From: Pirellulales bacterium | Lineage (GTDB): Bacteria; Planctomycetota; Planctomycetia; Pirellulales; UBA1268 | Direction: 5' to 3' | NCBI GenBank assembly: GCA_016776925.1 | Contig: JADHSL010000002.1 | Location: 1-64,000 of the forward strand | Length of the DNA: 64,000 bases | In this document: positions 1 to 64,000 of the stretch, in pieces | How the letters are laid out: every line of letters starts with the position of its first letter | Position numbering within the stretch: position 1 is the stretch's first letter | Position numbers and translations under genes: made by a program | Notes under the pieces: generated by a model | What the model was told of the DNA's origin: nothing | Databases searched by the model: none | What the model saw: only the letters and a program-made list of their open reading frames with translations

Positions 1-2
1 CA

Positions 3-119
3 CTGCTTCACGCGACTCCAGAGGAAGCATCGGACCTTGACTACGTGCGTCAACATTCCGGATTTGCTCGCATCATCACGGTCTCTCCCGATGATCTTGA
101 ACGAGTGGCGGCGACATAA
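3..119 (+). CDS. C-terminal end of an unidentified upstream gene (partial)
   Basis: An open frame runs from the window edge to a TAA at 117-119 and encodes 38 residues that look like a normal soluble protein end, finishing DDLERVAAT. It overlaps the beginning of the aroB reading frame, so it probably sits upstream of aroB in one operon. Too little is present to name the family. The frame is open to the left, so the gene begins outside the window. It could be a chance open frame, but its mixed composition and its stop just before a possible aroB start at 121 argue for a real gene end. Confidence 0.5.
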   Translation: MLHATPEEASDLDYVRQHSGFARIITVSPDDLERVAAT

Positions 120-1254
120 CGTGGAACGACACAAAATCAATGTTCGGCTTGATGAAAGCGTTGCAACAACACAACCCGCGGCTCGTTCGTACACAGTACA
201 TGTCGGCGATACGATACTTCAAGATATCGGGGGCTTGCTTAAGACTGACTGCGTGCAAAGAGCAGTCATTGTTTCTGATCAATCCGTGAATGCGACGCAC
301 GCAAAGACGGTTGCGGAAGCTCTACAAGACGCAGCGATTACGATTGACCAACTCACGATCCCGTCAGGTGAAGCATCCAAGTCTCTCGCTGAAGCTGAGC
401 GATTATGGAATGAATTCGCTCGTCTCAAGATTGATCGCAAGACGGCGATACTTGCAGTCGGCGGTGGTGTCATCGGTGACCTTACCGGGTTTGTCGCTGC
501 AACTTTTTCGCGAGGCTTAGATTTCTGGCAAGTACCAACGACATTAGTAGCCCAGGTTGACAGCGCTATCGGCGGAAAAACCGGGGTAAATCTTCCAGCG
601 GGCAAGAATCTCGTTGGGGCTTTTTGGCAACCGCGAGGAGTCGTGGCCGACATAAGTACGCTTACAACTCTTCCTGATCGTGAATATGTCAGCGGGCTCG
701 CTGAAGTCGTAAAATATGGAATGATTTTAGATACCGACTTCTTCCATTGGCTAGAAGACAATGCCCTGCGGGTTAGAGATCGAGAAAAACGATCTGTAGC
801 CCATATCGTCCGTCGCTCTGCAGAACTCAAGACCCTTGTTGTCGAGAGGGATGAACGAGAAATCACTGGACTGCGAGCCTGTTTAAACTACGGTCATACA
901 TTCGCCCATGCATTCGAAACAGCGACTGGCTACGGCACACTTCTCCATGGCGAGGCCGTTTCTCTTGGAATGATGGCAGCAGCAAGCCTCGCCTGCTCAC
1001 TGAACCGTATTGATCAACTCGTTGTTGATCGACAACAAAAACTTCTTGAAACTCTTGGGCTACCTGTTTCAACAACGACACTAAACGGCATAGAAGATAA
1101 CGATCTTTTGGGGATTATGTCCCAGGACAAAAAAAACATTGGTGGCAAACTGCGATTCATTCTCCCAAGTGCAATCGGTGAAGTCGAAACTGTTGACAAT
1201 GTTTGCCATGAATTTGTTATCTCAGCAATCAACAAGCTTTGCCGGGACGCCTAG
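91..1254 (+). CDS. aroB: 3-dehydroquinate synthase
   Basis: AroB converts DAHP to 3-dehydroquinate, the second step of the shikimate pathway, using NAD+ and a divalent metal in the cytoplasm. The protein shows the NAD-binding glycine run GGGVIGDLTGFVAAT, the DSAIGGKTGVN segment, LAEVVKYG, the metal-ligand region CLNYGHTFAHAFE and HGEAVSLGMM, in the family order and over the usual length of about 360-390 residues. The start is uncertain: ATG at 91 (387 aa) overlaps the preceding gene end by 29 bases, while GTG at 121 (377 aa) lies just after that gene's TAA. Neither has a clear Shine-Dalgarno site. The open frame also continues upstream of 91, but there it overlaps the better-looking upstream gene. 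Function is secure. Confidence 0.95.
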   Translation: MILNEWRRHNVERHKINVRLDESVATTQPAARSYTVHVGDTILQDIGGLLKTDCVQRAVIVSDQSVNATHAKTVAEALQDAAITIDQLTIPSGEASKSLAEAERLWNEFARLKIDRKTAILAVGGGVIGDLTGFVAATFSRGLDFWQVPTTLVAQVDSAIGGKTGVNLPAGKNLVGAFWQPRGVVADISTLTTLPDREYVSGLAEVVKYGMILDTDFFHWLEDNALRVRDREKRSVAHIVRRSAELKTLVVERDEREITGLRACLNYGHTFAHAFETATGYGTLLHGEAVSLGMMAAASLACSLNRIDQLVVDRQQKLLETLGLPVSTTTLNGIEDNDLLGIMSQDKKNIGGKLRFILPSAIGEVETVDNVCHEFVISAINKLCRDA

Positions 1255-1282
1255 CCTGTTGTGAGAAACAAAAAGTGAGTAA

Positions 1283-1297
1283 TCCAGCCACGCTGGA
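1283..1297 (-). terminator. Possible terminator hairpin
   Basis: TCCAGC-CAC-GCTGGA forms a perfect 6-bp stem with a 3-nt loop between the convergent aroB and PAP2-family genes. Read on the minus strand it is followed by a T-rich stretch (TTACTCACTTTTTGTTTC), which fits an intrinsic terminator for the PAP2 gene. The stem is short. Confidence 0.35.
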
Positions 1298-1370
1298 GCC
1301 AAAAAGTGCGTGCATAAGACGCATCGTTACGCATTGCATGCCATTGGCATCACTCTTTGCAAAGCGATTT

Positions 1371-2846
1371 CTACCAACTCGCTTCCAGCCCCATCCCGCC
1401 TTGATCACCGACTGGGACTGGTACAACTCGCACCTGGAAGCCTGCGAAATGATGCTCTGTCCGGCTGACTGCTAATGAACTTGCCCAGGCAAGGTACCAA
1501 CCCAGGAATGCCTGGGAAGAGTAGTGCGCATCATCATTGATTCGTGAGAAACCAACAAATGTAGAACAGACGTAAAGCGTTCCTTTGGCGAGTGGATTCT
1601 CGACCATATCAGCCGCTGCAAGAAATGGAATTGCCCCCATAAATGAGTGGCCGCTTACCCCATTATTATCTTGAAAAAACTTCCAGTCACTTCCAGAAGG
1701 TGATTCGGTATTCATAGAGCCATTATTGCTTGGACGAGAAGCGCCTGTCGCTAACTGGAGAACGTAGACGGGTGGCCCTCCAACCAAAAATATACGGAGG
1801 CTTCGTGAGCCCCACCCTCCCAAGGCGTCTCCGACCGGCATTCCTTCAAGTGCAACCCCAGCTGCTGCGGCTATGCCAGCAGCTGGCAATAAGTAAATCC
1901 CGTCCCCGATGTCTTTCGTTGCCGAGAAAAAATCTCCTGTTTGCGATCCTGTTATTCCTGTCTGCCAAGCATTTTGCATAGTTGTATCAAAGCCGGTATT
2001 TGCCATCAGTGCTCCCGCGCCAAAAGCAGCAGTGACACACGTAAGATTTTCACAGGAATAAAAATTCTGATAGTCCTGAAAGATCTTATGTCCCGTCCGA
2101 GAAAGCCGCGGAAATCTGCTCCCTGCCCATGGCAATTTTTGGATATTTGGGGAAGAAATAATTTCCGGTGGCGTTGGCAACGAGTAAACGGGATCACTTT
2201 CAAGTTCCATTCTTTGAGCAAGATCAACGGTTGCATCAACTGACGGATGTCCCAGCAAGTTAGTCTCCCAACCTCCAGTAAGGACGACACGTTCAGACAT
2301 AAGACTGGCATCATTCGATGCTAAGGGTTGTGTCTCCACCACCGCATCAACCCAAGCGCCATTAACAGCAGGGAGCACTTGAACAACCACCCGCTGACGT
2401 TGCTGGGGCAAGTGCGGCCAAGAAGCACTCGATCCACCTGTCTGATTACCCTGCTTTGTTAATGACTGTGGCAGCTGCACCCACGCTGACTCAATCCTGC
2501 CGGCCCGAGGGGGCAATGAATTAAAGTCTGGCGGAATAGTCTTGATAACAGGCCAGTCAGCTGCAACTGTCTTGATTGTTTTCTCCCATATCGGATGACC
2601 ATCTTTGGCAGTTAAAAACATTCCATCTGAAGCGGCAGGCAATGAATTGCGAACAGGTGCTCCCAGAGAAGAATCAGGAAATGCCGATTTTTTTTCATCC
2701 GCAGATGATTCAATAGGCAACTGGACCCCAAGCAGGACAGAAAGATAGAAAAGACACCATCGCCAAGAAGGCAATGGGCCAAAACGCAAACAGGGAGGAC
2801 GAAGGAGTTTGATCATTTGTTGATGCGGACTTTCGCAATGACTCAT
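1371..2846 (-). CDS. Exported PAP2-family (phosphatidic acid phosphatase type 2) protein
   Basis: A 491-residue protein with an N-terminal hydrophobic segment (about residues 28-47) ending near SSADEKK, likely a signal peptide, so the body should be periplasmic. Residues to about 270 match no family I recognise. The C-terminal part carries the three PAP2/haloperoxidase phosphatase motifs in order: a basic motif ending ATGASRP, then GVSGHSFMGA, then SRINDDAHYSSQ, with the expected Arg and His residues. Known relatives dephosphorylate lipid phosphates such as undecaprenyl pyrophosphate or phosphatidate; the substrate here cannot be told. The gene is divergent from recQ and convergent with aroB. 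A later ATG (base 2816) would give a tidier signal peptide than the ATG at 2846. Confidence 0.75.
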   Translation of the reverse strand: MSHCESPHQQMIKLLRPPCLRFGPLPSWRWCLFYLSVLLGVQLPIESSADEKKSAFPDSSLGAPVRNSLPAASDGMFLTAKDGHPIWEKTIKTVAADWPVIKTIPPDFNSLPPRAGRIESAWVQLPQSLTKQGNQTGGSSASWPHLPQQRQRVVVQVLPAVNGAWVDAVVETQPLASNDASLMSERVVLTGGWETNLLGHPSVDATVDLAQRMELESDPVYSLPTPPEIISSPNIQKLPWAGSRFPRLSRTGHKIFQDYQNFYSCENLTCVTAAFGAGALMANTGFDTTMQNAWQTGITGSQTGDFFSATKDIGDGIYLLPAAGIAAAAGVALEGMPVGDALGGWGSRSLRIFLVGGPPVYVLQLATGASRPSNNGSMNTESPSGSDWKFFQDNNGVSGHSFMGAIPFLAAADMVENPLAKGTLYVCSTFVGFSRINDDAHYSSQAFLGWYLAWASSLAVSRTEHHFAGFQVRVVPVPVGDQGGMGLEASW

Positions 2847-2983
2847 GTACCAATCAAGACAGATTTCCCTCGTACCCCGCTTTTCGTGCCCCTCAGGAGC
2901 CTCCCCTTCCTGCCCCGCTTTCCTCAGACGACTCCTTTTGTTGCCAAATGCTATTCTGCTGACTGAGAGAAATTGTTCCTACG

Positions 2984-2990
2984 AGGAGGT
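2984..2990 (+). promoter_or_regulatory. Strong Shine-Dalgarno site that fixes the recQ start
   Basis: AGGAGGT lies 9 bases upstream of ATG at 3000. It supports that start over the in-frame TTG at 2973, which lies upstream of the site. Confidence 0.7.
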
Positions 2991-2999
2991 CCGGTATCT

Positions 3000-4892
3000 A
3001 TGCCAAGGAAGGTAAATGAACAAATGCCTCCCTCTCATCCCGTTGGCGGACAGGAACTAACCGATTCAAAAATCCAACAGACACTTCTTCGCTGGTGGGG
3101 CTTCGACACGTTTCGGCCGCTGCAAGCCGAAGCAATCTCTGCTGCCATTCATGGCCGGGACTCTGTTGTTGTACTCCCAACAGGTGGTGGCAAAAGCCTC
3201 TGCTATCAACTACCTCCTTTGCTCAGCCAAACAACCGATATTGTTGTCTCACCACTGGTATCACTTATGAAGGATCAAGTGGACTCACTTGAATCGATTG
3301 GCTACCCAGCAGCAGCGATTCACAGTGGACTCTCTCAGAACGACCGAAGCAGAACGTACCAGAAGCTTCGCAGCGGGAATCTCCGTTTACTTTTCATAGC
3401 ACCCGAAAGGCTTTTCAATTCGAATCTTGTTGAAACACTTTCGCATTTATCAATTCAGCGTTTTGCGATAGATGAAGCCCATTGCATCAGCCAGTGGGGC
3501 CATGATTTCCGTCCCGAGTACCGTCAACTTTCGGCGTTGAGAGATCGCTTCCCTCAGACGAGTTTCCATGCCTACACCGCCACTGCAACACCTCAAGTTA
3601 GAAAAGATATTGCCGAACAACTGCATCTTAAAAATCCAGAAATTCTTGTTGGCACGTTCGACCGACCAAACCTCACCTACCGTGTCATCCAGCGTACTGA
3701 TAGAACAGCACAGATACTCGAAATCCTTGGGCGTCATCCCAAAGAAGCTTCGATTGTGTACTGCATTTCACGGCGCGAGACAGAAAGGCTCGCGAAACAA
3801 CTTACAGCAGCCGGGCTTCTTGCGCATCCATACCATGCTGGGCTTGATGCCAAGAAACGACACAAAACACAAGAAGCTTTTGCAAAGGAAACCCTTGATG
3901 TTGTTGTCGCTACTGTTGCCTTTGGCATGGGCATAGATCGATCAAATGTGAGACTCGTTCTACACACTGGACTTCCAAAGAGCCTTGAAGCCTACCAGCA
4001 AGAAACAGGACGAGCCGGACGTGACGGGCTTGCTGCCGAATGCGTTCTGCTTTATTCGCCGGCCGATGTCTTCAGCTGGGAGGCATTGATTCGACGGGGG
4101 GCGGAATCTTCTGAACTGACTGAGGATGAATCACAGAAACTCATCGACTCGCAGATATTACATCTCCAACGCATGCGGCAGTATGCCCAAGCAGCACGCT
4201 GCCGGCATACTTTTTTATCAGAGCATTTTGGACAATCATACAAACTCTCTAATTGTAAAAACTGTGACATTTGCCTAGGGGAGACAACTAACCTTGCTGA
4301 CAGCACTACGGTTGCTCAGAAAATCATCTCGTGTGTCGCACGGATTGAAGAACGGTTTGGTGTCCGTCACCTTTGCGAAGTGCTTCGTGGCGCACAAACA
4401 GAAGCGGTACAACGAAACGGACACCACCACCTGTCAACATATGGACTACTAAAAAGCTTCGATCAGCGAATGTGTGAAAATCTCGTCCATCAACTCCTTG
4501 ACCAGGAATATCTTTCGAGAAGCCAAAGCGACCGACCGGTTGTCATGCTAAACCAAAAATCTTGGGAAATTCTCCGGAGCCAACGAACCGTCACACTTCT
4601 TGAGCCACGATTAAAGAAAGCAGTACGATCCCGAAAAGAGTCTGATGACTGGAATGGAGTTGACCGGCAACTCTTTGATCACCTTAGACAATGGCGCAGA
4701 AAAATAGCCGATGGACGAGGAAAGCCTGCCTGGACAATTCTCGATGATCGTGCATTGCGTTCAATCGCGCGTGAAAAGCCAGACACACTGGCAACGCTCT
4801 TGCAATGCAAAGGGATTGGCGAAAAGCGATTAGCTGATCATGGAACAGCTATTCTTAAACTTGTAAAACAATGCGACTACGAATCAGCATAA
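3000..4892 (+). CDS. recQ: ATP-dependent DNA helicase RecQ
   Basis: RecQ is a 3'-5' DNA helicase acting in recombination and stalled-fork repair. The 630-residue product has the complete core: FRPLQ (Q-motif region), Walker A TGGGKS (about 61-66), DEAH (about 158-161) followed by CISQWGHDFRPEY, TATATP, and the helicase C-terminal motifs ending QETGRAGRDG. A zinc-binding RQC region with clustered cysteines (CRHTF and CKNCDIC, about 400-430) follows, then a winged-helix region and a C-terminal HRDC-like domain (LLQCKGIGEKRL near the end). Length and architecture are typical of full-length bacterial RecQ. The start is set by the strong ribosome-binding site. The gene converges with the liv operon, with only 17 bases between stop codons. 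Confidence 0.96.
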   Translation: MPRKVNEQMPPSHPVGGQELTDSKIQQTLLRWWGFDTFRPLQAEAISAAIHGRDSVVVLPTGGGKSLCYQLPPLLSQTTDIVVSPLVSLMKDQVDSLESIGYPAAAIHSGLSQNDRSRTYQKLRSGNLRLLFIAPERLFNSNLVETLSHLSIQRFAIDEAHCISQWGHDFRPEYRQLSALRDRFPQTSFHAYTATATPQVRKDIAEQLHLKNPEILVGTFDRPNLTYRVIQRTDRTAQILEILGRHPKEASIVYCISRRETERLAKQLTAAGLLAHPYHAGLDAKKRHKTQEAFAKETLDVVVATVAFGMGIDRSNVRLVLHTGLPKSLEAYQQETGRAGRDGLAAECVLLYSPADVFSWEALIRRGAESSELTEDESQKLIDSQILHLQRMRQYAQAARCRHTFLSEHFGQSYKLSNCKNCDICLGETTNLADSTTVAQKIISCVARIEERFGVRHLCEVLRGAQTEAVQRNGHHHLSTYGLLKSFDQRMCENLVHQLLDQEYLSRSQSDRPVVMLNQKSWEILRSQRTVTLLEPRLKKAVRSRKESDDWNGVDRQLFDHLRQWRRKIADGRGKPAWTILDDRALRSIAREKPDTLATLLQCKGIGEKRLADHGTAILKLVKQCDYESA

Positions 4893-4909
4893 ATGGGTAT
4901 CGATCCCAT
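4893..4909. terminator. Palindrome filling the recQ/livG-like gap
   Basis: The whole 17-base gap between the two convergent stop codons is the palindrome ATGGGTATCGATCCCAT: a 5-bp stem with a 7-nt loop that itself contains the self-complementary ATCGAT. It may act as a bidirectional terminator, but neither side has a U-tract. Confidence 0.3.
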
Positions 4910-6154
4910 CTAGTGCGGTGAAAGATGCACTGTACGATCACAGATCAGCGCAACCGGATCGTTTCCTGCCGAGGTCACGACAAGCGTCAACACTCCTTTA
5001 CAGACGTCCTTCAGGATGCCTGCAAGCGCATGCTGCTGCTGAGTGTTCATACCGTCCGCTGGTTCGTCAATGAGAAGAATCCGAGGATCCATAGCCAGAC
5101 CGCGAGCAATTCCCAAACAACGTTGCTCGTAACGTGTCAGATCTGAAGCAAACGAGAATGATTGATCGATCAGTCCCACTGACCGAATGAGTTCTTCGGT
5201 CCGCTCAATACAGTTCGCTTTATTAACATGTGGCCACCATGCTGAAGATTTTCGATAAATACCTTGCTCTACCGTAACAAGTATATTTTCAAACACTGTC
5301 ATCGCAGGAAAGTTTCTGGGAGATCGAAAGGTGCGGGCCACTCCAGCTCGAGCAGCAACCTCTGGCGAACGTCTCCCTCGCTGCCAGATTGCCAGCGACA
5401 TTCCAACTCCAAGAAATAAACCACAAATAAAAGCAGACCAACCACGAAAACGAATTCGACGTTTCCCGGCTGCCAACCGGTCAAGAGTCGTTTCATCCAA
5501 TAGTAGCTCGCGTTGCGGTTCATTCGCATCGCCCACTAAATCAGTTATGTCGGGAACAACACCCGGACCAGTTCGCCGAGCAGTCACTGCTGCTTGCATT
5601 TGATTTCGTAACTCTCGGGCTTCGGAAAGATCGCGACGTACCGCAAGAACTTCACGTCCATCTGCTGTGACAATGCGCCAATTACCGGCCAGTCGGTCAA
5701 TAGCCAACTCCGCGCGAAAATAACTACGAAGTCGTCTCCCGAAGTTTGCGGGCGTAAATGGCTCGTCGACTACAAGACCCCGCTTTACAACAGCCAGCCA
5801 CAATCGATCGATATCTACCGCTGCTGCCGCACATAACAAACCAACAAGAATTCCTGTAAACAGAACACCCCAGAATGTTTTCGCAGAGAACCCCTGCTTC
5901 AATCGACGTCCATCCAATCGGACTGAACCGGAAGATGCTGACCGTAGCCCACAGATAGCATCGAGAAGAGCAGCTTTCGACCCTCTTCCCGAATCTATAA
6001 TGGCAACGCTACTACCTGCTGACACATCGAGCTCTAGTTCATCGATGAGTGGAATCCCACCTGATTGAACCGTAAGTCGATCAATACTCAGAAGCGGAAT
6101 ATCTGGTGAGAGCACCGCACCCTCGCTCACTTTTGTATTTTCTCGATGAGTCAT
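4910..6154 (-). CDS. LivG-like ABC protein with degenerate ATPase motifs and a membrane insert
   Basis: Last gene of a Liv-type (branched-chain amino acid/urea/amide) ABC transporter operon; its ATG overlaps the livM stop (ATGA) and has an AGGAG site. The 414-residue product is a LivG homologue split by an insert. Residues 20-87 match the start of the nucleotide-binding domain, and 263-414 resume at GVARTFRSPRNFPAMTVFEN, which lines up with the LivG Q-loop region. Between them lie about 175 extra residues: a membrane segment (about 93-115), about 120 mostly polar residues, and a second membrane segment (about 238-257). Motifs are damaged. Walker A reads DSGRGSKAALL (Lys kept, glycines and Ser/Thr lost), the Q-loop Gln is Arg, the signature reads LTRYEQ where LivG has LxYGxQ, and the switch His is absent (VVTSAGND). 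Only Walker B (RILLIDEPADGMN) is intact. I infer a pseudo-ATPase; transport may need an ATPase encoded elsewhere. Confidence 0.8.
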   Translation of the reverse strand: MTHRENTKVSEGAVLSPDIPLLSIDRLTVQSGGIPLIDELELDVSAGSSVAIIDSGRGSKAALLDAICGLRSASSGSVRLDGRRLKQGFSAKTFWGVLFTGILVGLLCAAAAVDIDRLWLAVVKRGLVVDEPFTPANFGRRLRSYFRAELAIDRLAGNWRIVTADGREVLAVRRDLSEARELRNQMQAAVTARRTGPGVVPDITDLVGDANEPQRELLLDETTLDRLAAGKRRIRFRGWSAFICGLFLGVGMSLAIWQRGRRSPEVAARAGVARTFRSPRNFPAMTVFENILVTVEQGIYRKSSAWWPHVNKANCIERTEELIRSVGLIDQSFSFASDLTRYEQRCLGIARGLAMDPRILLIDEPADGMNTQQQHALAGILKDVCKGVLTLVVTSAGNDPVALICDRTVHLSPH

Positions 6155-7233
6155 TGCTTTGACTCCTGGAATTCAGCAGCAAAACGTCGTGATGGAATAA
6201 GTCCTATGGGACGAAATCGCATCACAACGATTAACGCTATGCCTACAAGGGCTAATCGCCAACTTCCAAGCGTAAAGAGGCTGACATCAAATACCTGCCC
6301 CTGAATGCGTTGCATCCAGGAATCGACCGACGGAATCACAACGATGTCAAAACCAAACAAGATTGTGACTCCGACAAGTGTTCCTGGGATACTACCAAGG
6401 CCACCTATTATGACGGCGCAAAGAATCGCAACTGAGCGATTAAAGCCAAAAGCATTTGGATCTCCGGTAGTACCGATACTTGCAACAGACAGGCAGCCGG
6501 CAAGTCCGGCTATCGCTGCAGCTATTGTGAAAGCCGAAAGCCGAACTTTCGTTGCAGAAATACCTATTGTCGCTGCAGCAAGTGGCTCCTCGCGAACAGC
6601 AATCCAGGCCCTACCAAGTGCCGATTTTTCAAGAACCCGTACAAGCAGCACCACAACAAAGAGCGCAATGAGCGATAAGTAGTAGAACCAACGTGAATCA
6701 ACAACGAACTCTCTGCCGAGATCTATCCCCGTAACAAATATTCCAGATCCTGGTGGCGGAATCGGACCAAGCCCCTGTGTACCACCTGTTACGTTTTCAA
6801 GATTCAGAAATAAAACACGAACGACTTCACCAAAACCAAGAGTAACAATAGCAAGGTACTCACCTCGAAGACGCAACGTTGGTGAGCCGAGTAACGTTCC
6901 TATTGCGGCAGTCAGACCAACACTGACAAAAACTGCCGGGAGAAAGCCTATCTCCAAGGGATTCATTGGAACGGTGAGGATTGCAAGAAAGAGACCGCCT
7001 AAGCCAAAAAATGATGCAATTCCCAGGTGGAGAAATCCCGTGAAGCCAACCATGACGTTGAGACCAAGAGCCGCTATGCAGATTATTAAGACTGATGTCA
7101 TCTGTCCGCCCAGCCCCCCGGCCAATGCCGGGTAGAACCATGGCGCAAGGGCTAGCATTGTGAAAACTGGTATCTCCCAGTTTTTCTTGGACCACTTCAC
7201 GAAATGAGATAAGGAGGGCCATTGAATTTTCAT
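6151..7233 (-). CDS. livM: Liv-type ABC transporter permease LivM
   Basis: Inner-membrane permease subunit, 360 residues from MKIQWPSLSH. It carries the LivM hallmarks ALGLNVMVGFTGFLHLG near the first segments and LRLRGEYLAIVTLGFGEV, GGTQGLGPIP and GGLGSIPGTLVG further on, with about nine to ten hydrophobic segments. The start at 7233 overlaps the livH stop as ATGA and has a strong ribosome-binding site (GAGGAGG), so the longer frame reaching 7329 is not needed. It pairs with LivH as the transmembrane channel; the substrate is probably a branched-chain amino acid, amide or urea-like compound, and the sequence alone does not decide. Translationally coupled to livH and to the livG-like gene. 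Confidence 0.9.
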   Translation of the reverse strand: MKIQWPSLSHFVKWSKKNWEIPVFTMLALAPWFYPALAGGLGGQMTSVLIICIAALGLNVMVGFTGFLHLGIASFFGLGGLFLAILTVPMNPLEIGFLPAVFVSVGLTAAIGTLLGSPTLRLRGEYLAIVTLGFGEVVRVLFLNLENVTGGTQGLGPIPPPGSGIFVTGIDLGREFVVDSRWFYYLSLIALFVVVLLVRVLEKSALGRAWIAVREEPLAAATIGISATKVRLSAFTIAAAIAGLAGCLSVASIGTTGDPNAFGFNRSVAILCAVIIGGLGSIPGTLVGVTILFGFDIVVIPSVDSWMQRIQGQVFDVSLFTLGSWRLALVGIALIVVMRFRPIGLIPSRRFAAEFQESKQ

Positions 7234-8147
7234 CGCTGTCCTCCTCGTGTTTTTGATTTCCCAAAGATCCCTTGCGGGCGAAACGCAAGAAAAATAATGA
7301 GCACAAGAAAGACCGACGCGATAGCCCAACGAGGGCCAAGAAAGGCCACCGAAATGGCACGAATTAATCCGACTATAAGTCCACCAACTATTGCACCAGG
7401 CACGCTCCCAATACCACCAAGCACTGCTGCAGTAAGAGCATACAAACCCATCTGATGCCCCATCTGATAGTTAATCGTCGTTGCATGAACCCCTGCGGCT
7501 ACACTCGCAACACCACCGAGAAAGCCACTTAGAAAAAATGTTGCGATAACAAGTTTCCCTGCTTCCCCTGAACGAGCTGTCACACGGGTGATTGCAGCAA
7601 TGGAACGCAACGATCTTCCAAAACGAGTTTGACGAAGAAGAACGTAAAGGCAAAGAACGGCTGGCACGACGATGACAAGCACCAGAAGATCAGCCATCGC
7701 AATGGAAAATCCACCAACTGAACGTGTGGTTTCCAGGAAAATCTCAGGAAATGCACGATCAGTCGGACCGATCCAAATAAGACCCACATTCATGAGTACA
7801 AACGAAACACCGATTGTTGAAACGAGGGGAGATAGAGGAGGAGCATTTCGCAGCGGACGATAGACAAACTGATCAATACAAATATTCAGACAGCCACAAA
7901 ACAGTCCACTACACGCAGCAGCTAAAACTACTACTAGACAACCAGTCAGCGGGTCGACCGGAACTGGCACAAGGAATGACAAGATCGCAAGTGACAGGCA
8001 GCCACCAAGCATGACTACATCCCCATGGGCGAAGTGGATGAGCCCAACGGTTCCGTACACCAACGTATATCCAACAGCAATCAGCCCCAGAAATCCACCA
8101 CTTGTGATTCCGATACCACATTGCTGAAGAAAGGATGCTACGTCCAC
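7230..8147 (-). CDS. livH: Liv-type ABC transporter permease LivH
   Basis: Inner-membrane permease, 305 residues with about eight hydrophobic segments. Family motifs include GITSGGFLGLIAVGYTLVYG at the N-terminus, LIHFAHGDVVMLGG, YRPLRNAPPLSPLVSTIG and the C-terminal TAAVLGGIGSVPGAIVGG, which is the cytoplasmic coupling region of LivH/LivM permeases. The start is GTG at 8147; no in-frame ATG lies near and no Shine-Dalgarno site is visible. It sits 49 bases after livK and overlaps livM by four bases, so the permeases are co-translated. Confidence 0.92.
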   Translation of the reverse strand: MDVASFLQQCGIGITSGGFLGLIAVGYTLVYGTVGLIHFAHGDVVMLGGCLSLAILSFLVPVPVDPLTGCLVVVLAAACSGLFCGCLNICIDQFVYRPLRNAPPLSPLVSTIGVSFVLMNVGLIWIGPTDRAFPEIFLETTRSVGGFSIAMADLLVLVIVVPAVLCLYVLLRQTRFGRSLRSIAAITRVTARSGEAGKLVIATFFLSGFLGGVASVAAGVHATTINYQMGHQMGLYALTAAVLGGIGSVPGAIVGGLIVGLIRAISVAFLGPRWAIASVFLVLIIFLAFRPQGIFGKSKTRGGQR

Positions 8148-8196
8148 GTATGTATCCCGACAAAGTAACCCGTTAGAAAATTCTTTGTCCTTAGTC

Positions 8197-9462
8197 TTAT
8201 CTGCTGCCGTTCTTTTTGCCTATGCCAGCAGTTGACATGACTTCCTCATGCACAAACTCACCACCCCGAACAACACTCACAGACACCTCCTGAAGTGTCG
8301 TATCCCCATTTGCATCAATACCCCATTGGCCAAGCACACCATCGTCTACCTGGCTTGCAAAAGCCGATTCTACAATAGCTCGACGATCTTTCACCCCAAC
8401 ATCAGCAATAGCTCGAATCACGAGCCTCGCCGCCTCATAACCATGAATGGCTGCGTTGCTTGGGCATGTCCCATATTTTTGCCGATAGCGAAGAAACAAC
8501 AATTTTTCGTTGCAATCTGCCTGCTCTGGTGACAACCCTGCAGATGTGGCAAAACACCGACCCTCAAGAGAAGCCGCGCCTGCTGCTTCAAGGAATGCTT
8601 TGGTGCGACATCCATCCGAAACCAACAGGATTGCCTCGCTCTCAGCTGACACAAGATCACGTGCGAGTTGTCCACCTTTGGTTCGTGCACTACCACCAAA
8701 GTAGATAAGGTCTGGATCAGCACTCATAACGGACCCTACAAACGATTTAAACTCCGCTGCCTGTGGATCAATCGAGACGTGCTCAAGAACTGCCATGCCT
8801 TGCTCACGACACCGATCAGCGAACAAAGAGGCCACACCTCGCCCGTAAACACCAGCATCATCAATGACGAAAACTCGACGCACTCCACGCTCGAATGCCC
8901 AATCTGCAGCAAGTGGACCTTGAAGGTCATCGGCCGGGACAACTCGGATATAATTTAATTTGCCAGACGGCCGATAAACGTTTGGCTCTCCAGGAAGACC
9001 AAGTCCTGGCTTGGTCAATCCAACGGCAGTATTCGCTGGAGATACCATCAGCAAATCCGCATAGTTGAGAATCGGCATTGATACTCGGGCTGCTCCAGAG
9101 TTCAAGGTACCTATATACGCCATTACGTTGGGATCCTGCACAGCCATCCGAGCATTGGCTGCCTCGCCCTCACTCGTCCACCGGCCAGACGCTGCTGCAC
9201 TGTTATCAAGATCACGATATTCCAGAGTAAACCGCCCTGCTTTTTCCTTCACCTCATCAATTGCAAGCCGAATGCCTCGAACAACCTCATCACTTACCTG
9301 TCTGGAGACACCTGTACGCGGCAGGCTCGAAACGAGACACACCCGATTGGATTCTATTTTTTGACAACCGCAAGCATTCAGTCCAATCGTTAGGCAAACT
9401 ACGACACTCCATGCCAGCCTAAACGGTGGTGGATTCTGCGGACAAAACCAATTACTTCTCAT
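8197..9462 (-). CDS. livK: Liv-type periplasmic substrate-binding lipoprotein
   Basis: Ligand-binding component (type I periplasmic binding protein fold, leucine/amide-binding family) for the downstream permeases. The 421-residue product starts MRSNWFCPQN, has one hydrophobic segment and a lipobox (LNAC), so it is probably a lipoprotein. Recognisable pieces are PRTGVSRQVSDEVVRGIRLA, AYIGTLNSGAARVSMPILNY, RVFVIDDAGVYGRG and IHGYEAARLVIRAI. ATG at 9462 has a GAGG site; a frame extension to 9489 adds only nine residues. First of four liv genes, 34 bases after rlmKL. The ligand cannot be assigned from sequence. Confidence 0.88.
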   Translation of the reverse strand: MRSNWFCPQNPPPFRLAWSVVVCLTIGLNACGCQKIESNRVCLVSSLPRTGVSRQVSDEVVRGIRLAIDEVKEKAGRFTLEYRDLDNSAAASGRWTSEGEAANARMAVQDPNVMAYIGTLNSGAARVSMPILNYADLLMVSPANTAVGLTKPGLGLPGEPNVYRPSGKLNYIRVVPADDLQGPLAADWAFERGVRRVFVIDDAGVYGRGVASLFADRCREQGMAVLEHVSIDPQAAEFKSFVGSVMSADPDLIYFGGSARTKGGQLARDLVSAESEAILLVSDGCRTKAFLEAAGAASLEGRCFATSAGLSPEQADCNEKLLFLRYRQKYGTCPSNAAIHGYEAARLVIRAIADVGVKDRRAIVESAFASQVDDGVLGQWGIDANGDTTLQEVSVSVVRGGEFVHEEVMSTAGIGKKNGSR

Positions 9463-9496
9463 GATTTCGCCTCTTCGTGCAGTCACCAAAAAACTC

Positions 9497-11737
9497 TCAG
9501 ACCTTTTTCACAAACTTCCACGAACGATGTATACGGGCATTTCGGAAATCTTCAGGCACTGTCTTCCGGCTAATCTCATATATATCGTAAATACTAGAGA
9601 GGAGCTCTTCATTAAATTTAAACCGTCGGTAATTTGTCGAAAAATAGACAATACCACCTGTACTAAGATTATCGGCAACTGCTTGAAGCAAAGTGGCGTA
9701 GTCCCGCTGGATATCCCAGTCCTGTTGCTGTTTCGTCGAACGTGAAAACGTTGGTGGATCAACCACCACAAGATCAAATGGACGCTCACCTCGGCGGCCA
9801 CGGTGCTTGAGGAATTCACGAGCGTCATCCCGAAGAAGGACATGCTGCCGCCTATCTAAAAACCCATTTGCCGTGAGGTTCCTCCTCGCCCATTCGAGAT
9901 AGGTATTTGACAGGTCGACAGTTGTCGTTCCTTCTGCTCCACCGGCTGCAGCTGCTACAGAAAAACTACCTGTATAACCAAATAAATTCAGGAAAGAACG
10001 ACCCGCCGCATCACCACGAACCATCGCACGAGTTTGGCGATGATCGAGGAAAAGTCCCGTATCAAGATAGTCGGAAAGGTTGACATCAAACTTCAGGTCA
10101 TGTTCGTTTACTGAAAAAGTAACAGAACGGTCATCCACTTTTTCATACTGACCCCCAGTTCGCTGTCGGCGACGCACCTTTAAAAATACACAGTCCGGCG
10201 CCAGGCCAAGTTGATCAGCAGCTGCCTCAATGAGTCGATCGAGCCAAACGTCATGCTCAATAGCTGTTCGCTCATGAGGGCGTTCGTATTCGGCTGCATG
10301 AAGCCAATCACCGTACCTGTCAATAACAAGAGGAATCTCTGGGATATCTCGATCGTAGAGACGATATGCCTCGATCCCTTGCTTTCTTGCCCATCGCCCG
10401 AGATGACGAGATCGCTTTGCAAGCCGTCGCCGAAAATCTCCAATCTGGTCACTTACGCTTCGTGATACTTGCTTCGTTGAACTGCAACGCTCGGCGTCCG
10501 ATTCTGCTGGTAATTGATTCCCAACAGACGTGCCTGAAACTTTCGCCCGGTGAACAGCCAGCTCTATTAACCGACACTCTATTGGACCATTGGAAAGGAC
10601 TACCCGGCGATGGGGCTTCAGCCCAATTGATTTCGCCAGCTCAACTGGTGCGAGTACCCCCGCTCGCCAACCCGGACAAGAATTTTTCAACCAGTCACCG
10701 ATCCTACGAAATACCGCACCCGCTCTCGGCAGCGCGAGTCGCTCGCCATACGGTGGATTGGTAAGGACCAAGCCTGGGTCACCCTCTGGACTCACTGCTT
10801 CAAAATGATTGCATGAAAAGCTTATGGAACCGGCCACACCGGCCAATGCAGCCGATTGTTTTGCAATCTGAATCGCAGCAGGATCAAGATCGCTTGCATG
10901 AAACGTGCCTGAAGGTGCCCTGGCCTTATTTTCAAGATCGAGAAGAATTGTTTCGGCAAGGTTTCGATCGAAATCATGAAAACGAAAAAAACCCTGTTTC
11001 CGCGTTCTTGCACGCAACAGGCCTGGCGCAAGACCAGATGCTTGGGTTGCCGCCTCAATGATGAATGTTCCTGAACCACACAGTGGGTCTAACAAAGGTT
11101 CGCCCGGTTGCCATCCTGAAATCCCAAGAATACCGGCAGCCAGAACCTCTGATAGAGGCGCCTCGACTTTCCCCTTTCTCCAACCACGCTGGTGCAAAGA
11201 CTGACCAGCTGCATCACGAAACAGCGTTGCTGTTTCCCCGGAAAGATGAAGTGACAAGCGAAGGCTTGCCCCATGTAACTGCACATTTGGCCGGCGACCA
11301 TGTACCGCTCGCACGCCATCTACTACCGCATCTTTAACAACTTGGGAAGCGTAGAGTGAATGATCTATAAATGAATCATGAACTCTCGCATCGACCCTCA
11401 GTGTTTGAGTCGGACGGAGATGCTTTGCCCAATCCAAACTTGAAATTGATCGATATAGTGACTCCGGCGAACTCACGGCAAACCGACCAAGCGGCTCGAG
11501 GATTCGGATCGCTACCCGCGACTCCAGCACCGCCCTATAGAGCGTCTCTGTTGTTCCAGTAAATTCGATTGTTCGACGCCCGATTCTCAAATTCGTAGCA
11601 CCAAGTCCTGACAACTCTCTCGCCAGCAACCACTCAAGACCATCGAGTGTTCTTGCTGTTAGCCTTGGCGGCATATCCGGATCACCGGGAAGCAGTGGCC
11701 GTGGCGCTGGGGGCACTTCAGGAAAAAGAGATTCCAT
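9497..11737 (-). CDS. rlmKL: Bifunctional 23S rRNA methyltransferase RlmKL
   Basis: Fusion of the m2G2445 (RlmL) and m7G2069 (RlmK) 23S rRNA methyltransferases, acting during large-subunit assembly with S-adenosylmethionine. The 746-residue protein has an N-terminal THUMP region (about 30-160), a first methyltransferase with LLDPLCGSGTFIIEAA and the catalytic NPPYGERL, then after a polar linker a second Rossmann domain with LNLFGYTGSFSVAAAAGG and VVDPPTFSRS. Length is close to the about 700-residue E. coli protein, with a slightly longer linker. It begins 27 bases after carB on the same strand and is followed by livK after 34 bases, so co-transcription is possible. Confidence 0.93.
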   Translation of the reverse strand: MESLFPEVPPAPRPLLPGDPDMPPRLTARTLDGLEWLLARELSGLGATNLRIGRRTIEFTGTTETLYRAVLESRVAIRILEPLGRFAVSSPESLYRSISSLDWAKHLRPTQTLRVDARVHDSFIDHSLYASQVVKDAVVDGVRAVHGRRPNVQLHGASLRLSLHLSGETATLFRDAAGQSLHQRGWRKGKVEAPLSEVLAAGILGISGWQPGEPLLDPLCGSGTFIIEAATQASGLAPGLLRARTRKQGFFRFHDFDRNLAETILLDLENKARAPSGTFHASDLDPAAIQIAKQSAALAGVAGSISFSCNHFEAVSPEGDPGLVLTNPPYGERLALPRAGAVFRRIGDWLKNSCPGWRAGVLAPVELAKSIGLKPHRRVVLSNGPIECRLIELAVHRAKVSGTSVGNQLPAESDAERCSSTKQVSRSVSDQIGDFRRRLAKRSRHLGRWARKQGIEAYRLYDRDIPEIPLVIDRYGDWLHAAEYERPHERTAIEHDVWLDRLIEAAADQLGLAPDCVFLKVRRRQRTGGQYEKVDDRSVTFSVNEHDLKFDVNLSDYLDTGLFLDHRQTRAMVRGDAAGRSFLNLFGYTGSFSVAAAAGGAEGTTTVDLSNTYLEWARRNLTANGFLDRRQHVLLRDDAREFLKHRGRRGERPFDLVVVDPPTFSRSTKQQQDWDIQRDYATLLQAVADNLSTGGIVYFSTNYRRFKFNEELLSSIYDIYEISRKTVPEDFRNARIHRSWKFVKKV

Positions 11738-11764
11738 TACGTCTGCCAGAACTCTCGTTAACGG

Positions 11765-14700
11765 TCATCGATCAATCGATGCTGTCCCTGCCATAAACCT
11801 ATCCTGCATTGCCTGCACTCTCATTGGCTCACTTCTCAAGGCTTCCATCGCCCTCACACATGCTTCAGCAGCCGGCAGTGTAGTTATACAAGGGACCCCG
11901 TAGAGAACACTTGCCGCCCGGATTCTCCCCTCATCAGTACGAGCACCCTTACCTCGAGGCGTATTGAATATCAGTTGAACGCGACCATCAATCAGATGAT
12001 CTATAAGGTTTGGGTGCCCCTCCTGTAATTTCTTGACTGTTTCAACCTCAATTCCTGCTTGCGATAGTGCCTCAGCGGTGCCGGAAGTAGCAATCAACTC
12101 AAAGCCTAACTTCACAAGTCGTCGAGCCAGGTCCACCATAGATTTTTTTGCCGACGGACTTGCAACACTCAAAAATATCTTGCCTGTTTCCGGCAAGACT
12201 GTCCCTGCCGCAAGCTGGCCCTTCGCAAAGGCAAGGCTGAAGTTGTCGCTCACCCCCATGACCTCACCAGTACTCCTCATCTCCGGCCCAAGTGCGATGT
12301 CAACGCCGGCAAACTTGACAAACGGAAACACACTTTCCTTCACGCTAACATGAGAAGGAATAGGATCTGTGATGACCCCTTGTTCAGGAAGCGTTTCCCC
12401 GACCATGACTTTCACAGCAATCTTTGCAACAGGCACGCCTGTTGCCTTTGAAACAAACGGGACTGTTCGACTCGCACGTGGATTCACTTCAATGACGTAT
12501 AGGGCATCCTCACTCCCCTCACGCTTTACCGCGAACTGAACGTTCATAAGGCCAACGACCCCAAGACTCTTTGCTAAGTTTACGGCAGCCTGCTTGATTT
12601 CTGAAACGGTCTGCTTACTCAGATTGTGCGGGGGTATACAACACGCTGAGTCACCCGAGTGCACACCAGCTTCCTCTATGTGCTCCATAACTCCGGCAAC
12701 TACCACATCCGTGCCATCACAGATGCAATCGACATCGACTTCTGTCGCGTCCTCCAGAAAACGGTCTATCAACACTGGCTGGCCTTGGGCAACTATAAAA
12801 GCTTCCGCCACGAATCTTTCAAACTGTGATTGGTCATAACAAATCTCCATTGCACGGCCACCGAGCACAAAGCTCGGGCGAACCAAAGAAGGAAAACCGA
12901 TCCTGGAAACCTCCTTACGCGCCTGCTCAAGAGTACGAGCTATTCCACTTGCAGGCTGCTTGAGATTCAATCGATCCAGAAGTTCACGGAACTTCTCACG
13001 ATCTTCTGCTTCTTCGATCGTATCGACACTTGTCCCAATGATCGGTAGCCCTGCAGCTGCAAGCGCCCTCGCTAGATTAAGCGGGGTCTGTCCACCAAGC
13101 TGAACAATCACTCCATCCGGATTAATTCGATCAGCAATATTAAGGACATCTTCACTTGTCAAAGGCTCAAAAAACAACAGATCACTCGTGTCATAATCGG
13201 TGCTGACTGTCTCAGGGTTTGAGTTAACCATCACGCTCTCAATCCCTAGTTCTCGAAGTGCAAAACTTGCATGGCAGCAGCAGTAATCAAACTCAATGCC
13301 CTGTCCAATTCTGTTAGGCCCACCTCCGAGTATCATGACTCGCTTTACACCGTCTGCTTTTGGCGGCGTCTCATCTTCATCCTCCCACGTTGAATAGTAG
13401 TAGGGGGTTTCAGCTTCAAACTCTGCAGCACATGTATCGACTGCCTTAAACGTAGCGACAATTCCTCGAGATTTTCTATTCTCTCGGACGTCGAGCTCCA
13501 CCTCTCCTAAGAGAGTCGCTAGCTGCCGATCCGAAAATCCAGCCTGCTTGGCTTGGCGAAGCGTTGTGTCATCAACGCTCTGCAGGCTGCCAGCATCTCG
13601 GACACGTTGCTCTAGCTCAACAATCTGTAACAACTGATCCAGGAACCATCGATCAATACCAGTCAGGGCATGAAGTTCTTCAATGCTCAAACCAGCTAAC
13701 ATCGCGTACCGCAAAAACCAAACTCTATCTGGATCCGGCCTCGCAACTTTCGCACGAATATCATCAATTGATGGTTGTGTTGGTGTACCCCAAAGGTCTC
13801 TTCCGTCGCAACCAAATCCAAACGATCCTACCTCAAGCCCTCGAAGCGCTTTTTGAAATGCTTCCTTAAAAGTCCGGCCAATTGCCATCGTTTCGCCAAC
13901 ACTCTTCATTTGAGTGGACAGCCTACTATCGGCCTCAGGGAATTTCTCAAAAGCAAAACGAGGGACTTTTACCACTACATAGTCAATTGAAGGTTCAAAG
14001 CAGGCCTTCGTCTTGCGTGTAATATCGTTCGCCAACTCATGGAGTCGCCACCCTACAGCGAGTTTGGCTGCTATTTTCGCTATCGGAAAACCAGTCGCCT
14101 TACTTGCAAGTGCCGACGAACGACTCACTCGTGGATTCATCTCGATGACTATCACGCGACCCGTGTCAGGATGAACCGCAAATTGGATATTTGACCCTCC
14201 CGTCTCCACACCAATTGCCCGAATAACTGCAAAACTCGCATCTCGCATGAATTGATACTGACGATCAGTAAGCGTCATCGCCGGGGCAACGGTAATTGAA
14301 TCACCAGTATGAACACCGCAGGGGTCAAAGTTCTCGATAGAGCAAATGACAACTGCGTTGTCATCAGCATCTCGCATGACCTCCATCTCATATTCCTTCC
14401 AGCCAAGAATTGACTCCTCGACGAGGACCTCACTTACTGGCGAAAGATCAAGACCACGCTGCACCTTCTGGTCAAACTCTTCACGGTTGTATGCAATACC
14501 TGAACCGGATCCACCCAATGTGAAGCTCGGACGTATGACTGCTGGAAGACCTATCTCAGAAAGTATTTCTCTCGCCTCTTCAAGAGACTTCACAAGCCGC
14601 CCGCGACAGGTATCAAGACCGATTTTTTCCATCGTCGACTTGAACTGTTCTCGATCTTCTCCTCGTTGAATCGCTTCCGCCCGGGCGCCAATCATCTCGA

Positions 14701-15037
14701 CGCCATACTTCTTAAGAACGCCATGGTGCTCCAGATCCATGGCCAGGTTCAGTGCAGTCTGACCTCCTAATGTCGGAAGAACAGCATCTGGTTTTTCTTC
14801 AGCAATGACCTTTTCCAATACTTGCCACGTAAGTGGTTCGATATACGTTCGATCTGCAGTCTCTGGGTCCGTCATAATGGTCGCTGGATTCGAATTAACC
14901 AGCACAACTCGGTACCCATCATCTCTCAGTGCCTTACAGGCTTGTGTGCCTGAATAGTCAAATTCACAGGCTTGCCCAATGACGATAGGTCCAGAGCCGA
15001 TTAACAAAATAGTGCGAAGGTCATCGCGGCGGGGCAT
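11765..15037 (-). CDS. carB: Carbamoyl-phosphate synthase large subunit
   Basis: CarB makes carbamoyl phosphate from glutamine-derived ammonia, bicarbonate and two ATP, for arginine and pyrimidine synthesis. The 1090-residue protein has two homologous halves: the first opens [20 protein letters not shown], the second [20 protein letters not shown]. Both contain ATP-grasp regions ([16 protein letters not shown] in the first, [16 protein letters not shown] in the second; [18 protein letters not shown] and [18 protein letters not shown]), and a C-terminal MGS-like allosteric domain ([13 protein letters not shown]) follows. Length matches the usual about 1070. The small subunit carA is not in this window. 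Confidence 0.97.
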
Positions 15038-15168
15038 GAGGCAGGGTCTTTATCGAGGTAAAAAAACAAATTTCGACGACTCTAGCATCCCAACCCCCAT
15101 TCGTTCAATAAATGGCTACAATTCTCGGGAAAGCACACTTCATTTGCATCTAAAGGAGAAAAATCACC

Positions 15169-15711
15169 ATGTCGATCCCAACTCCTGCCCTCGACCAACT
15201 TCGCGAAACGCTACCGGATGAACTGAAAGATATTCGGCTTAATTTATCGAGTGTTTTAACGGGAGAACACCTTGAGCCCCCCCAATCTCTTGGCATCGCT
15301 CTTGCATGTGGCTTTTTCGTCCGGTCAGATGAATTTGTTTCGGCCGTACAAGCAGACCTCAAGGACGCGTTGGCGGAAGGCAGTGCACCAATCATTAGTG
15401 ACGCCAGAGCTGCTGGGGGAATAATGGCGATGAATACTGTGTACTACCGCTTTCGACATATGATTGGTAAGGAAAGCTATTCAGCGAGGCCAGCACGTCT
15501 TCGTATGAATCGCATGAATCAGCCAACTACATCAAAAGCTGACTTTGAACTCATGAGCCTCGGATGTGCCGCACTCGCCGGATGCGAAATGTGTCTCAAT
15601 AGCCACGAATCGAGTCTCCTTCAACTCAACGTCAGTGAAGAGGCGTGTCACGACGCTGTTCGGATCGCCGCAGTAGTCAACGCTACGGTCGTTGGAATCA
15701 TGAACGCATGA
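15169..15711 (+). CDS. AhpD-like alkylhydroperoxidase
   Basis: A 180-residue all-helical protein of the AhpD/carboxymuconolactone decarboxylase superfamily. The catalytic signature is visible as CAALAGCEMCLNSHESS, a CxxC pair with the downstream His, preceded by the acidic residue of the FELMSLG segment. Such enzymes reduce peroxides through the CxxC disulfide, usually with AhpC; no ahpC or thioredoxin-like partner is encoded nearby. ATG at 15169 is preceded by AAAGGAG. The gene is divergent from carB across a 131-bp gap. A TACAAT hexamer about 50 bases upstream could be a -10 element but lacks a convincing -35. Confidence 0.85.
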   Translation: MSIPTPALDQLRETLPDELKDIRLNLSSVLTGEHLEPPQSLGIALACGFFVRSDEFVSAVQADLKDALAEGSAPIISDARAAGGIMAMNTVYYRFRHMIGKESYSARPARLRMNRMNQPTTSKADFELMSLGCAALAGCEMCLNSHESSLLQLNVSEEACHDAVRIAAVVNATVVGIMNA

Positions 15712-15719
15712 ACGAATAA

Positions 15720-16076
15720 TCAGCTTAATTCGTGAAGATACTCCAAGGTATAGATACCGCTGTCGTGACCGTCCGAAAAGAAAACTTTGTAGGCGTACTG
15801 CCCAACAGGCTCCATAGTATTGACTGCCATCTCAACAACATCCGAGGGCTGAAGTACTTGAAGTGGGTTTTTATCTGCTGGAACTGTTCGCTTTTCTCGA
15901 CACGTAGCGCACGGACAGGCATCACGAAGGAATTGTGGAGAATACTCCGATTTCGTGCCGTCACTCCAATCAATTTCAATGCCACCATCCTCACGACGAC
16001 GGATGGCTAAAGGCCGGTATTCACTCAATCGAAGTTCCTTTTCAAGTAACTGGTTAAGACTTTTTTCGGTTGTCAA
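15720..16076 (-). CDS. DUF971 domain protein
   Basis: A 118-residue protein matching the DUF971 family (the N-terminal domain also found in gamma-butyrobetaine hydroxylases). Diagnostic features are the cysteine motif LRDACPCATCREK and the C-terminal YAYKVFFSDGHDSGIYTLE. In other bacteria DUF971 is often linked to Mrp/ApbC-type iron-sulfur carrier proteins; no such partner is seen here. The frame begins at TTG 16076, overlapping the PaaK-like gene by 23 bases; another TTG at 16028, preceded by AAAGGA, would still keep the domain. Translational coupling with the upstream ligase is likely. Molecular role unknown. Confidence 0.85.
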   Translation of the reverse strand: MTTEKSLNQLLEKELRLSEYRPLAIRRREDGGIEIDWSDGTKSEYSPQFLRDACPCATCREKRTVPADKNPLQVLQPSDVVEMAVNTMEPVGQYAYKVFFSDGHDSGIYTLEYLHELS

Positions 16077-17337
16077 TTACTCTTCGAGCCTTGCCTTCAA
16101 ATCGAGGCAATGTACCAACAGCAACATTCGTGACGTCTACTCGAAGACCAAGCCGAACGTGCAACTCCTGAGCAATGCGAGCGGGGGCAGAGAGGCGATC
16201 CTCTATCTCAATACTCAATACGTCCAGATTCTCCTCACGATTGACAGTGAGTCTGTACTCGAGAACTTCTGGAAAGCCCCGAATAATGTTCTCCACTGCA
16301 GATGGAAAAATGTTCACACCTCTGACTACCAACATGTCATCAGTTCGACCGAGGATTCCGCCCTTGAGCCAAACCCTTGGCGACGCACCCGCTGCTACCT
16401 CTTGTTCTGTCGGCCACACGGGATGAACAACATCGCCTGTTCGATAACGAATCACTGGACAACCATTCCGACCAAGCGTTGTCAGCACCAACTCGGCTGA
16501 CTCACCCTCTCTCGCCGGTCGACTTGTCGAGATACCGAGAAATTCTGGATGAAACCACTCCTCTATTACCTCGAGTCCCGAGTGTTCAAGCCACCCAACG
16601 CCCCACGGGCCGATCTCCGTTGCACCAGCATGGTCTAATACATCAGCCCCCCACGCTGAGCTAATCTGTTGCCGAACTGCTTCCAGAGAGCCACCAGGTT
16701 CACCAGCAACGAGAACGCAACGAATTGTCGACGTGGCCGTTTCGTACCCTTGCTCTCTGGCCACTTCAGCCAAATGCATCGCATACGTTGGAGTAGCTAC
16801 CAGAACTTTTGACTCTGTTTTTCTAAGGAGTTCCAAACGAGCAATACTCGACAACCCCCCTGAAGGAATCGCCCGTCCACCACTTGCTACTGCACCTTCG
16901 AAGGCACTCCAAAAGCCAATGTATGGACCGAAGGAAGCCGCGACAAAGACTGGTTCACCAGGCTGAAGTTCTGCTCGTGAGTAAATTGACTTCCAGCATG
17001 TCATCCACCAATTCCAATCATTTTCCGTGTCCCAGACCTGGAGCGGATGGCCACTGGTGCCACTGGTTTGGTGAAACCGAACATAATTTTCGTCACTCCA
17101 CGTTCTGTTTCGAGCAGAAACCGAGTCCTCTCTCCCAACAAGTTCAGACTTTGTCGTGAACGGAAAGTCGGCGAATTGTTTGAACGATTGAACCGGTGTT
17201 GTACATTCAGAAAACTTCTCACGATAGAAGCTATTTGCAGGAAGTACTTCTGCAAACATCACATTCAAACGGTGAAGTTTTGTTGCCTCAAGTTGCTGAC
17301 GAGAGCAAAAAATATCTTGTGTGAATAATGGAGACAT
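16054..17337 (-). CDS. Phenylacetate-CoA ligase-like adenylate-forming enzyme
   Basis: A 427-residue ANL-superfamily enzyme resembling PaaK. Visible motifs are FHQTSGTSGHPLQVW (the glycine-rich P-loop-like A3 motif), DHAGATEIGPWG (adenine-binding A5), RYRTGDVV (A7 with the conserved Asp) and ILGRTDDMLVVRGVNIFPSA (hinge and start of the C-terminal domain). It would activate a carboxylic acid as an AMP ester for transfer to CoA. No phenylacetate catabolism genes are nearby, so the substrate is open. ATG at 17337 is chosen over the ATG at 17355 because homologues begin close to the FTQD segment; neither has an ideal ribosome-binding site. It overlaps the DUF971 gene. Confidence 0.85.
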   Translation of the reverse strand: MSPLFTQDIFCSRQQLEATKLHRLNVMFAEVLPANSFYREKFSECTTPVQSFKQFADFPFTTKSELVGREDSVSARNRTWSDENYVRFHQTSGTSGHPLQVWDTENDWNWWMTCWKSIYSRAELQPGEPVFVAASFGPYIGFWSAFEGAVASGGRAIPSGGLSSIARLELLRKTESKVLVATPTYAMHLAEVAREQGYETATSTIRCVLVAGEPGGSLEAVRQQISSAWGADVLDHAGATEIGPWGVGWLEHSGLEVIEEWFHPEFLGISTSRPAREGESAELVLTTLGRNGCPVIRYRTGDVVHPVWPTEQEVAAGASPRVWLKGGILGRTDDMLVVRGVNIFPSAVENIIRGFPEVLEYRLTVNREENLDVLSIEIEDRLSAPARIAQELHVRLGLRVDVTNVAVGTLPRFEGKARRVIDNRKKS

Positions 17338-17380
17338 GTCCTCATTATGCCACATAACTTCAATTACTCACCTGCATTTA

Positions 17381-18001
17381 TTACGGTGAAGGAAACACCG
17401 GGCCAGTAGTGGGTGACGGAAGTGGCTCAACTGGAGCCTGCGGCAACACGTTCGGTGAGGCAGGAGTTGTGCCTGGCAAAAGTGACGGAGGTGGCACGGC
17501 AACGGGAGCCACCGGCACCGGCGGCCCGCTTCCGGCAGACCGTCTTGCTAACTCAGCTCGGCTAACGACTGTCTCTGCAGGAATAGTTCCGGCAGGGACC
17601 ATTGCAAGGTCAACAACACGCTCATCCCGAATTTCCCAAGGCCAAAGATTCTCAGTCACAAAATCGAGAGGGAAGATCTCGTACCACGGGACCGGGAATG
17701 GTTGTTGAACGGTGAGGGTGTCGTACCCGTCCTTAATGAGTCGAATTTTTCTCGTGCCATAATAGACAAAATCTGTAGACACCGGCGTTGTACCAATCTG
17801 GTAATCATCAACATAAACCAGCGCACCTGGAGGATTGCTCCTGACCGTCATTCGTCGCTGGACACAGCCAATCGACATCAGAAGAATTATCGTCACGCAG
17901 AACATCGTGGCTAATGAAGATGCTCTCCACAGAGAACGACCTGAACACAACCCAAATCGTGCCATAACAGGTAACAAATTTTCCCGGTGTTTGATCATCA
18001 T
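17381..18001 (-). CDS. PEGA-domain lipoprotein with proline-rich tail
   Basis: A 206-residue envelope protein. A hydrophobic signal region ends in the lipobox MSIGC, so it should be lipid-anchored. Next comes a PEGA domain (VRSNPPGALVYVDDYQIGTT to IRLIKDGYDTL, about residues 52-95), a beta-rich repeat common in surface and cell-wall-associated proteins. The last 60 residues are rich in Pro, Ala, Val and Ser (VPVAPVAVPPPSLLPG) and look disordered. Starts at 18001, 17998 or 17965 are all possible; a hairpin lies directly upstream of the first. Function beyond envelope association is unknown. Confidence 0.8.
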   Translation of the reverse strand: MMIKHRENLLPVMARFGLCSGRSLWRASSLATMFCVTIILLMSIGCVQRRMTVRSNPPGALVYVDDYQIGTTPVSTDFVYYGTRKIRLIKDGYDTLTVQQPFPVPWYEIFPLDFVTENLWPWEIRDERVVDLAMVPAGTIPAETVVSRAELARRSAGSGPPVPVAPVAVPPPSLLPGTTPASPNVLPQAPVEPLPSPTTGPVFPSP

Positions 18002-18002
18002 A

Positions 18003-18018
18003 GCCCTAAGGCTAGGGC
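18003..18018 (-). promoter_or_regulatory. Hairpin abutting the PEGA lipoprotein start
   Basis: GCCCTA-AGGC-TAGGGC, a perfect 6-bp stem with a 4-nt loop, ends one base before the first ATG of the PEGA lipoprotein when read on the minus strand. In mRNA it would occupy the space where a ribosome-binding site should be. It could regulate initiation, or show that translation begins at a later ATG. Confidence 0.3.
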
Positions 18019-18166
18019 GATTTATTTCACTAAACCAGACCAGATGGACGTTCCGTACAGGCTAAAACATTGATTTGGAATAAGAAATTTCCCCCCAATC
18101 CTGCTACATTCCTTACTTTGACTACGTTGCTACGAAGGTGGCGTAGGGCGTAAACGTTCATCGTGA

Positions 18167-19546
18167 ATGATCTCGCGAGGCAATTCAGTGGGACAGGGCA
18201 ACACTCTTCAACACCACGTGCGTTCTCATGTAGGCCGCAGACGATCCAACAACCAGGACTCTGCTGTAGTCATACCTGCTGAATCACCAAATAGTTTCCA
18301 CAAGCACGGATGGCTTTTTATTGTTGCAGACGGGATGGGCGCTCATGCGGGCGGCGAAGAGGCGAGCCGCATTGCGGTCGCACGCATTCCTGAAATCTAC
18401 AGTGACCTCAAGCCGGAGTATTCACCCCCACTCGCTCTCTCACAGAGCCTTCGTCAGGCCAACAAGGAAATTCATTCAAAGGGTGAGAGTGACCCCAACT
18501 ACAAGGGAATGGGTACAACCTGTTCAACATTGGTACTACTTCCCCAGGGAGCCATTGTAGGACACGTTGGTGACAGCCGTATCTACAGAGTCCGCGGACA
18601 TGACATTGAGCAACTTTCACGTGACCACTCACTCGCCTGGGAAGTTGCTGCCGCAAGTGGACAAAATGACCCCACGCAAGGAGCCAATCTTCCGAGTGTT
18701 CCAAAGAATATTATCACTCGCTCAATGGGCCCTCACAGCGATCTTGACATTGACCTTGAAGGCCCCTTCCCTGTTGAGCAAAACGACCTTTTTATTCTTT
18801 GCAGCGACGGTCTCTCTGGAACACTGAGCGATGAAGAGATTGCACTCTTTGCGTCAGAACTCTCTTTAGAAGAGGCCACAGCTGCTGTCGTCGGGCTTGC
18901 TCTTGTGCGAGGCGCGCCTGATAACACCACTGTAATCATTATTAAGGCCGGTCCTGAAGAAGTGACTCAGTATTCACGACGGGAAACTTCCTGGCCACTT
19001 GAGGACGATGGCGGGAGCATCGCAAGTCATCGCCGTCCCTGGATTTTTCTTGGAATAGCGGCTGTGAGTTTCTTCCTCTGCTTGGTCACCTACTCTGCAT
19101 ACAAATCATACGACGGAAACGATGACTTTTTTCGTCGTATGTTTCTCGCAGGAAGCATAATCACGATGGGTCTGACGCTTGGTTCAGTTTTTGGTTCATT
19201 CTTTAGTTTTGCCCTCATCAAACCGAGAAAAAAGATCAAGGTGATTTCACCAGGCCGAGGAACATCTCTTGGAAGAGCGCCCTACCGTCGTTATGACAGC
19301 ACTCCCTCTGAAAAAATATTTAGTCGTATTATTCGTTCTCTCGACCGCGCAAAAAGCGAACTTGAAGAAGCTGGCTTGACGGAGGAATCAGAGAAAATTA
19401 CTGAAGCAATAAAAAATGCCAGGAATGCAGTTCAGTCAAGTAATTTCTCAATGGCAACTCAAGCAATAGCCGATGGGCTACAGACGTTTTCTCACACTAT
19501 ACAATCATCTATGCTGACAGATACTGATACCAAAGGGTCGTCATAG
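18167..19546 (+). CDS. PP2C-family Ser/Thr phosphatase, membrane-anchored
   Basis: A 459-residue protein with an N-terminal PP2C (PPM) domain and all metal-binding motifs: RRSNNQDS (about 25-32), VADGMGAHAGGEEAS (about 53-67), GMGTTCSTL, GHVGDSRIYR, LCSDGLSGTL and APDNTTVI. It would remove phosphate from Ser/Thr residues set by Hanks-type kinases, none of which is in this window. Two hydrophobic segments follow (about 288-310 and 325-350), then a charged helical tail with LDRAKSELEEAGL, so the phosphatase domain should face the cytoplasm at the inner membrane. ATG at 18167 lacks a good Shine-Dalgarno site. The LptF/LptG-family gene begins 55 bases downstream and may be co-transcribed. Confidence 0.9.
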   Translation: MISRGNSVGQGNTLQHHVRSHVGRRRSNNQDSAVVIPAESPNSFHKHGWLFIVADGMGAHAGGEEASRIAVARIPEIYSDLKPEYSPPLALSQSLRQANKEIHSKGESDPNYKGMGTTCSTLVLLPQGAIVGHVGDSRIYRVRGHDIEQLSRDHSLAWEVAAASGQNDPTQGANLPSVPKNIITRSMGPHSDLDIDLEGPFPVEQNDLFILCSDGLSGTLSDEEIALFASELSLEEATAAVVGLALVRGAPDNTTVIIIKAGPEEVTQYSRRETSWPLEDDGGSIASHRRPWIFLGIAAVSFFLCLVTYSAYKSYDGNDDFFRRMFLAGSIITMGLTLGSVFGSFFSFALIKPRKKIKVISPGRGTSLGRAPYRRYDSTPSEKIFSRIIRSLDRAKSELEEAGLTEESEKITEAIKNARNAVQSSNFSMATQAIADGLQTFSHTIQSSMLTDTDTKGSS

Positions 19547-19601
19547 GGTTACTAAACAGCAATCTCTAACGATCCTTCAGGCCAGCGAAGGAATGCGGCC
19601 A

Positions 19602-20786
19602 ATGAAAATAATCACCCGATACGTCCTCTCTGAAATGCTTCAAGTTTTTCTTGTTGCACTTACTGCACTCACCCTTTTTATGCTCGTCATTGGGCTCACC
19701 AAAGAAGCACAGCAGCAGGGATTAGGACTGCTACAAATACTCGCACTCATTCCATATGTCTTGCCTGATGCCCTGCGGTTCGCTGTTCCTGGAACGATAC
19801 TATTTGCAGTCGCAAGCGTTTTTGGACGTTTTTCAAGCTCCAATGAAATCATTGCCCTCAAGGCTGCCGGCATCACCCCAATGGCTCTCATCTGGCCAGT
19901 TGCCTTCTTAGCCATTTTGATCAGTTTGAGCTGCGTCTGGCTGAATGATATCGCCGTCTCATGGGGACGAGAGGGCGTCCGGGGAGTTGTTGTTCAGAGT
20001 CTAGAAGAAATCATCTACAGCCGATTACAACAGCAACGTTCCTATAGCACGGACAAACTGGCAATTAATGTAAAGGGCGTTCAAGGACGTCGCCTCATCC
20101 GGCCAACGATGTCATTCCAGCCGAACAACTCAAGCCCCTCCGTGACACTCTCAGCAATGGAGGCCGTGCTCAAAACGGACGCGACGAATGCAAGCATTAC
20201 TGCTATTTGCACGAATGGAATAGTCCGAGTGGGTGACGTTGAGGTCGCCTTTCCAGATACCATCGAACGAGTGATACCTCTCGACTCGATTGGCAAGAAT
20301 AATCCGTTATCTAAAAGCCCATCTCAAATAGCAATGAATGAATTTCATGCAGCACGAAAAGACGCCCTAGCGAACATTAGTAGGGCACGGCAGCAAATTG
20401 CTGGCCGAGTTGCTGAATCCTTCCTGACAGGCCATGCCAACCTTACCGCACCGCAACACTTCGCTGGTGAACAGGCCACTATTGACCATTACCAAAATCG
20501 TCTCAATCGCATTGCAATGGAGCCATGGAGACGATGGGCAAATGGGTTTAGCTGCCTCGCTTTTGTTCTGGTGGGTGCTCCGATGGCAATCCGAATGCGA
20601 AACGCTGATTTTCTTACAAGCTTTTTCCTTTGTTTTTTACCGATTCTACTTGTCTATTACCCAATTTTTATGGCTGGCGTATCCGAGGCAAAAGCTGGTG
20701 ACTTGCCGCCCATTGCCGTCTGGGGAGGAAATCTTCTCGTTGCAGCCTGGGGCTGCCTACTTCTCCGCAGTGTCGTACGCCGCTGA
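19602..20786 (+). CDS. LptF/LptG-family LPS export permease
   Basis: A 394-residue inner-membrane protein of the YjgP/YjgQ family. LptF and LptG form the membrane part of the LptB2FG transporter that extracts LPS and hands it to the periplasmic bridge. Evidence: N-terminal IITRYVLSEMLQVFLVALTA, the family region SSNEIIALKAAGITP, a large periplasmic domain (about 120-295), then three C-terminal membrane segments beginning ANGFSCLAFVLVGAPMAIRM. About six membrane spans fit the family. Only one copy is present, so LptF or LptG cannot be told apart. ATG at 19602 sits 9 bases after AAGGA, better than the ATG at 19593 that touches that site. Confidence 0.88.
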   Translation: MKIITRYVLSEMLQVFLVALTALTLFMLVIGLTKEAQQQGLGLLQILALIPYVLPDALRFAVPGTILFAVASVFGRFSSSNEIIALKAAGITPMALIWPVAFLAILISLSCVWLNDIAVSWGREGVRGVVVQSLEEIIYSRLQQQRSYSTDKLAINVKGVQGRRLIRPTMSFQPNNSSPSVTLSAMEAVLKTDATNASITAICTNGIVRVGDVEVAFPDTIERVIPLDSIGKNNPLSKSPSQIAMNEFHAARKDALANISRARQQIAGRVAESFLTGHANLTAPQHFAGEQATIDHYQNRLNRIAMEPWRRWANGFSCLAFVLVGAPMAIRMRNADFLTSFFLCFLPILLVYYPIFMAGVSEAKAGDLPPIAVWGGNLLVAAWGCLLLRSVVRR

Positions 20787-20831
20787 AAACGAGTCATTCG
20801 GGTCTCAACCCGTATCAATACGAGTCGTTTT
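20786..20831 (+). terminator. Putative intrinsic terminator after the LptF/G gene
   Basis: Directly after the stop codon there is a nested palindrome: an outer AAAACGA/TCGTTTT arm pair enclosing an inner hairpin ATTCGGGT-CTCA-ACCCGTAT (one mismatch). The outer arm ends in TTTT. This would separate the PP2C-LptF/G unit from the next gene. Confidence 0.45.
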
Positions 20832-20982
20832 GCTGCACACAAAGTGGATCTCTTGGCGATCACTCTGCGGAATGGTTTTCAACTGATGGAAAATCTGCCA
20901 GAATCCAAAAAGGTCCCGGAAACAAATTCCTTAATGCTTCTTTCATCAATCTCTCTTCACACTTTTCAAGGAGTTCGCTGCG

Positions 20983-21984
20983 ATGGGTCGTCCTGTCACA
21001 TTATTTACAGGCCAATGGGCCGACATGCCGCTGGAAAACCTTGCTCGAAAAGCTCGTGAGTTTGGCTATCAAGGACTCGAGTTGGCGTGCTGGGGAGATC
21101 ATTTTGAAGTTGACAAGGCAATCGCTGATGACAGCTATTGCGCAACGAAGCGAGACCTGCTTGAACAGCACGACCTGATGGTTCACGCAATTTCCTGTCA
21201 TCTCGTTGGTCAAGCCGTTTGCGACCGAGTGGACGAACGTCACAAAACTATCCTGCCGCCGTACATCTGGGGTGATGGTGAACCGGAAGGCGTAAGTCAA
21301 CGGGCCGCCGAGGAAGTTAAGCAAACTGCCAGGGCCGCGAAAAAGCTTGGTGTGTCAGTTGTCAATGGCTTTACCGGATCAAGTATTTGGCATCTCCTGT
21401 ACTCTTTCCCGCCGGTCCCTGAATCAATGATTGAGGCTGGCTTTCAAGATTTTGCTGATCGGTGGAACCCTATCTTGGATGTTTTTGCTGAATCAGGTGT
21501 GCGTTTCGCACTCGAGGTACACCCAACTGAAATAGCTTTTGATATTATTACCGCCCAACGAGCACTTGAAGCAGTTGGGCACCGAGAAGAATTCGGTTTT
21601 AACTTTGACCCGAGTCACCTTCACTGGCAAGGCGTGGATCCAGTAGAATTTATCCGAACATTCCCAGACCGCATTTACCATGTTCATATCAAGGATGCTG
21701 TCGTACTCCTGAATGGCAAGGGGGGCATTCTTGCTAGCCACCTCAATTTCGGTGATCCACGACGCGGATGGGACTTCCGTTCTCCTGGTAGGGGAGGTGT
21801 CGACTTCGAAGAGATCATTCGGGCTCTTAATGAGATTGGCTACAGCGGTCCGTTGTCTGTTGAATGGGAAGATTGCGGAATGGATCGTGAGCATGGCGCA
21901 ACCGAGGCATGCGAATTTGTTCAAAATATTGACTTTGCTCCCAGTAATCGGCAGTTCGATGCTGCTTTCGATAAAGAGGACTAA
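20983..21984 (+). CDS. Sugar phosphate isomerase/epimerase (AP endonuclease 2-type TIM barrel)
   Basis: A 333-residue protein of the xylose isomerase-like TIM-barrel superfamily. Metal and active-site motifs appear in barrel order: [16 protein letters not shown], then [15 protein letters not shown] (metal-ligand Glu), [17 protein letters not shown] (Asp and His), [10 protein letters not shown] (His) and [11 protein letters not shown] (final Glu). Relatives interconvert sugar or inositol derivatives; the substrate is not predictable. ATG at 20983 is preceded by AAGGAG, 9 bases away. The metallopeptidase gene starts 10 bases after the stop, so the two are probably one operon. Confidence 0.88.
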
Positions 21985-21994
21985 CGCCAGCATA

Positions 21995-23461
21995 ATGAAG
22001 GTTGAACGGCCCCCTGTTCTCCTACTCTTTTTTCTCATAAGCATCGGATTCCATTGCCTACAAAGGCTGCATGCCGATAGCGGAGAGTTTTTAAAGCCGG
22101 TCGGCGCAGGATGGAATGATTGCTGCTCAAAGATTGTTCGCGAAGCTCAGGCTTGTGGCGACCAGCGGCTGGCAGCCTACATTCAAAATTGGCCTTTGCC
22201 TGATGAACTGGGTCCAACCCAGTCTCAAGTTATTGCGAGCATTGATAAAAAACTTCTGAAGCCTGCTTGGCTTGAGAAGTCGAGCGAGCATTTGTGGACT
22301 GACTTTGTGCAGCTTCGACAACAGCGTGCTTTCTATTTTTTCGAAAGAGCTAAGGATGAGATTCAGAAGCAAAGAAGAATTCCTGTTCGCGATGGCATGC
22401 AATCAAGTAACAACTCCATCCGCCTTCTTGTTCGTGTTCTTCGTGAGAACCCTGACCATAAAATGAGTCGTCGTGCTCTGGGATATGTCAAGCACAGGGA
22501 CCAATGGGTCTGGCCAAATGTTGCTCGTCAACTTACGCAAAAAAAAGAGTACAGCCCTGAGGAAGGCTGGCTGAGAAACGGGAAAAAAACTATCCAATCA
22601 TCACCGCAGACTTCATCACTCCTTACCGGCAGGTTGAGCGCACAGACTTCCGACACAACACAGCAACTGTTCCATTCAGACCACTGGCACATTCGATCAA
22701 CCGCCGGGCCTCCACATACAGCCGCTCTAGCAAAACAGCTCGAACTGACTCGTTTCATCTGGCGTCAGGTTTTTGGTGGTTTTGTACTAACTCCGGTTGA
22801 ATTAAGTCGCCGCATTGTTGGACAGGCAAGACCTCGTCCAACAAGTTTGTTCAAGGTGGTCTTGCTTGCGAATCGTGAGGAGTACATCGATAGCTTGCAG
22901 TCGTTGGAGCCAGACATTGGGAAAACTCTTGGTATTTATTGGACACCCACACAAACAGCATGGTTTTTTTCGAGTCAAGACTTGGACAGCCGAACCGTAG
23001 AACATGAAGCAACCCATCAGCTCTTCGCAGAATCGTGGCCGACAAGCCCCTTAGCTGGAAGCAAGCACGGCATGTGGGCACTTGAGGCTGCCGCCTGCTA
23101 CATGGAAAGCCTTCAGAAAACTGATTTTGGTTTCACGGTTGGTGGACGCCAAAGTGGCCGCGTTCCTGCTGCAAGGGAAAGGCTTCTCGACGACAATTTT
23201 TTTCTCCCGTTACGGCAACTGTCAAAACTTGGGAGAAGTGCGTTACAGAACCAACCAGAATTACCGAAAATATATAGCCAACTATCCGGTCTCGCAGACT
23301 TCTTCATGAATGGTGAAGGTGGCCGTTACCGAAACGCTTTTATCGAATACCTCGTTCAGCTATACCGCGGAACAGCAGAACAGGAAACGCTATGGAAACT
23401 CTGCAGGAGAAGCCCGGAAGAACTTGATACCGAGTATAAGCGTTATCTGTCGTCACCATAA
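21995..23461 (+). CDS. Exported DUF1570-like zinc metallopeptidase
   Basis: A 488-residue protein starting MKVERPPVLLLFFLISIGFH, a clear signal peptide, so it is exported. The central and C-terminal parts resemble the DUF1570 family common in planctomycetes: FKVVLLANREEYIDSLQ, then VEHEATHQLFAE containing the zinc-protease motif HEATH (about residues 337-341), a downstream WALEAAACYMES segment that may give the third zinc ligand, and ADFFMNGEGGRYRNAFIEYL. I infer a periplasmic or surface metallopeptidase of unknown substrate. The frame extends upstream to 21713, but that part lies inside the preceding gene; ATG at 21995 gives the signal peptide. Confidence 0.75.
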   Translation: MKVERPPVLLLFFLISIGFHCLQRLHADSGEFLKPVGAGWNDCCSKIVREAQACGDQRLAAYIQNWPLPDELGPTQSQVIASIDKKLLKPAWLEKSSEHLWTDFVQLRQQRAFYFFERAKDEIQKQRRIPVRDGMQSSNNSIRLLVRVLRENPDHKMSRRALGYVKHRDQWVWPNVARQLTQKKEYSPEEGWLRNGKKTIQSSPQTSSLLTGRLSAQTSDTTQQLFHSDHWHIRSTAGPPHTAALAKQLELTRFIWRQVFGGFVLTPVELSRRIVGQARPRPTSLFKVVLLANREEYIDSLQSLEPDIGKTLGIYWTPTQTAWFFSSQDLDSRTVEHEATHQLFAESWPTSPLAGSKHGMWALEAAACYMESLQKTDFGFTVGGRQSGRVPAARERLLDDNFFLPLRQLSKLGRSALQNQPELPKIYSQLSGLADFFMNGEGGRYRNAFIEYLVQLYRGTAEQETLWKLCRRSPEELDTEYKRYLSSP

Positions 23462-23475
23462 GCATTATCGCTTAT
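23458..23475. terminator. Weak hairpin after the metallopeptidase gene
   Basis: ATAAGC-ATTATC-GCTTAT is a perfect 6-bp stem overlapping the stop codon. No U-tract follows, so terminator activity is only possible. Confidence 0.22.
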
Positions 23476-23576
23476 AGTAGTGCGCATTCCAGCGGAAGCT
23501 AAGAATTTATCATACGTCCAATTACAAAACCGATCCAATCACCTAACCACACCCCTTCACGCCTGAAAGTCTCTTC

Positions 23577-25643
23577 ATGCCTAGCTCAGATACACCAACA
23601 CTCACCGACATAGATCAACTTGCAATTGACACAATCCGAACGTTGTCGATGGATGCTGTTGAAGCTGCCAAAAGTGGGCATCCCGGCACTCCAATGGCGC
23701 TTGCTCCAGTTGCCTACACGGTTTGGAAAGACTTTCTACGGTACAACCCACTTGATCCAACTTGGCCGAACCGTGACCGTTTTGTTCTTTCATGCGGCCA
23801 TGCCTCCATGTTGTTATATAGCTTGATTCACCTTGCGGGCATTAGGCAGGGCAGCCCAAACACCGAAGCCAACAAACTTCCAGCAGTCAGCCTTGATGAC
23901 ATCCGGGCATTTCGTCAACTCGATAGTGTATGTGCCGGACATCCAGAACATCACTTGGCTGTTGGCGTCGAAACAACAACCGGACCGCTTGGCCAAGGAT
24001 GTGCAAATTCAGTTGGTATGGCTATTTCTTCCCGATGGCTAGGCGCACAATACAATCGTCCTGATGCAACACTGTTTGATTTCGATACGTATGTACTGTG
24101 CAGTGATGGTGACCTGATGGAGGGCGTTGCAAGTGAGTCTGCGTCACTTGCTGGTCATCTTCAGCTGGCAAACCTCTGCTGGATTTACGATGACAATAAA
24201 ATAACAATCGAGGGTGAAACCGACCTTGCGTTCAGTGAGGACGTTGGGCGTCGATTCGAAGGATTTGGATGGCGAATCGAATATGTCGACGATGCAAACG
24301 ATGCCTCGTCTTTGAGTCGTGCACTTGAAGCCTTTAAGGCAGAAACTCATAAACCTACTTTGATTGTCGTCAAAAGCATAATCGGCTTTGGTGCTCCAAC
24401 AAAAGCTGGTTCTCATTCATCTCATGGTGCTCCGCTTGGACCAGATGAGATCGCTGGGGCAAAAGAAGCATATGATTGGCCCACCCGTGAGGCCTTCCAC
24501 GTTCCGAACGGAGTTGGCAAGCATTTCCAAGACACAATGGGTGAACGTGGGCAAAAAGCAAATGCATTATGGCAGACAGCTCATCAAACATTAGCCTCTG
24601 CTGAACCGCAGGTCGCGAAGAAACTTGAGTGCTTGCTTGCTGGAGAGCTACCGGAGGGCTGGGCGGATGCAATCCCAGACTTTCCGGCTGATGCAAAGGG
24701 ACTGGCTAGTCGTGTTTCATCTGGAAAAGTCCTTCAAAGCCTTAGTGCTACTATCCCATGGTTCTTGGGTGGCTCAGCTGACCTTGCGCCATCAACGATG
24801 ACTCTTATCCCTGATGCAGGTGACTTCGGACCCGAAAACCTCAGCGGACGCAACTTTCACTTTGGTATCCGAGAGCATGCCATGGCAGCTGCCTGTAATG
24901 GTATGGCCTTGTGCGGCTTGCGGCCATATGCCGCAACCTTCTTTGTATTCTTTGACTACCTCAAACCAGCCCTTCGACTTTCTGCTTTAGGGGAACTTGG
25001 TGTCATTTATGTTCTTACGCATGATTCAATTGGTCTTGGTGAGGACGGTCCCACTCATCAGCCTATTGAACATCTTGCGAGTGCCCGAGCTGTCCCTGGG
25101 TTAAATGTTTTTCGGCCGGCCGATGCCAACGAAGTTGCAGAGGCGTATCGGAGTGCATTACTGAACCCGAAACAGCCAGCCGTCATGGTACTTTCGCGAC
25201 AAAATCTCCCAACACTCGACCGAACAAATCTTGGACCAGCGAATGGTGTTGCCAAGGGGGGCTACATATTGAAAGAAGCTCGAGGGGGCGAGGCTGAATG
25301 CATTCTCATCGGAACTGGCAGTGAGATTCCACTTTGTCTTGATGCAGCTGATATTCTCGACTCAGATGGTATTCGAACTCGAGTTGTAAGCCTTCCGTGC
25401 TGGGAACTCTTTGCTGAGCAAGACGATGAGTACCGGGAACACGTTCTTCCTTCGAATATTCCATCGCGAGTAGCATGTGAAGCTGCCTCAGGATTTGGCT
25501 GGGAAAGATGGCTCGGCCAGAAAGGCACATTCATCGGGATGAATGGATTTGGCGCTTCTGGTCCGGCAAAGAAATTGTTCGAACACTTTGGCATTACTGC
25601 TGAAGCTGTTGTCGCTGCAGCACGAACTCTGGTTGGTAAATAG
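23577..25643 (+). CDS. tkt: Transketolase
   Basis: A 688-residue transketolase, a thiamine-diphosphate enzyme of the pentose phosphate pathway that moves two-carbon units between sugar phosphates. Typical segments are SGHPGTPMALAPVAYTVW, the thiamine-diphosphate motif VLCSDGDLMEGVASESAS followed by the DDNKITIEG segment, GAPTKAGSHSSHG, FGIREHAMAAACNGMAL containing the catalytic Glu, THDSIGLGEDGPTHQPIEHL and MVLSRQNLP. Length matches full-length bacterial TktA/TktB. No clear ribosome-binding site precedes ATG 23577. Transcribed toward, and convergent with, the anti-sigma gene. Confidence 0.97.
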   Translation: MPSSDTPTLTDIDQLAIDTIRTLSMDAVEAAKSGHPGTPMALAPVAYTVWKDFLRYNPLDPTWPNRDRFVLSCGHASMLLYSLIHLAGIRQGSPNTEANKLPAVSLDDIRAFRQLDSVCAGHPEHHLAVGVETTTGPLGQGCANSVGMAISSRWLGAQYNRPDATLFDFDTYVLCSDGDLMEGVASESASLAGHLQLANLCWIYDDNKITIEGETDLAFSEDVGRRFEGFGWRIEYVDDANDASSLSRALEAFKAETHKPTLIVVKSIIGFGAPTKAGSHSSHGAPLGPDEIAGAKEAYDWPTREAFHVPNGVGKHFQDTMGERGQKANALWQTAHQTLASAEPQVAKKLECLLAGELPEGWADAIPDFPADAKGLASRVSSGKVLQSLSATIPWFLGGSADLAPSTMTLIPDAGDFGPENLSGRNFHFGIREHAMAAACNGMALCGLRPYAATFFVFFDYLKPALRLSALGELGVIYVLTHDSIGLGEDGPTHQPIEHLASARAVPGLNVFRPADANEVAEAYRSALLNPKQPAVMVLSRQNLPTLDRTNLGPANGVAKGGYILKEARGGEAECILIGTGSEIPLCLDAADILDSDGIRTRVVSLPCWELFAEQDDEYREHVLPSNIPSRVACEAASGFGWERWLGQKGTFIGMNGFGASGPAKKLFEHFGITAEAVVAAARTLVGK

Positions 25644-25681
25644 ATACCATTTTTCGTCAATACTGCTCAATCGCGACTAAG

Positions 25682-25697
25682 GAGGAGAGACCTCCTC
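25682..25697. terminator. Hairpin between convergent tkt and anti-sigma genes
   Basis: GAGGAG-AGAC-CTCCTC, a 6-bp GC-rich stem, is centred between the two convergent genes and may stop transcription from both sides. There is no U-tract. Confidence 0.3.
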
Positions 25698-25728
25698 AGT
25701 GACACGTACCTTCGGCACTCGCCCTGCA

Positions 25729-26697
25729 CTACGGCTGGTGATGAGAATCACCGATGACTGCATCCTCTACGTTTTTTCCAGCTGCAATTTTTCCATCGTT
25801 ATTAAGATACAGATGATCGTTCTTATGTAGTTTATCAAGCGTCGAACTTGTCACCCAGATTCGTTCGACATGACCATCCTCGTACACAATATGATGAGCT
25901 CCATCAGGGTGGTTGCTACTTTGCTTTCCGCTTGCGTCGGGGGCATCTGCCATGATCGGATGATGGCTTCGTTGCTGGTTACGATTTGGTTTCAAACGAC
26001 CAGATTCATCACGATAGCCGAGCGTATAGCCATAATCGCCTCCCATAACATCAATTAACTTTTCAAATCTCTCTGTACCAAGAGCTGCCTCAAGCTCTTC
26101 TTTTGAAGGTATCTGAAAATCCCCTTTCCGGTTGAGTGCTGATCCTGGGTATACGAGCAAGCCGTCATCTGGTTGAATCCTATGCTCTGATACGAGCGTA
26201 GGTGCATATAATCCTGCTCGTGACAGCGGGCCCTCGTCTGGTGGAGTCGGGTACATGCTGTGCACATCAGCATATCCCTGAAGAGCAGTTGCTACCTTCT
26301 GTAGATTCTGCTGGGCTCTGGTGGCCCTGGCATCTTCCATCGTTTCAAGCAGCAGCGGAGCCAGAAGAATTATTGCGGCAAGAGACGCCGCAGTGAGGAT
26401 CACGCGATCAAGCCAAACCCGCGGCCGAATGATGGGATCAGATTCTACTGATTCCGAAAGGGTTGGCCTCGTATCGGCTGAGGCCTGCTTCACTGCTGCA
26501 ATCGTTCGTTCCGCCAAACCAATTGGTGGTGTGATAACGTCTCGGTCGCGTTCCAAGGGCTGCAAAGCACGTTCAAGCTTTGCAAGATCGTGCTCAATTT
26601 TACCCGCTGTCTCAGGATTTTGACGCGCTGATTCAATCTCCGCCCGTTCTTCCTCATCTACGCTATCCAGCAAATAGCCGATTAAATCTTGGCGCAT
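25729..26697 (-). CDS. Membrane-anchored anti-sigma factor with DUF1559-like extracytoplasmic domain
   Basis: A 322-residue protein directly downstream of, and probably co-transcribed with, an ECF sigma gene. The first 85 residues are acidic and helical like cytoplasmic anti-sigma domains (MRQDLIGYLLDSVDEEERAE), without zinc ligands. One membrane segment follows (about 105-125). The outer part resembles DUF1559 pseudopilin-like proteins of planctomycetes: a helix QQNLQKVATALQGYADVHS followed by YP, and near the end HPDGAHHIVYEDGHVERIW, which is close to the family's H-X9-DG signature but with one extra residue. ATG at 26697 follows AAGGAGG. I infer a sensor that holds the sigma factor until a signal at the envelope releases it. 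Confidence 0.65.
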   Translation of the reverse strand: MRQDLIGYLLDSVDEEERAEIESARQNPETAGKIEHDLAKLERALQPLERDRDVITPPIGLAERTIAAVKQASADTRPTLSESVESDPIIRPRVWLDRVILTAASLAAIILLAPLLLETMEDARATRAQQNLQKVATALQGYADVHSMYPTPPDEGPLSRAGLYAPTLVSEHRIQPDDGLLVYPGSALNRKGDFQIPSKEELEAALGTERFEKLIDVMGGDYGYTLGYRDESGRLKPNRNQQRSHHPIMADAPDASGKQSSNHPDGAHHIVYEDGHVERIWVTSSTLDKLHKNDHLYLNNDGKIAAGKNVEDAVIGDSHHQP

Positions 26698-26776
26698 GCC
26701 ACCCTTCCCTCCTTTGGCGACAAGCAACTTCGACTTTTGTCGTGCTTGGCTCGTTGATGACTGGCAAATTGTTCCT

Positions 26777-27478
26777 TCATGCCTTTAACTCCGACTGATC
26801 AGTGCTCGTCCATGCACGATTAAGTTTTGATAACGCTGCATGGAGCCGGCTCTTAACTGTTCCGACAGGTATTCCAAGGACGTCAGCCGCTTCGCGATAT
26901 TTCAATCCTTGGTGATACACTAAAATTAATGCCGCTCGCAGTGTTTCCGGCAAGTTGTCTACAGCTCCACGCACCCACTCTCTGGCTTCTTCGTCCTCAA
27001 GATTTTCAACCGCCGTCGGAGCTTCCGACGACACAACTGACATTAAGTCTCCCTCTTCATCATTTCCCGACCGTTGATCTAGGCTTACCATGCGATGCCG
27101 TCGATTCCGTCGTTGTGCATCAATAGCCTGATTCGTTGCGATTGTGTACATCCACGGACGAAACCGTCTACCCGCTTCAAACCGATCCCGCTTGACATAA
27201 ATCTGGAGGAATGTTGCCTGAAAAACATCCTCTGCCATCTCGGCACTCCCAACATACCGCCGCAGATAACTAAACAACTCTCTTTCATAACGCGAAACCA
27301 ACACCTCATAGGCGCTGGTATCTTCGGTATCACAAAAAGTCTTGAAAAGTTGCTCATCGGACGGCTCTTCCGTCGGGGGATGCAGACGACCTGTAGTATC
27401 ACCAGCCGTCTGACTACGAAGAGACTCTCCCCCAACGAGTGGGTGGACTCTCTCCGAAGATGGCTGATCAATGTCCAT
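26777..27478 (-). CDS. ECF-type RNA polymerase sigma factor
   Basis: A 233-residue sigma-70 family protein of the extracytoplasmic-function class. After a polar 40-residue N-terminus come region 2 (FSYLRRYVGSAEMAEDVFQA, FRPWMYTIATNQAID) and region 4 (LPETLRAALILVYHQGLKY and the helix-turn-helix YREAADVLGIPVGTVKSRLH). Region 3 is absent, as expected. It directs RNA polymerase to a stress- or envelope-related regulon that is unknown here. The membrane anti-sigma gene begins 79 bases downstream on the same strand. The divergent neighbour, the NCS2-like permease, could be a target, but I see no confident promoter motif. Confidence 0.93.
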   Translation of the reverse strand: MDIDQPSSERVHPLVGGESLRSQTAGDTTGRLHPPTEEPSDEQLFKTFCDTEDTSAYEVLVSRYERELFSYLRRYVGSAEMAEDVFQATFLQIYVKRDRFEAGRRFRPWMYTIATNQAIDAQRRNRRHRMVSLDQRSGNDEEGDLMSVVSSEAPTAVENLEDEEAREWVRGAVDNLPETLRAALILVYHQGLKYREAADVLGIPVGTVKSRLHAALSKLNRAWTSTDQSELKA

Positions 27479-27693
27479 GATGTACTACGTGGAAGGTCGT
27501 CCTCTGGTTCGGCTCAGCAAACCATTTTTATTTTTTTAAAGAGAGCACACAGATACCATGAAAAAGAGCACCTACTCGTTTTTCCACTGATTCAGAGTAT
27601 AGTCCGTACCGTTACTGGCTGCGACCATCAGGTTAAACAGACGGTCAGGGATATCTATCGACCTGAAAAATCCGGACATCTAAGAGATCTTGT

Positions 27694-29385
27694 ATGTCAC
27701 CATCCACTCATTATCGCTGGGCGACAAGCGGTGACACCAATGCTTTTTTTGGCCTATCGCTTGACAATTTGGCTGATTTAACACTTGCCGTGTCGTTGTT
27801 GGTGACCGTCTTTAACTATCCACTTGAATTTGCACTATCACATTTTGTTCCTGGAACTGCTCTTGGCGTTATCGTCGGTGACCTGCTTTTTACCTGGATG
27901 GCCATTCGACTTGCAAAACAGACCCGTCGAACTGACATCACAGCAATGCCCTTAGGACTCGATACGCCTAGCACATTTGGAATGGTCTTTTTTGTAATCG
28001 GGCCAGCCTACCTGGAAGCAACTGGAAATGGTTTATCTGAAACTGACGCAGCTCGCCAGGCATGGCACATTGGCATGTGCTGCATAGTAGCCAGTGGTAT
28101 CTTCAAACTTTGCTGTGCACCTGTTGCCTCAAAGATACGTCAAATGATCCCTCGAGCGGCATTGCTCGGAAGCCTTGCTGCAATTGCGCTGGCGCTTATT
28201 AGCTTTCTTCCATTTGTTGAGTTGTTTTCTCAGCCAGTCATTGGCCTTGTCTCATTAGGTATTATATTGGCAAGCCTTACAGCAAAAGTTCCCATTCCTT
28301 ACCGTATTCCTGGTGCTCTTGCTGCTTTGCTTGCTGGTGGATCAATCGCCGCTGTTGGTCATTCGCTTGGCTGGCTACCTTCAAGTGAATCCCATGCAAG
28401 TTTCGACCCTCTCTCGGCGCTATGGCCAACTGGCTGGCTGGACGTCTTTCAATTTACATGGGTCACAGCATGGCCACTCACCATTAAATATTTGCCGATT
28501 GTTATTCCATTTGCTCTGGGAACTGTCATCGGTGGCATTGACTGCACTGAGAGTGCTGCTGCTGCTGGTGATGAATATGACACCCGTGGTGTGATCGCAA
28601 TTGAGGGACTGGCCACCCTTGTTGCAGGGATGTGCGGCGGAGTCATCCAATCCACTCCGTATATTGGTCATCCTGCATACAAGGCTATGGGTGGTCGAGC
28701 AGCCTACACGCTGGCGACTGCTATTTTTATTGGACTCGCTGGACTTACCGGGTCCTTTGCATTGCTCTACGAACTTATTCCTGCCGCAGCGATTCTTCCA
28801 ATCCTGATTTTCATTGGCCTTGAAATTTCTGCTCAAAGCTTCGAAGCCACTCCAAGACGCCACTATCCAGCCGTGGCTATCGCGTGCGTGCCCGCGCTTG
28901 CTGCTCTTGTTGTCATTCAGACTAATAAACTTGTGGCCGCAGGCGCAGCTCCAGAAGGCCAACTAGCGATCGAGCTCTACAGTCTCAGGATCCTTGCTTC
29001 CGGCTTCATCATTACGAGTTTAGTATGGGCGGGTATGACTGCTGCGCTTATTGACCGAAAAATGATTCAAGCAGCTACATGGTGCGCTTCTGCTGCAACA
29101 CTTACTCTTTTCGGAATCATTCATTCTCCATTCGCTGATGGCCGGATGTTTTTTCCGTGGGCGATTGGGGCTTTGCCACCAGAATCAAACGGCCGAAGCC
29201 CTTTTGAATTGATGACTGCGTATCTGCTGCTCACGATTACTTTTGTCGGATGGGGCGTGTGGTACGCACGTCAACAAACTTATTCGAGCCCATACGCTCC
29301 AGCAATCGGCGCACCACCTGGTGAGCCACCCAATGCAGACGTTCCAGCAGCTGAGTCAGAAGGTCCAGACCTACCGGCGAACTGA
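27694..29385 (+). CDS. NCS2-like (xanthine/uracil-type) membrane permease
   Basis: A 563-residue polytopic membrane protein with roughly 12-14 hydrophobic segments. It resembles nucleobase/cation symporter-2 (xanthine/uracil/AzgA-type) permeases, with a family-like stretch GGIDCTESAAAAGDEYDTRG followed closely by GMCGGVIQSTPYIGHPAYKA. The substrate is not predictable and may not be a purine; many planctomycete relatives are simply called permeases. The last 40 residues are a Pro/Ala/Glu-rich cytoplasmic-looking tail (GAPPGEPPNADVPAAESEG) encoded in the part overlapping the LptD-like gene on the other strand. Divergent from the sigma-factor gene across 215 bases. Confidence 0.72.
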   Translation: MSPSTHYRWATSGDTNAFFGLSLDNLADLTLAVSLLVTVFNYPLEFALSHFVPGTALGVIVGDLLFTWMAIRLAKQTRRTDITAMPLGLDTPSTFGMVFFVIGPAYLEATGNGLSETDAARQAWHIGMCCIVASGIFKLCCAPVASKIRQMIPRAALLGSLAAIALALISFLPFVELFSQPVIGLVSLGIILASLTAKVPIPYRIPGALAALLAGGSIAAVGHSLGWLPSSESHASFDPLSALWPTGWLDVFQFTWVTAWPLTIKYLPIVIPFALGTVIGGIDCTESAAAAGDEYDTRGVIAIEGLATLVAGMCGGVIQSTPYIGHPAYKAMGGRAAYTLATAIFIGLAGLTGSFALLYELIPAAAILPILIFIGLEISAQSFEATPRRHYPAVAIACVPALAALVVIQTNKLVAAGAAPEGQLAIELYSLRILASGFIITSLVWAGMTAALIDRKMIQAATWCASAATLTLFGIIHSPFADGRMFFPWAIGALPPESNGRSPFELMTAYLLLTITFVGWGVWYARQQTYSSPYAPAIGAPPGEPPNADVPAAESEGPDLPAN

Positions 29386-32300
29386 GTACCTGACAGGAAT
29401 CGTGGCTCAATGGCAAACGTCACACCAACATTATTACGGCTATAGTCAACATTAAATCCAAAACTCATTAAGAACGATTCGCCTATTCGTACAAGCTGGA
29501 AGCGTTGCCCGATGTTTGCTCCCGTAAGGTCCACTGACGACCCAAATGAACTCGCCCACTTTGGGCTCATCCGATACGTATATGAACCAGTAAGCACACT
29601 GGCGTTGATGGGACCACCAAATGATTGATACCCCATATAGAGACTGCCACGAGCGGAGCGATTCAGGAGAGCACCAACGGTATAGAGCTGCTGACCACCG
29701 GTGAAAAAATCAACATCAGCAGTTGAAAGGATGGTTGTACGATCACCAACATGCCAACGGAAATCATATTGCCAGAGCCCGAGGACCTGGCCAAAATTTT
29801 GGCTCGTTGTTGGAAAGAACTCACCATCGATATCAAAGACTACCCAGTCAACTATTCTGCGATCACCATACGGACCTCGCTTTGTCTGCCAGCGTTGACG
29901 AGCACCGACTCGGAAGGCCGTCAGGTCATTGACCACCTCACTCGGCCCGGTTACCCAACTACCAATTCCTCGCCGAATGGCATACGACCGTGGGTCATAT
30001 CGACCGTTATTGGGCCCTCTTCCTGAAGTAACAAAGTCAAATGGCGATGGGGCGTAGTAGGCATTTGGTGATGGCAAAGGTGATTGGGTATTATTGAAAT
30101 CAAAAAAAGCAATATTCCGCCGGTATTGATTGATCGTATCGTCATCCAACTGATCATAGAGTGGGAATTGGTCTACGTTCTGAGTGGAATTAGCATAGGA
30201 GAATTCGGCTTCAAAGATAACTTTATGGGCTAATCCGTGAAGGTTCCAAAGACGACTCTCAACTGAATTATCTGCAGTCCACAGAGGAAGGCTTGATCGC
30301 ACACCAACCTGACCATACGCACGGTCTATAGGCTGCTGCTGAATATCCTGCCCCCAGTGACCAAGCTCACCAAGTGCATACGGCACAAGCTTGACAGGCC
30401 CCGCCTGAAACGGCAGATCGATTTCCTGACGCGTCACAAGTCGCTCGCCAATAACGTTGTTTTCATAAGGCAGAAGTGTCCAGAACTGATATCCCTGACC
30501 CGGCTGTCCAGCAGTGGGACCAGTCGGGGCCGCAGGCCTGGCCTGGCGAGCATATGCAATACTCGAGTGTTCATACCATGAGAGAGCATCTCTCAAGAGT
30601 GGCTGAGCAATCCAGTGATGATCAAGCCTTGGCCACCATTCACTTTGTGTAAGAAATGGATCAACTCGCAGACTCGTTAGCAGTCGCCACTGACGATTGT
30701 CGATGGGCCGCCGCAGATCAAGCCATGTGCGTTGCTCATATCCCTCTTCCCACTCTGATTCATAGTATTCCTCAAGGAAATTGAAGTCGCTGATCCAACC
30801 TGCTGCTCCACGTGCCTGCCAGCCTGCAACCAAGTCCTGACGGTGTCTCCAGAAAGCTCGGCCTCTGAAAGTCGATTTTGGAAAACCTGGATATGTAAAG
30901 TCTCGCCTCTCGAGGCCAAGGTTATCTATTCCTCGATCACCGACGAACCATGCATCGGCGATTCCATTTGCGGGGGTACCAAGGCCAAGAAACTGCGGGC
31001 GATTATAAAGCAAAGACGTGCCACCCCCTGGCCCTCTCAGGCTGAGGTAATCGATATTAAAATCCCAATCGACACCTGATGGTGCATTTTGCCAGCCAAG
31101 AACCTGAAACGCATCCCAGCTCGTTAAAACTTGCGTACCGAGGATCTGATCGTTCTTGATTTTCAAGTCATTAATGTAGAACGTTGGCTTCGTCGCATTA
31201 GTCGCAAGTACCGGCCACCATAAGACTGGAACACCGCCAAGCGTTACGGTGTTTCCGCGGCTCGATATAAATTGTTGATGCTCCACTGCCGGCTCACCCG
31301 TAAGAGGGTCGATCATGGGCATACCAAACGGGCCGGGAAGAGGGACCTGCGCATCTGTAAACGTCAACTCACGAGACCGAAACTCCCATGTTGGTATTCC
31401 CATACGACTTGTCGTAAGGCCGCTCCGCTGCGCAACGAAACGGCTCCGATCAACTTGGCGAAGCACATCTGCTCGCAAACGAATAAGGCCGGCGTAACTA
31501 TCAACGGGAGTGAGAACGGAAGCGCCTGTAATAACACCACTTGAACGAGGCACGTCATAAAACATGCTCACCGCTTCGATCACTCGCTGACCCTGCCGAA
31601 AAACAACATTGCCTTCCATATACAGTTCGAGCGGCGTATCTGCTGTCTGCGATGCATCTCCTCCAAGATCTGGCTGTGCCTGTCCACGAGTCCATATCAC
31701 CATGCGATCAGCAGAAATATCGAGCGGTCCTGCAGGGTCAACACCATCTATAACAAGATTGATTCCCGAGGTAATTACAGCGACCCACTCTGGCCCCGAT
31801 GGACTTGGAAACCACTGCACTGCAAGAGGCATGCTTGAACGAGGAAAAGCACGAAGCCTCCGACCCGCAACAATCGGTTGGTTGGATGGAATAATGGCAC
31901 CGCCATTGGATTCACCAAACTCGGCAAATTGTGCTGGCTCAACTCCTGACTCGACCCCCTCTTCGGCAGAGACAAGTTCGACATGAGATGACGGTGTTGT
32001 TAAAATATTTGCTGGTGCTTCATAAATAGCTGGCTTAATTCCTGGCGACACAACACTTTTAAATTCAAGCTTCGGATCACGAATTATCCCGAAGCGGCCC
32101 GACCAGCGTTCACTATGAATAGTAGCGGCTTGTGCACCCTCAGGCTCAGAGGAAAGACTTCTCTGAACCACGACATTTCCAGCCGTCCGAACAAGGACTG
32201 TACGAACCGGTGGACTCGCAACACCTCCACTCGTTTCCTCATGTAGAGGCTGCTGCTCAATCCAGATAACGGCCTCACGAGATTCGACTGCAGTGAGGCC

Positions 32301-32861
32301 TTGGTGGATTTCTACACCACCGGTGAGATGCCAGACATCATACGAGCCCTCCGTCCAACGAGACGCCTGTGTCGCGACGATGCTAAGAAGTTCTTGAGGA
32401 TTCGTTGCCGGCACCTCGATTTGACCAGCCTCGGCAATAGCTGCCACTAATCCACGAGCAGGCAGACTCGCAAGCGCACCAGTCGTATCGGTAGCTGCAG
32501 GTGGCTGTGCACCTGCCGTACTCAAACACACACTTGTGATTACAAGAACAAAAAGCCAGACGATCACTGTACTACCCAGCAACGAGGCGGTGGGAAGTTG
32601 TTGTATTGCCGATAGAAGTATCCTCCTCGCTCCAGGTGGGCCTGGACCAAAGTGATAATCTCCGGAATGTTCGCTATGAAAAAGGCTTTGAGGCACGCGT
32701 ACCCGCTGCACCCATGCCACGAAGGCACGGCTAATTGGGAAAATAAAAGTAGGAGCGGGACTATAAGGATCTGCCAAAATTCCGGTCAAGGTGTCGCAAA
32801 TTTCGAGAAAATCTGGAGGATTAGGCGAACCGACCGGGTAAGCTAGGCGGTTCAGTCTCAT
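29280..32861 (-). CDS. LptD/OstA-like outer-membrane LPS assembly protein
   Basis: A 1193-residue protein resembling LptD, the outer-membrane beta-barrel that inserts LPS. The N-terminal half has OstA-like segments (GSYDVWHLTGGVEIHQGLT, GNVVFRQGQRVIEAVSMFYD); the C-terminal half has alternating aromatic strands and ends its barrel-like part at VGVTFAIEPRFLSG. A hydrophobic signal segment lies unusually far in, at about residues 95-115 (STVIVWLFVLVITSVCLSTA), so the true start may be TTG at 32582 and the first 93 codons untranslated. The final 35 residues are a Gly/Ala/Ser tail overlapping the permease gene. An outer-membrane location is inferred. Confidence 0.72.
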   Translation of the reverse strand: MRLNRLAYPVGSPNPPDFLEICDTLTGILADPYSPAPTFIFPISRAFVAWVQRVRVPQSLFHSEHSGDYHFGPGPPGARRILLSAIQQLPTASLLGSTVIVWLFVLVITSVCLSTAGAQPPAATDTTGALASLPARGLVAAIAEAGQIEVPATNPQELLSIVATQASRWTEGSYDVWHLTGGVEIHQGLTAVESREAVIWIEQQPLHEETSGGVASPPVRTVLVRTAGNVVVQRSLSSEPEGAQAATIHSERWSGRFGIIRDPKLEFKSVVSPGIKPAIYEAPANILTTPSSHVELVSAEEGVESGVEPAQFAEFGESNGGAIIPSNQPIVAGRRLRAFPRSSMPLAVQWFPSPSGPEWVAVITSGINLVIDGVDPAGPLDISADRMVIWTRGQAQPDLGGDASQTADTPLELYMEGNVVFRQGQRVIEAVSMFYDVPRSSGVITGASVLTPVDSYAGLIRLRADVLRQVDRSRFVAQRSGLTTSRMGIPTWEFRSRELTFTDAQVPLPGPFGMPMIDPLTGEPAVEHQQFISSRGNTVTLGGVPVLWWPVLATNATKPTFYINDLKIKNDQILGTQVLTSWDAFQVLGWQNAPSGVDWDFNIDYLSLRGPGGGTSLLYNRPQFLGLGTPANGIADAWFVGDRGIDNLGLERRDFTYPGFPKSTFRGRAFWRHRQDLVAGWQARGAAGWISDFNFLEEYYESEWEEGYEQRTWLDLRRPIDNRQWRLLTSLRVDPFLTQSEWWPRLDHHWIAQPLLRDALSWYEHSSIAYARQARPAAPTGPTAGQPGQGYQFWTLLPYENNVIGERLVTRQEIDLPFQAGPVKLVPYALGELGHWGQDIQQQPIDRAYGQVGVRSSLPLWTADNSVESRLWNLHGLAHKVIFEAEFSYANSTQNVDQFPLYDQLDDDTINQYRRNIAFFDFNNTQSPLPSPNAYYAPSPFDFVTSGRGPNNGRYDPRSYAIRRGIGSWVTGPSEVVNDLTAFRVGARQRWQTKRGPYGDRRIVDWVVFDIDGEFFPTTSQNFGQVLGLWQYDFRWHVGDRTTILSTADVDFFTGGQQLYTVGALLNRSARGSLYMGYQSFGGPINASVLTGSYTYRMSPKWASSFGSSVDLTGANIGQRFQLVRIGESFLMSFGFNVDYSRNNVGVTFAIEPRFLSGTQFAGRSGPSDSAAGTSALGGSPGGAPIAGAYGLE

Positions 32862-32877
32862 TCAGAACTAAGCCGGA

Positions 32878-35166
32878 ATGCATTTTGCACCTTCAAAATC
32901 AACCAGTTTTTCCTGTGGGCTCTCTCGCTCACTTGTCAGGCATCGACTCATTTTCATGCTTCTTGGCATTGCAATTGGGCTGATATCGGTTGAGCGATCC
33001 AGGCATTTGGAATACTCCCAATCAATTGATGCAATGTTTGACCGGAGTGATTCTGCACTTCCTCCATTCCGTCGACTGGGCAGAACATTCGGTGCAAGTT
33101 CTGTCGTACTGGCTGTCTATGATGAGCCCGATTTATTTCAACCAACAGGATTTGCTCGACTCGAAGAACTCACACAACGGTTATCTCGGATCTCAGATGT
33201 GCATACAGCAACGAGTTTAGCAACGACGCCGCTCGGGGCCGGTATCATCCACACTGATACCAACCCAACTGCTGAAAACCTTGTAAAGCTTATGGAAGGA
33301 TACGCGGTTGGCACAGACCGAAAGACTGCAGCCGTCATATGTGTTCTTAGCGAAAAACCAGAAGATCCAAACACTCAACAGGGACGCACTGGAAAAACAA
33401 TAGATGCCATCAGATCAATTATAGAAGAGTACCCAGGCGGAACGATCGCTGGTGAGCCCGTAATGCTTCGAGATGGGTTTGCAATGCTACGTCGTGACGG
33501 AAATGTACTTGGCATTACATCAGGTGTGCTCGCTTCTGTTGTATTACTGATCCTGTTCCAAAGTATTCGATGGCTTTTTGCACCACTTGCTGTAGTTCTT
33601 CTCGCCTTATGGTCTACCCGTGGCTTACTTGCAACGGCTGGGCAAAAACTCACCATGGTATCCACGATGCTTTCTGCAATGGTCACAGTGGTGGCAATTG
33701 CAACCACTGTTCACATCATTGTTGAGTTCAGACGACGACTAGGGAACGGTGAAGCACCCCAACAAGCCCTGACAAACACAATCCAAACCCTCTTTTGGCC
33801 TATCATCGCAGCTATTATCACCGACATCATTGGGTTTGGTTCACTCATTGCGAGCGACGTTGGACCTGTCCATGATTTCGGCATAATGACCGCACTTGGT
33901 GCCGGAATGGTACTTGTTTCTGTTGGGCTTCTCATTCCTTGGTTTGCACTTGTCGGAAACAAGAATGTGGCACAAAGCAGCACGTGGGGGCAAAAGCACC
34001 TCGACAGCCAACTCAATCACATCGTTTTCAGGATTACTCAACAACCGAAACCGATACTTTCCATTTCTTTAGGAATTATTATCTTCACTGGACTTGGATT
34101 ATTTCGGCTCCGTGTTGAAACAGACTTCACAAAAAACTTTCGTCCAGAAAGCCCGATTGTAAAATCATATGACACGATTGAGTCTCAGCTTGGGGGTGCT
34201 GGCGTGTGGGACATTCTCATCCCGGTCAAGCAACCAATTGATGCTCGGACTTTGGCCCGAGTAGGTGAACTGGAAAAACGCCTTCGAAGCAAATCGAAAC
34301 CGAACAAGACAACTCAGGGCCTCACGAAAGTCCTGAGTATTGTTGATATTCTTGATGCCATTTCACCAATTCCTTTGGCTGATTTGCAGAACTCTCCTAC
34401 TGGCAACATGATCGTTGGAACAGCGGTTTCATTTTTTCAGCAACAAATGCCAGAGCTCGCTACAAGCCTCATAGGCACAGACCCCTTGGACAATTCCACG
34501 TGGTTGCGAGTCATGCTTCGAGCACGCGAAAAGCAGCCTGCCCTTCTTAAGCGATCACTCATTGATCATGTCCAGAAAACTGTTACAGAAATGTTTCCAC
34601 CAACAAAAACCGCTCCTGCCGGAGAAGTGACCGGTTTCTTTGTTCTACTTGCTCAGCTTGTTGAGCGAATGATAGAGGACCAGTGGCTTACTTTCCTGAT
34701 CGCAGCAATGGGTATTTTTGTCTTCCTGTCATTTGGTTTTCAGAGTGTGATTATTGGTGGCATCACACTCGTCCCAAACATCCTGCCGATCATTTTCATT
34801 CTTGGTGTCCTTGGCTGGACAGGAGAGCCCGTAAACATGGGAACAGCTATGATTGCTGCTGTCTCCCTTGGCCTCTCAGTGGACAGTTCCATTCACTATA
34901 CAACTGCTTTTCGTCGACAACTCTCACAGCAAGGCAGCATTACTGAGGCTCTTCAATCTGCTCACCAGACTGCTGGACGAGCGATGATCTTTTCAACACT
35001 TGCCCTGGTTGTTGGCTTCCTCGCATTAACAACAAGTGAATTTATACCTACCGTCTCTTTCGGAAGACTCTCGTGCCTGACTTTAATGGGTGGGCTCGTT
35101 GGGAATTTACTCGTTCTTCCAGTTCTTCTTTCCCTTGCAGCACGACGATTTCATTGGGCGAGTTGA
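32878..35166 (+). CDS. MMPL/RND-family membrane transporter
   Basis: A 762-residue transporter with the RND duplication: one N-terminal membrane segment (about 22-40), a large periplasmic loop, a five-helix group (about 218-360), another single helix near 395-415, a second loop, and a final five-helix group (about 600-755). The SSD/MMPL-type helices are visible as VTVVAIATTVHIIVEFRRRL in the first half and AAVSLGLSVDSSIHYTTAFR in the second, at equivalent positions. Relatives export lipids such as hopanoids or mycolates; the cargo here is unknown, but the neighbouring LptD-like gene suggests an envelope role. It starts 17 bases from the annotated, possibly wrong, LptD-like start and is divergent from it. 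Confidence 0.85.
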   Translation: MHFAPSKSTSFSCGLSRSLVRHRLIFMLLGIAIGLISVERSRHLEYSQSIDAMFDRSDSALPPFRRLGRTFGASSVVLAVYDEPDLFQPTGFARLEELTQRLSRISDVHTATSLATTPLGAGIIHTDTNPTAENLVKLMEGYAVGTDRKTAAVICVLSEKPEDPNTQQGRTGKTIDAIRSIIEEYPGGTIAGEPVMLRDGFAMLRRDGNVLGITSGVLASVVLLILFQSIRWLFAPLAVVLLALWSTRGLLATAGQKLTMVSTMLSAMVTVVAIATTVHIIVEFRRRLGNGEAPQQALTNTIQTLFWPIIAAIITDIIGFGSLIASDVGPVHDFGIMTALGAGMVLVSVGLLIPWFALVGNKNVAQSSTWGQKHLDSQLNHIVFRITQQPKPILSISLGIIIFTGLGLFRLRVETDFTKNFRPESPIVKSYDTIESQLGGAGVWDILIPVKQPIDARTLARVGELEKRLRSKSKPNKTTQGLTKVLSIVDILDAISPIPLADLQNSPTGNMIVGTAVSFFQQQMPELATSLIGTDPLDNSTWLRVMLRAREKQPALLKRSLIDHVQKTVTEMFPPTKTAPAGEVTGFFVLLAQLVERMIEDQWLTFLIAAMGIFVFLSFGFQSVIIGGITLVPNILPIIFILGVLGWTGEPVNMGTAMIAAVSLGLSVDSSIHYTTAFRRQLSQQGSITEALQSAHQTAGRAMIFSTLALVVGFLALTTSEFIPTVSFGRLSCLTLMGGLVGNLLVLPVLLSLAARRFHWAS

Positions 35167-35242
35167 AGCCCAATAGACCGCCTGCCACACTCCATACAGG
35201 AAAGTCGTTGATAGATGAGAACTCTAGGAGAAGGGCCCTACG

Positions 35243-36760
35243 ATGTCGTTTGAATTTCTACATTCCTCACAAAATGATTCTACGAACTCTGCTATTCAAG
35301 CAGATCCATCTGCCGTACCGGCTCGCCTCGAGGCTGATGTCCTTGTCGTTTTTTTTGAGTCTGATGGTCTTCGTGGACCAATTGTAGAGATTGATGAAGC
35401 AACAGGAGGACTTCTTCAGGAGCTTTACAAACAAGGAGAGATTACGGGGAAACGCTATGAGTGTGTTCCACTCTATGCTCCTCAAGGACTTGCCTGCAAA
35501 CAATTACTTGTAGTTGGTATCGGCCCCCACAATGAGGTTGATGCTGGTGTCCTATACGAAGCCTCTGGAACTGCAGCACGACGACTGTCTGGTAAGCCAC
35601 GAGCAACTGTCGGATTTCTGGCTGATGGCAACTGGTCAAACGAGCAGCTTGAGCAAGCTGTCGCTGGCACAACAATGGGCGTTTCTGGCGAAGACTTGTA
35701 TCGATCAGAAAAACACCAAACCCCTTTTGAGAAAACAATCTGGTTACAAGCTCCTGTTGAGGTTGTCCAGCGAGGTCATGTTATTGGTGACGGCGTAAAA
35801 CTTGCACGTCGCCTCGTCAACATGCCACCAGATGACCTCTATCCAGAAACATTTGCTGAAGAAGCAGCAACAATAGCAGGCCGGGTTGGGCTTGAGATCG
35901 AAATCTGGGACCAAGCTCGCCTCGAGCGGGAACGGTGCGGAGCATTGCTTGCCGTTGCCCGAGGCAGTACCCGTTCGCCTCGCATCGTTCTTTTGCATTA
36001 CAGAGGTCCTGGGTGCAATGACACTGACCCAGAGGTGGCTTTTGTCGGGAAAGGTGTCACTTTTGATTCTGGAGGCCTTTCCCTAAAGACTTCAGAGGGA
36101 ATGCTTGCCATGAAATGTGATATGGCTGGAGCGGCTGCTGCACTTGGCGCCATCGCATCGATAGCAGCACTAAAAATTCCGATACACGTAGTTGCTGCCG
36201 TCGGACTAGTTGAAAACATGACTGGTGGCAATGCGTATAAACTCGGTGACGTCGTGACTGCGCGAAGTGGAACAACAATTGAAATCCATAACACAGATGC
36301 TGAAGGACGGGTTGTTCTTGCAGATGTACTCGACGTTGTGGCTGATCTAAAGCCAGGCTGCATTATCGATGCTGCCACACTGACCGGAGCGTGCATGGTT
36401 GCTCTTGGTCGGGATATAGCTGGTGTCTTTACAAATAATCAGTCTTCTTGCGATGTTCTTAAGGACGCAGCACGTTCGGTTGGGGAAAGGGTCTGGCAAC
36501 TACCGATGGACAAAGATTTTGATAGCCAAATTAGCAGCAATGTAGCAGACATAAAGAATGTCGGTGATGGTCGACTTGGTGGTGCAATCACTGCAGCAAA
36601 ACTCCTGGAGCGATTCGTCCGCGATATTCCTTGGACACATGTTGACATTGCCGGGCCAGCTTTTGCTGACAAACCACGACCTTCAATCGCGGGCGGTGGC
36701 ACTGGTTCAATGGTTCGCTCTTTTATTGAATTCGCAAAACGAATTGCATCCAAGAAATAG
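35243..36760 (+). CDS. pepA: Leucyl aminopeptidase (M17 family)
   Basis: A 505-residue cytosolic aminopeptidase with a two-metal centre, removing N-terminal residues from peptides. The M17 signature is complete: VGKGVTFDSGGLSLK (Lys and Asp ligands near 270-275), MAMKCDMAGAA-like segment LAMKCDMAGAAA (Asp near 293) and NTDAEGRVVLADVL (Asp352, Glu354, Arg356). The N-terminal macro-like domain (about 1-165) is present and the length is typical. Some PepA proteins also bind DNA; nothing here tests that. ATG at 35243 follows a purine-rich GGAGAAGGG stretch. Convergent with pepF. Confidence 0.95.
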   Translation: MSFEFLHSSQNDSTNSAIQADPSAVPARLEADVLVVFFESDGLRGPIVEIDEATGGLLQELYKQGEITGKRYECVPLYAPQGLACKQLLVVGIGPHNEVDAGVLYEASGTAARRLSGKPRATVGFLADGNWSNEQLEQAVAGTTMGVSGEDLYRSEKHQTPFEKTIWLQAPVEVVQRGHVIGDGVKLARRLVNMPPDDLYPETFAEEAATIAGRVGLEIEIWDQARLERERCGALLAVARGSTRSPRIVLLHYRGPGCNDTDPEVAFVGKGVTFDSGGLSLKTSEGMLAMKCDMAGAAAALGAIASIAALKIPIHVVAAVGLVENMTGGNAYKLGDVVTARSGTTIEIHNTDAEGRVVLADVLDVVADLKPGCIIDAATLTGACMVALGRDIAGVFTNNQSSCDVLKDAARSVGERVWQLPMDKDFDSQISSNVADIKNVGDGRLGGAITAAKLLERFVRDIPWTHVDIAGPAFADKPRPSIAGGGTGSMVRSFIEFAKRIASKK

Positions 36761-36820
36761 GATGACGACCACTCTTGGAAGGATGCCCGAAAAGCTTTAG
36801 CGATACTTGTTTTTTACCCA

Positions 36821-36834
36821 GAAGACGAATCTTC
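36821..36834. terminator. Hairpin between convergent pepA and pepF
   Basis: GAAGA-CGAA-TCTTC: a 5-bp stem whose loop on the minus strand is TTCG, a stable tetraloop. It sits in the 91-base gap between the two convergent peptidase genes. No U-tract follows on the side expected for either gene. Confidence 0.25.
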
Positions 36835-36851
36835 CTGTTGTAGTCATGACA

Positions 36852-38648
36852 TCACCCCAACAAACTTTCGAGTTCTTCAACTAACTCGCCAAACCTTGTA
36901 AGAGCCAGTCCCACTGGCTCAGGGGTCTCAAGATCTACACCAGCATCACGGAGCAAGTCGAGTGGCCATTTCGAGCACCCACCACGTAGGAATTGAAGAT
37001 ATGCGGCTAGTTCTTTTGGGCCACCTTCAGTGACACGCTTTGAGAGTGCGATGGATGCTGACAGCCCTGTTGCGTACTTATAAACATAAAAAGCTCGGTA
37101 AAAGTGAGGTATACGAAGACTCTCGAGCTCGAGTGCTTCATCAATGGCGAAGCCTGATCCAAAATAAGCAGTAAGTAGTTCTCGATAGATTGTTCGGATT
37201 TTTTCAAGTGTTAGCGGCTCACCGGATTCGACTGACGAGTGACTCATACGCTCAAACTCAGCAAACATGGTCTGTCGTATGATCGTTCCACGAATAGCAT
37301 CTATTTCTCGAGAAATAATTGCCGCTCGCTGCTTGGGTGAATGTGCCTTGGATAGAAGATGACGAGTAAGCAGTTGTTCATTGAACGTACTGGCTACTTC
37401 AGCAACGAATATCGTGTACCCAGCATATTGAAATGGCTGTGCATCAGCTGACAGCCGAGTATGCATTGAGTGACCGGCTTCGTGAGCCAAAGTGAAGACA
37501 TGCTCAATAACGTCTTCCTGAAAATTCATCAGAATATATGGATCAGAATCATATGTTCCTGAGCTAAAAGCACCCGACTGCTTACCAACATTTGGATATC
37601 GATCACACCATCGTCCTCTTAGACCAGCCTCAAGCTGATCACAGTATTCTGTCCCAAGTGGCTGAAGCGATGCAGTAATTTCTTGTATTGCTTCAGCCCA
37701 TGTGTGCTTTTGCTCAAGCTCAGGCACGAGCGGCACATAGCAGTCATAATGATGTATTTCATCGAGACCAAGTAGACGGCGACGTAACTCGTAATAGCGA
37801 TGGACAATCGGAAGATGTGCTCGCACCGCAGCAATTAACTGATCATAAACTGCAAGCGGAACATTGTCCGCAAATAATGCTGCCTCAACAGCTGATGGAT
37901 GGCATCGGACTTTTGCCGCATATGCGTCACGTTCATTCGAACCAGAAAGTGTCGCTGCTAGCGTGTTCGCATGGGACTCATATTGAGCATAGTATTGATG
38001 AAAAGCCGACTTCCGCACCTCTGGGACTGAATCATGCAGGAGCGTCGTAAAGGTTGCGTTTGAGAGCTCGAGTTCATTGCCCTTGCCGTCGGCAATAGTA
38101 CCAAACTTCATATCGGCATCGGTCAATTGACGGAAGACTTTTCCGGCAGTACCGGCAAAAGTACCTTGCATGGCCAGTATTCTTTCCTCTGGCTCAGAAA
38201 GAACATGAGGACGATTTCGAACCACCCGTTGGAGCATCAGACGAAATGGCTGGAGTACAGGCTCTTCGAGCCACCCCTCTAGGACAGATGCCTGTATCGC
38301 CATAATTTCTGGCTGCAAGAAACTGGCTAACTCTCCAGCTTTTGTAGCCGCATGCTGAAAACGTCCCATCATTCTTTGAGCAGGTGTTGCCGCAGTATCC
38401 TCACTCATGCGCAGATGAGCATATGTACCGAGCCGGTCAGCCTCACGATCTATCTCTAAGTCAAAAACAAGGCATTGAGCGAGTTTTTCAGCCGACTCAC
38501 CGAGTGTTCCAACGTAATCCCGAAAAAGTGGAATACGTTTTTCCCATTCGAGAAGTGCCTCATCCCACTCCGTATCAGAAGCAAAAAGACTTCTAAGATC
38601 CCATGTATCGCCCTCTCGAACATCTGTACGTTTCGGCAATGATTTCAT
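36852..38648 (-). CDS. pepF: Oligoendopeptidase F-like M3 metallopeptidase
   Basis: A 598-residue M3B-family zinc peptidase that cleaves medium-length oligopeptides in the cytoplasm. The zinc site is FTLAHEAGHSMHTRL (HExxH), with the third ligand in the downstream helix beginning FVAEVASTFNEQLL. Family segments AYAAKVRCHPSAVEAALFAD and KSAFHQYYAQYESHANTLAA are also visible. Length is about that of PepF (about 600). ATG at 38648 is preceded by AGGAAG at suitable spacing; the frame extends eight codons further to 38672 without a better start. It follows fabH after 30 bases on the same strand and may share its transcript. Confidence 0.93.
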   Translation of the reverse strand: MKSLPKRTDVREGDTWDLRSLFASDTEWDEALLEWEKRIPLFRDYVGTLGESAEKLAQCLVFDLEIDREADRLGTYAHLRMSEDTAATPAQRMMGRFQHAATKAGELASFLQPEIMAIQASVLEGWLEEPVLQPFRLMLQRVVRNRPHVLSEPEERILAMQGTFAGTAGKVFRQLTDADMKFGTIADGKGNELELSNATFTTLLHDSVPEVRKSAFHQYYAQYESHANTLAATLSGSNERDAYAAKVRCHPSAVEAALFADNVPLAVYDQLIAAVRAHLPIVHRYYELRRRLLGLDEIHHYDCYVPLVPELEQKHTWAEAIQEITASLQPLGTEYCDQLEAGLRGRWCDRYPNVGKQSGAFSSGTYDSDPYILMNFQEDVIEHVFTLAHEAGHSMHTRLSADAQPFQYAGYTIFVAEVASTFNEQLLTRHLLSKAHSPKQRAAIISREIDAIRGTIIRQTMFAEFERMSHSSVESGEPLTLEKIRTIYRELLTAYFGSGFAIDEALELESLRIPHFYRAFYVYKYATGLSASIALSKRVTEGGPKELAAYLQFLRGGCSKWPLDLLRDAGVDLETPEPVGLALTRFGELVEELESLLG

Positions 38649-38678
38649 TTTTCTTCCTACAAGAAGTTGCACATACGG

Positions 38679-39707
38679 TTAGAGTCTCCAAACACCACTA
38701 CCCCAAGCCAGACCACCACCAAAACCACAAATCAATACTGTACTGCCAGGACCTATCCGTCCAGCACGCCAGGCCTCATCGAGAGCAAGGGGAATAGATC
38801 CGCTCGAGGTATTTCCATATCGATCGAGATTGACGAGAAACTTGTCTTCCTTCAATCCAAGTGACGACCGAATACCGTCAATGATCCGAAGATTTGCCTG
38901 ATGCAGAATGAAGAGATCAATCGACTCAATCGGCACACCTGAGTGATCAACTACCTGCTGGACGTTTTCTTCAACAAGACGAATTGCCCATTTAAACACA
39001 GCCCGTCCATCCATTTGCATGTACTGTTCGCCAGCCGCAACACCCTCTACCGTCACTGGCTGCCGAGTGCCACTCATGGGACAGACGAGCAAATCAGATC
39101 CACGACCATCCGAACCAAGCGACCAGGCCAGCAAACCGGTATTGTGTTGATCTTCTTTTACTCGTTCCAAAAGAACAGCACCAGCACCATCGCCAAAGAG
39201 AGGCCAGGTTTTTATGTCCGTCGGGTCCACAACACGTGAATTCGTATCGACTCCGATAACCATCGCAAGATTACTTGACCCCGTCGCAAGAAATTGCCCG
39301 GCTGTTACGAGCCCATAAGCAAAGCCAGCACAGGCTGCTGTGACATCCATCGCCGGGGCGTTGAGACCGAGCTTTTCCTGAACAATACAAGCCGTGGAAG
39401 GAAGGCTCGTGTCAGGCGTAAATGTTCCAAGAACAAGAAGATCAACCTGGTCACGAACATCACCGCATGCAGCAAGTGCCCGTTCGGCTGCTTTAACAGC
39501 GAGGTCACTCGTTGCCATTCCAGGATCAACGTGCCGCCGCTCCTGTATACCCGACCGACTTAGAATCCATTCTGGATCACAGCCAAGATGCCCCAAATCC
39601 GCATTTGTTACAACTCGATCCGGAACGGCACTGCCTGATGAAAGAACACGAAAACCAAGGGCTCGACCGAATCGTGATGGCCGAGGAGAAGTAAGTATTT
39701 CGGACAT
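38679..39707 (-). CDS. fabH: 3-oxoacyl-ACP synthase III (KAS III)
   Basis: FabH condenses acetyl-CoA with malonyl-ACP to start fatty acid synthesis. The 342-residue thiolase-fold protein has the Cys-His-Asn triad: MDVTAACAGFAYG (Cys126), LFILHQANLRI and DRYGNTSSGSIPLALDEA. The C-terminal glycine-rich GFGGGLAWGS segment is also typical. Length and motifs fit FabH, though related KAS III enzymes serve other pathways, and no fab cluster is nearby. It lies between the DUF4340 protein gene upstream (75 bases) and pepF downstream (30 bases), all on the minus strand. Confidence 0.93.
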   Translation of the reverse strand: MSEILTSPRPSRFGRALGFRVLSSGSAVPDRVVTNADLGHLGCDPEWILSRSGIQERRHVDPGMATSDLAVKAAERALAACGDVRDQVDLLVLGTFTPDTSLPSTACIVQEKLGLNAPAMDVTAACAGFAYGLVTAGQFLATGSSNLAMVIGVDTNSRVVDPTDIKTWPLFGDGAGAVLLERVKEDQHNTGLLAWSLGSDGRGSDLLVCPMSGTRQPVTVEGVAAGEQYMQMDGRAVFKWAIRLVEENVQQVVDHSGVPIESIDLFILHQANLRIIDGIRSSLGLKEDKFLVNLDRYGNTSSGSIPLALDEAWRAGRIGPGSTVLICGFGGGLAWGSGVWRL

Positions 39708-39781
39708 CAGGTTCTCGTTGAAACAAGCTTCGGTGAAATGAATTATGAGCAGAAAAAGGAATTAGAACAACAATCTATCTC

Positions 39782-41497
39782 TTATTGAGTCAAAGGCCCG
39801 GTCGGTCCTGGTACGGCGTTACTTGCAGGCTCGGCCTTAGCCTTGATTACCGCCTCCCGATCAAGATGAATTTTCTTAAACTCTTCATCAGAAACAATGT
39901 AATACCAATCAGCGAAACGACCGTTGAGTTCTTCTACTCGCTTCTTACCATCAACTACTTTTTCATCATAGGATTCCTGCTTGCGACGGTTCTCGCGTTC
40001 CACTTGACGCCGAAATTCGATCGCCTTCTGCATCGCCGCCTCAGCCTCGTCAGCTTGCTTCAGAAGATCTGCTGCTGTTGTATTTTGGTCAGTCGAAGCC
40101 TTTTGGTCACCAGTCGCTTCTTTGTCAGCCTTCCCGTCCTGACTTTTTTCATCTTCCGGCTGTTCTCCAGAATCATCATTTTTCTCCTCGCCCTCCATTT
40201 TCTCATCCTCAGGTAGCGAAGGCAGTTCCGCAAGATCAGGCTGTTCCAACAAATCTTTATTAAACTGAGCCATAACAAGCAGGTATCGTGCAGCCGTCTC
40301 AGCTGACTCTTCAGCAGCATCGCCGTCCTCACCAGACCCTACTTGGCCGGGCTCAGAAACGGTTGTACCTGCACCGAAGCGCAGTACATACTCAACACCA
40401 TCTTTCATACCAATAACTGCCTGCCCCTCTGTTGAAAGAATGACCCCGGACGGCAATGGAAGAAAACCCCTTTGCTGCAAGGAAGACACAGCATCAACAT
40501 CATTCACAAAACTCTCGGCAGCCTTCAAGTCTGAACTAAGACCAGACGGCTTGCGTGCAACATCAATGATCTGCAAATCACCTAGGGCATTGCGAAGATC
40601 ATTGAGTTTTGTTGAGTCTATTTCCTCATCATCTTTTAACTTTTGAGAAACCGGTTCTGCAGCGTCTTCATCCGGAAATGTCTCAAGTGACGTCAATTGC
40701 CACGATGACTCTTTGTCATTGTAGGCCAACTGCATCTTTTCGTCGCGTTGCTGACGAACTTCAAGCCGGCCATCAGACTCAACAGCAGCGAGAGTATAGT
40801 TATCGAGTTCAACCGACCGAACATCCCATGGAGTCAACTTAAGCAAGTCTTTCTCAATCCAATCTCCAAAACGTGTTGTGAACTTTGACGTATCGAGTTC
40901 AACACGATAAACAGGATCTTGCCCTGCCTTGCGAACAAAACGAAGTCGCCGACTGCCACCACCTACCCCTGCCTGCTTATCCTCTTTCCCAATAACAAGT
41001 CGAGCGATCTTACTGCCGGAAGCATCCCGTATCTCAATCAATTGCCCAACACCAGTCATCCCAGGCTTGATCCTCTCCTGATCGGGCTCGATGACTCCGT
41101 ACACTTCGTGATCAGCTGCCCGCTCAGTCACAACATCAAGCAGCTTCAGGTCAACGAGTTCGGTAGCAGCGGCCGCCAGCTGATCCTTTGCATCAGCCGG
41201 ATAGTTCTGATGTGACGGCAACACCCACACACCACCAGCCTTAATCACTTTAAACGGGTAGAGGGTCGCCAACTCGTCGTCGTAACGAATGATCTCAAGA
41301 CTCGCTGCTTTCTCAGCATCTGTTAACGCAGGAAAGAGAACGCGTTCAACTGCGGGTTTCAATGTCGTTGGCTTGAACCGTGGCTGAACAGCCCAACCCA
41401 AAGCTAGCAACAACAATCCAGCGCCAAGAAAGACAGCTGTCCTACGCATTGCAGGATCACGCGTTTCACGTGTTTCTGAGACACTTTCCATGTTCAT
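39782..41497 (-). CDS. DUF4340-domain membrane-anchored protein
   Basis: A 571-residue protein with an N-terminal membrane anchor (residues about 17-37, TAVFLGAGLLLLALGWAVQP) and an extracytoplasmic body. DUF4340-type repeats appear as LYPFKVIKAGGVWVLPSHQ and later KESSWQLTSLETFPDEDA. Near the C-terminus a strongly acidic, Glu/Asp/Lys-rich stretch (about 430-500) leads into a predicted coiled coil (AAMQKAIEFRRQVERENRR). ATG at 41497 with an upstream GGAG site is preferred; the frame reaches 41671 only by running into the preceding gene. It follows the GldFG-like gene by 25 bases. In planctomycetes and Bacteroidetes such proteins accompany this ABC system; role unknown. Confidence 0.8.
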   Translation of the reverse strand: MNMESVSETRETRDPAMRRTAVFLGAGLLLLALGWAVQPRFKPTTLKPAVERVLFPALTDAEKAASLEIIRYDDELATLYPFKVIKAGGVWVLPSHQNYPADAKDQLAAAATELVDLKLLDVVTERAADHEVYGVIEPDQERIKPGMTGVGQLIEIRDASGSKIARLVIGKEDKQAGVGGGSRRLRFVRKAGQDPVYRVELDTSKFTTRFGDWIEKDLLKLTPWDVRSVELDNYTLAAVESDGRLEVRQQRDEKMQLAYNDKESSWQLTSLETFPDEDAAEPVSQKLKDDEEIDSTKLNDLRNALGDLQIIDVARKPSGLSSDLKAAESFVNDVDAVSSLQQRGFLPLPSGVILSTEGQAVIGMKDGVEYVLRFGAGTTVSEPGQVGSGEDGDAAEESAETAARYLLVMAQFNKDLLEQPDLAELPSLPEDEKMEGEEKNDDSGEQPEDEKSQDGKADKEATGDQKASTDQNTTAADLLKQADEAEAAMQKAIEFRRQVERENRRKQESYDEKVVDGKKRVEELNGRFADWYYIVSDEEFKKIHLDREAVIKAKAEPASNAVPGPTGPLTQ

Positions 41498-41522
41498 TTT
41501 TTCTTCTACTCCAAATAAAAAT

Positions 41523-44285
41523 CTACCTAAGGCGCGACTTTGCCACGCCCTCACGCTCTTGGGCTCGACGACGGAAAAAGACAAAGAAAGCAACAACAAG
41601 TGGTGGTATGGGCGGCAACATAACAGCCAGCCATTTTTGCCAATCCTGCTCTCGTCGTATTGTTGCCTCAAGAGACCGCTCCACCTGCTCTATTTCGGCA
41701 TCTCTCTTCCGTTTCAGTTGCTCAAGTTTTGTATCGAGCCTTCGTTGAGCTAACCGTTGGCGACTCGCCAACTGTTGCACCGCCTGCATGGCAGCCTGAC
41801 GATCTGTATTACCGCCTGACTCCATATCCTCGATCTTCTTTTCAAACTCTCCGACTTCTTTTTGCATCTCGGCATTCGCACCCTGCTCTGCTTTATCGAA
41901 CTCAGTGATATATTTTTGTCTTTGCATATCGGCCATCTCACGGGCATCCGCGACCGTATCCTCGATACGTTCAAGCGTTCGATGTTTTGGCTTTCGCTTT
42001 CGAATTTCAAGAAAACGCTCATCACCAGAAAGCGTGTCGAGCACGTTTAAAACGAAGGTCACATTATCAAAGTTAAGCCCAAAGACTTCATCGGGACGAT
42101 TCCTAAGGCCAAAAATCTGGGGACCCATGAGATCAATATCTGCAACAACAATGGCCCGGATCAACGTCGTGTCTCCGTCCGATGACTCTTTCTCACTCTC
42201 GGTCACACTCTGAGTTCCTGGCAATTCACGATCTACCGCTGCCGCGAGTACCATAGCTTGGCTACCTGGCTTTTCAAAGATTCTCAACTGACGCATATCT
42301 CCGCGATTTCCCAAAACCTGCTCGACTTCAATCGTGCCTGAACGCGTCCCGGTTATGACAAGTGGTGTCCATTCCAAATTCACTTTGTCATCCTTAGACA
42401 GTGCTCCTGGGAAAGGGAAAAGAACTTCTTGCAGCCCTCTTGTAATTGGATTTTCTTGATTAAAACTCCGAGATGCGCCACCATCCGCTTCACCCAATTC
42501 GGCATCAATAAAGACAAATTCGCTGGGTAGTTCCAATTTTGGATGAGGATTGTAATCCTGCCAGACAACATAGGGCGACGAGCCCATTTGCCCCATGAGC
42601 GGACGGCCACTTCCCGCGGCAAGCTCGAGCCCTAGTACATCCCAAAGTTGGCCAAGGTCGCCCTTGGGCTGATTTTGTTGCTGCATCATAGCCATTGGAC
42701 CACCGCCCCCACGACGCGGCTGAGATGTCCCCGGAACACTGTTCATTAAGACGGGTAACGGATCCTCAAAAATTGCCACCGGCTGACCAGAACGAACTGC
42801 AGCTACAAAATTATTCATCTGCTCTGGGCCCAGACTTGATGGCTGAACGACCATCAACACATCGTATGTTTCTGTAATAGGAGCAGCAGGGTCAACCTGG
42901 ACAACTTCGTACTGCTTCTCAAGTTCCTCGAGAACTGGCTGTCGAGGCCGCTGCTGACCACTGGCCATATCGAAGCCACCAAAAAGATCTGCATCTGTTG
43001 TCACCACTCCAAGACGCTTTCTCTTTTGCTCTGCTACCGTGCATATTGACCGAATCAATTCATACTCAACGGGAGTGCCCCGATCAAAAAATGGGACTAC
43101 AACTTTTTCAAGACCGCAGGTGAAGGCACAGCCAAGAAAAATATCTTCATCCCGAAACGCACCCCGCTCTCGAGAAAGAACCGTTACTGGCTCGATGCCA
43201 AATTGCTGGCTCGCCAAAGATGCTGCTTCTGTTTTTGTTTCGGTTTCTATGACATCAACACGCAGCTTCCCACCACTGAGCCGCTGAAACTGTCGCAACA
43301 TATTGAGAAGAGTAAGCCTTGTCTGAGTGTAGTCCTCGGGTACGGTTGGGCTTACGTAAGCGGTGACTTCAATAGCTTGCTCAGTATCTAAGCCTGCCAG
43401 AAGTTGCTTGGTATCGCCGGACAACGAACTGATCTGCTCAGCTGAAAGATCTCCTCTCACATCATACACACGAAATGCAAGCACGACTCCGAGAGCAGCA
43501 ACAGCAAGCCCGGCAGTTCGCACCACGAAATGAGTACCCATCCTTGCGCCATCTCGTCGGCCCGTCCAATGACGACGGCCTATCAGAACCATCGAGATAT
43601 AAAGGCATACTGTCACAATACCAAGAAAGTAGCCGATGGCTGAAAGGCTAACGATGCCACGGCCGAAATCAATGAAGTTCTCTGCGAGGCTCCAAGACCG
43701 AACGACCGATGCCAGCTTGGGCCCCATTACACTGCTTGCCTGATCGGCAACAACCAATGGTGCATTCAATGCCAAGCCAAGTATGAATGATACGGTCAGG
43801 TTACTTGTCAAGAAACTCGCGACCATACCGATTGCCAGCATAGCAAGGCCGACAAACCAATACCCGAGATAATTTGTCAGAAAGAGCCCCGGGTCAGGAC
43901 TACCCCAAATCTGCAAGACAACCAGATTGCACAGATATGAAAAAATGAGCGACACGGTATAAATGCCAACCGCCGAGAGATACTTTCCTACTACTACCTC
44001 AATATCACTCGCCGGCAAAGTTAGGATTAATTCGTCGGTCCCCTGCCGGCGTTCATCAGCCCAAACGCTCATTGTGATGGCCGGAATAAAAACAAGCAAG
44101 ATATATGGCAAATAGCGATTGAGTTGATCAAGGTTCGCAAGATTGGAGTTAAAAAATTCTGGTGGCCAAAATGCAGCAAGAGAGCCAAGCAGAACGAATA
44201 CACAAATAAAGACGTACCCGGTTGGATTCGAAAAATAAGAAACGAAATTTCGTTTAAAAACTGCATCGAGAACATACCACTTCAT
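41523..44285 (-). CDS. Fused GldF-GldG-like ABC transporter permease/auxiliary protein
   Basis: A 920-residue fusion. Residues 1-245 are an ABC-2-type permease like GldF, with about six membrane segments and SVWADERRQGTDELILTLPA between spans. The rest is a GldG-like region: a further anchor (FVVRTAGLAVAALGVVLAFR), a large extracytoplasmic domain containing LTLLNMLRQFQRLSGGKLRV and DVLMVVQPSSLGPEQMNNFV, a coiled coil (about 780-850) and a last membrane segment (LPPIPPLVVAFFVFF). In gliding Bacteroidetes the three Gld proteins form an ABC transporter; in non-gliding bacteria their role is unclear. ATG at 44285 is chosen with GAGGA upstream. It lies between the ATPase gene and the DUF4340 gene on one strand. 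Confidence 0.85.
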   Translation of the reverse strand: MKWYVLDAVFKRNFVSYFSNPTGYVFICVFVLLGSLAAFWPPEFFNSNLANLDQLNRYLPYILLVFIPAITMSVWADERRQGTDELILTLPASDIEVVVGKYLSAVGIYTVSLIFSYLCNLVVLQIWGSPDPGLFLTNYLGYWFVGLAMLAIGMVASFLTSNLTVSFILGLALNAPLVVADQASSVMGPKLASVVRSWSLAENFIDFGRGIVSLSAIGYFLGIVTVCLYISMVLIGRRHWTGRRDGARMGTHFVVRTAGLAVAALGVVLAFRVYDVRGDLSAEQISSLSGDTKQLLAGLDTEQAIEVTAYVSPTVPEDYTQTRLTLLNMLRQFQRLSGGKLRVDVIETETKTEAASLASQQFGIEPVTVLSRERGAFRDEDIFLGCAFTCGLEKVVVPFFDRGTPVEYELIRSICTVAEQKRKRLGVVTTDADLFGGFDMASGQQRPRQPVLEELEKQYEVVQVDPAAPITETYDVLMVVQPSSLGPEQMNNFVAAVRSGQPVAIFEDPLPVLMNSVPGTSQPRRGGGGPMAMMQQQNQPKGDLGQLWDVLGLELAAGSGRPLMGQMGSSPYVVWQDYNPHPKLELPSEFVFIDAELGEADGGASRSFNQENPITRGLQEVLFPFPGALSKDDKVNLEWTPLVITGTRSGTIEVEQVLGNRGDMRQLRIFEKPGSQAMVLAAAVDRELPGTQSVTESEKESSDGDTTLIRAIVVADIDLMGPQIFGLRNRPDEVFGLNFDNVTFVLNVLDTLSGDERFLEIRKRKPKHRTLERIEDTVADAREMADMQRQKYITEFDKAEQGANAEMQKEVGEFEKKIEDMESGGNTDRQAAMQAVQQLASRQRLAQRRLDTKLEQLKRKRDAEIEQVERSLEATIRREQDWQKWLAVMLPPIPPLVVAFFVFFRRRAQEREGVAKSRLR

Positions 44286-44432
44286 TGCCAACTAATTCCT
44301 CTCTCTACAAGTCAACGACAGCCCAGCATTGTAATTCTTAAAACATACCCCAAAGCACCGACTTCAGAATGAAGCACCCTGCTTTTAACAAGTCTTCCTC
44401 ACTGCAAATCAATGCACACTTCCATTTACATG

Positions 44433-45209
44433 TCATGACGCCCGTGTTAATTCATAAAAACGTTCATCAAGCCGCTCACCCCCAGCAGTCAGTTCTGACG
44501 GAGTACCATCGAACCGCATGCGACCCTCTGCAATGAGAATAACCCTATCGGCCATGGCTTCTACTTCCTGCAGAATATGAGTGGAAAGCAAAACTGTTTT
44601 CTCTTGCCCGAGTCTTCGAATCGTTTCTCTCACTTCACGGATCTGGTTTGGATCAAGCCCACTCGTGGGCTCGTCGAGAATCAAGACATCCGGCTCGTGC
44701 AAGAGAACCTGAGCCATACCAACACGCTGGCGATAACCTTTCGACAACTTGCCAATCGCTTTCCCGATAACACTGCCAAGTTCACACTGCTTCACTACCG
44801 CCTCAATTCGTTCTTCCCGATATGGTGACTTAAGCCCACGAGCAGCAGCGAAAAATTCAAGCAAAGTCCGCGGTGTCATATCAGGATAGAGCGGTCCATT
44901 TTCAGGCAGATACCCAAGTCTTTTTGATGCTGAAAGTCGATCAATAGACATGTCATACCCTGCAAGCATCGCTCGCCCTGCAGAAGGAGCAAGATAGCCA
45001 GTAAGCATCTTCATTGTTGTGCTTTTGCCGGCACCATTTGGCCCCAGGAAAGCGACGATCTCACCACGTGGAACACGAAACGAAATATCCTCCGCTGCAA
45101 TGAAACTCCCGTAGTACTTGCAAAGACCATTCGCTTCTATCATTGCGTCCGAAATACCCGAACCACTATCGCTTACATCCTTCGATGAATTACTGGTTGT
45201 TGCCGTCAT
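44433..45209 (-). CDS. ABC transporter ATP-binding protein (GldA-like)
   Basis: A 258-residue ATPase with intact motifs: Walker A GPNGAGKS (56-63), signature LSKGY (155-159), Walker B VLILDEP (175-181) and the switch His in LLSTHILQEVE. The first 25 residues are a polar extension. It is the obvious motor for the fused GldF-GldG permease encoded 147 bases downstream, forming with the DUF4340 protein one transport or envelope unit. The 147-base gap is long enough for an extra promoter, but I see none I trust. Confidence 0.9.
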   Translation of the reverse strand: MTATTSNSSKDVSDSGSGISDAMIEANGLCKYYGSFIAAEDISFRVPRGEIVAFLGPNGAGKSTTMKMLTGYLAPSAGRAMLAGYDMSIDRLSASKRLGYLPENGPLYPDMTPRTLLEFFAAARGLKSPYREERIEAVVKQCELGSVIGKAIGKLSKGYRQRVGMAQVLLHEPDVLILDEPTSGLDPNQIREVRETIRRLGQEKTVLLSTHILQEVEAMADRVILIAEGRMRFDGTPSELTAGGERLDERFYELTRAS

Positions 45210-45281
45210 ATCTCATACTCAATTCGGTCGTGTCAAACAGTTAATTTCTAGTTCCTCAATTGTCGTCATCGAGAAAAACTT

Positions 45282-47021
45282 CTACTTCGTTTCATTTTTA
45301 TCGATTCTCACTGGCAAACAATCCCCCGCTCCCGAAACCGCTGGGGAACCGGATTCGACAGCCGTCTGCCACGGATCAGACATTTCTCGTTGCCAGCAGA
45401 GATGCGCCCGCCAATCATCTGACGTCGCAGGATAGTCCGATCTTACATGAACACCTCGAGTTTCAGTTCGAGCTAAAGATGCGTAGATCATAAGCCTTCC
45501 TACCTCAAGAAGATTCTGTAACTGCCATCCCTGAGGCCCAGAAAATTGTCTGTGTAAAACATATCGACACCAGCTATCAACTGTTTGGAGAGCCTCCCGC
45601 AGCGATTCTCCTGATCGCTCAACACCTACATGTCGCCACATCAGACTTCGCAGAGAATTTCGAATATCAGAAAGATCCAGCGGCTCCCCTCCGGGAACAT
45701 CGGCTGGATCGACAGCATCTGCATGGGTAAGAAACGGAACTTCAAGATCGTTCTCATCCTTATTTCCTTTATCTGCTTTCTCCAGTTCCTGCGTTACTTG
45801 TTCACCCACACGGCTGCCAAAAACAAGACCCTCTAAAAGACTATTGCTAGCCAGTCGATTCGCACCATGTAAGCCACTCGAAGCAACCTCACCTGCCGCA
45901 AAAAGATGTGGAATCGATGTCTGGCCGTTTGCGTCTACAGCTACTCCACCAATCATGTAATGGGCCCCCGGACGAACAGGAATTCGATCCGTGGCAAGAT
46001 CCAGACCAAACTTTCGGCAAATTTTATCCATGCCCGGAAACCTTTGCCGCACCATCTTGCTTTCAAGATGAGAAAGATCGAGGTATACATTCGAATGTGA
46101 CGTGCGACGCATTACTTTTGTGATCGCCTGGGAAACAACATCACGAGGCGCTAGTTCAGCACGTGCATCGAATTCGGGCATGAATCGATGCCCATCACGA
46201 TCTACTAAATATGCTCCTGCGCCGCGCACTGCTTCGGTAATAAGACTTCGGCTACCGCCAGCAATGTAGAGTACCGTTGGGTGGAACTGCATGAACTCCA
46301 TGTCACGAACAACCGCACCCGCTCGCCACGCGAGTGCAATACCATCTCCACTAGCGCCCGCTGGATTTGTGGACTCACGAAATATCTGACCAGCTCCACC
46401 CGTTGCCAGAATAGTTTTTCTGGCCCAAATCATCGTCTTCCCACGCTGTGGATGCCACACAAGTGCGCCCCGACATACCCCTTTGTGAGTGACCAGATCG
46501 ATTGTGAAAGTCTCTGGCCAAACGTTAACATTTGGTGTGTTTATAGCTCGTTGAATAACAGCTCGCATCACTTCGCGGCCCGTAGCATCTCCAAGGGCAT
46601 GCACAATCCTGTGATGGCTATGCCCCCCTTCTTTACCAAGTTCAAGCTCCCCGTCCCGTTGGTCAAACTTGGTACCCCACTGAATCAACTCAGCAATTCG
46701 GGCTGGAGCCTCACGAATAATCGAGTCGACAATTTGAGGATTGCAGAGATCGCCACCAGCAGAAATTGTATCAGCGATATGGTTATCAAACCGATCGGCT
46801 GGATCAATGACACTCGCGATACCGCCCTGAGCCCATTGGCTTGATGAATCATCCAGATTATCTTTATTGATAACCAGTACTGAACGGCTTGCTTCGACGG
46901 CCAAAGCAGTCCGAAGCCCTGCAAGGCCTCCACCAAGTACAAGTACGTCGGTGAACCAATGAGGCACTTGCTTGCGATCAAAGGCAACTAAGTATCGGGG
47001 CCCAGCACATTCACTGCTCAT
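45282..47021 (-). CDS. nadB: L-aspartate oxidase
   Basis: NadB oxidises L-aspartate to iminoaspartate, the first step of de novo NAD synthesis, using FAD. The 579-residue protein has the FAD-binding motif VLVLGGGLAGLRTALAVE, SSSQWAQGGIASV, GGHSHHRIVHALGDATGRE, FMQFHPTVLYI, RPGAHYMIGGVAVDANG and HGANRLASNSLLEGLVFG, all as in NadB and the related fumarate reductase flavoproteins. The C-terminal helical domain is present. It overlaps the end of the DUF4175-like gene by 11 bases (ATG at 47021), suggesting coupled translation. nadA and nadC are not in the window. Confidence 0.94.
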   Translation of the reverse strand: MSSECAGPRYLVAFDRKQVPHWFTDVLVLGGGLAGLRTALAVEASRSVLVINKDNLDDSSSQWAQGGIASVIDPADRFDNHIADTISAGGDLCNPQIVDSIIREAPARIAELIQWGTKFDQRDGELELGKEGGHSHHRIVHALGDATGREVMRAVIQRAINTPNVNVWPETFTIDLVTHKGVCRGALVWHPQRGKTMIWARKTILATGGAGQIFRESTNPAGASGDGIALAWRAGAVVRDMEFMQFHPTVLYIAGGSRSLITEAVRGAGAYLVDRDGHRFMPEFDARAELAPRDVVSQAITKVMRRTSHSNVYLDLSHLESKMVRQRFPGMDKICRKFGLDLATDRIPVRPGAHYMIGGVAVDANGQTSIPHLFAAGEVASSGLHGANRLASNSLLEGLVFGSRVGEQVTQELEKADKGNKDENDLEVPFLTHADAVDPADVPGGEPLDLSDIRNSLRSLMWRHVGVERSGESLREALQTVDSWCRYVLHRQFSGPQGWQLQNLLEVGRLMIYASLARTETRGVHVRSDYPATSDDWRAHLCWQREMSDPWQTAVESGSPAVSGAGDCLPVRIDKNETK

Positions 47022-50000
47022 TCACATCCACCTGACGACTACTTGCACCTTTCATAAAAGCCTTGAACCTTTCACGATACTCGTACGGAGGCTGAGTACG
47101 ACGACTCTCAACCTGAACACCTTTTGAATCTTCTTCTATTTGACGAGAAGACCTGACCCTGTCCGGTCTTAGACCCAAGCTACGCAGTGTCTGCTCAAAG
47201 GCTTGCTTTTGACCCTGATTGCCGTTTACAGACGCTTTTTGCATATTGTCCCACCGTTGCAAGAATGCTTCTGCTTGCTCTCGTGTCCAACCAAGTTCTT
47301 TGAGCATTTCATCGTCTGTGGAACGTATAGAGTCACGGAGATGGTCCAGTGCAAGATCCGTTGCCTGACGCACTGCAGAAAGATTCTGGGACTCTGCATC
47401 CATAACTTCTGGCGATGGTGTATCACCTTGTGCTTTTCCTGTTCCTTGAGGCCCTCCACTCATACCGCCAGAACCTGCACTACCACTTCCTTCACTTGAG
47501 CCCGACGCACCGCCTGCACCATCATCGGTTCTGCTTCCACGTCCTTCACTACCAGATTGCTCTGTAGCATTGCCATCAGTACCGAGACCCTCGGATTGAG
47601 CACTCTTCCCCATGCCCCCGCTGCCATCTGTGGCAGACCGACTATTGGTACCCCTCTCTTCCGACTGACTACTTTGCGCTTGAGAACCTTCGCCTGGTTG
47701 GGAACCCTCACCTGGTTGAGAACCCTCGCCTGGTTGAGAACCTTCGCCTGGTTGAGAACCTTCGCCTGGTTGAGAACCTTCGCCTGGTTGAGAACCCTCG
47801 CCTGGTTGAGAACCCTCGCCTGGTTGAGAACCCTCGCCTGGTTGAGAACCCTCGCCTGGTTGAGAACCCTCGCCTGGTTGAGAACCCTCGCCTGGCTGGT
47901 CCTTTTCCTCTTGCCGACGGGGATTCTCTCCTTGTGCCTCGCCGCCCGCTGACTCCCTCCGTTTATGTTCAAGTATCCGCTCGATTGCTTCTCCGTCGTC
48001 CACTCCATCAGCAGACAGAGGATCTGCCTCCATTGCGTCTCGATTACTCTTGGCATCATTCGACGGTTGGCCCTGAGCCCCACCACCTTCATCTTTTTCA
48101 TTTAGCGAATTCTCACTGCCCATATCTCGTTGCCGAGTCCCCGATTTATTCTGATCCGCTCCACCCTCTGTTGACTGCGTTTCCTGAGTATTGTCCGGAT
48201 GATTCGGACTCGAATCACCTCCGTTACTTGTGGTTTGTGGTTCACCATTAGCGCCGCCCTCATTTTCCTCAGCAGACATACCAGATTGTCGACCCTGTCC
48301 CTCTTGGGCACCGGCACTCCCGCTCGCACTCTGATCCTTCTCTTCCGCTTTATCCTCACTCATTGTTTCGCCAGCCTGCTGCCGAGATTGACTTTCGTTC
48401 TCTGGGTTTTGCTTCTCAGAAGTGTCCTTGGGTTGGGCTGGTTTCTCTTCTGGAGAAGCCTTTCCATTTGAGCTACTCGGTACATCACGAGAAGAATCTT
48501 TCTGTGATGGCTGTTCTGGCTTTCTGTCTGGCCACAATTCTTCTGGATCCTTCGGCGGTGGGCTTTGTTCGTCAATTATGAGTCGCCGCCACGTCGTCGC
48601 TGTACTGTTTGGCTCTGGCTTTCGATTGTCATAGACCACCGCCCTGTACTCAATCACCTTCGCACCAGGAGCATCCTGAGCAGGTACAATGCGAGTACTC
48701 ACCCGAACTTCACCATCTCCATTCGTCTGGTTTCCTGTTGCGCCAGGCTGCCACAAAACTTTATCCCGAATGAGACCAGATCCTTCTGGGCGAGTCTCAA
48801 CAGCAACTTTGGAAAGTGCATAGTCCGGATCGATCGCCCGCACTCGAATCCTCATTGCTGCCCGAGAAGGCATTCGCTCTGAATCTGCCTCCGGAAGTTC
48901 AATGGCAACTTCAGGAGCAAGGTCTGGAAGAACCTCTATGCGATGAGTGAGCAATTCATCAACGACAGGAGCACGTTGCGCTCTGTTCTCAGAACGAGAA
49001 CGAAAACGCAGTTGGTATGAAGGGTGTTCGGCCGACGTACGGTTTGCCGCCAACCGCAGCCGAAGAACCCCGGTTGCGACATGCTGATTTGCACTCGCTA
49101 TAACCAAACGCAAATCATCGGAACGATTGGTATTAAGAAAGTTGACCCAGGCTGCATCAAGTGGCTGATTCGACTCAACGTCGAGCCGTGCTTCAGTACC
49201 TTCAATTGCTCGAAGATCACCCTGCCACTCAACAATCTGATCAGGCTGACCGGTGTATTCCGGAAAAACATAGTGCACTTTTTTTATTAAAAGTGAAGGA
49301 GCATCAACTACCCTTACATCAAAAGGTTCTGCCCTTGCGTCACCAGCTTCAAGTGTTACTCGTATTGACCGGGCGAGCCCGACACCACTTGAAGGAAGCC
49401 TTACCCAATGCAACTCACTGTCTGGCTGCCTCCGTAGACTTGCCTTCCATGGCTTTGCCTCCGGGTCACGTTTCCCATTATCAAGTAATGATGACACGGT
49501 CACAAAAGGGACTTCATCATCTCTGAGATAGCTTATCCCGGCTGATATGATTACTTGTCGACCCCGGATGAGTTCGACATTGCCCTTTTGCCACTGAAGG
49601 TGCTGCCTATCATCAAACATGTAGTTGCCTGGCGGCAAGGCATTCGATGTATTCTCTTCACCAGAAACAGTGGCCCAATAACATTCAACATCCTGAACAA
49701 AAACCCGAGAGGGAGCCGCCCAGCCAGACCAGGGAGCAAATAGTCTTGCAGCTGTTACAAATGGATTCTTCGGAGACAACAACGCGTAGAGCGTACCTGC
49801 AAAAACAAGACACGCGAGGATGGCTGCTAAAGAAACAAGATGCTGTTGATCAATGACTGCATCCGCGGGGATGGTTGTCATCTGACGTGCTGCTCTTTTA
49901 TCGAGTGAGCGTGTTATGAGCTCTTTATGTGGATCAGTCGCATCCGGATTTACAAGAACCGCATTGACAAGATCATTATGGAGCTCTGGAAACTCAAGCT

Positions 50001-50349
50001 CTATCGATCTCGCCGCATACAGAACATTCACCCGATACCTGAGAATTGGTACAAGCCATTTCAATGCGAGCAATCCAACTCCAAAAAGGCCAACCAGTAG
50101 CCATGTCCAGCGGAGCCAGGCAGGCATTCCACCTGTTATCAACCAGTGCTCGAAAATAACACCGAACAGCAACCAACCAGATCCTGCGATAGCGGTCGTC
50201 AAAAGAAACGTTGCAACCGCCACACTTTTGTAATTTGAACTCGTTTCTGCAAGACGCTTATCGAGATATTTCGCGGCCCGCGAACGGTTCGCCCCCTGCC
50301 AATCATGCAGCACTAACTCCGAGTCAGCTTGGTTGCCTGCTGTTGCCAT
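47011..50349 (-). CDS. DUF4175-like large membrane protein with hexapeptide repeats
   Basis: A 1112-residue protein. Membrane segments lie near residues 43-62, 76-96 and 172-190. A long extracytoplasmic part follows with beta-rich pieces such as LIKKVHYVFPEYTGQPDQIV. From about 600 to 960 it is very hydrophilic (Glu, Gln, Ser, Asn, Gly, Pro), including twelve copies of the hexapeptide QPGEGS (about 818-889). The C-terminus returns to a predicted helical domain (DEMLKELGWTREQAEAFLQR). This layout resembles DUF4175-type proteins of planctomycetes; function unknown, envelope location inferred. It overlaps nadB and is divergent from lpxK. Confidence 0.75.
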   Translation of the reverse strand: MATAGNQADSELVLHDWQGANRSRAAKYLDKRLAETSSNYKSVAVATFLLTTAIAGSGWLLFGVIFEHWLITGGMPAWLRWTWLLVGLFGVGLLALKWLVPILRYRVNVLYAARSIELEFPELHNDLVNAVLVNPDATDPHKELITRSLDKRAARQMTTIPADAVIDQQHLVSLAAILACLVFAGTLYALLSPKNPFVTAARLFAPWSGWAAPSRVFVQDVECYWATVSGEENTSNALPPGNYMFDDRQHLQWQKGNVELIRGRQVIISAGISYLRDDEVPFVTVSSLLDNGKRDPEAKPWKASLRRQPDSELHWVRLPSSGVGLARSIRVTLEAGDARAEPFDVRVVDAPSLLIKKVHYVFPEYTGQPDQIVEWQGDLRAIEGTEARLDVESNQPLDAAWVNFLNTNRSDDLRLVIASANQHVATGVLRLRLAANRTSAEHPSYQLRFRSRSENRAQRAPVVDELLTHRIEVLPDLAPEVAIELPEADSERMPSRAAMRIRVRAIDPDYALSKVAVETRPEGSGLIRDKVLWQPGATGNQTNGDGEVRVSTRIVPAQDAPGAKVIEYRAVVYDNRKPEPNSTATTWRRLIIDEQSPPPKDPEELWPDRKPEQPSQKDSSRDVPSSSNGKASPEEKPAQPKDTSEKQNPENESQSRQQAGETMSEDKAEEKDQSASGSAGAQEGQGRQSGMSAEENEGGANGEPQTTSNGGDSSPNHPDNTQETQSTEGGADQNKSGTRQRDMGSENSLNEKDEGGGAQGQPSNDAKSNRDAMEADPLSADGVDDGEAIERILEHKRRESAGGEAQGENPRRQEEKDQPGEGSQPGEGSQPGEGSQPGEGSQPGEGSQPGEGSQPGEGSQPGEGSQPGEGSQPGEGSQPGEGSQPGEGSQAQSSQSEERGTNSRSATDGSGGMGKSAQSEGLGTDGNATEQSGSEGRGSRTDDGAGGASGSSEGSGSAGSGGMSGGPQGTGKAQGDTPSPEVMDAESQNLSAVRQATDLALDHLRDSIRSTDDEMLKELGWTREQAEAFLQRWDNMQKASVNGNQGQKQAFEQTLRSLGLRPDRVRSSRQIEEDSKGVQVESRRTQPPYEYRERFKAFMKGASSRQVDVNEQ
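47683..47898. repeat. Twelve tandem 18-bp repeats inside the DUF4175-like gene
   Basis: Twelve contiguous 18-base units (216 bases), consensus on the plus strand AGAACCCTCGCCTGGTTG, encode QPGEGS repeats on the minus strand. Units differ by one or two bases: several read AACCTTCG instead of AACCCTCG, one starts GGAACC and has a CTCACC change, and the last ends GGCTG. The variants are mostly synonymous, and near identity suggests recent expansion. The unit length is a multiple of three, so copy-number changes keep the frame. Confidence 0.97.
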
Positions 50350-50464
50350 GGGATATCTCGCTTTGCCTCAAACACCGTCCACTCTGTAAAGAGCAGGCAT
50401 ACCCGGGACCCCAAAACCACCTGTCTTTTGACTCGTCTATTTATTGCCACGGGCATGGAACACG

Positions 50465-50494
50465 TTGACGTCACTAGAATAACTCTCCTATTGT
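50465..50494 (+). promoter_or_regulatory. Candidate promoter for lpxK
   Basis: TTGACG and TATTGT are separated by 18 bases, a fair match to a sigma-70 promoter, ending about 54 bases upstream of the chosen lpxK ATG. Read by eye only. Confidence 0.35.
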
Positions 50495-50547
50495 ACGACT
50501 CACAGCTGAAAAAAACCCCTTATTGTAGAATTGGGCCTAATTTCAAG

Positions 50548-51600
50548 ATGCTTCCTGACGCAGAGAGTTTCCGACGACTGGTTGACGGAAGGGCCACTGG
50601 TCTTGTTGCCACCCTTGGCCGGACTGGTCTCTCTGCAATTGAAATTCCATACGAGGCTCTCGTTCGATTGCGTAACTATGGCTATGACCACAGCATACTT
50701 ACCGTAAAAAAAGCATCCGCACCCGTTATTTCTGTCGGAAATCTCACTCTTGGCGGAACAGGCAAAACACCACTTGTTGCATGGCTGGCTCACTGGTTCG
50801 CTCAACACAACAAAAAACCTGCCATCATCAGTCGTGGCTACAAGGCTAAAACGGGTCAACTCAGCGATGAAGCAGCAGAATTAAAGATTCTCCTGCCGAC
50901 CGTTCCTCACTACGCAAATAAGCAAAGAATTATTGCAGCGGGGGAGGCTGTTACAAAAGGTTCGGATGTCTTGCTCCTCGATGACGGATTCCAGCATCGG
51001 CAAATCAGTCGCGATCTTAATTTAATCACAATTGATGCAACTGATCCGTTCGGCTGTAATCGTATTTTTCCTCGCGGGCTTCTACGCGAACCACTTTGGG
51101 GATTGAAACGAGCAGACGCGTTGGTTCTGACACGAACGGACCAGGTATCAATAAAAACCAGGAACGAAATACAAGAACAGTGTTTTCAGTTCGTTGGATC
51201 ACACGATAAACCATGGATTGAAACAGAGCACAGACCATCAAATCTTCGGCTCGTTGATGGAACAACACAGCCCCTTAAAACACTTCAAGACAAACGCATA
51301 CTGTCACTATCAGCAATCGGGAATCCGGCCGCATTTCATAGAACTTTGACAACACTTGGACATGAACCAGTCGCCACGCTCACCTTTCCTGATCATCACA
51401 CGTACACCACTGATGATATTCATCGCATTTCAGAAGAAACTGAATCCGTGGGGGCTGAGATCATCGTGACGACATTGAAAGATCTCGTCAAACTTCCTTT
51501 AGCAAGTGTTCGCAATAGACCGCTCTGCGCCCTCGAGATCGGCATACAATTCCAGACGGGACTTCAAGACCTTGAGTATCTTCTTAATAAGATTCCGTGA
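50548..51600 (+). CDS. lpxK: Tetraacyldisaccharide 4'-kinase
   Basis: LpxK phosphorylates the 4' position of the lipid A disaccharide on the inner-membrane face. The 350-residue protein has the Walker A-like GNLTLGGTGKTPLVAWLA (Lys73), KPAIISRGYKAKTG, the DDGFQH motif (about 145-150) and RIFPRGLLREP, all characteristic of LpxK. A helical N-terminus precedes the Walker motif as usual. The frame continues upstream to 50329, but ATG at 50548 gives the normal family length. Its presence, with the LptF/G and LptD-like genes, is the best evidence that this organism makes lipid A. Confidence 0.93.
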   Translation: MLPDAESFRRLVDGRATGLVATLGRTGLSAIEIPYEALVRLRNYGYDHSILTVKKASAPVISVGNLTLGGTGKTPLVAWLAHWFAQHNKKPAIISRGYKAKTGQLSDEAAELKILLPTVPHYANKQRIIAAGEAVTKGSDVLLLDDGFQHRQISRDLNLITIDATDPFGCNRIFPRGLLREPLWGLKRADALVLTRTDQVSIKTRNEIQEQCFQFVGSHDKPWIETEHRPSNLRLVDGTTQPLKTLQDKRILSLSAIGNPAAFHRTLTTLGHEPVATLTFPDHHTYTTDDIHRISEETESVGAEIIVTTLKDLVKLPLASVRNRPLCALEIGIQFQTGLQDLEYLLNKIP

Positions 51601-51617
51601 AAATTTAGGAAGAAAGT

Positions 51618-51643
51618 GTTCCAATGCGTTTTCTACGCGGAAC
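51618..51643 (+). terminator. Putative lpxK terminator overlapping the end of rpmG
   Basis: GTTCC and GCG arms pair with CGC and GGAAC around a TTTTCTA loop (three-base bulge on one side), followed on the plus strand by TACCTTTTCTTTTTCTC. The pyrimidine-rich tail suits termination of lpxK. The right arm's last base is also the last base of the rpmG stop codon. Confidence 0.4.
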
Positions 51644-51810
51644 TACCTTTTCTTTTTCTCATTGTGGACAGTGTGACGGCGAAGTCGTGAAGAATACTTC
51701 TTCAGATGGAGTTTTTCTCCACCAGACTTACGACGCAACGTATAGTTCACGTCACCGGTCTCTTCACACACAAGGTGAATCACTTCCAGCTTTTTTTTAC
51801 TTTTAGCCAT
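51643..51810 (-). CDS. rpmG: 50S ribosomal protein L33 (bL33)
   Basis: A 55-residue minus-strand frame in the gap between lpxK and the next gene. The product starts MAKSKKKLEVIHLVCEETGD, continues with NYTLRR, then GEKLHLKKYSSRLRRHTVH and ends EKKKR. This is a clear match to L33 across its length (lysine-rich start, ETGDxNYT, LxLKKYxxRLRxHTxH). L33 sits near the E site of the large subunit. Only one Cys is present, so this is the zinc-free (C-minus) type. It is antisense to its surroundings and overlaps the putative lpxK terminator. It is too short for gene callers with a 60-residue cut-off. Confidence 0.95.
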   Translation of the reverse strand: MAKSKKKLEVIHLVCEETGDVNYTLRRKSGGEKLHLKKYSSRLRRHTVHNEKKKR

Positions 51811-52090
51811 TCAATCATATCTCAAAAAGGGCAAACAACGGCGACACTTCATGAGAGAGTCTCGCCCAAGCCTATTAAAATAGAGGCTTCGTAACGCCTT
51901 CGCAAGCGGTGGCAGTAGTGTCCGGGTTGAAAAAGGTGACATCTTGCTAATCCTATGGAGCCTCTACCTTGTCACGGTCGATGCTAAAAAAGGCTATTTC
52001 GTACTAAAAACATGGTGCTTCTCCTCCAGGAGGCGTACCATCCATTAATCGGTATTGTCCCAAGCCATAGGTCTGGCAGCATCAAACGTA
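51811..52090. other. 280-base intergenic region with two hairpins
   Basis: Between the divergent rpmG and the prenyltransferase-fold gene. It holds an AAGCCT/AGGCTT palindrome at 51868-51889 (10-nt loop), upstream of rpmG, and a longer hairpin at 52014-52039 in which CTCC pairs with GGAG, hiding the only strong Shine-Dalgarno-like sequence, AGGAGG at 52028-52033. No tRNA or other known RNA was recognised. Both promoters must lie here. Confidence 0.4.
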
Positions 52091-53926
52091 ATGGCGAGCA
52101 CAAAACCACCTCCTGAAGAAGGTCCGTTTCAATCACGACATATGGATTCTGCAACTTCAGGGGATCGTCGTGAAGAGACCGGATGGGCGGAAAAAGTCAC
52201 TACAAGCAATAGTGTTCGATCTGTCTATCTCAGCCTGACCACACATCTCATCATTGCAATTATTCTGACACTCTGGGCCATATCCCCTGAGAACCAGTCG
52301 AATCGCCTGTCTCCGGTCATCATTGATTTCGGCACAGAGCCAGAAAAGGAATGGGGAGAGACCAACGGCGACGATAATACCGCGACTCTCCTCACGGAAG
52401 CTGATGAAAAAGATGATCCTCTTGAGCCGTCAGAAGAACGCTCTGATTCGAGTGACGTCGAAGTGACGGCACCCGATGAAAACCAGACGGAACAACGTAT
52501 ACAAAAAGCGCAGCCTATGGAGGAAATGGTCCCTGACAATACTGACCCTGAAAAGACTGCTTCAAAATCCCAGCCTAGCCTCAGACAGGTGAAGACTAAA
52601 GAACAACAGGCTCAAAGCAACAGCGGTATGCAGGGGAGTGGCGAAACTATGGCAACTGCTTCGCGAGCTGAAGCCAAAGTTGCTCTATCACATCGCTCAG
52701 GATCCGCACGAGGAGAAACAGCACGTGCTCGTGGTGGTTCACCAGCGAGTGAGGCCGCGATCGAACGTGGACTCTTGTGGCTTGCACGGCATCAAGCAGC
52801 AAACGGTGCCTGGTCGTTTGAACATCCTCACTGCATCGACCCCTTTGGACGCCCTTCGCAACAGTGCCTGTGTCGAACCAAGGGATACATAGACGGCCAT
52901 ACCAAAGCAAGCACATCTATTGCTCTCTTACCGTTCCTTGGAGCTGGAAATACACATTTAGATGGGCCCTACAAAGAAGTCGTGTACCGGGGTCTTGAGC
53001 AACTCAAGACAATACTCGACATCGAACTCAAAGAACTTCACCCTGACAATCCTGACTTTGTTTCCACTTTCTCTGGAGATCTCTATGGGTATGGGATCAC
53101 AGCCCTTGTCATGGCCGAGGCCTTTGGCATGACCGGTGACCCCGACCTTGAACGCTATGTAAACGCATTGACTGTGTTTCTAGCACGACATCAGCACCCA
53201 CTTGGAGGATGGCGATACGAACTTGGTCAGCCGGGAGATATCACGGTCACCGGGTGGCAGGTGGTAGCACTCAAGAGCAGCCAACTCGCCGGAGCGGCAG
53301 TTCATTCTGACATCTTTCGTCAAGCAGATAAATTTCTTGATAGCCTCACACCACCTGCACCCCTCAGCCGTCGAGGACGGGCCCAAGTTGTTGCAAACAA
53401 GATCGGCGGCCTGAACCGTGACCCAACGCGGTATCATTACCTCGCTTCATTTGCAAACTCCACAACCCGGGAACCTGGAGAATGCACGTCCGCGGTTGGC
53501 TTGCTCTGTCGGCTCTATACAGGGTGGAATAGTAATGACCCAAGACTCCTCCAAGGCGTCAACCAACTTCTCCAATCAAATACGCATCCTGCTTTGCTGC
53601 TCTACAGAAACTTTTACCTCGCGCAAATTTTACTTCATATTGATCATCCTGCATGGGAGCAATGGAACCGTCGTAATCGAGACTATCTCGTACAAATGCA
53701 GGTCACTGAAACAACGAGAATGAATCAGCGCAATCCTGCTTTTGGCAGTCCTCCCTGTGAAATCGGCAGTTGGTATCTAACCAATCCCAACGGCACTACT
53801 AAAAATGTAATTCGTGACCGCCACCTTGCCCCTGCCGGGAGACTCGCACATACGGCACTTGCCATTTTGACGCTTGAGGTCTATTACCGACTATTACCAA
53901 TCTACAAACCGGTAGCAATTGAATAA
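52091..53926 (+). CDS. Membrane-anchored prenyltransferase/squalene-cyclase-fold protein
   Basis: A 611-residue protein. An N-terminal membrane segment (about 46-65, VYLSLTTHLIIAIILTLWAI) is followed by a 150-residue acidic, disordered linker and then alpha-toroid repeats of the prenyltransferase/squalene-oxidase type: AIERGLLWLARHQAANGAWS, VNALTVFLARHQHPLGGWRY and GECTSAVGLLCRLYTGWNSN. No DxDD motif of squalene-hopene cyclase is visible, so cyclase activity is unlikely. It is probably anchored with the toroid outside the cytoplasm. ATG at 52091 is preferred to TTG at 52055. Function unknown; related genes are frequent in planctomycetes. Confidence 0.78.
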   Translation: MASTKPPPEEGPFQSRHMDSATSGDRREETGWAEKVTTSNSVRSVYLSLTTHLIIAIILTLWAISPENQSNRLSPVIIDFGTEPEKEWGETNGDDNTATLLTEADEKDDPLEPSEERSDSSDVEVTAPDENQTEQRIQKAQPMEEMVPDNTDPEKTASKSQPSLRQVKTKEQQAQSNSGMQGSGETMATASRAEAKVALSHRSGSARGETARARGGSPASEAAIERGLLWLARHQAANGAWSFEHPHCIDPFGRPSQQCLCRTKGYIDGHTKASTSIALLPFLGAGNTHLDGPYKEVVYRGLEQLKTILDIELKELHPDNPDFVSTFSGDLYGYGITALVMAEAFGMTGDPDLERYVNALTVFLARHQHPLGGWRYELGQPGDITVTGWQVVALKSSQLAGAAVHSDIFRQADKFLDSLTPPAPLSRRGRAQVVANKIGGLNRDPTRYHYLASFANSTTREPGECTSAVGLLCRLYTGWNSNDPRLLQGVNQLLQSNTHPALLLYRNFYLAQILLHIDHPAWEQWNRRNRDYLVQMQVTETTRMNQRNPAFGSPPCEIGSWYLTNPNGTTKNVIRDRHLAPAGRLAHTALAILTLEVYYRLLPIYKPVAIE

Positions 53927-53952
53927 CCTCTCCACCCAAAGCCAAAAACTTC

Positions 53953-54447
53953 ATGCGATTACATACATTTTTTTGGCTCGCAACGGCGCTGGCTGTCACC
54001 TTTTCTGCTATTAATTGGCTAGGACTTGCTGGTTGGTTGGCTGCGCTTGTCATATTTGGCAGCCTTGCAATGCACATTGCCGGAAATGCAATTGGTACCC
54101 GCATGCGAGAGGCCACGGATCGTGATCTTTCTCGTACTCATAAAGGGACGACCGTCATTGATGTTCCGGCCCCATGCCCTTCCCATCTCGAACGGCACTC
54201 ACGAACAGGTTGGCTATTGCCAATATCGGTCAGCATTGGTGGATTGATTGGAGGGGCATCAGGCGCAATCGCCCTATCTCTTATGACATCCTCATCTTTT
54301 GCAGGAACACTTTTGGGAGGTCTCTCTTCGGCCGTGCTTGGTGGCATCTTCGGCTTTCTGATTGCAAGCTTTGTTGACATCTTGAGGACGTCGGTACGTG
54401 AATCTCTTGATGCGGAGCGAAGAAGCACCGAAGAGAACCCAAAATAG
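53953..54447 (+). CDS. Small membrane protein of unknown function
   Basis: A 164-residue protein with four likely membrane segments in two hairpins: residues about 5-24 and 26-47 (FFWLATALAVTFSAINWLGL, LAALVIFGSLAMHIAGNAIG), then a polar loop containing a Cys (DVPAPCPSHLERH), then two glycine-rich segments (SVSIGGLIGGASGAIALSLM and FAGTLLGGLSSAVLGGIFGF). The C-terminus is charged. No known family recognised. It starts 27 bases after the prenyltransferase-fold gene on the same strand and is probably in its operon. Confidence 0.7.
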   Translation: MRLHTFFWLATALAVTFSAINWLGLAGWLAALVIFGSLAMHIAGNAIGTRMREATDRDLSRTHKGTTVIDVPAPCPSHLERHSRTGWLLPISVSIGGLIGGASGAIALSLMTSSSFAGTLLGGLSSAVLGGIFGFLIASFVDILRTSVRESLDAERRSTEENPK

Positions 54448-54599
54448 CGACTGGCAAGACGTTTCCTGCTCAATTAGGCTCTGCTTCAGAGCATTCTGAA
54501 CGTCTCTCTGGGGAAGTCCATGGACACCGTGGAAACTGCACGAATACCGTGGTAAATTAAATTGCACATTTTTTAAAAAAACGAAGGAAGTCACCATCT

Positions 54600-54698
54600 A
54601 TGTCAAAACCACACAGAACAATCAAAAAAGCGAATCATGGTTCAAGGCCAGCGAACAGTAAGGCAAGAAAAGCAAAACGAAAGCACATCAAGACGTAA
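54600..54698 (+). CDS. Very basic 32-residue protein
   Basis: A 33-codon frame (ATG 54600, TAA 54696-54698) in the gap before the FabZ-like gene. The product begins MSKPHRTIKKANHGSRPANS and ends KARKAKRKHIKT: 8 Lys, 4 Arg, 3 His and no acidic residue, so a net charge of about +12. A GAAGGAAG ribosome-binding site lies about 9 bases upstream, and an A/T-rich promoter-like stretch precedes it. The composition resembles tiny ribosomal or RNA-binding proteins (bTHX-like), but I cannot assign a family. The ribosome-binding site, complete frame and extreme bias support a real gene. Confidence 0.65.
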   Translation: MSKPHRTIKKANHGSRPANSKARKAKRKHIKT

Positions 54699-54786
54699 CA
54701 ACCGAAAACGATTCTCAAGTGCAATACTGACCATTAGTCTCCGCAACTAGTTACTTCCACTAAGACCATTTCTGGAGCAGCCTTCC

Positions 54787-55311
54787 GTGCCCCCTCGCGA
54801 CTATATCATTCATCCGAACGAATATGACCTCAGTACTATCATTGCTGATATTGAGGAGATTCGTCGCTACAACCAGCAACGTTTTGAAATGGAACAGTTA
54901 ACGGCAATTGTTCATGAAGACAAAGATCGCGGGCTTTGTGTTGGTTATAAAGACACGACAGCAGAAGAATTCTGGGCCCGAGGGCATTTCCCAAATGTTC
55001 CGTTGATGCCGGGAGTCATCATGTGTGAAGCAGCTGCACAACTCTCTAGCTACTTCTCTCAAAAGCATCAATTGCTTGAAGCAGAAATGATTGGCTTTGG
55101 TGGCCTGGAAGATGTTCGGTTTCGAGAGCCCGTTCGACCAGGCGAACGACTCGTTATTGCTGTGGAGCGGGTACGGGTACGGCCCAGGGCGATGATCGTT
55201 TGTCGTTTTCAGGGACTGGTCGATACCAACATTGTTGTGGACGGTGTGATCAAGGGCGTTCCTCTGCCAGTTGATTTCCTTGCAGCCAACCAGACCACAT
55301 CAACGTCCTGA
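54787..55311 (+). CDS. FabZ-like 3-hydroxyacyl-ACP dehydratase
   Basis: A 174-residue hotdog-fold protein. The catalytic His lies in ARGHFPNVPLMPGVIMCEA, the FabZ signature (GHFPxxPxxPGV...E). The following LEDVRFREPVRPGERLVIAV is also characteristic. An extra 50 residues before the domain (EIRRYNQQRFEMEQLTAIV) distinguish it from standard 150-residue FabZ. It would dehydrate beta-hydroxyacyl-ACP in fatty acid or lipid A precursor synthesis, or act on other thioesters. The start is GTG at 54787. trmB begins 29 bases after its stop, suggesting one transcript. Confidence 0.85.
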   Translation: MPPRDYIIHPNEYDLSTIIADIEEIRRYNQQRFEMEQLTAIVHEDKDRGLCVGYKDTTAEEFWARGHFPNVPLMPGVIMCEAAAQLSSYFSQKHQLLEAEMIGFGGLEDVRFREPVRPGERLVIAVERVRVRPRAMIVCRFQGLVDTNIVVDGVIKGVPLPVDFLAANQTTSTS

Positions 55312-55339
55312 CTCCTCTGGCTCTTTCCCAACAATTGCC

Positions 55340-56020
55340 ATGCCACGGCGCCACCCTAAAAAGCCACCAAAAGACCTCGATCTTTCACGGAATTTGCGGG
55401 TCCTAGCTGACCTGGAATCCCCTCTTGATCCGACAACACTCTTTTGTCAATCAGGCCCTGTTGAATTGGAAGTCGGAACAGGAAAAGGGATGTTTTTAAC
55501 TTCCGTTACCTCAGCAAGCCCAGATCGAAATTTTTTAGGAATTGAGGTAAGCGCTGGCTACGCCAGAATGGCTGCCTCGCGATTAGCCTCATCAAATACG
55601 GCAAACGGTGTTGTTCTTCACGGCGATGCCATGGATCTGGTCCGACATTCGCTCCCCAACGCATCGTTATCGGGAGTCCACGTTTATTTCCCAGACCCGT
55701 GGTGGAAAGCCCGGCATCGGAAACGCCGAATCTTAAATCCAGAATTTCTCGAACATGCTGGTCGGATCATGCAATCTGGGTCACAGCTTCATATCTGGAC
55801 TGATGTTGAAGAGTATTTTCATGAAGCGACGAGCGCTGTCGATGATACTTCACTATTCGACCAACAGTCTGATGAGTCTCCAGGTGGTCCGGAAACCACA
55901 TACCGCACTCATTTTGAGCGACGCACGCGACTTGCAGGTGCTCCCGTATGGAGAGCTGTTTTTGGACGCAACGAAACACCGCCTCAGAAAAGTCGACTTA
56001 TAGCAAAACGGCTCGGCTGA
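55340..56020 (+). CDS. trmB: tRNA (guanine-N7)-methyltransferase
   Basis: TrmB makes m7G46 in the variable loop of tRNAs. The 226-residue SAM-dependent enzyme has motif I VELEVGTGKGMFL, NFLGIEVSAGYARMA, the catalytic and substrate-binding VYFPDPWWKARHRKRRI, and LHIWTDVEEYF near the end. The short basic N-terminus (MPRRHPKKPPKDLDLSRN) may contact RNA. ATG at 55340 is the natural start; a frame extension to 55271 would overlap the FabZ-like gene. No obvious ribosome-binding site. It converges with the CorC-like gene, 40 bases away. Confidence 0.94.
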   Translation: MPRRHPKKPPKDLDLSRNLRVLADLESPLDPTTLFCQSGPVELEVGTGKGMFLTSVTSASPDRNFLGIEVSAGYARMAASRLASSNTANGVVLHGDAMDLVRHSLPNASLSGVHVYFPDPWWKARHRKRRILNPEFLEHAGRIMQSGSQLHIWTDVEEYFHEATSAVDDTSLFDQQSDESPGGPETTYRTHFERRTRLAGAPVWRAVFGRNETPPQKSRLIAKRLG

Positions 56021-56060
56021 TTGAATTCATCGCAGTCTGTACTGGAAAATCACTATGATT

Positions 56061-57374
56061 TCAGAGCGTCTTTTTGCTGTCTGTGGTTACTCGTTGAACA
56101 AGAAGGCGGTCAATCCGCCGACCATCCATATCAACAACCTCGATTAATAAGCCATTCCATCGAAAGGCATCACCAACTGACGGAATCTTTTCAAGTTCAT
56201 CGAGAACGAGGCCAGAAACAGTCGAGTAATCCCGTGATCCCCCAGGATCAGGAAGGGCCATCCGACCAAAAAGGTCATCAACCGCAAGACTACCATCAAC
56301 AAGCCACGATCCATCTTCTCTTTGAACAAATTCGCTGTTTCGGTCGTGATCATGTTCATCTCGAATTTCCCCGACAAGCTCTTCCATGACATCTTCCAAA
56401 GTGACTAGTCCCTCTGTGCCACCGTATTCATCTAAGACTATTGCTAACTGATTCCGTTCTTTTTGAAAAAGTTCAAGGAGGCGATCAAGCGGCATGGTCT
56501 CAGGAACAAAAAGAGCTTTATGCATCATCTTTCTCAACTCGATCGGCCATCCCATCCAATTCTGCCGAAGGACATCACGAATCGAAACATAACCAAGAAT
56601 TTGGTCCAGAGATCCTTCATAGACAGGCAACCTTGAGTAACCCGCCATTGCTATAGCCCCCAAAACCTGATCACCTGGCGTATCGATATCGATAGCATCA
56701 AGATCAATCCGTGGTCGCATGATGTCCCGTACCGTTCGCTCACCTAATCGCAAGGCTTCTGCTGCAACCGCCTGCTCAACAGCTTCAAGAACACCCTCTG
56801 CTCTACCTGCCTCCAAAAGATGCTCAATGTCATCGACAGAAACACTTGGCTCATCTTGCTTGTGCGCCCGAAGCATAAACAAAACAGCTGATGTTGAAAC
56901 CCCCATGAGCCATACAAGGGGACGCGTCACGGAGGCAAAAACCTGCATAACTGGGGCCGCAAAGCGGGCAACATCTTCAGCACGACGCAACGCCAAACGC
57001 TTTGGAACAAGCTCTCCAAAAAGTAGCGTACAGAAAGAAAGCAATACTACGAATGTAGTTAGAGCGACTGAATGCGCGATGGGCTGAATTGCCAGCGGTC
57101 CGTTAGCAGCCAACCAGTTGGCTATATTGCTCACTACCTGACTGCCACCATAAGCAGCGGCAAGAGTCCCAACTAATGTGATACCGATCTGAACAGTGGG
57201 CAAGAATTTATCTGGACTACTTGCCAGATCAAGCGCTTTCCGAGCCGCTTGGTCACCATGTTCAGAAAGGCGTCGCAATCGTCCCTTCCGACTCGCGACA
57301 ATTGCCATTTCAGCACCCGAAAAAAAACCGTTTGCCAGAATCAAAACGAAAACGATCAGTAGTTGCTCGACCAT
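56061..57374 (-). CDS. CNNM/CorC-family CBS-domain membrane protein
   Basis: A 437-residue HlyC/CorC-family protein. An N-terminal CNNM (DUF21) domain with four hydrophobic segments (LLIVFVLILANGFFSGAEMA, then GITLVGTLAAAYGG and LLFGELVPKRLALRR) is followed by a CBS pair (about 215-335, including RDIMRPRIDLDAID and IVLDEYGGTEGLVTLEDVME) and a C-terminal CorC/HlyC transporter-associated domain (about 350-430). Relatives are linked to magnesium or cobalt export and called hemolysins historically. It begins 7 bases after the proB stop, so the two share an operon. Confidence 0.92.
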   Translation of the reverse strand: MVEQLLIVFVLILANGFFSGAEMAIVASRKGRLRRLSEHGDQAARKALDLASSPDKFLPTVQIGITLVGTLAAAYGGSQVVSNIANWLAANGPLAIQPIAHSVALTTFVVLLSFCTLLFGELVPKRLALRRAEDVARFAAPVMQVFASVTRPLVWLMGVSTSAVLFMLRAHKQDEPSVSVDDIEHLLEAGRAEGVLEAVEQAVAAEALRLGERTVRDIMRPRIDLDAIDIDTPGDQVLGAIAMAGYSRLPVYEGSLDQILGYVSIRDVLRQNWMGWPIELRKMMHKALFVPETMPLDRLLELFQKERNQLAIVLDEYGGTEGLVTLEDVMEELVGEIRDEHDHDRNSEFVQREDGSWLVDGSLAVDDLFGRMALPDPGGSRDYSTVSGLVLDELEKIPSVGDAFRWNGLLIEVVDMDGRRIDRLLVQRVTTDSKKTL

Positions 57375-57381
57375 CGTTAGG

Positions 57382-58575
57382 TTAGTTTCGTGATTCTTGG
57401 GTTAGTGGTGGGTGGCTTCGTGAAGTAGGTTCTTCACGGCATATTACTACTAAATCATCTCGGTGTATTACTTCGTCGCACGCGCAAACGCCAAGGATTT
57501 CTAAAACTCTGTCAGTCTTCAGGCCTCGTATCCGATCAAGATCACTTGACCCATAGTTCACAAGCCCACGCGCAAAACAACTACCATCAGTTGTTTCAAG
57601 TGTCACAACATCACCAACGACAAAATCTCCGGATACAGCCAGCACGCCAGCCGGTAATAAACTGCTACCTCGCTCAAGGACAGCATGCTTCGCACCCGCA
57701 TCAACAACAAGTTTACCCGATACTGATGCAGACCACCCCAGCCAGCGTTTCTTCGCAGGCATCAGATCATTTTTGCCAAGAAAAAAAGTACCTACATCGT
57801 GTCCCTGTACAAGTTCCTGCAAAATGGATTCTTGTCTGCCTGAACCAATAAAGCAGTGAATACCAGCCTCATTCACTGTTTTCGCCGCCTTTAACTTGCT
57901 GGCCATGCCACCCTTGGAAATACCCCCTGAACAATCATGCACCATCGACTCAATCGTTGAATCTATTTCACGTACCGTCGAGATCCGCTGTGCCTCTGGA
58001 TTCTTTGGATCCTGATCAAATAATCCCTCCACATCCGAGAGCAACACCAGAGCATCTGCACCTAGAAGGGTTGCGACTAATGCTGCTAACTGATCATTAT
58101 CACCAAAAGTTGTCTGAAGTTCAGCTGTACTGACCGAATCATTCTCATTAATGATCGGAATTGCACCATATTTAAGAAGAGACCGAAGTGTATTTCGGAT
58201 ATTTAAATATCGACCCCTGTCATGCATGTCATCCGCAACAAGAAGCAACTGCGCCACATGCCGGCCGAAGCTTCCCAACGAACGCTCATATGCCTCTGTA
58301 AGACAACTCTGGCCGACTGCGGCAACCGCCTGCAATTCAGGGAGTGTGCACGGACGAGTGCTTAATCCAAGGCGGCCCATCCCAGCCCCAACTGCCCCAG
58401 AACTCACAACAACTATTTTTTTTCCACTCGTGAGAAGTTCGTGACATTGCTGCCCAATCTTTTCAACTCGTCCGACATCGAGAAGTCCCTCCTCGGTAGT
58501 GAGAACACGAGAACCAATCTTCACAACAACAAGTTGCGCGGACTGCACAGCCTCCTGTCTTTGTGGATTGATCAT
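57382..58575 (-). CDS. proB: Glutamate 5-kinase
   Basis: ProB phosphorylates glutamate in the first step of proline synthesis and is normally inhibited by proline. The 397-residue protein has the amino-acid-kinase domain (LVVVKIGSRVL, VVSSGAVGAGM, INENDSVSTAEL, FGDNDQLAALVATLLGAD, GGMASKLKAAKT) and a C-terminal PUA domain (about 285-375, beginning LVVDAGAKHAVLERGSSLLP), as in full-length bacterial ProB. ATG at 58575 is preferred to TTG at 58602. proA is not nearby. The CorC-like gene follows within 7 bases; purF is 187 bases upstream. Confidence 0.94.
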   Translation of the reverse strand: MINPQRQEAVQSAQLVVVKIGSRVLTTEEGLLDVGRVEKIGQQCHELLTSGKKIVVVSSGAVGAGMGRLGLSTRPCTLPELQAVAAVGQSCLTEAYERSLGSFGRHVAQLLLVADDMHDRGRYLNIRNTLRSLLKYGAIPIINENDSVSTAELQTTFGDNDQLAALVATLLGADALVLLSDVEGLFDQDPKNPEAQRISTVREIDSTIESMVHDCSGGISKGGMASKLKAAKTVNEAGIHCFIGSGRQESILQELVQGHDVGTFFLGKNDLMPAKKRWLGWSASVSGKLVVDAGAKHAVLERGSSLLPAGVLAVSGDFVVGDVVTLETTDGSCFARGLVNYGSSDLDRIRGLKTDRVLEILGVCACDEVIHRDDLVVICREEPTSRSHPPLTQESRN

Positions 58576-58762
58576 AACTTGAACACTGGGTGTACTGGTC
58601 AAAAAGTAATTAACTACACAATCGCAAAACCATTATTGTGGATTCTAAAAGAATTCCTGAAAGGCTTTAGATCACTGGACATGTGGCTCTTCCCTGTCAG
58701 CTTTTTTTGTCGCGAATTATCGACTTCATAAAAGCGGTCAAACGGTACACAGCACCAATTAT

Positions 58763-60286
58763 TCATACGTCATTATGCACATTGATAAGAGACGCATCAG
58801 TGCGAGCAGTTGAATCGGAGCCGAATCGAGAAGTATCGTTCCGGCTAGCGGCCACTCTCTCCATATAGGCTGCATCGATATCACCTGTTACATACTTACC
58901 ATCAAAAACTGAACATTCGAAGGTTTCGATTTCTCGATTCCCAGCCTGCGAACACTCTACCAAGTCGTCGAGATCTTGGTACACAAGCCAGTCTGCATTA
59001 ATGACTTCAGCGACTTCCTCGTCCGTACGATTGAAAGCTACAAGCTCCTCAGAGGTCGGCATATCTATTCCGTAAACATTTGGAAAACGTACAGCTGGAG
59101 CTGCGGAACAGAAATACACCTTCTGCGCACCTGCATCACGTGCCATCTCAATGATCTGCGAACACGTAGTTCCCCGGACGATTGAGTCATCAACAAGGCA
59201 GACCACCTTGTCTTTAAACTCTAATGATACCGGACTCAGCTTTTGCCTGACACTTTTCTTCCGAACAGCCTGCCCCGGCATGATGAAAGTACGACCTATA
59301 TAACGATTCTTAATAAAACCTTCCCGATAGGGCACGCCCAGACTTTCTGCAAGTGACATCGCAGAGGTCCGACCAGAATCCGGGATAGGCATAACAACGT
59401 CGATGTCATGATCAGGACGATTACGCATTATTTTTTCTGCTAGTTTTGTTCCCATACGAAGTCTTGTTTTATAAACAGAAACTTCATCAACTATTGAGTC
59501 TGGTCTCGCCAGATACACATGCTCGAAAATACAAGGCGTGAGTGATGCGTGGTCAGAACATTGACGCATATGGCAGTTGTTGTGCGTATCAAAGAAGACT
59601 GCTTCTCCTGGAGCAACATCTCGCTCAACCTCAAAGCCCTGAGAAACCAAGGCCACCGACTCTGACGCAACCATGAAGTCCCGGCCAGCATCTTTATTTT
59701 TTTTGGAACCAAAAATTAGGGGCCTAATTCCGAATGGGTCACGGAAACCAACTATGCCATACCCAGTGATCATTGCGACCACAGCATACGCTCCTCGACA
59801 ACGATTATGAACACTACGAACCGCTTCAAACACGCCCTCTGGCGTGAGCTTTTGCTGGCCGACTTTATGCAATTCATGCGCAAACACATTCAAAATTACT
59901 TCGCTGTCACTCGATGTATTGATATGCCTCAAGTCGGACTTATAAAGCTCTTCTTCCAACTCATCGGAATTCGTGAGATTGCCATTATGAGCGAGGGCAA
60001 TCCCATACGGTGAGTTGACATAAAACGGCTGGGACTCCGCGGAGCTGTTACAGCCTGCAGTTGGGTACCGCACATGGCCAATACCCATAGGACCGACAAG
60101 CCGGCGCATGTGATCTTGGCGAAAAACGTCGTAGACCATCCCATTCGATTTTCGTAACGACACCCTGTCTTCTGCACAGGTCATAATGCCCGCGGCATCT
60201 TGCCCTCGATGCTGAAGCACTGTTAAGGCATCATAAAGATTTTGATTCACATCTTCATGAGCAACTATCCCAACAATACCGCACAT
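58763..60286 (-). CDS. purF: Amidophosphoribosyltransferase
   Basis: PurF catalyses the first committed step of purine synthesis, from PRPP and glutamine. The 507-residue protein starts MCGIVGIVAHEDV, so Cys2 becomes the N-terminal glutaminase nucleophile without a propeptide. Other marks are DAAGIMTC, VRYPTAGCNSSAESQPFYVN, and the PRPP loop VCLVDDSIVRGTT. The segment VRFPNVYGIDMPT has Asn where Fe-S PurF proteins have a cluster Cys, so this is the E. coli-like type lacking the cluster. Upstream is a 339-base gene-free region that may hold its promoter; no PurR-like operator was recognised. Confidence 0.96.
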   Translation of the reverse strand: MCGIVGIVAHEDVNQNLYDALTVLQHRGQDAAGIMTCAEDRVSLRKSNGMVYDVFRQDHMRRLVGPMGIGHVRYPTAGCNSSAESQPFYVNSPYGIALAHNGNLTNSDELEEELYKSDLRHINTSSDSEVILNVFAHELHKVGQQKLTPEGVFEAVRSVHNRCRGAYAVVAMITGYGIVGFRDPFGIRPLIFGSKKNKDAGRDFMVASESVALVSQGFEVERDVAPGEAVFFDTHNNCHMRQCSDHASLTPCIFEHVYLARPDSIVDEVSVYKTRLRMGTKLAEKIMRNRPDHDIDVVMPIPDSGRTSAMSLAESLGVPYREGFIKNRYIGRTFIMPGQAVRKKSVRQKLSPVSLEFKDKVVCLVDDSIVRGTTCSQIIEMARDAGAQKVYFCSAAPAVRFPNVYGIDMPTSEELVAFNRTDEEVAEVINADWLVYQDLDDLVECSQAGNREIETFECSVFDGKYVTGDIDAAYMERVAASRNDTSRFGSDSTARTDASLINVHNDV

Positions 60287-60625
60287 GTGTTTCTCGCGCT
60301 GTGAACTAGATATGCCTCAACCGCAATTAATTGAACTACTGCCGTTTTTTTGAACATTCAGGACAATCGCAACAAATTCGACTCACTCATTAACTCACGA
60401 CCGTATCTTACCAGCAATTCAAAGGACTGAAAAAACTTTGTGCGTAGTAAAAATTTTTTGTTTAAAAAACAGGACACGGAATACCCGCAGGCTTTTCCCG
60501 AAAACCACCCTCGCGCGTCACACATGCCAGCTTACCCACAGGGCCAACTTCCCAGTTGGCTACAAGACGAATGAAAAACGTCGCTGCTAGAGGCATTAAT
60601 TACAGCATATAAGCTGAGAATTGCT
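60287..60625. other. 339-base gene-free region with a hairpin
   Basis: No convincing gene or known RNA seen. It lies upstream of purF and downstream of the next minus-strand gene. A perfect hairpin GCCAACT-TCCC-AGTTGGC lies at 60543-60560, about 65 bases past the upstream stop codon, and could mark a transcript end, though no U-tract follows. An A/T-rich patch lies at 60450-60470. The purF promoter should be here. Confidence 0.4.
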
Positions 60626-62167
60626 TTAGGTCCTGTCCAGAACGTCGTCGAGAATAAAGGGTTGCGGAAATGGCTCGTCTAGCTGCTCGAGCAACTCGCG
60701 ATAGGTACCAATGATCTCGATAATATCTTCCTGGGTCATCGCATCCTTACGAAGTACATCCGAGTCATCCAGCACTTTACGCCACGCTTTGAAGGCTTCC
60801 TCAAATGCCTGCTTCGCTGGCTGCAGACGAGCCTCCTCGTAATCTTTCTCTGCTCGCCACGTCGCCTCACGTGCCTGCAAGGCTAAATCGGTGACACTCA
60901 TCTCACACGTTGCCCGCCAGTAATCAAAATTCACAATATCTCGATACCGATTGATGATATCTGCAGTTTCAGTGGCCTCTACATACTCCTCAGCAAGACG
61001 CTTCGCTTTGGCACGAGTCTCTGGAGCCGCATTTTGAGCAACTATTCGCCACGTGACTTTCATTTTCCTTTGTGCGTCTGCTACCAGTTGTTGCTCTTGC
61101 TCTGTCCGGTCCAAGGGAGGGACCTGCAATGCCGACCTTTGCTCCTCACTCAACGCGCTCTCTCGATCAGACTCCATTTCAGCAAACTTCCCCGGGAGTA
61201 GTTCCTCCAGTTGTTTTGCCAAGCGTTCTGCTCGGGCTAACTCGGCCTCTCGCAGCCCCAAGCGAATCGGGACGTCCCAACTTGTTGGGATCTGTCTCAC
61301 AGCAAATCGTCGCATTTCCTCGGCCGCCAGTTCCCAACCGTCTCTTGCTTTATCATCAAAAACACCATCTGATTCCAATGCACGGGCGTAATTGATCGCT
61401 GTCATCATTGGCTCAGAATGAAAGATTAATGGCGTCGTTTTAAGCGGCGCACCTGAGTCAACAAGTTTTTGCGCTGCCAGATACTTCTCACGACCAACTA
61501 ACCAGTTATCTCGTTCGATAAGCGTTCTGCCAGGACGATCTCTCTCATGAAAATCGTCGTCTGCCTTAAAAAGACGACGGTACTGGATTTTCTCATCTGC
61601 ACGACCAATCTTTTGCCCGATAAACCATCCCATTCGTCCAAGCAACCGCGGTTCACGGGTGTTAAAGAAAACCCCCTGCCTGAGAAATTCAATACCTTTC
61701 ATAACCCACGCATAGCGGTCGTGATAATCATCAAATTGAACTGAAATATTGTAAGAAAGATTATGAGCCTGGAAGTCCCAGACTGAATAAAAGTTGGGTT
61801 GCAGTTTTGTCATCTGTTCCAAAACAGCCGACAAATTTGTCCAATCTTCGACTTTCTTGTAGAAGTTCGCTCGATCCCAAAGCAGCGTCACTGCAATGTT
61901 TTTCAGCCCAAGTGTTGCTAATCGCATCGTTTCACTCGTTGGATCAATTTCTCCCAAGTCAGCTTGAGACAGTTGTGCTTCTGTCCTGAGCCGTGCCAGG
62001 TAACCACCAGGATTAGAAGAATCACGGGGCTGACTCAGGGCAGAGAGCGGCACAAGCAGGACCGCTATCAGCACGAGTGCTACAAGTGTATCTGGCCGCA
62101 ACCCAAGCCAAGAACCTCTATCCTGATGTTTCGATTGCGTAGGATGACTACTATTTCTTTCAGTCAT
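60626..62167 (-). CDS. Membrane-anchored protein partner of an ABC permease
   Basis: A 513-residue protein with one membrane segment (about 27-45, TLVALVLIAVLLVPLSALSQ) and a mostly helical extracytoplasmic body rich in Trp, Arg and Glu (GLKNIAVTLLWDRANFYKKV, WTNLSAVLEQMTKLQPNFYS). Parts look like tetratricopeptide-type helices, but no repeats are clear enough to call. No family recognised. The start overlaps the upstream ABC permease stop as ATGA (62164-62167), so the two are co-translated and probably form one complex. The ATPase would be outside the window. Confidence 0.75.
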   Translation of the reverse strand: MTERNSSHPTQSKHQDRGSWLGLRPDTLVALVLIAVLLVPLSALSQPRDSSNPGGYLARLRTEAQLSQADLGEIDPTSETMRLATLGLKNIAVTLLWDRANFYKKVEDWTNLSAVLEQMTKLQPNFYSVWDFQAHNLSYNISVQFDDYHDRYAWVMKGIEFLRQGVFFNTREPRLLGRMGWFIGQKIGRADEKIQYRRLFKADDDFHERDRPGRTLIERDNWLVGREKYLAAQKLVDSGAPLKTTPLIFHSEPMMTAINYARALESDGVFDDKARDGWELAAEEMRRFAVRQIPTSWDVPIRLGLREAELARAERLAKQLEELLPGKFAEMESDRESALSEEQRSALQVPPLDRTEQEQQLVADAQRKMKVTWRIVAQNAAPETRAKAKRLAEEYVEATETADIINRYRDIVNFDYWRATCEMSVTDLALQAREATWRAEKDYEEARLQPAKQAFEEAFKAWRKVLDDSDVLRKDAMTQEDIIEIIGTYRELLEQLDEPFPQPFILDDVLDRT

Positions 62168-63993
62168 GATGCCACCTCGCGGGCTTTAAGGATGAATGCT
62201 CCAGCAATGAAAAATGCTACAAGATACCCGAGTGTTTCAAATGCGTGCTGACCAATCAGATTCAGTGGGATGTCAAAACCACTCGCTACGAAATTACTTG
62301 TTCCTAATTCTGACAAAGATGGAAACAAGGATGCGGCGAGCCGCATTGGTGCAAGCAAAAACGTGTCTATTGTTTTCATAGCTGTCACAAAAGGCGTTTG
62401 ATCTAACTCCACAACGATACTCGCCTGAGTGACGATCCTATACAGAGATTCAATAGGGCCACCACCGGGCATTTCAAAGCTATCGCCTGTCAACTGCGCA
62501 TCGAAGAGACCTTCGATAAAACTACGGAACTGACCAATCAGTACGATGGACAAGGTTGCCAGCAAGGCGACCGGTCCTGCAAGAAATGTACTGAACATGA
62601 CTCCAATTGCTGCGACTAAAAGCATTGCAAACCAAATCCCCAAACAACTCTTTGCATAATTCAGAACAAACGAACCATTACCACTGCGAAGATAAAAATC
62701 CGCCTGTGCGACACCGTAATACTGTGCTGGTTCGAGACACTGCAGCACAATCTCTACTCTACCGTCAGAGATAATGTCACTAAACAAATCGACTTTTCTT
62801 GTCCCTCCGTCGGCTGACGTTGCGACCAAAGTTCTCGGTATCAGGAGGGAATCAATGGTGAATTCTTTGGCTGTGAAATAAATCGGATCGCTCTGTAATC
62901 CCGTTGAGGGATTCCGGACACGGACACTCCCAGCAATACCCTTCTCAATGTCTCCCTTATAGGTTCTGAACACCCGGACAATCATTTCAAGGGGCAAGCC
63001 CTGTGGAAACTCTGATGGTGTAATACCATCAAATGTCCAGATTGCCGCAGCCAGAGAACCACCCTCAATGTATTGACGATAGGACCATTCTGCCCCAACG
63101 CTTATCCCCTTGTCGCTCGGCCGACCTTCTCGATCAAGAAAGCGTAACGTGCCGCGCAGCGGCCTTCTCGCCTCAAGCAGACCTTCGACTGAACCGACTT
63201 TGTAACGAGCAGTTTCTCCAGTACCGCCTATGCGTTGGATCGCATGCCTGTGGCCTTGGGTCGTATCTGTTGCGCCATTCCCATTTGCATCAAGTTCGAC
63301 ACGGTGCCGATGTCCACGATCAAGACTGGTACGACCCTCGAAACCCGTCACACGGCCATTTTCTAGTCGCTCTTCCAGAAGGTCGGCTCCAGACACTTGG
63401 TGACTGTGACTGACACTTCGCACAACAAAGGCCCAACCGACGCCTCCCATGATCACAAGCAGGACAGTACCGACAATAGAAAACCCAAGTATTCTTCCGA
63501 AGACAATCTCGCCAGTGCGAACCGGTTTGGTTGTCACCGTCTGAATGGCCTTCGCCTTGACATCAGCAGGCAGACTAAAAACGGAAAGCACTAAAACCAC
63601 CAGGCAAACTAAGAGATTTGTGGCAGAAAGAATAAAACCTAAATAAAGCTTTCCCGGATTAACACTTTGTGGGTCCAGAAACCAACCAGCAAACAAGACA
63701 ATGACGGCAAAAAGGCCAAGGACAATAAGCACGTTACGGCGAAGTGATTCTTGAATCGCTAAACGCGCCAAGGCCCAAATACGACGCATCGACATGCCAA
63801 GAAGATCTGTTATCCCAGCCAGCACGCCCCGATAAACGCGATCGCCAGCCGCGAGTGGTCCGGAAACGGCTGACATCGAAACCCACGCCAAGAGAGCTGC
63901 GAAGACAGAAACTAAAAACGCAACCAGCATGTAGGATGCAAGTGCGGGGCCAAACCAAGTAACGAATGTTGGTATTTCCTGTTCAAGAACCAT
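62164..63993 (-). CDS. ABC-2-like transporter permease with a large extracytoplasmic domain
   Basis: A 609-residue membrane protein. After N-terminal segments near 15-45 come two more (about 89-106 and 116-140), the conserved ABC-permease-like stretch VKAKAIQTVTTKPVRTGEIV, then a further segment near 170-190. A roughly 250-residue extracytoplasmic domain follows, with His clusters (SHSHQ, GHRHRVELDANGNGATDTTQ, GHRHAI) that look like a metal site, and four or five C-terminal segments. ABC-2 permease fold inferred. Its ATPase is not in the window. The start ATG at 63993 is 7 bases from the window edge, so an upstream gene may be in the same operon. Confidence 0.75.
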   Translation of the reverse strand: MVLEQEIPTFVTWFGPALASYMLVAFLVSVFAALLAWVSMSAVSGPLAAGDRVYRGVLAGITDLLGMSMRRIWALARLAIQESLRRNVLIVLGLFAVIVLFAGWFLDPQSVNPGKLYLGFILSATNLLVCLVVLVLSVFSLPADVKAKAIQTVTTKPVRTGEIVFGRILGFSIVGTVLLVIMGGVGWAFVVRSVSHSHQVSGADLLEERLENGRVTGFEGRTSLDRGHRHRVELDANGNGATDTTQGHRHAIQRIGGTGETARYKVGSVEGLLEARRPLRGTLRFLDREGRPSDKGISVGAEWSYRQYIEGGSLAAAIWTFDGITPSEFPQGLPLEMIVRVFRTYKGDIEKGIAGSVRVRNPSTGLQSDPIYFTAKEFTIDSLLIPRTLVATSADGGTRKVDLFSDIISDGRVEIVLQCLEPAQYYGVAQADFYLRSGNGSFVLNYAKSCLGIWFAMLLVAAIGVMFSTFLAGPVALLATLSIVLIGQFRSFIEGLFDAQLTGDSFEMPGGGPIESLYRIVTQASIVVELDQTPFVTAMKTIDTFLLAPMRLAASLFPSLSELGTSNFVASGFDIPLNLIGQHAFETLGYLVAFFIAGAFILKAREVAS

Positions 63994-64000
63994 CGATTTC

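Follow-up and report, generated by a model that had tools for sequence, protein, structure and literature searches.

A LIV-type ABC importer operon that appears to have lost its ATPase motor in one genus of Pirellulales

It is the ATPases that define ABC importers, and those of the LIV-I/HAAT type (LivJHMGF) require two ATPase subunits, LivG and LivF. In heterodimeric ABC exporters with a degenerate site, for example TM287/288, it is the canonical second site that powers the pump. Solitary ECF S-components, BioY and BtuM, transport without an ATPase module (PMC6072759, PMC11109136), and MsmX is a multitask ATPase that serves several sugar importers (PMC7658222). The pair of ATPases required by LIV-I/HAAT importers is not found in the locus analyzed here, which lies on a 64,000-nucleotide stretch of DNA from a Pirellulales bacterium (the window): livF is absent and the motifs of LivG are ruined. 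Literature searches returned no description of a motorless LIV operon with an insert-bearing LivG of this kind, here denoted LivG*.

The window is part of a 3.16 Mb genome (G000) of genus g1, family f1; the genus comprises nine species including that of the window. Its minus strand carries the operon livJ-livH-livM-livG*, in which Pfam family matches identify a LIV-type substrate-binding protein and two permeases. The product of livJ (8197..9489) is a probable lipoprotein of the LIV type with a Peripla_BP_6 match and a conserved core, livH (7230..8147) and livM (6151..7233) encode the BPD_transp_2 permeases, and livG* (4910..6154), assigned from its orthologues in the genus, encodes a 414-aa pseudo-ATPase, a LivG homologue with a two-helix membrane insert. 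The intact frame, ribosome-binding site and ATGA coupling originally described for livG* are all seen: the gene starts with ATG, AGGAG precedes it, and it overlaps livM at an ATGA. Since eight other g1 species carry the gene without any internal stop (two of the eight copies are partial or split), chance or an assembly artefact can be ruled out as its source, and the assembly error or frameshift in the window that would have undone the original prediction was not encountered. One of the g1 loci (L058) is on a contig, WLWP01000019.1, filed under a Pseudomonadales MAG; it carries the Pirellulales operon with 91-97% identity and conserved gene order, and is probably a mis-binned planctomycete contig.

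It is clear from alignment to intact relatives that the ATP site of LivG* is ruined. The nucleotide-binding domain (NBD) is encoded in two parts on the minus strand, residues 18-90 (5885..6103) and residues 263-414 (4913..5368), the latter without the usual LivG C-terminal tail of about 25 residues. Walker A reads DSGRGSKAA for GPNGAGKTT (residues 54-62, 5969..5995), the Q-loop RTFRSPR for RTFQNIR (TFRSPR being residues 275-280; 5315..5335), the signature LTRYEQ for LPYGDQ (residues 339-344, 5123..5140) and the switch VTSAGN for LIEHHM (4961..4978), all as first read. The accompanying statement that Walker B remains holds for the window (LLIDEP, 5060..5077), but not across the genus, where L058 has LLIAEP and L064 has LLADDP. 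The fold is nevertheless that of an ABC NBD: an AlphaFold2 model (pLDDT 78) keeps it and matches many NBDs in the PDB, and the PF00005 score of 44.5 bits exceeds the cut-off of 25, although it is the weakest of the 37 PF00005 matches in the genome. Against the LivG equivalog NF008449 the protein scores 82.5 bits, below the curated cut-off of 362. LivG* thus has the fold and family score of an ABC NBD, but not its Walker A, Q-loop, signature and switch residues, which supports the idea of a membrane-anchored pseudo-ATPase.

The second ATPase gene is missing as well, a point that the first description does not mention. In sister genera the gene order is livJ-livH-livM-livG-livF-recQ, with recQ usually convergent, whereas on every g1 contig that spans the site livG* is followed directly by recQ. 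In the window only 17 bp (4893..4909) separate livG* from the convergent recQ (2973..4892, plus strand), which lies outside the system and serves as syntenic anchor; the conserved neighbour of recQ in g1 (window 1371-2846, minus strand) has a SGHSFMGAIPFL stretch that by eye resembles PAP2-type phosphatases. No livF is present in any of the operon-holding g1 genomes. Sister LivF as query gave matches of 1e-103 to 1e-146 in sisters, but only 33% identity and about 1e-35 in g1, the best match in the genome of the window being an LptB-like protein at 33%. A move of livF to another genome site was rejected, as this search of the g1 genomes found no close LivF relative elsewhere, and a search for a second LivG with intact sister LivG matched LivG* only. 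Judged by these comparisons, the deletion of livF accompanies the ruin of the ATPase in g1 only. A separate observation from the same genome is that an LptB-like ATPase (G000:C67:11374-12075, L054) adjoins a 611-aa protein that by eye is signal-peptidase-I-like with a large insertion.

Absence of both ATPases from the operon raises the possibility that a multitask-type ABC ATPase encoded elsewhere docks on LivHM, with LivG* as the structural or regulatory half. The genome holds 36 other ABC ATPase domains that could in principle power LivHM, a counterpoint to any motorless reading; multitask ATPases are known (PMC7658222), and LivJ, LivH and LivM are strongly constrained (see below). No LivF- or LivG-type ATPase was found outside the operon, however, and the multitask ATPases described serve sugar importers, another class. 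The docking surfaces of the permeases speak on both sides. What we take to be their coupling helices, from knowledge of the BPD_transp_2 permease family and not from structure, were located by alignment. The presumed helix of LivM, IAVREEPLAAATIGIS (6556-6603, minus strand), is kept (VREEPLAAATIGIS in g1 vs VREDELAASAMGIS in sisters), as a borrowed motor would lead one to expect. That of LivH (7557-7607, minus strand), the presumed dock of LivF, is altered, with RSIAAITRVTARSG-EAG for RAVSQDPTAAALVGVDVD (SIAAITRVTARSG-E in g1 vs AVSQDPTAAALVGVD in sisters) and a one-residue deletion in 9/9 g1 sequences compared. It ranks joint first when the conserved stretches of LivH are compared for change; relative to the overall divergence of LivH (8/14 vs 71/217, Fisher p = 0.08) the change is not significant, and the excess is only suggestive. 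The pattern of the two helices would fit a LivM:LivG and LivH:LivF pairing in which the LivF dock was lost after livF. We consider an ATPase recruited from elsewhere the main rival to our preferred reading, and less probable than it. The suggestion that LivG* is a structural partner for a separate ATPase finds no support, given the deletion of livF in g1 only, the lack of any close LivF match elsewhere in these genomes and the altered presumed dock on LivH.

The insert itself agrees well with the first description of two hydrophobic segments around about 120 residues. Residues 91-262 (5369..5884, minus strand), delimited by alignment, model and hydrophobicity, form a membrane helix (residues 91-112, 5819..5884), a presumed periplasmic ectodomain of about 120 residues and a second membrane helix (residues 232-259, 5378..5461); the 19-residue Kyte-Doolittle means are 2.33 at residue 97 and 1.79 at residue 238. 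The ectodomain gave no match in Pfam, PDB sequences or PDB folds, and a model of the ectodomain by itself was of low confidence (pLDDT 69).

A search for homologues with the same insert and motif losses, proposed along with the original prediction, gave a divided answer, since the insert is widespread in relatives and the motif ruin is genus-wide in g1, with intact motifs outside. Almost all f1 genera have a LivG with the same insert, 45-51% identical overall to the window protein, and in these sisters GPNGAGKTT, RTFQNIR, LPYGDQR, LLLDEPAAGMNP and LIEHHM are intact. Dozens of related Pirellulales LivG proteins combine the insert with perfect ATPase motifs, and their loci have livF. A scan of named genomes gave 63 loci, nearly all from Pirellulales or other Planctomycetota MAGs, and among the complete loci outside g1 the motifs were intact with the exceptions of L066 and the N-interrupted L113. 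The insert occurs in intact LivG ATPases of f1 and of other Planctomycetota; it is therefore ancestral, and the loss of the ATPase is a later event confined to g1. This rules out motif loss and insert gain as a single event, as had been supposed.

Among Planctomycetota LivG proteins the ectodomain has about 30 residues at its shortest and about 280 at its longest. In two intact-motif LivG proteins from distant orders or families (L122 and L123, genomes G288 and G397) there is a bare two-helix hairpin with a loop of about 30 residues, which may be the insert in its simplest form, and relatives in family f103 have the hairpin with almost no ectodomain. At the other end, L121 (G317:C639) has, between the two membrane helices, an ectodomain of about 280 residues that seems to be built of repeated GKW..DG..VL-like units. 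Two genomes of genus g6, also of family f1 (G014 and G023, 93-94% complete), gave no match to LivM or to an insert-bearing LivG, and the whole LIV operon appears to have been lost in that genus.

One locus outside g1, the L066 exception, may represent an intermediate. In this Caspian Sea MAG Walker A is intact in both LivG and LivF, but the signature of each is damaged: LivG has LSLAGRR, and also VTGDSI, and LivF has SAAEQ in place of SGGEQ. In a tree of LivJ, LivH and LivM, L066 is sister to g1 (SH-aLRT 94; g1 support 100), with the qualification that the tree carried a long-branch warning and that L066 is a single low-coverage contig. By these features L066 looks transitional between the powered and the motorless operon.

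Pairwise Nei-Gojobori dN/dS values, another proposed check, were calculated for close g1 species and for sister pairs, and all parts were far below 1. Within g1 the insert gave 0.03-0.09, LivJ 0.07-0.08, LivH 0.03-0.09 and LivM 0.07-0.10, with RecQ at 0.05-0.25 (mostly 0.05-0.09) and Trm at 0.10-0.11; the whole NBD of close species gave 0.02-0.22 and its C-terminal part as much as 0.38. Between sisters the NBD (0.03-0.09) mostly did not exceed the insert (0.05-0.17), and because of these ranges the order of constraint between NBD and insert is inverted in g1. The mean g1-to-sister distance divided by the sister-to-sister distance was background-like for the insert (1.78), RecQ (1.74) and Trm (1.69), and raised for LivJ (3.59), LivM (4.40), LivH (5.09) and the LivG NBD (5.54). 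Base composition is an unlikely cause of this acceleration, because L063, L064 and L036 have the high G+C of the sisters and RecQ and Trm are not accelerated. Of columns invariant in sisters, g1 has lost 17/90 in the insert and 81/144 in the NBD (p = 1.4e-8). Loss of motif columns (20/33) was not more frequent than loss elsewhere in the NBD (61/111, p = 0.69), which gives no support to a targeted loss of ATP-site residues; therefore it appears as if the NBD was released as a whole and the insert was not, a reading of rates that is no proof of function.

Such a release could also be the mark of slow decay, in which the importer no longer functions and what is left of the operon is a set of relics at a late stage. 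The deleted livF, the fast divergence of the NBD, the acceleration of LivJ, LivH and LivM on the stem branch and the lack of any such system in g6 would all agree with it. However, the operon shows neither the neutral evolution nor the broken frames of pseudogenes: frames are intact across g1, LivJ, LivH and LivM are comparable to RecQ and Trm, and the insert evolves at the rate of the neighbouring genes. Because dN/dS is far below 1 throughout, decay is already disfavoured and we regard it as highly improbable, in line with the initial view that livG* is not a case of simple decay. The steady rate of the insert could alternatively mean that the ectodomain is the working part in sisters and g1 alike, for example as an envelope scaffold or sensor, and that NBD and permeases are now a mere carrier. 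The insert is indeed old and widespread, and no other part stayed at the background rate during the transition. But a carrier would not need LivH, LivM and the conserved core of LivJ to be constrained like housekeeping genes, and the f103 hairpins manage with almost no ectodomain, so that we find this rather improbable.

Collectively, the comparisons show, at the level of sequence, that in g1 livF was lost from the operon and the ATP-site motifs from livG, while the remaining proteins and the old insert stayed under purifying selection. The explanation we prefer is that livJ-livH-livM-livG* is a branched-chain-amino-acid-type ABC importer whose motor was lost within a single genus of Pirellulales. 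LivG* would still use its retained NBD fold to dock on LivM and would hold the membrane-anchored ectodomain beside LivHM, and LivJ, LivHM and LivG* would work without an ATPase of their own, as an ATP-independent, binding-protein-dependent facilitator or as a solute receptor. That a de-energised LIV importer has been retained as such an ATP-independent binding-protein/permease complex has, in our estimate, slightly better than an even chance of being right. More tentatively, and with somewhat less than even confidence, we suggest that a canonical importer may have become an ATP-free receptor or facilitator in g1 whose pseudo-ATPase is a membrane-anchored scaffold presenting a novel ectodomain. 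If true, this would be a natural experiment on how an active pump turns into a passive carrier or a receptor, for which close powered relatives and what looks like an intermediate are still extant. Membrane-inserted LivG subunits in planctomycetes are in themselves a class not described before.

Among known systems, exporters of the TM287/288 type resemble LivG* in having one NBD with ruined catalytic residues, but they have a canonical second site, and there is no second ATPase in the g1 operon. Importers served by MsmX resemble the g1 system in that their operon lacks an NBD gene of its own; unlike g1, they carry no pseudo-NBD and rely on a sugar-type ATPase that is shared (PMC7658222). The intact insert-bearing LivG proteins of other Pirellulales and Planctomycetota share the position of the two-helix insert and the gene order, and differ in having all ATPase motifs, livF and an ectodomain of variable length. 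With the LIV-I/HAAT importer the g1 operon shares livJ-livH-livM-livG, with substrate-binding protein, both permeases and NBD fold matched, and synteny shows that it descends directly from an operon of that type; it departs from it in the absence of livF, of the ATP-site motifs and of the C-terminal tail, in the altered presumed coupling helix of LivH and in the membrane insert of LivG. Functionally, the nearest precedents are solitary BioY and BtuM, in which the membrane part of an ABC-type importer is likewise kept and works without the ATPase module, as we infer for the function of the g1 operon, although they have an unrelated fold, no substrate-binding protein and no retained pseudo-NBD.

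Follow-up and report, generated by a model that had tools for sequence, protein, structure and literature searches.

A Liv-type importer operon in the 64,000-nucleotide stretch of Pirellulales DNA analysed here (the window) most probably has a dead ATPase subunit and no LivF and is nonetheless still selected for, a reading to which we give a probability of about 0.85. The co-directional gene set runs from rlmKL through a LivK-like substrate-binding lipoprotein (8197-9489, minus strand, assigned by Peripla_BP_6), a LivH-type permease (7230-8147, minus strand, assigned from the ORF and profile matches), and a LivM-type permease (6151-7329, minus strand, start codon uncertain, the ORF overlapping LivH) to a LivG-like ORF of 414 aa (4910-6154, minus strand), whose ATG overlaps the livM stop (ATGA). 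This K-H-M-G order is that of LivKHMGF/Urt importers, and both permeases and the LivK-type binding protein of such systems are present. LivKHMGF systems also encode two ATPase subunits with K, H, and M, but livF is missing here: recQ, which is convergent with the LivG-like gene, ends 17 bp from its ORF, and this gap (4893-4909) occupies the place where sister genera have livF. The neighbours of the operon are rlmKL, carB, recQ, a PAP2-domain gene, and aroB. LivK keeps the binding-protein motifs NSG, SPAxT, VYGxG, and KGGQLA, and its cleft motifs are like those of amino-acid binding proteins, except that it has a Lys (in KGGQLA), as do intact relatives, at the position of a Glu in 4n0q, the closest solved amino-acid binding protein. 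Because of this Glu-to-Lys replacement, branched-chain amino acids should not be assumed to be the substrate, which may differ from a plain amino acid.

The LivG homologue retains an ABC fold and has lost the residues that make it an ATPase. Pfam ABC_tran matches it in two pieces around an insert (E 2.9e-11), its best NCBIfam matches are UrtD and LivG, both far under their cut-offs, and its AF2 model (mean pLDDT 78) aligns with solved ABC ATPases from the PDB at a TMt of up to 0.82 (Foldseek). Alignment with intact relatives locates the remnants of the motifs, all on the minus strand: a Walker A of DSGRGSKAA instead of GPNGAGKTT (5969-5995), which keeps the Lys and departs from the GxxGxGK[ST] of active LivG/UrtD; a Q-loop of RTFRS instead of RTFQN (5321-5335); a signature of LTRYEQ instead of LPYGDQ (5123-5140), in which Gly has become Tyr; and an H-loop of TSAGN instead of IEHHM (4961-4975), without the switch His. 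The C-terminal VIEAYLG tail of the aligned relatives is absent as well. These comparisons bear out an initial annotation that had described a LivG-like ORF with two hydrophobic segments around an insert and the loss of Walker A (apart from its Lys), the Q-loop Gln (to Arg), the signature Gly (to Tyr), and the switch His. Its statement that Walker B remains holds for the window (ILLIDEP, 5060-5080, minus strand) but not genus-wide, with Asp replaced by Ala in L081 and the catalytic Glu by Asp in G009.

All full-length LivG copies from the window's genus (group code g1) are without Walker A, the Q-loop Gln, the signature Gly, the His, and the C-terminal tail, and Walker A loss is also seen in G004, where only the N-terminal part is readable; this recurrence rules out assembly error as the source. 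No stops or frameshifts were found in the copies from the genus, and in no full-length copy has the cytoplasmic domain been truncated away. The earlier proposal of a membrane-anchored pseudo-ATPase under selection, as opposed to a frameshift or simple decay, is supported, the protein having been kept with its losses throughout the genus. The motif loss is restricted to this genus plus one transitional relative, L090.

The absence of livF extends to the whole genus. Orthologous LivF proteins are 55-77% identical among intact relatives, while the best LivF match in g1 genomes is an LptB-like protein of about 35% identity with intact motifs. We rejected these 35% matches as a backup LivF, since they are LptB-like and have homologues in relatives with a real LivF. 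The livF site has shrunk to 17-43 bp in eight of nine g1 genomes, and no livF remnant was found in the single long gap (348 bp, G006). Genome searches found no second LivF or LivG in g1, the only complete LivG-type matches being the copies at this locus; as these genomes are MAGs, with a completeness of 92.9% for that of the window, an ATPase could lie in a missing piece. No LivFG-type ATP site can be assembled from the genes found. With LivF gone from operon and genomes, and only the LptB-like protein left as a close relative, the earlier suggestion that the degenerate LivG is a structural partner for a separate ATPase is weakened.

The two permeases differ in what has become of their coupling helices. 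The LivH sequence GKAMRAVSQDxTAAALVGVD of intact relatives is rewritten in all g1 genomes: alignment places the erased helix at 7554-7619 (minus strand, GRSLRSIAAITRVTARSGEAGK), where the window reads GRSLRSIAAITRVTARSGEA. The LivM coupling helix, GRAWIAVREEPLAAATIGISATK (6547-6615, minus strand, by alignment), is kept, with REDELAASAMGIS retained and the window reading REEPLAAATIGIS. In general terms, the LivH motif QDxxAAxLxGID is lost in all g1 genomes and the LivM motif REDxLAAxxxGIS is kept, leaving a coupling helix in one permease rather than in both, as LivKHMGF systems have. L090, which still has LivF, also still has the LivH coupling motif. Since the LivH coupling helix was lost asymmetrically, LivH-LivF and LivM-LivG pairs are suggested, and the simplest reading of this co-variation is that LivF docked on LivH and that LivG docks on LivM, where the degenerate LivG would still be docked. 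A sequence search for a solved LivHM homologue found none. Apparent LivM-LivG gene fusions, considered as support for the pairing, were artefacts of an out-of-frame stretch (L035/L112, G019) and of masked N (L040/L113, G018). Three findings go beyond the initial annotation, and the explanation proposed below rests on them: livF is gone, the LivH coupling helix is erased, and constraint is reversed.

The insert that splits the degenerate LivG lies between Walker A and the Q-loop and consists, by hydrophobicity and AF2, of a first TM segment (residues 94-113, AF2 helix 91-112; 5816-5875), a loop domain of about 125 aa (residues 114-238; 5441-5815), and a second TM segment (residues 239-257, AF2 helix 221-260; 5384-5440), all on the minus strand. 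AF2 models it as TM1, two helices, three strands, a helix, a disordered linker, and a long helix (221-260) that includes TM2. The two-TM geometry makes the loop probably extracytoplasmic; positive charge borders TM2 on both sides and does not settle the loop's side. Fold searches against solved structures and a Pfam search gave no significant match to the insert, whose loop domain is modelled at a pLDDT of only 63.

Within the genus, the insert evolves at a dN/dS of 0.03-0.09, within or below the range of LivK, LivH, LivM, and recQ (0.03-0.16), in contrast with 0.10-0.37 for the nucleotide-binding domain (NBD); these NG86 estimates are rough, with dS above 1. The dN ratios, which are independent of dS, point the same way: the ratio of NBD to insert is 0.30-1.15 in intact pairs, mostly 0.3-0.5, compared with 2.4-3.0 in g1. 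The NBD is thus usually better preserved than the insert in intact pairs and the relation is reversed in g1, where the insert is now more strongly conserved than any other part of LivG, under constraint equal to that on LivK, LivH, and LivM.

For these observations, we favour a de-energised ABC importer, although we put the specific version below at slightly less than an even chance. The ancestor would have been a high-affinity K-H-M-G-F importer of the LivKHMGF/Urt type that lost its use of ATP: livF went, and LivG lost the residues that bind ATP, make the signature contact across the dimer, and carry out hydrolysis. Strong purifying selection persists on LivK, LivH, LivM, and the LivG insert. 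The degenerate LivG would keep its fold and its place on LivM in a structural role, with its two helices beside the permease holding the conserved loop domain in the periplasm near LivK and LivHM. The resulting K-H-M-G complex would bind ligand and need no ATP to run, most likely acting as a facilitator or channel-like permease to which LivK delivers the ligand. We prefer facilitated uptake to sensing by elimination, and this is the least certain step. Solitary BtuM and BioY offer a precedent for transport after loss of the ABC/ECF module: both transport in E. coli when no ECF module is present (PMC6072759). There, too, an uptake system of the ABC class has outlived its ATPases, but BtuM and BioY are single small membrane proteins, whereas here a whole binding-protein-dependent permease is kept together with a dead ATPase subunit.

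A rather unlikely alternative is that the complex is a ligand receptor, with LivK-HM binding ligand and signalling through the LivG loop domain or the cytoplasmic shell without transport. Constraint on LivK, LivH, LivM, and the insert but not on the motor would fit a receptor, as would the folded cytoplasmic domain retained in full-length copies of LivG. That shell, however, would be the natural output face and is the least conserved part of the protein, and none of the operon's neighbours encodes a kinase, a response regulator, or another signalling protein.

We regard it as improbable that LivHM is driven by a foreign ABC ATPase from another locus, with the degenerate LivG as an adaptor. MsiK-type shared ATPases serve sugar importers, the genomes hold dozens of other ABC ATPases, and the altered LivH cytoplasmic loop has a pattern of its own conserved in the genus, GRSLRS[IV]AA[IV]xR, that could be a new docking surface. 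Against this, no LivF/LivG-type ATPase is left except the LptB-like one, the LivH coupling motif was destroyed without being exchanged for a recognisable one, and the LivG half-sites are dead in every full-length copy.

Slow decay of a relic, in which the ATPases go first and K, H, M, and the insert follow, seems a similarly poor prospect: the relaxed NBD, the lost livF, the drifting Walker B (L081, G009), and the lack of the whole system in several other genomes of the family would suit it, but the genus copies are uninterrupted, the low dN/dS of K, H, M, and the insert is held over dS > 1 with within-genus constraint as strong as that on recQ, and decay of the NBD would not be expected to make the insert the best-preserved part. 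With the intact sister G017 as the reference, the distances that separate the window clade from other genera have risen 2.1-2.5x for recQ/rlmKL, 1.6x for the insert, 3.2x for LivK, 3.4x for LivM, 5.8x for LivH, and 3.7x and 7.3x for the two NBD halves (7.3x for NBD-C). Within the clade, the distance for LivH is 0.123 versus 0.154 for recQ. LivH thus appears to have changed much on the genus stem and to be constrained now like housekeeping genes, which looks like refitting rather than decay.

The de-energised importer would differ from known systems in several respects. The degenerate LivG shares gene order, ABC fold, and sequence affinity with LivG/UrtD of LivKHMGF and UrtABCDE (HAAT) systems but has dead Walker A, Q-loop, signature, and H-loop motifs, a two-TM insert with a ~125 aa loop, and no LivF partner. 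In SUR1 and CFTR, too, ABC architecture with degenerate ATP site(s) has been turned to a use beyond pumping, as a regulator or a channel. Both, however, are eukaryotic single polypeptides with an exporter fold, and they continue to bind ATP, whereas the present case concerns a bacterial importer that cannot assemble an ATP site of its own. MacB and FtsX-type ABC systems carry a periplasmic domain between TM helices of the permease, whereas here the domain interrupts the ATPase fold itself. In the literature searched, no published description of a hairpin LivG or of an ATPase-less Liv system was found.

The hairpin is far more widespread than the motif loss. Relatives from the same family (G010-G022 plus about 50 further loci) and from other families of the order combine the insert with unbroken ATPase motifs and usually with a livF alongside. 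Since the insert sits in intact, livF-associated LivG ATPases, its gain and the motif loss are separate events and the insert is ancestral; the initial annotation had the homologue gaining its insert together with the loss, which does not stand. An insert profile search was positive in 72 of the 297 sampled genomes of the order and gave recognisable matches in 2/391 other sampled genomes of the phylum. Using LivG from one of those two as the query revealed a hairpin with a shorter loop in several further families (L167-L179, from G546, G649, G589, G470, G527, G426, G505, G606, G299, G307, G321, G483, and G574), with a Walker A to Q-loop spacing of 114-128 residues versus 38-43 in ordinary LivG, a class aligned partly by eye in which the second hydrophobic stretch falls under a simple threshold in some members. 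Its first hydrophobic stretch is followed by a conserved LW, often with PFPW. When 84,980 genomes were scanned with a pattern, all loci recovered were consistent with planctomycetes, although this one scan barely probes outside Planctomycetota. The short-loop proteins show that the architecture extends beyond the order, and the hairpin seems to be an old trait of Planctomycetota whose payload varies. Several records with this operon name Candidatus Kuenenia stuttgartiensis, Planctomicrobium piriforme, or Pseudomonadales in their titles, and these names look wrong for the bins. In L179 (G574:C639), about 364 residues separate Walker A from the Q-loop; by eye, this loop holds about five W-x-V-x(4)-G-x-x-V-L-x(6)-E-A-x(3)-L units, for which BLAST backs only single weak matches, and one such unit is present in the insert of the window.

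The ATPase subunits of importers are usually taken to be soluble motors in the cytoplasm, yet many planctomycete LivG proteins appear to be integral to the membrane, with a domain on its far side. Tentatively, at rather less than even odds, we propose that Planctomycetota have a class of integral-membrane importer ATPases, a hairpin LivG with a variable extracytoplasmic payload, which in one genus abandoned ATP and permanently became a structural part of a binding-protein-dependent permease or receptor that needs no ATP. This lineage, with an intermediate still alive, shows an ABC importer losing both motors while binding protein, permeases, and insert stay selected; it makes testable whether a binding-protein-dependent ABC permease can function with no supply of ATP and how permeases and ATPases are paired within the Liv/Urt family.

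The intermediate is L090 (JAQBZA010000207.1), whose LivG has an intact Walker A (GPDGAGKTT) and has lost the signature (LSLAG) and H-loop (VTGDS), and whose LivF (5174-5863 of that contig) is present but lacks its C-terminus and has a disrupted signature (LSAAEQQ). The contig's coverage is listed as 0.05 and the bin's contamination as 4%. L090, whose genome has the same group code (g9) as the intact G017, forms one clade with G017 and g1 (SH-aLRT 99), within which the permease tree leaves a three-way split unresolved (support of 47 for L090 with g1; L090 with G017 not rejected, p-AU 0.41). L090 and all g1 genomes have in common three derived residues, S to T in the insert, I to P after the Q-loop, and I to T at the H-loop. 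Because of these residues, an independent loss in L090 is disfavoured even with the tree unresolved, and we favour L090 as a transitional sister of g1.
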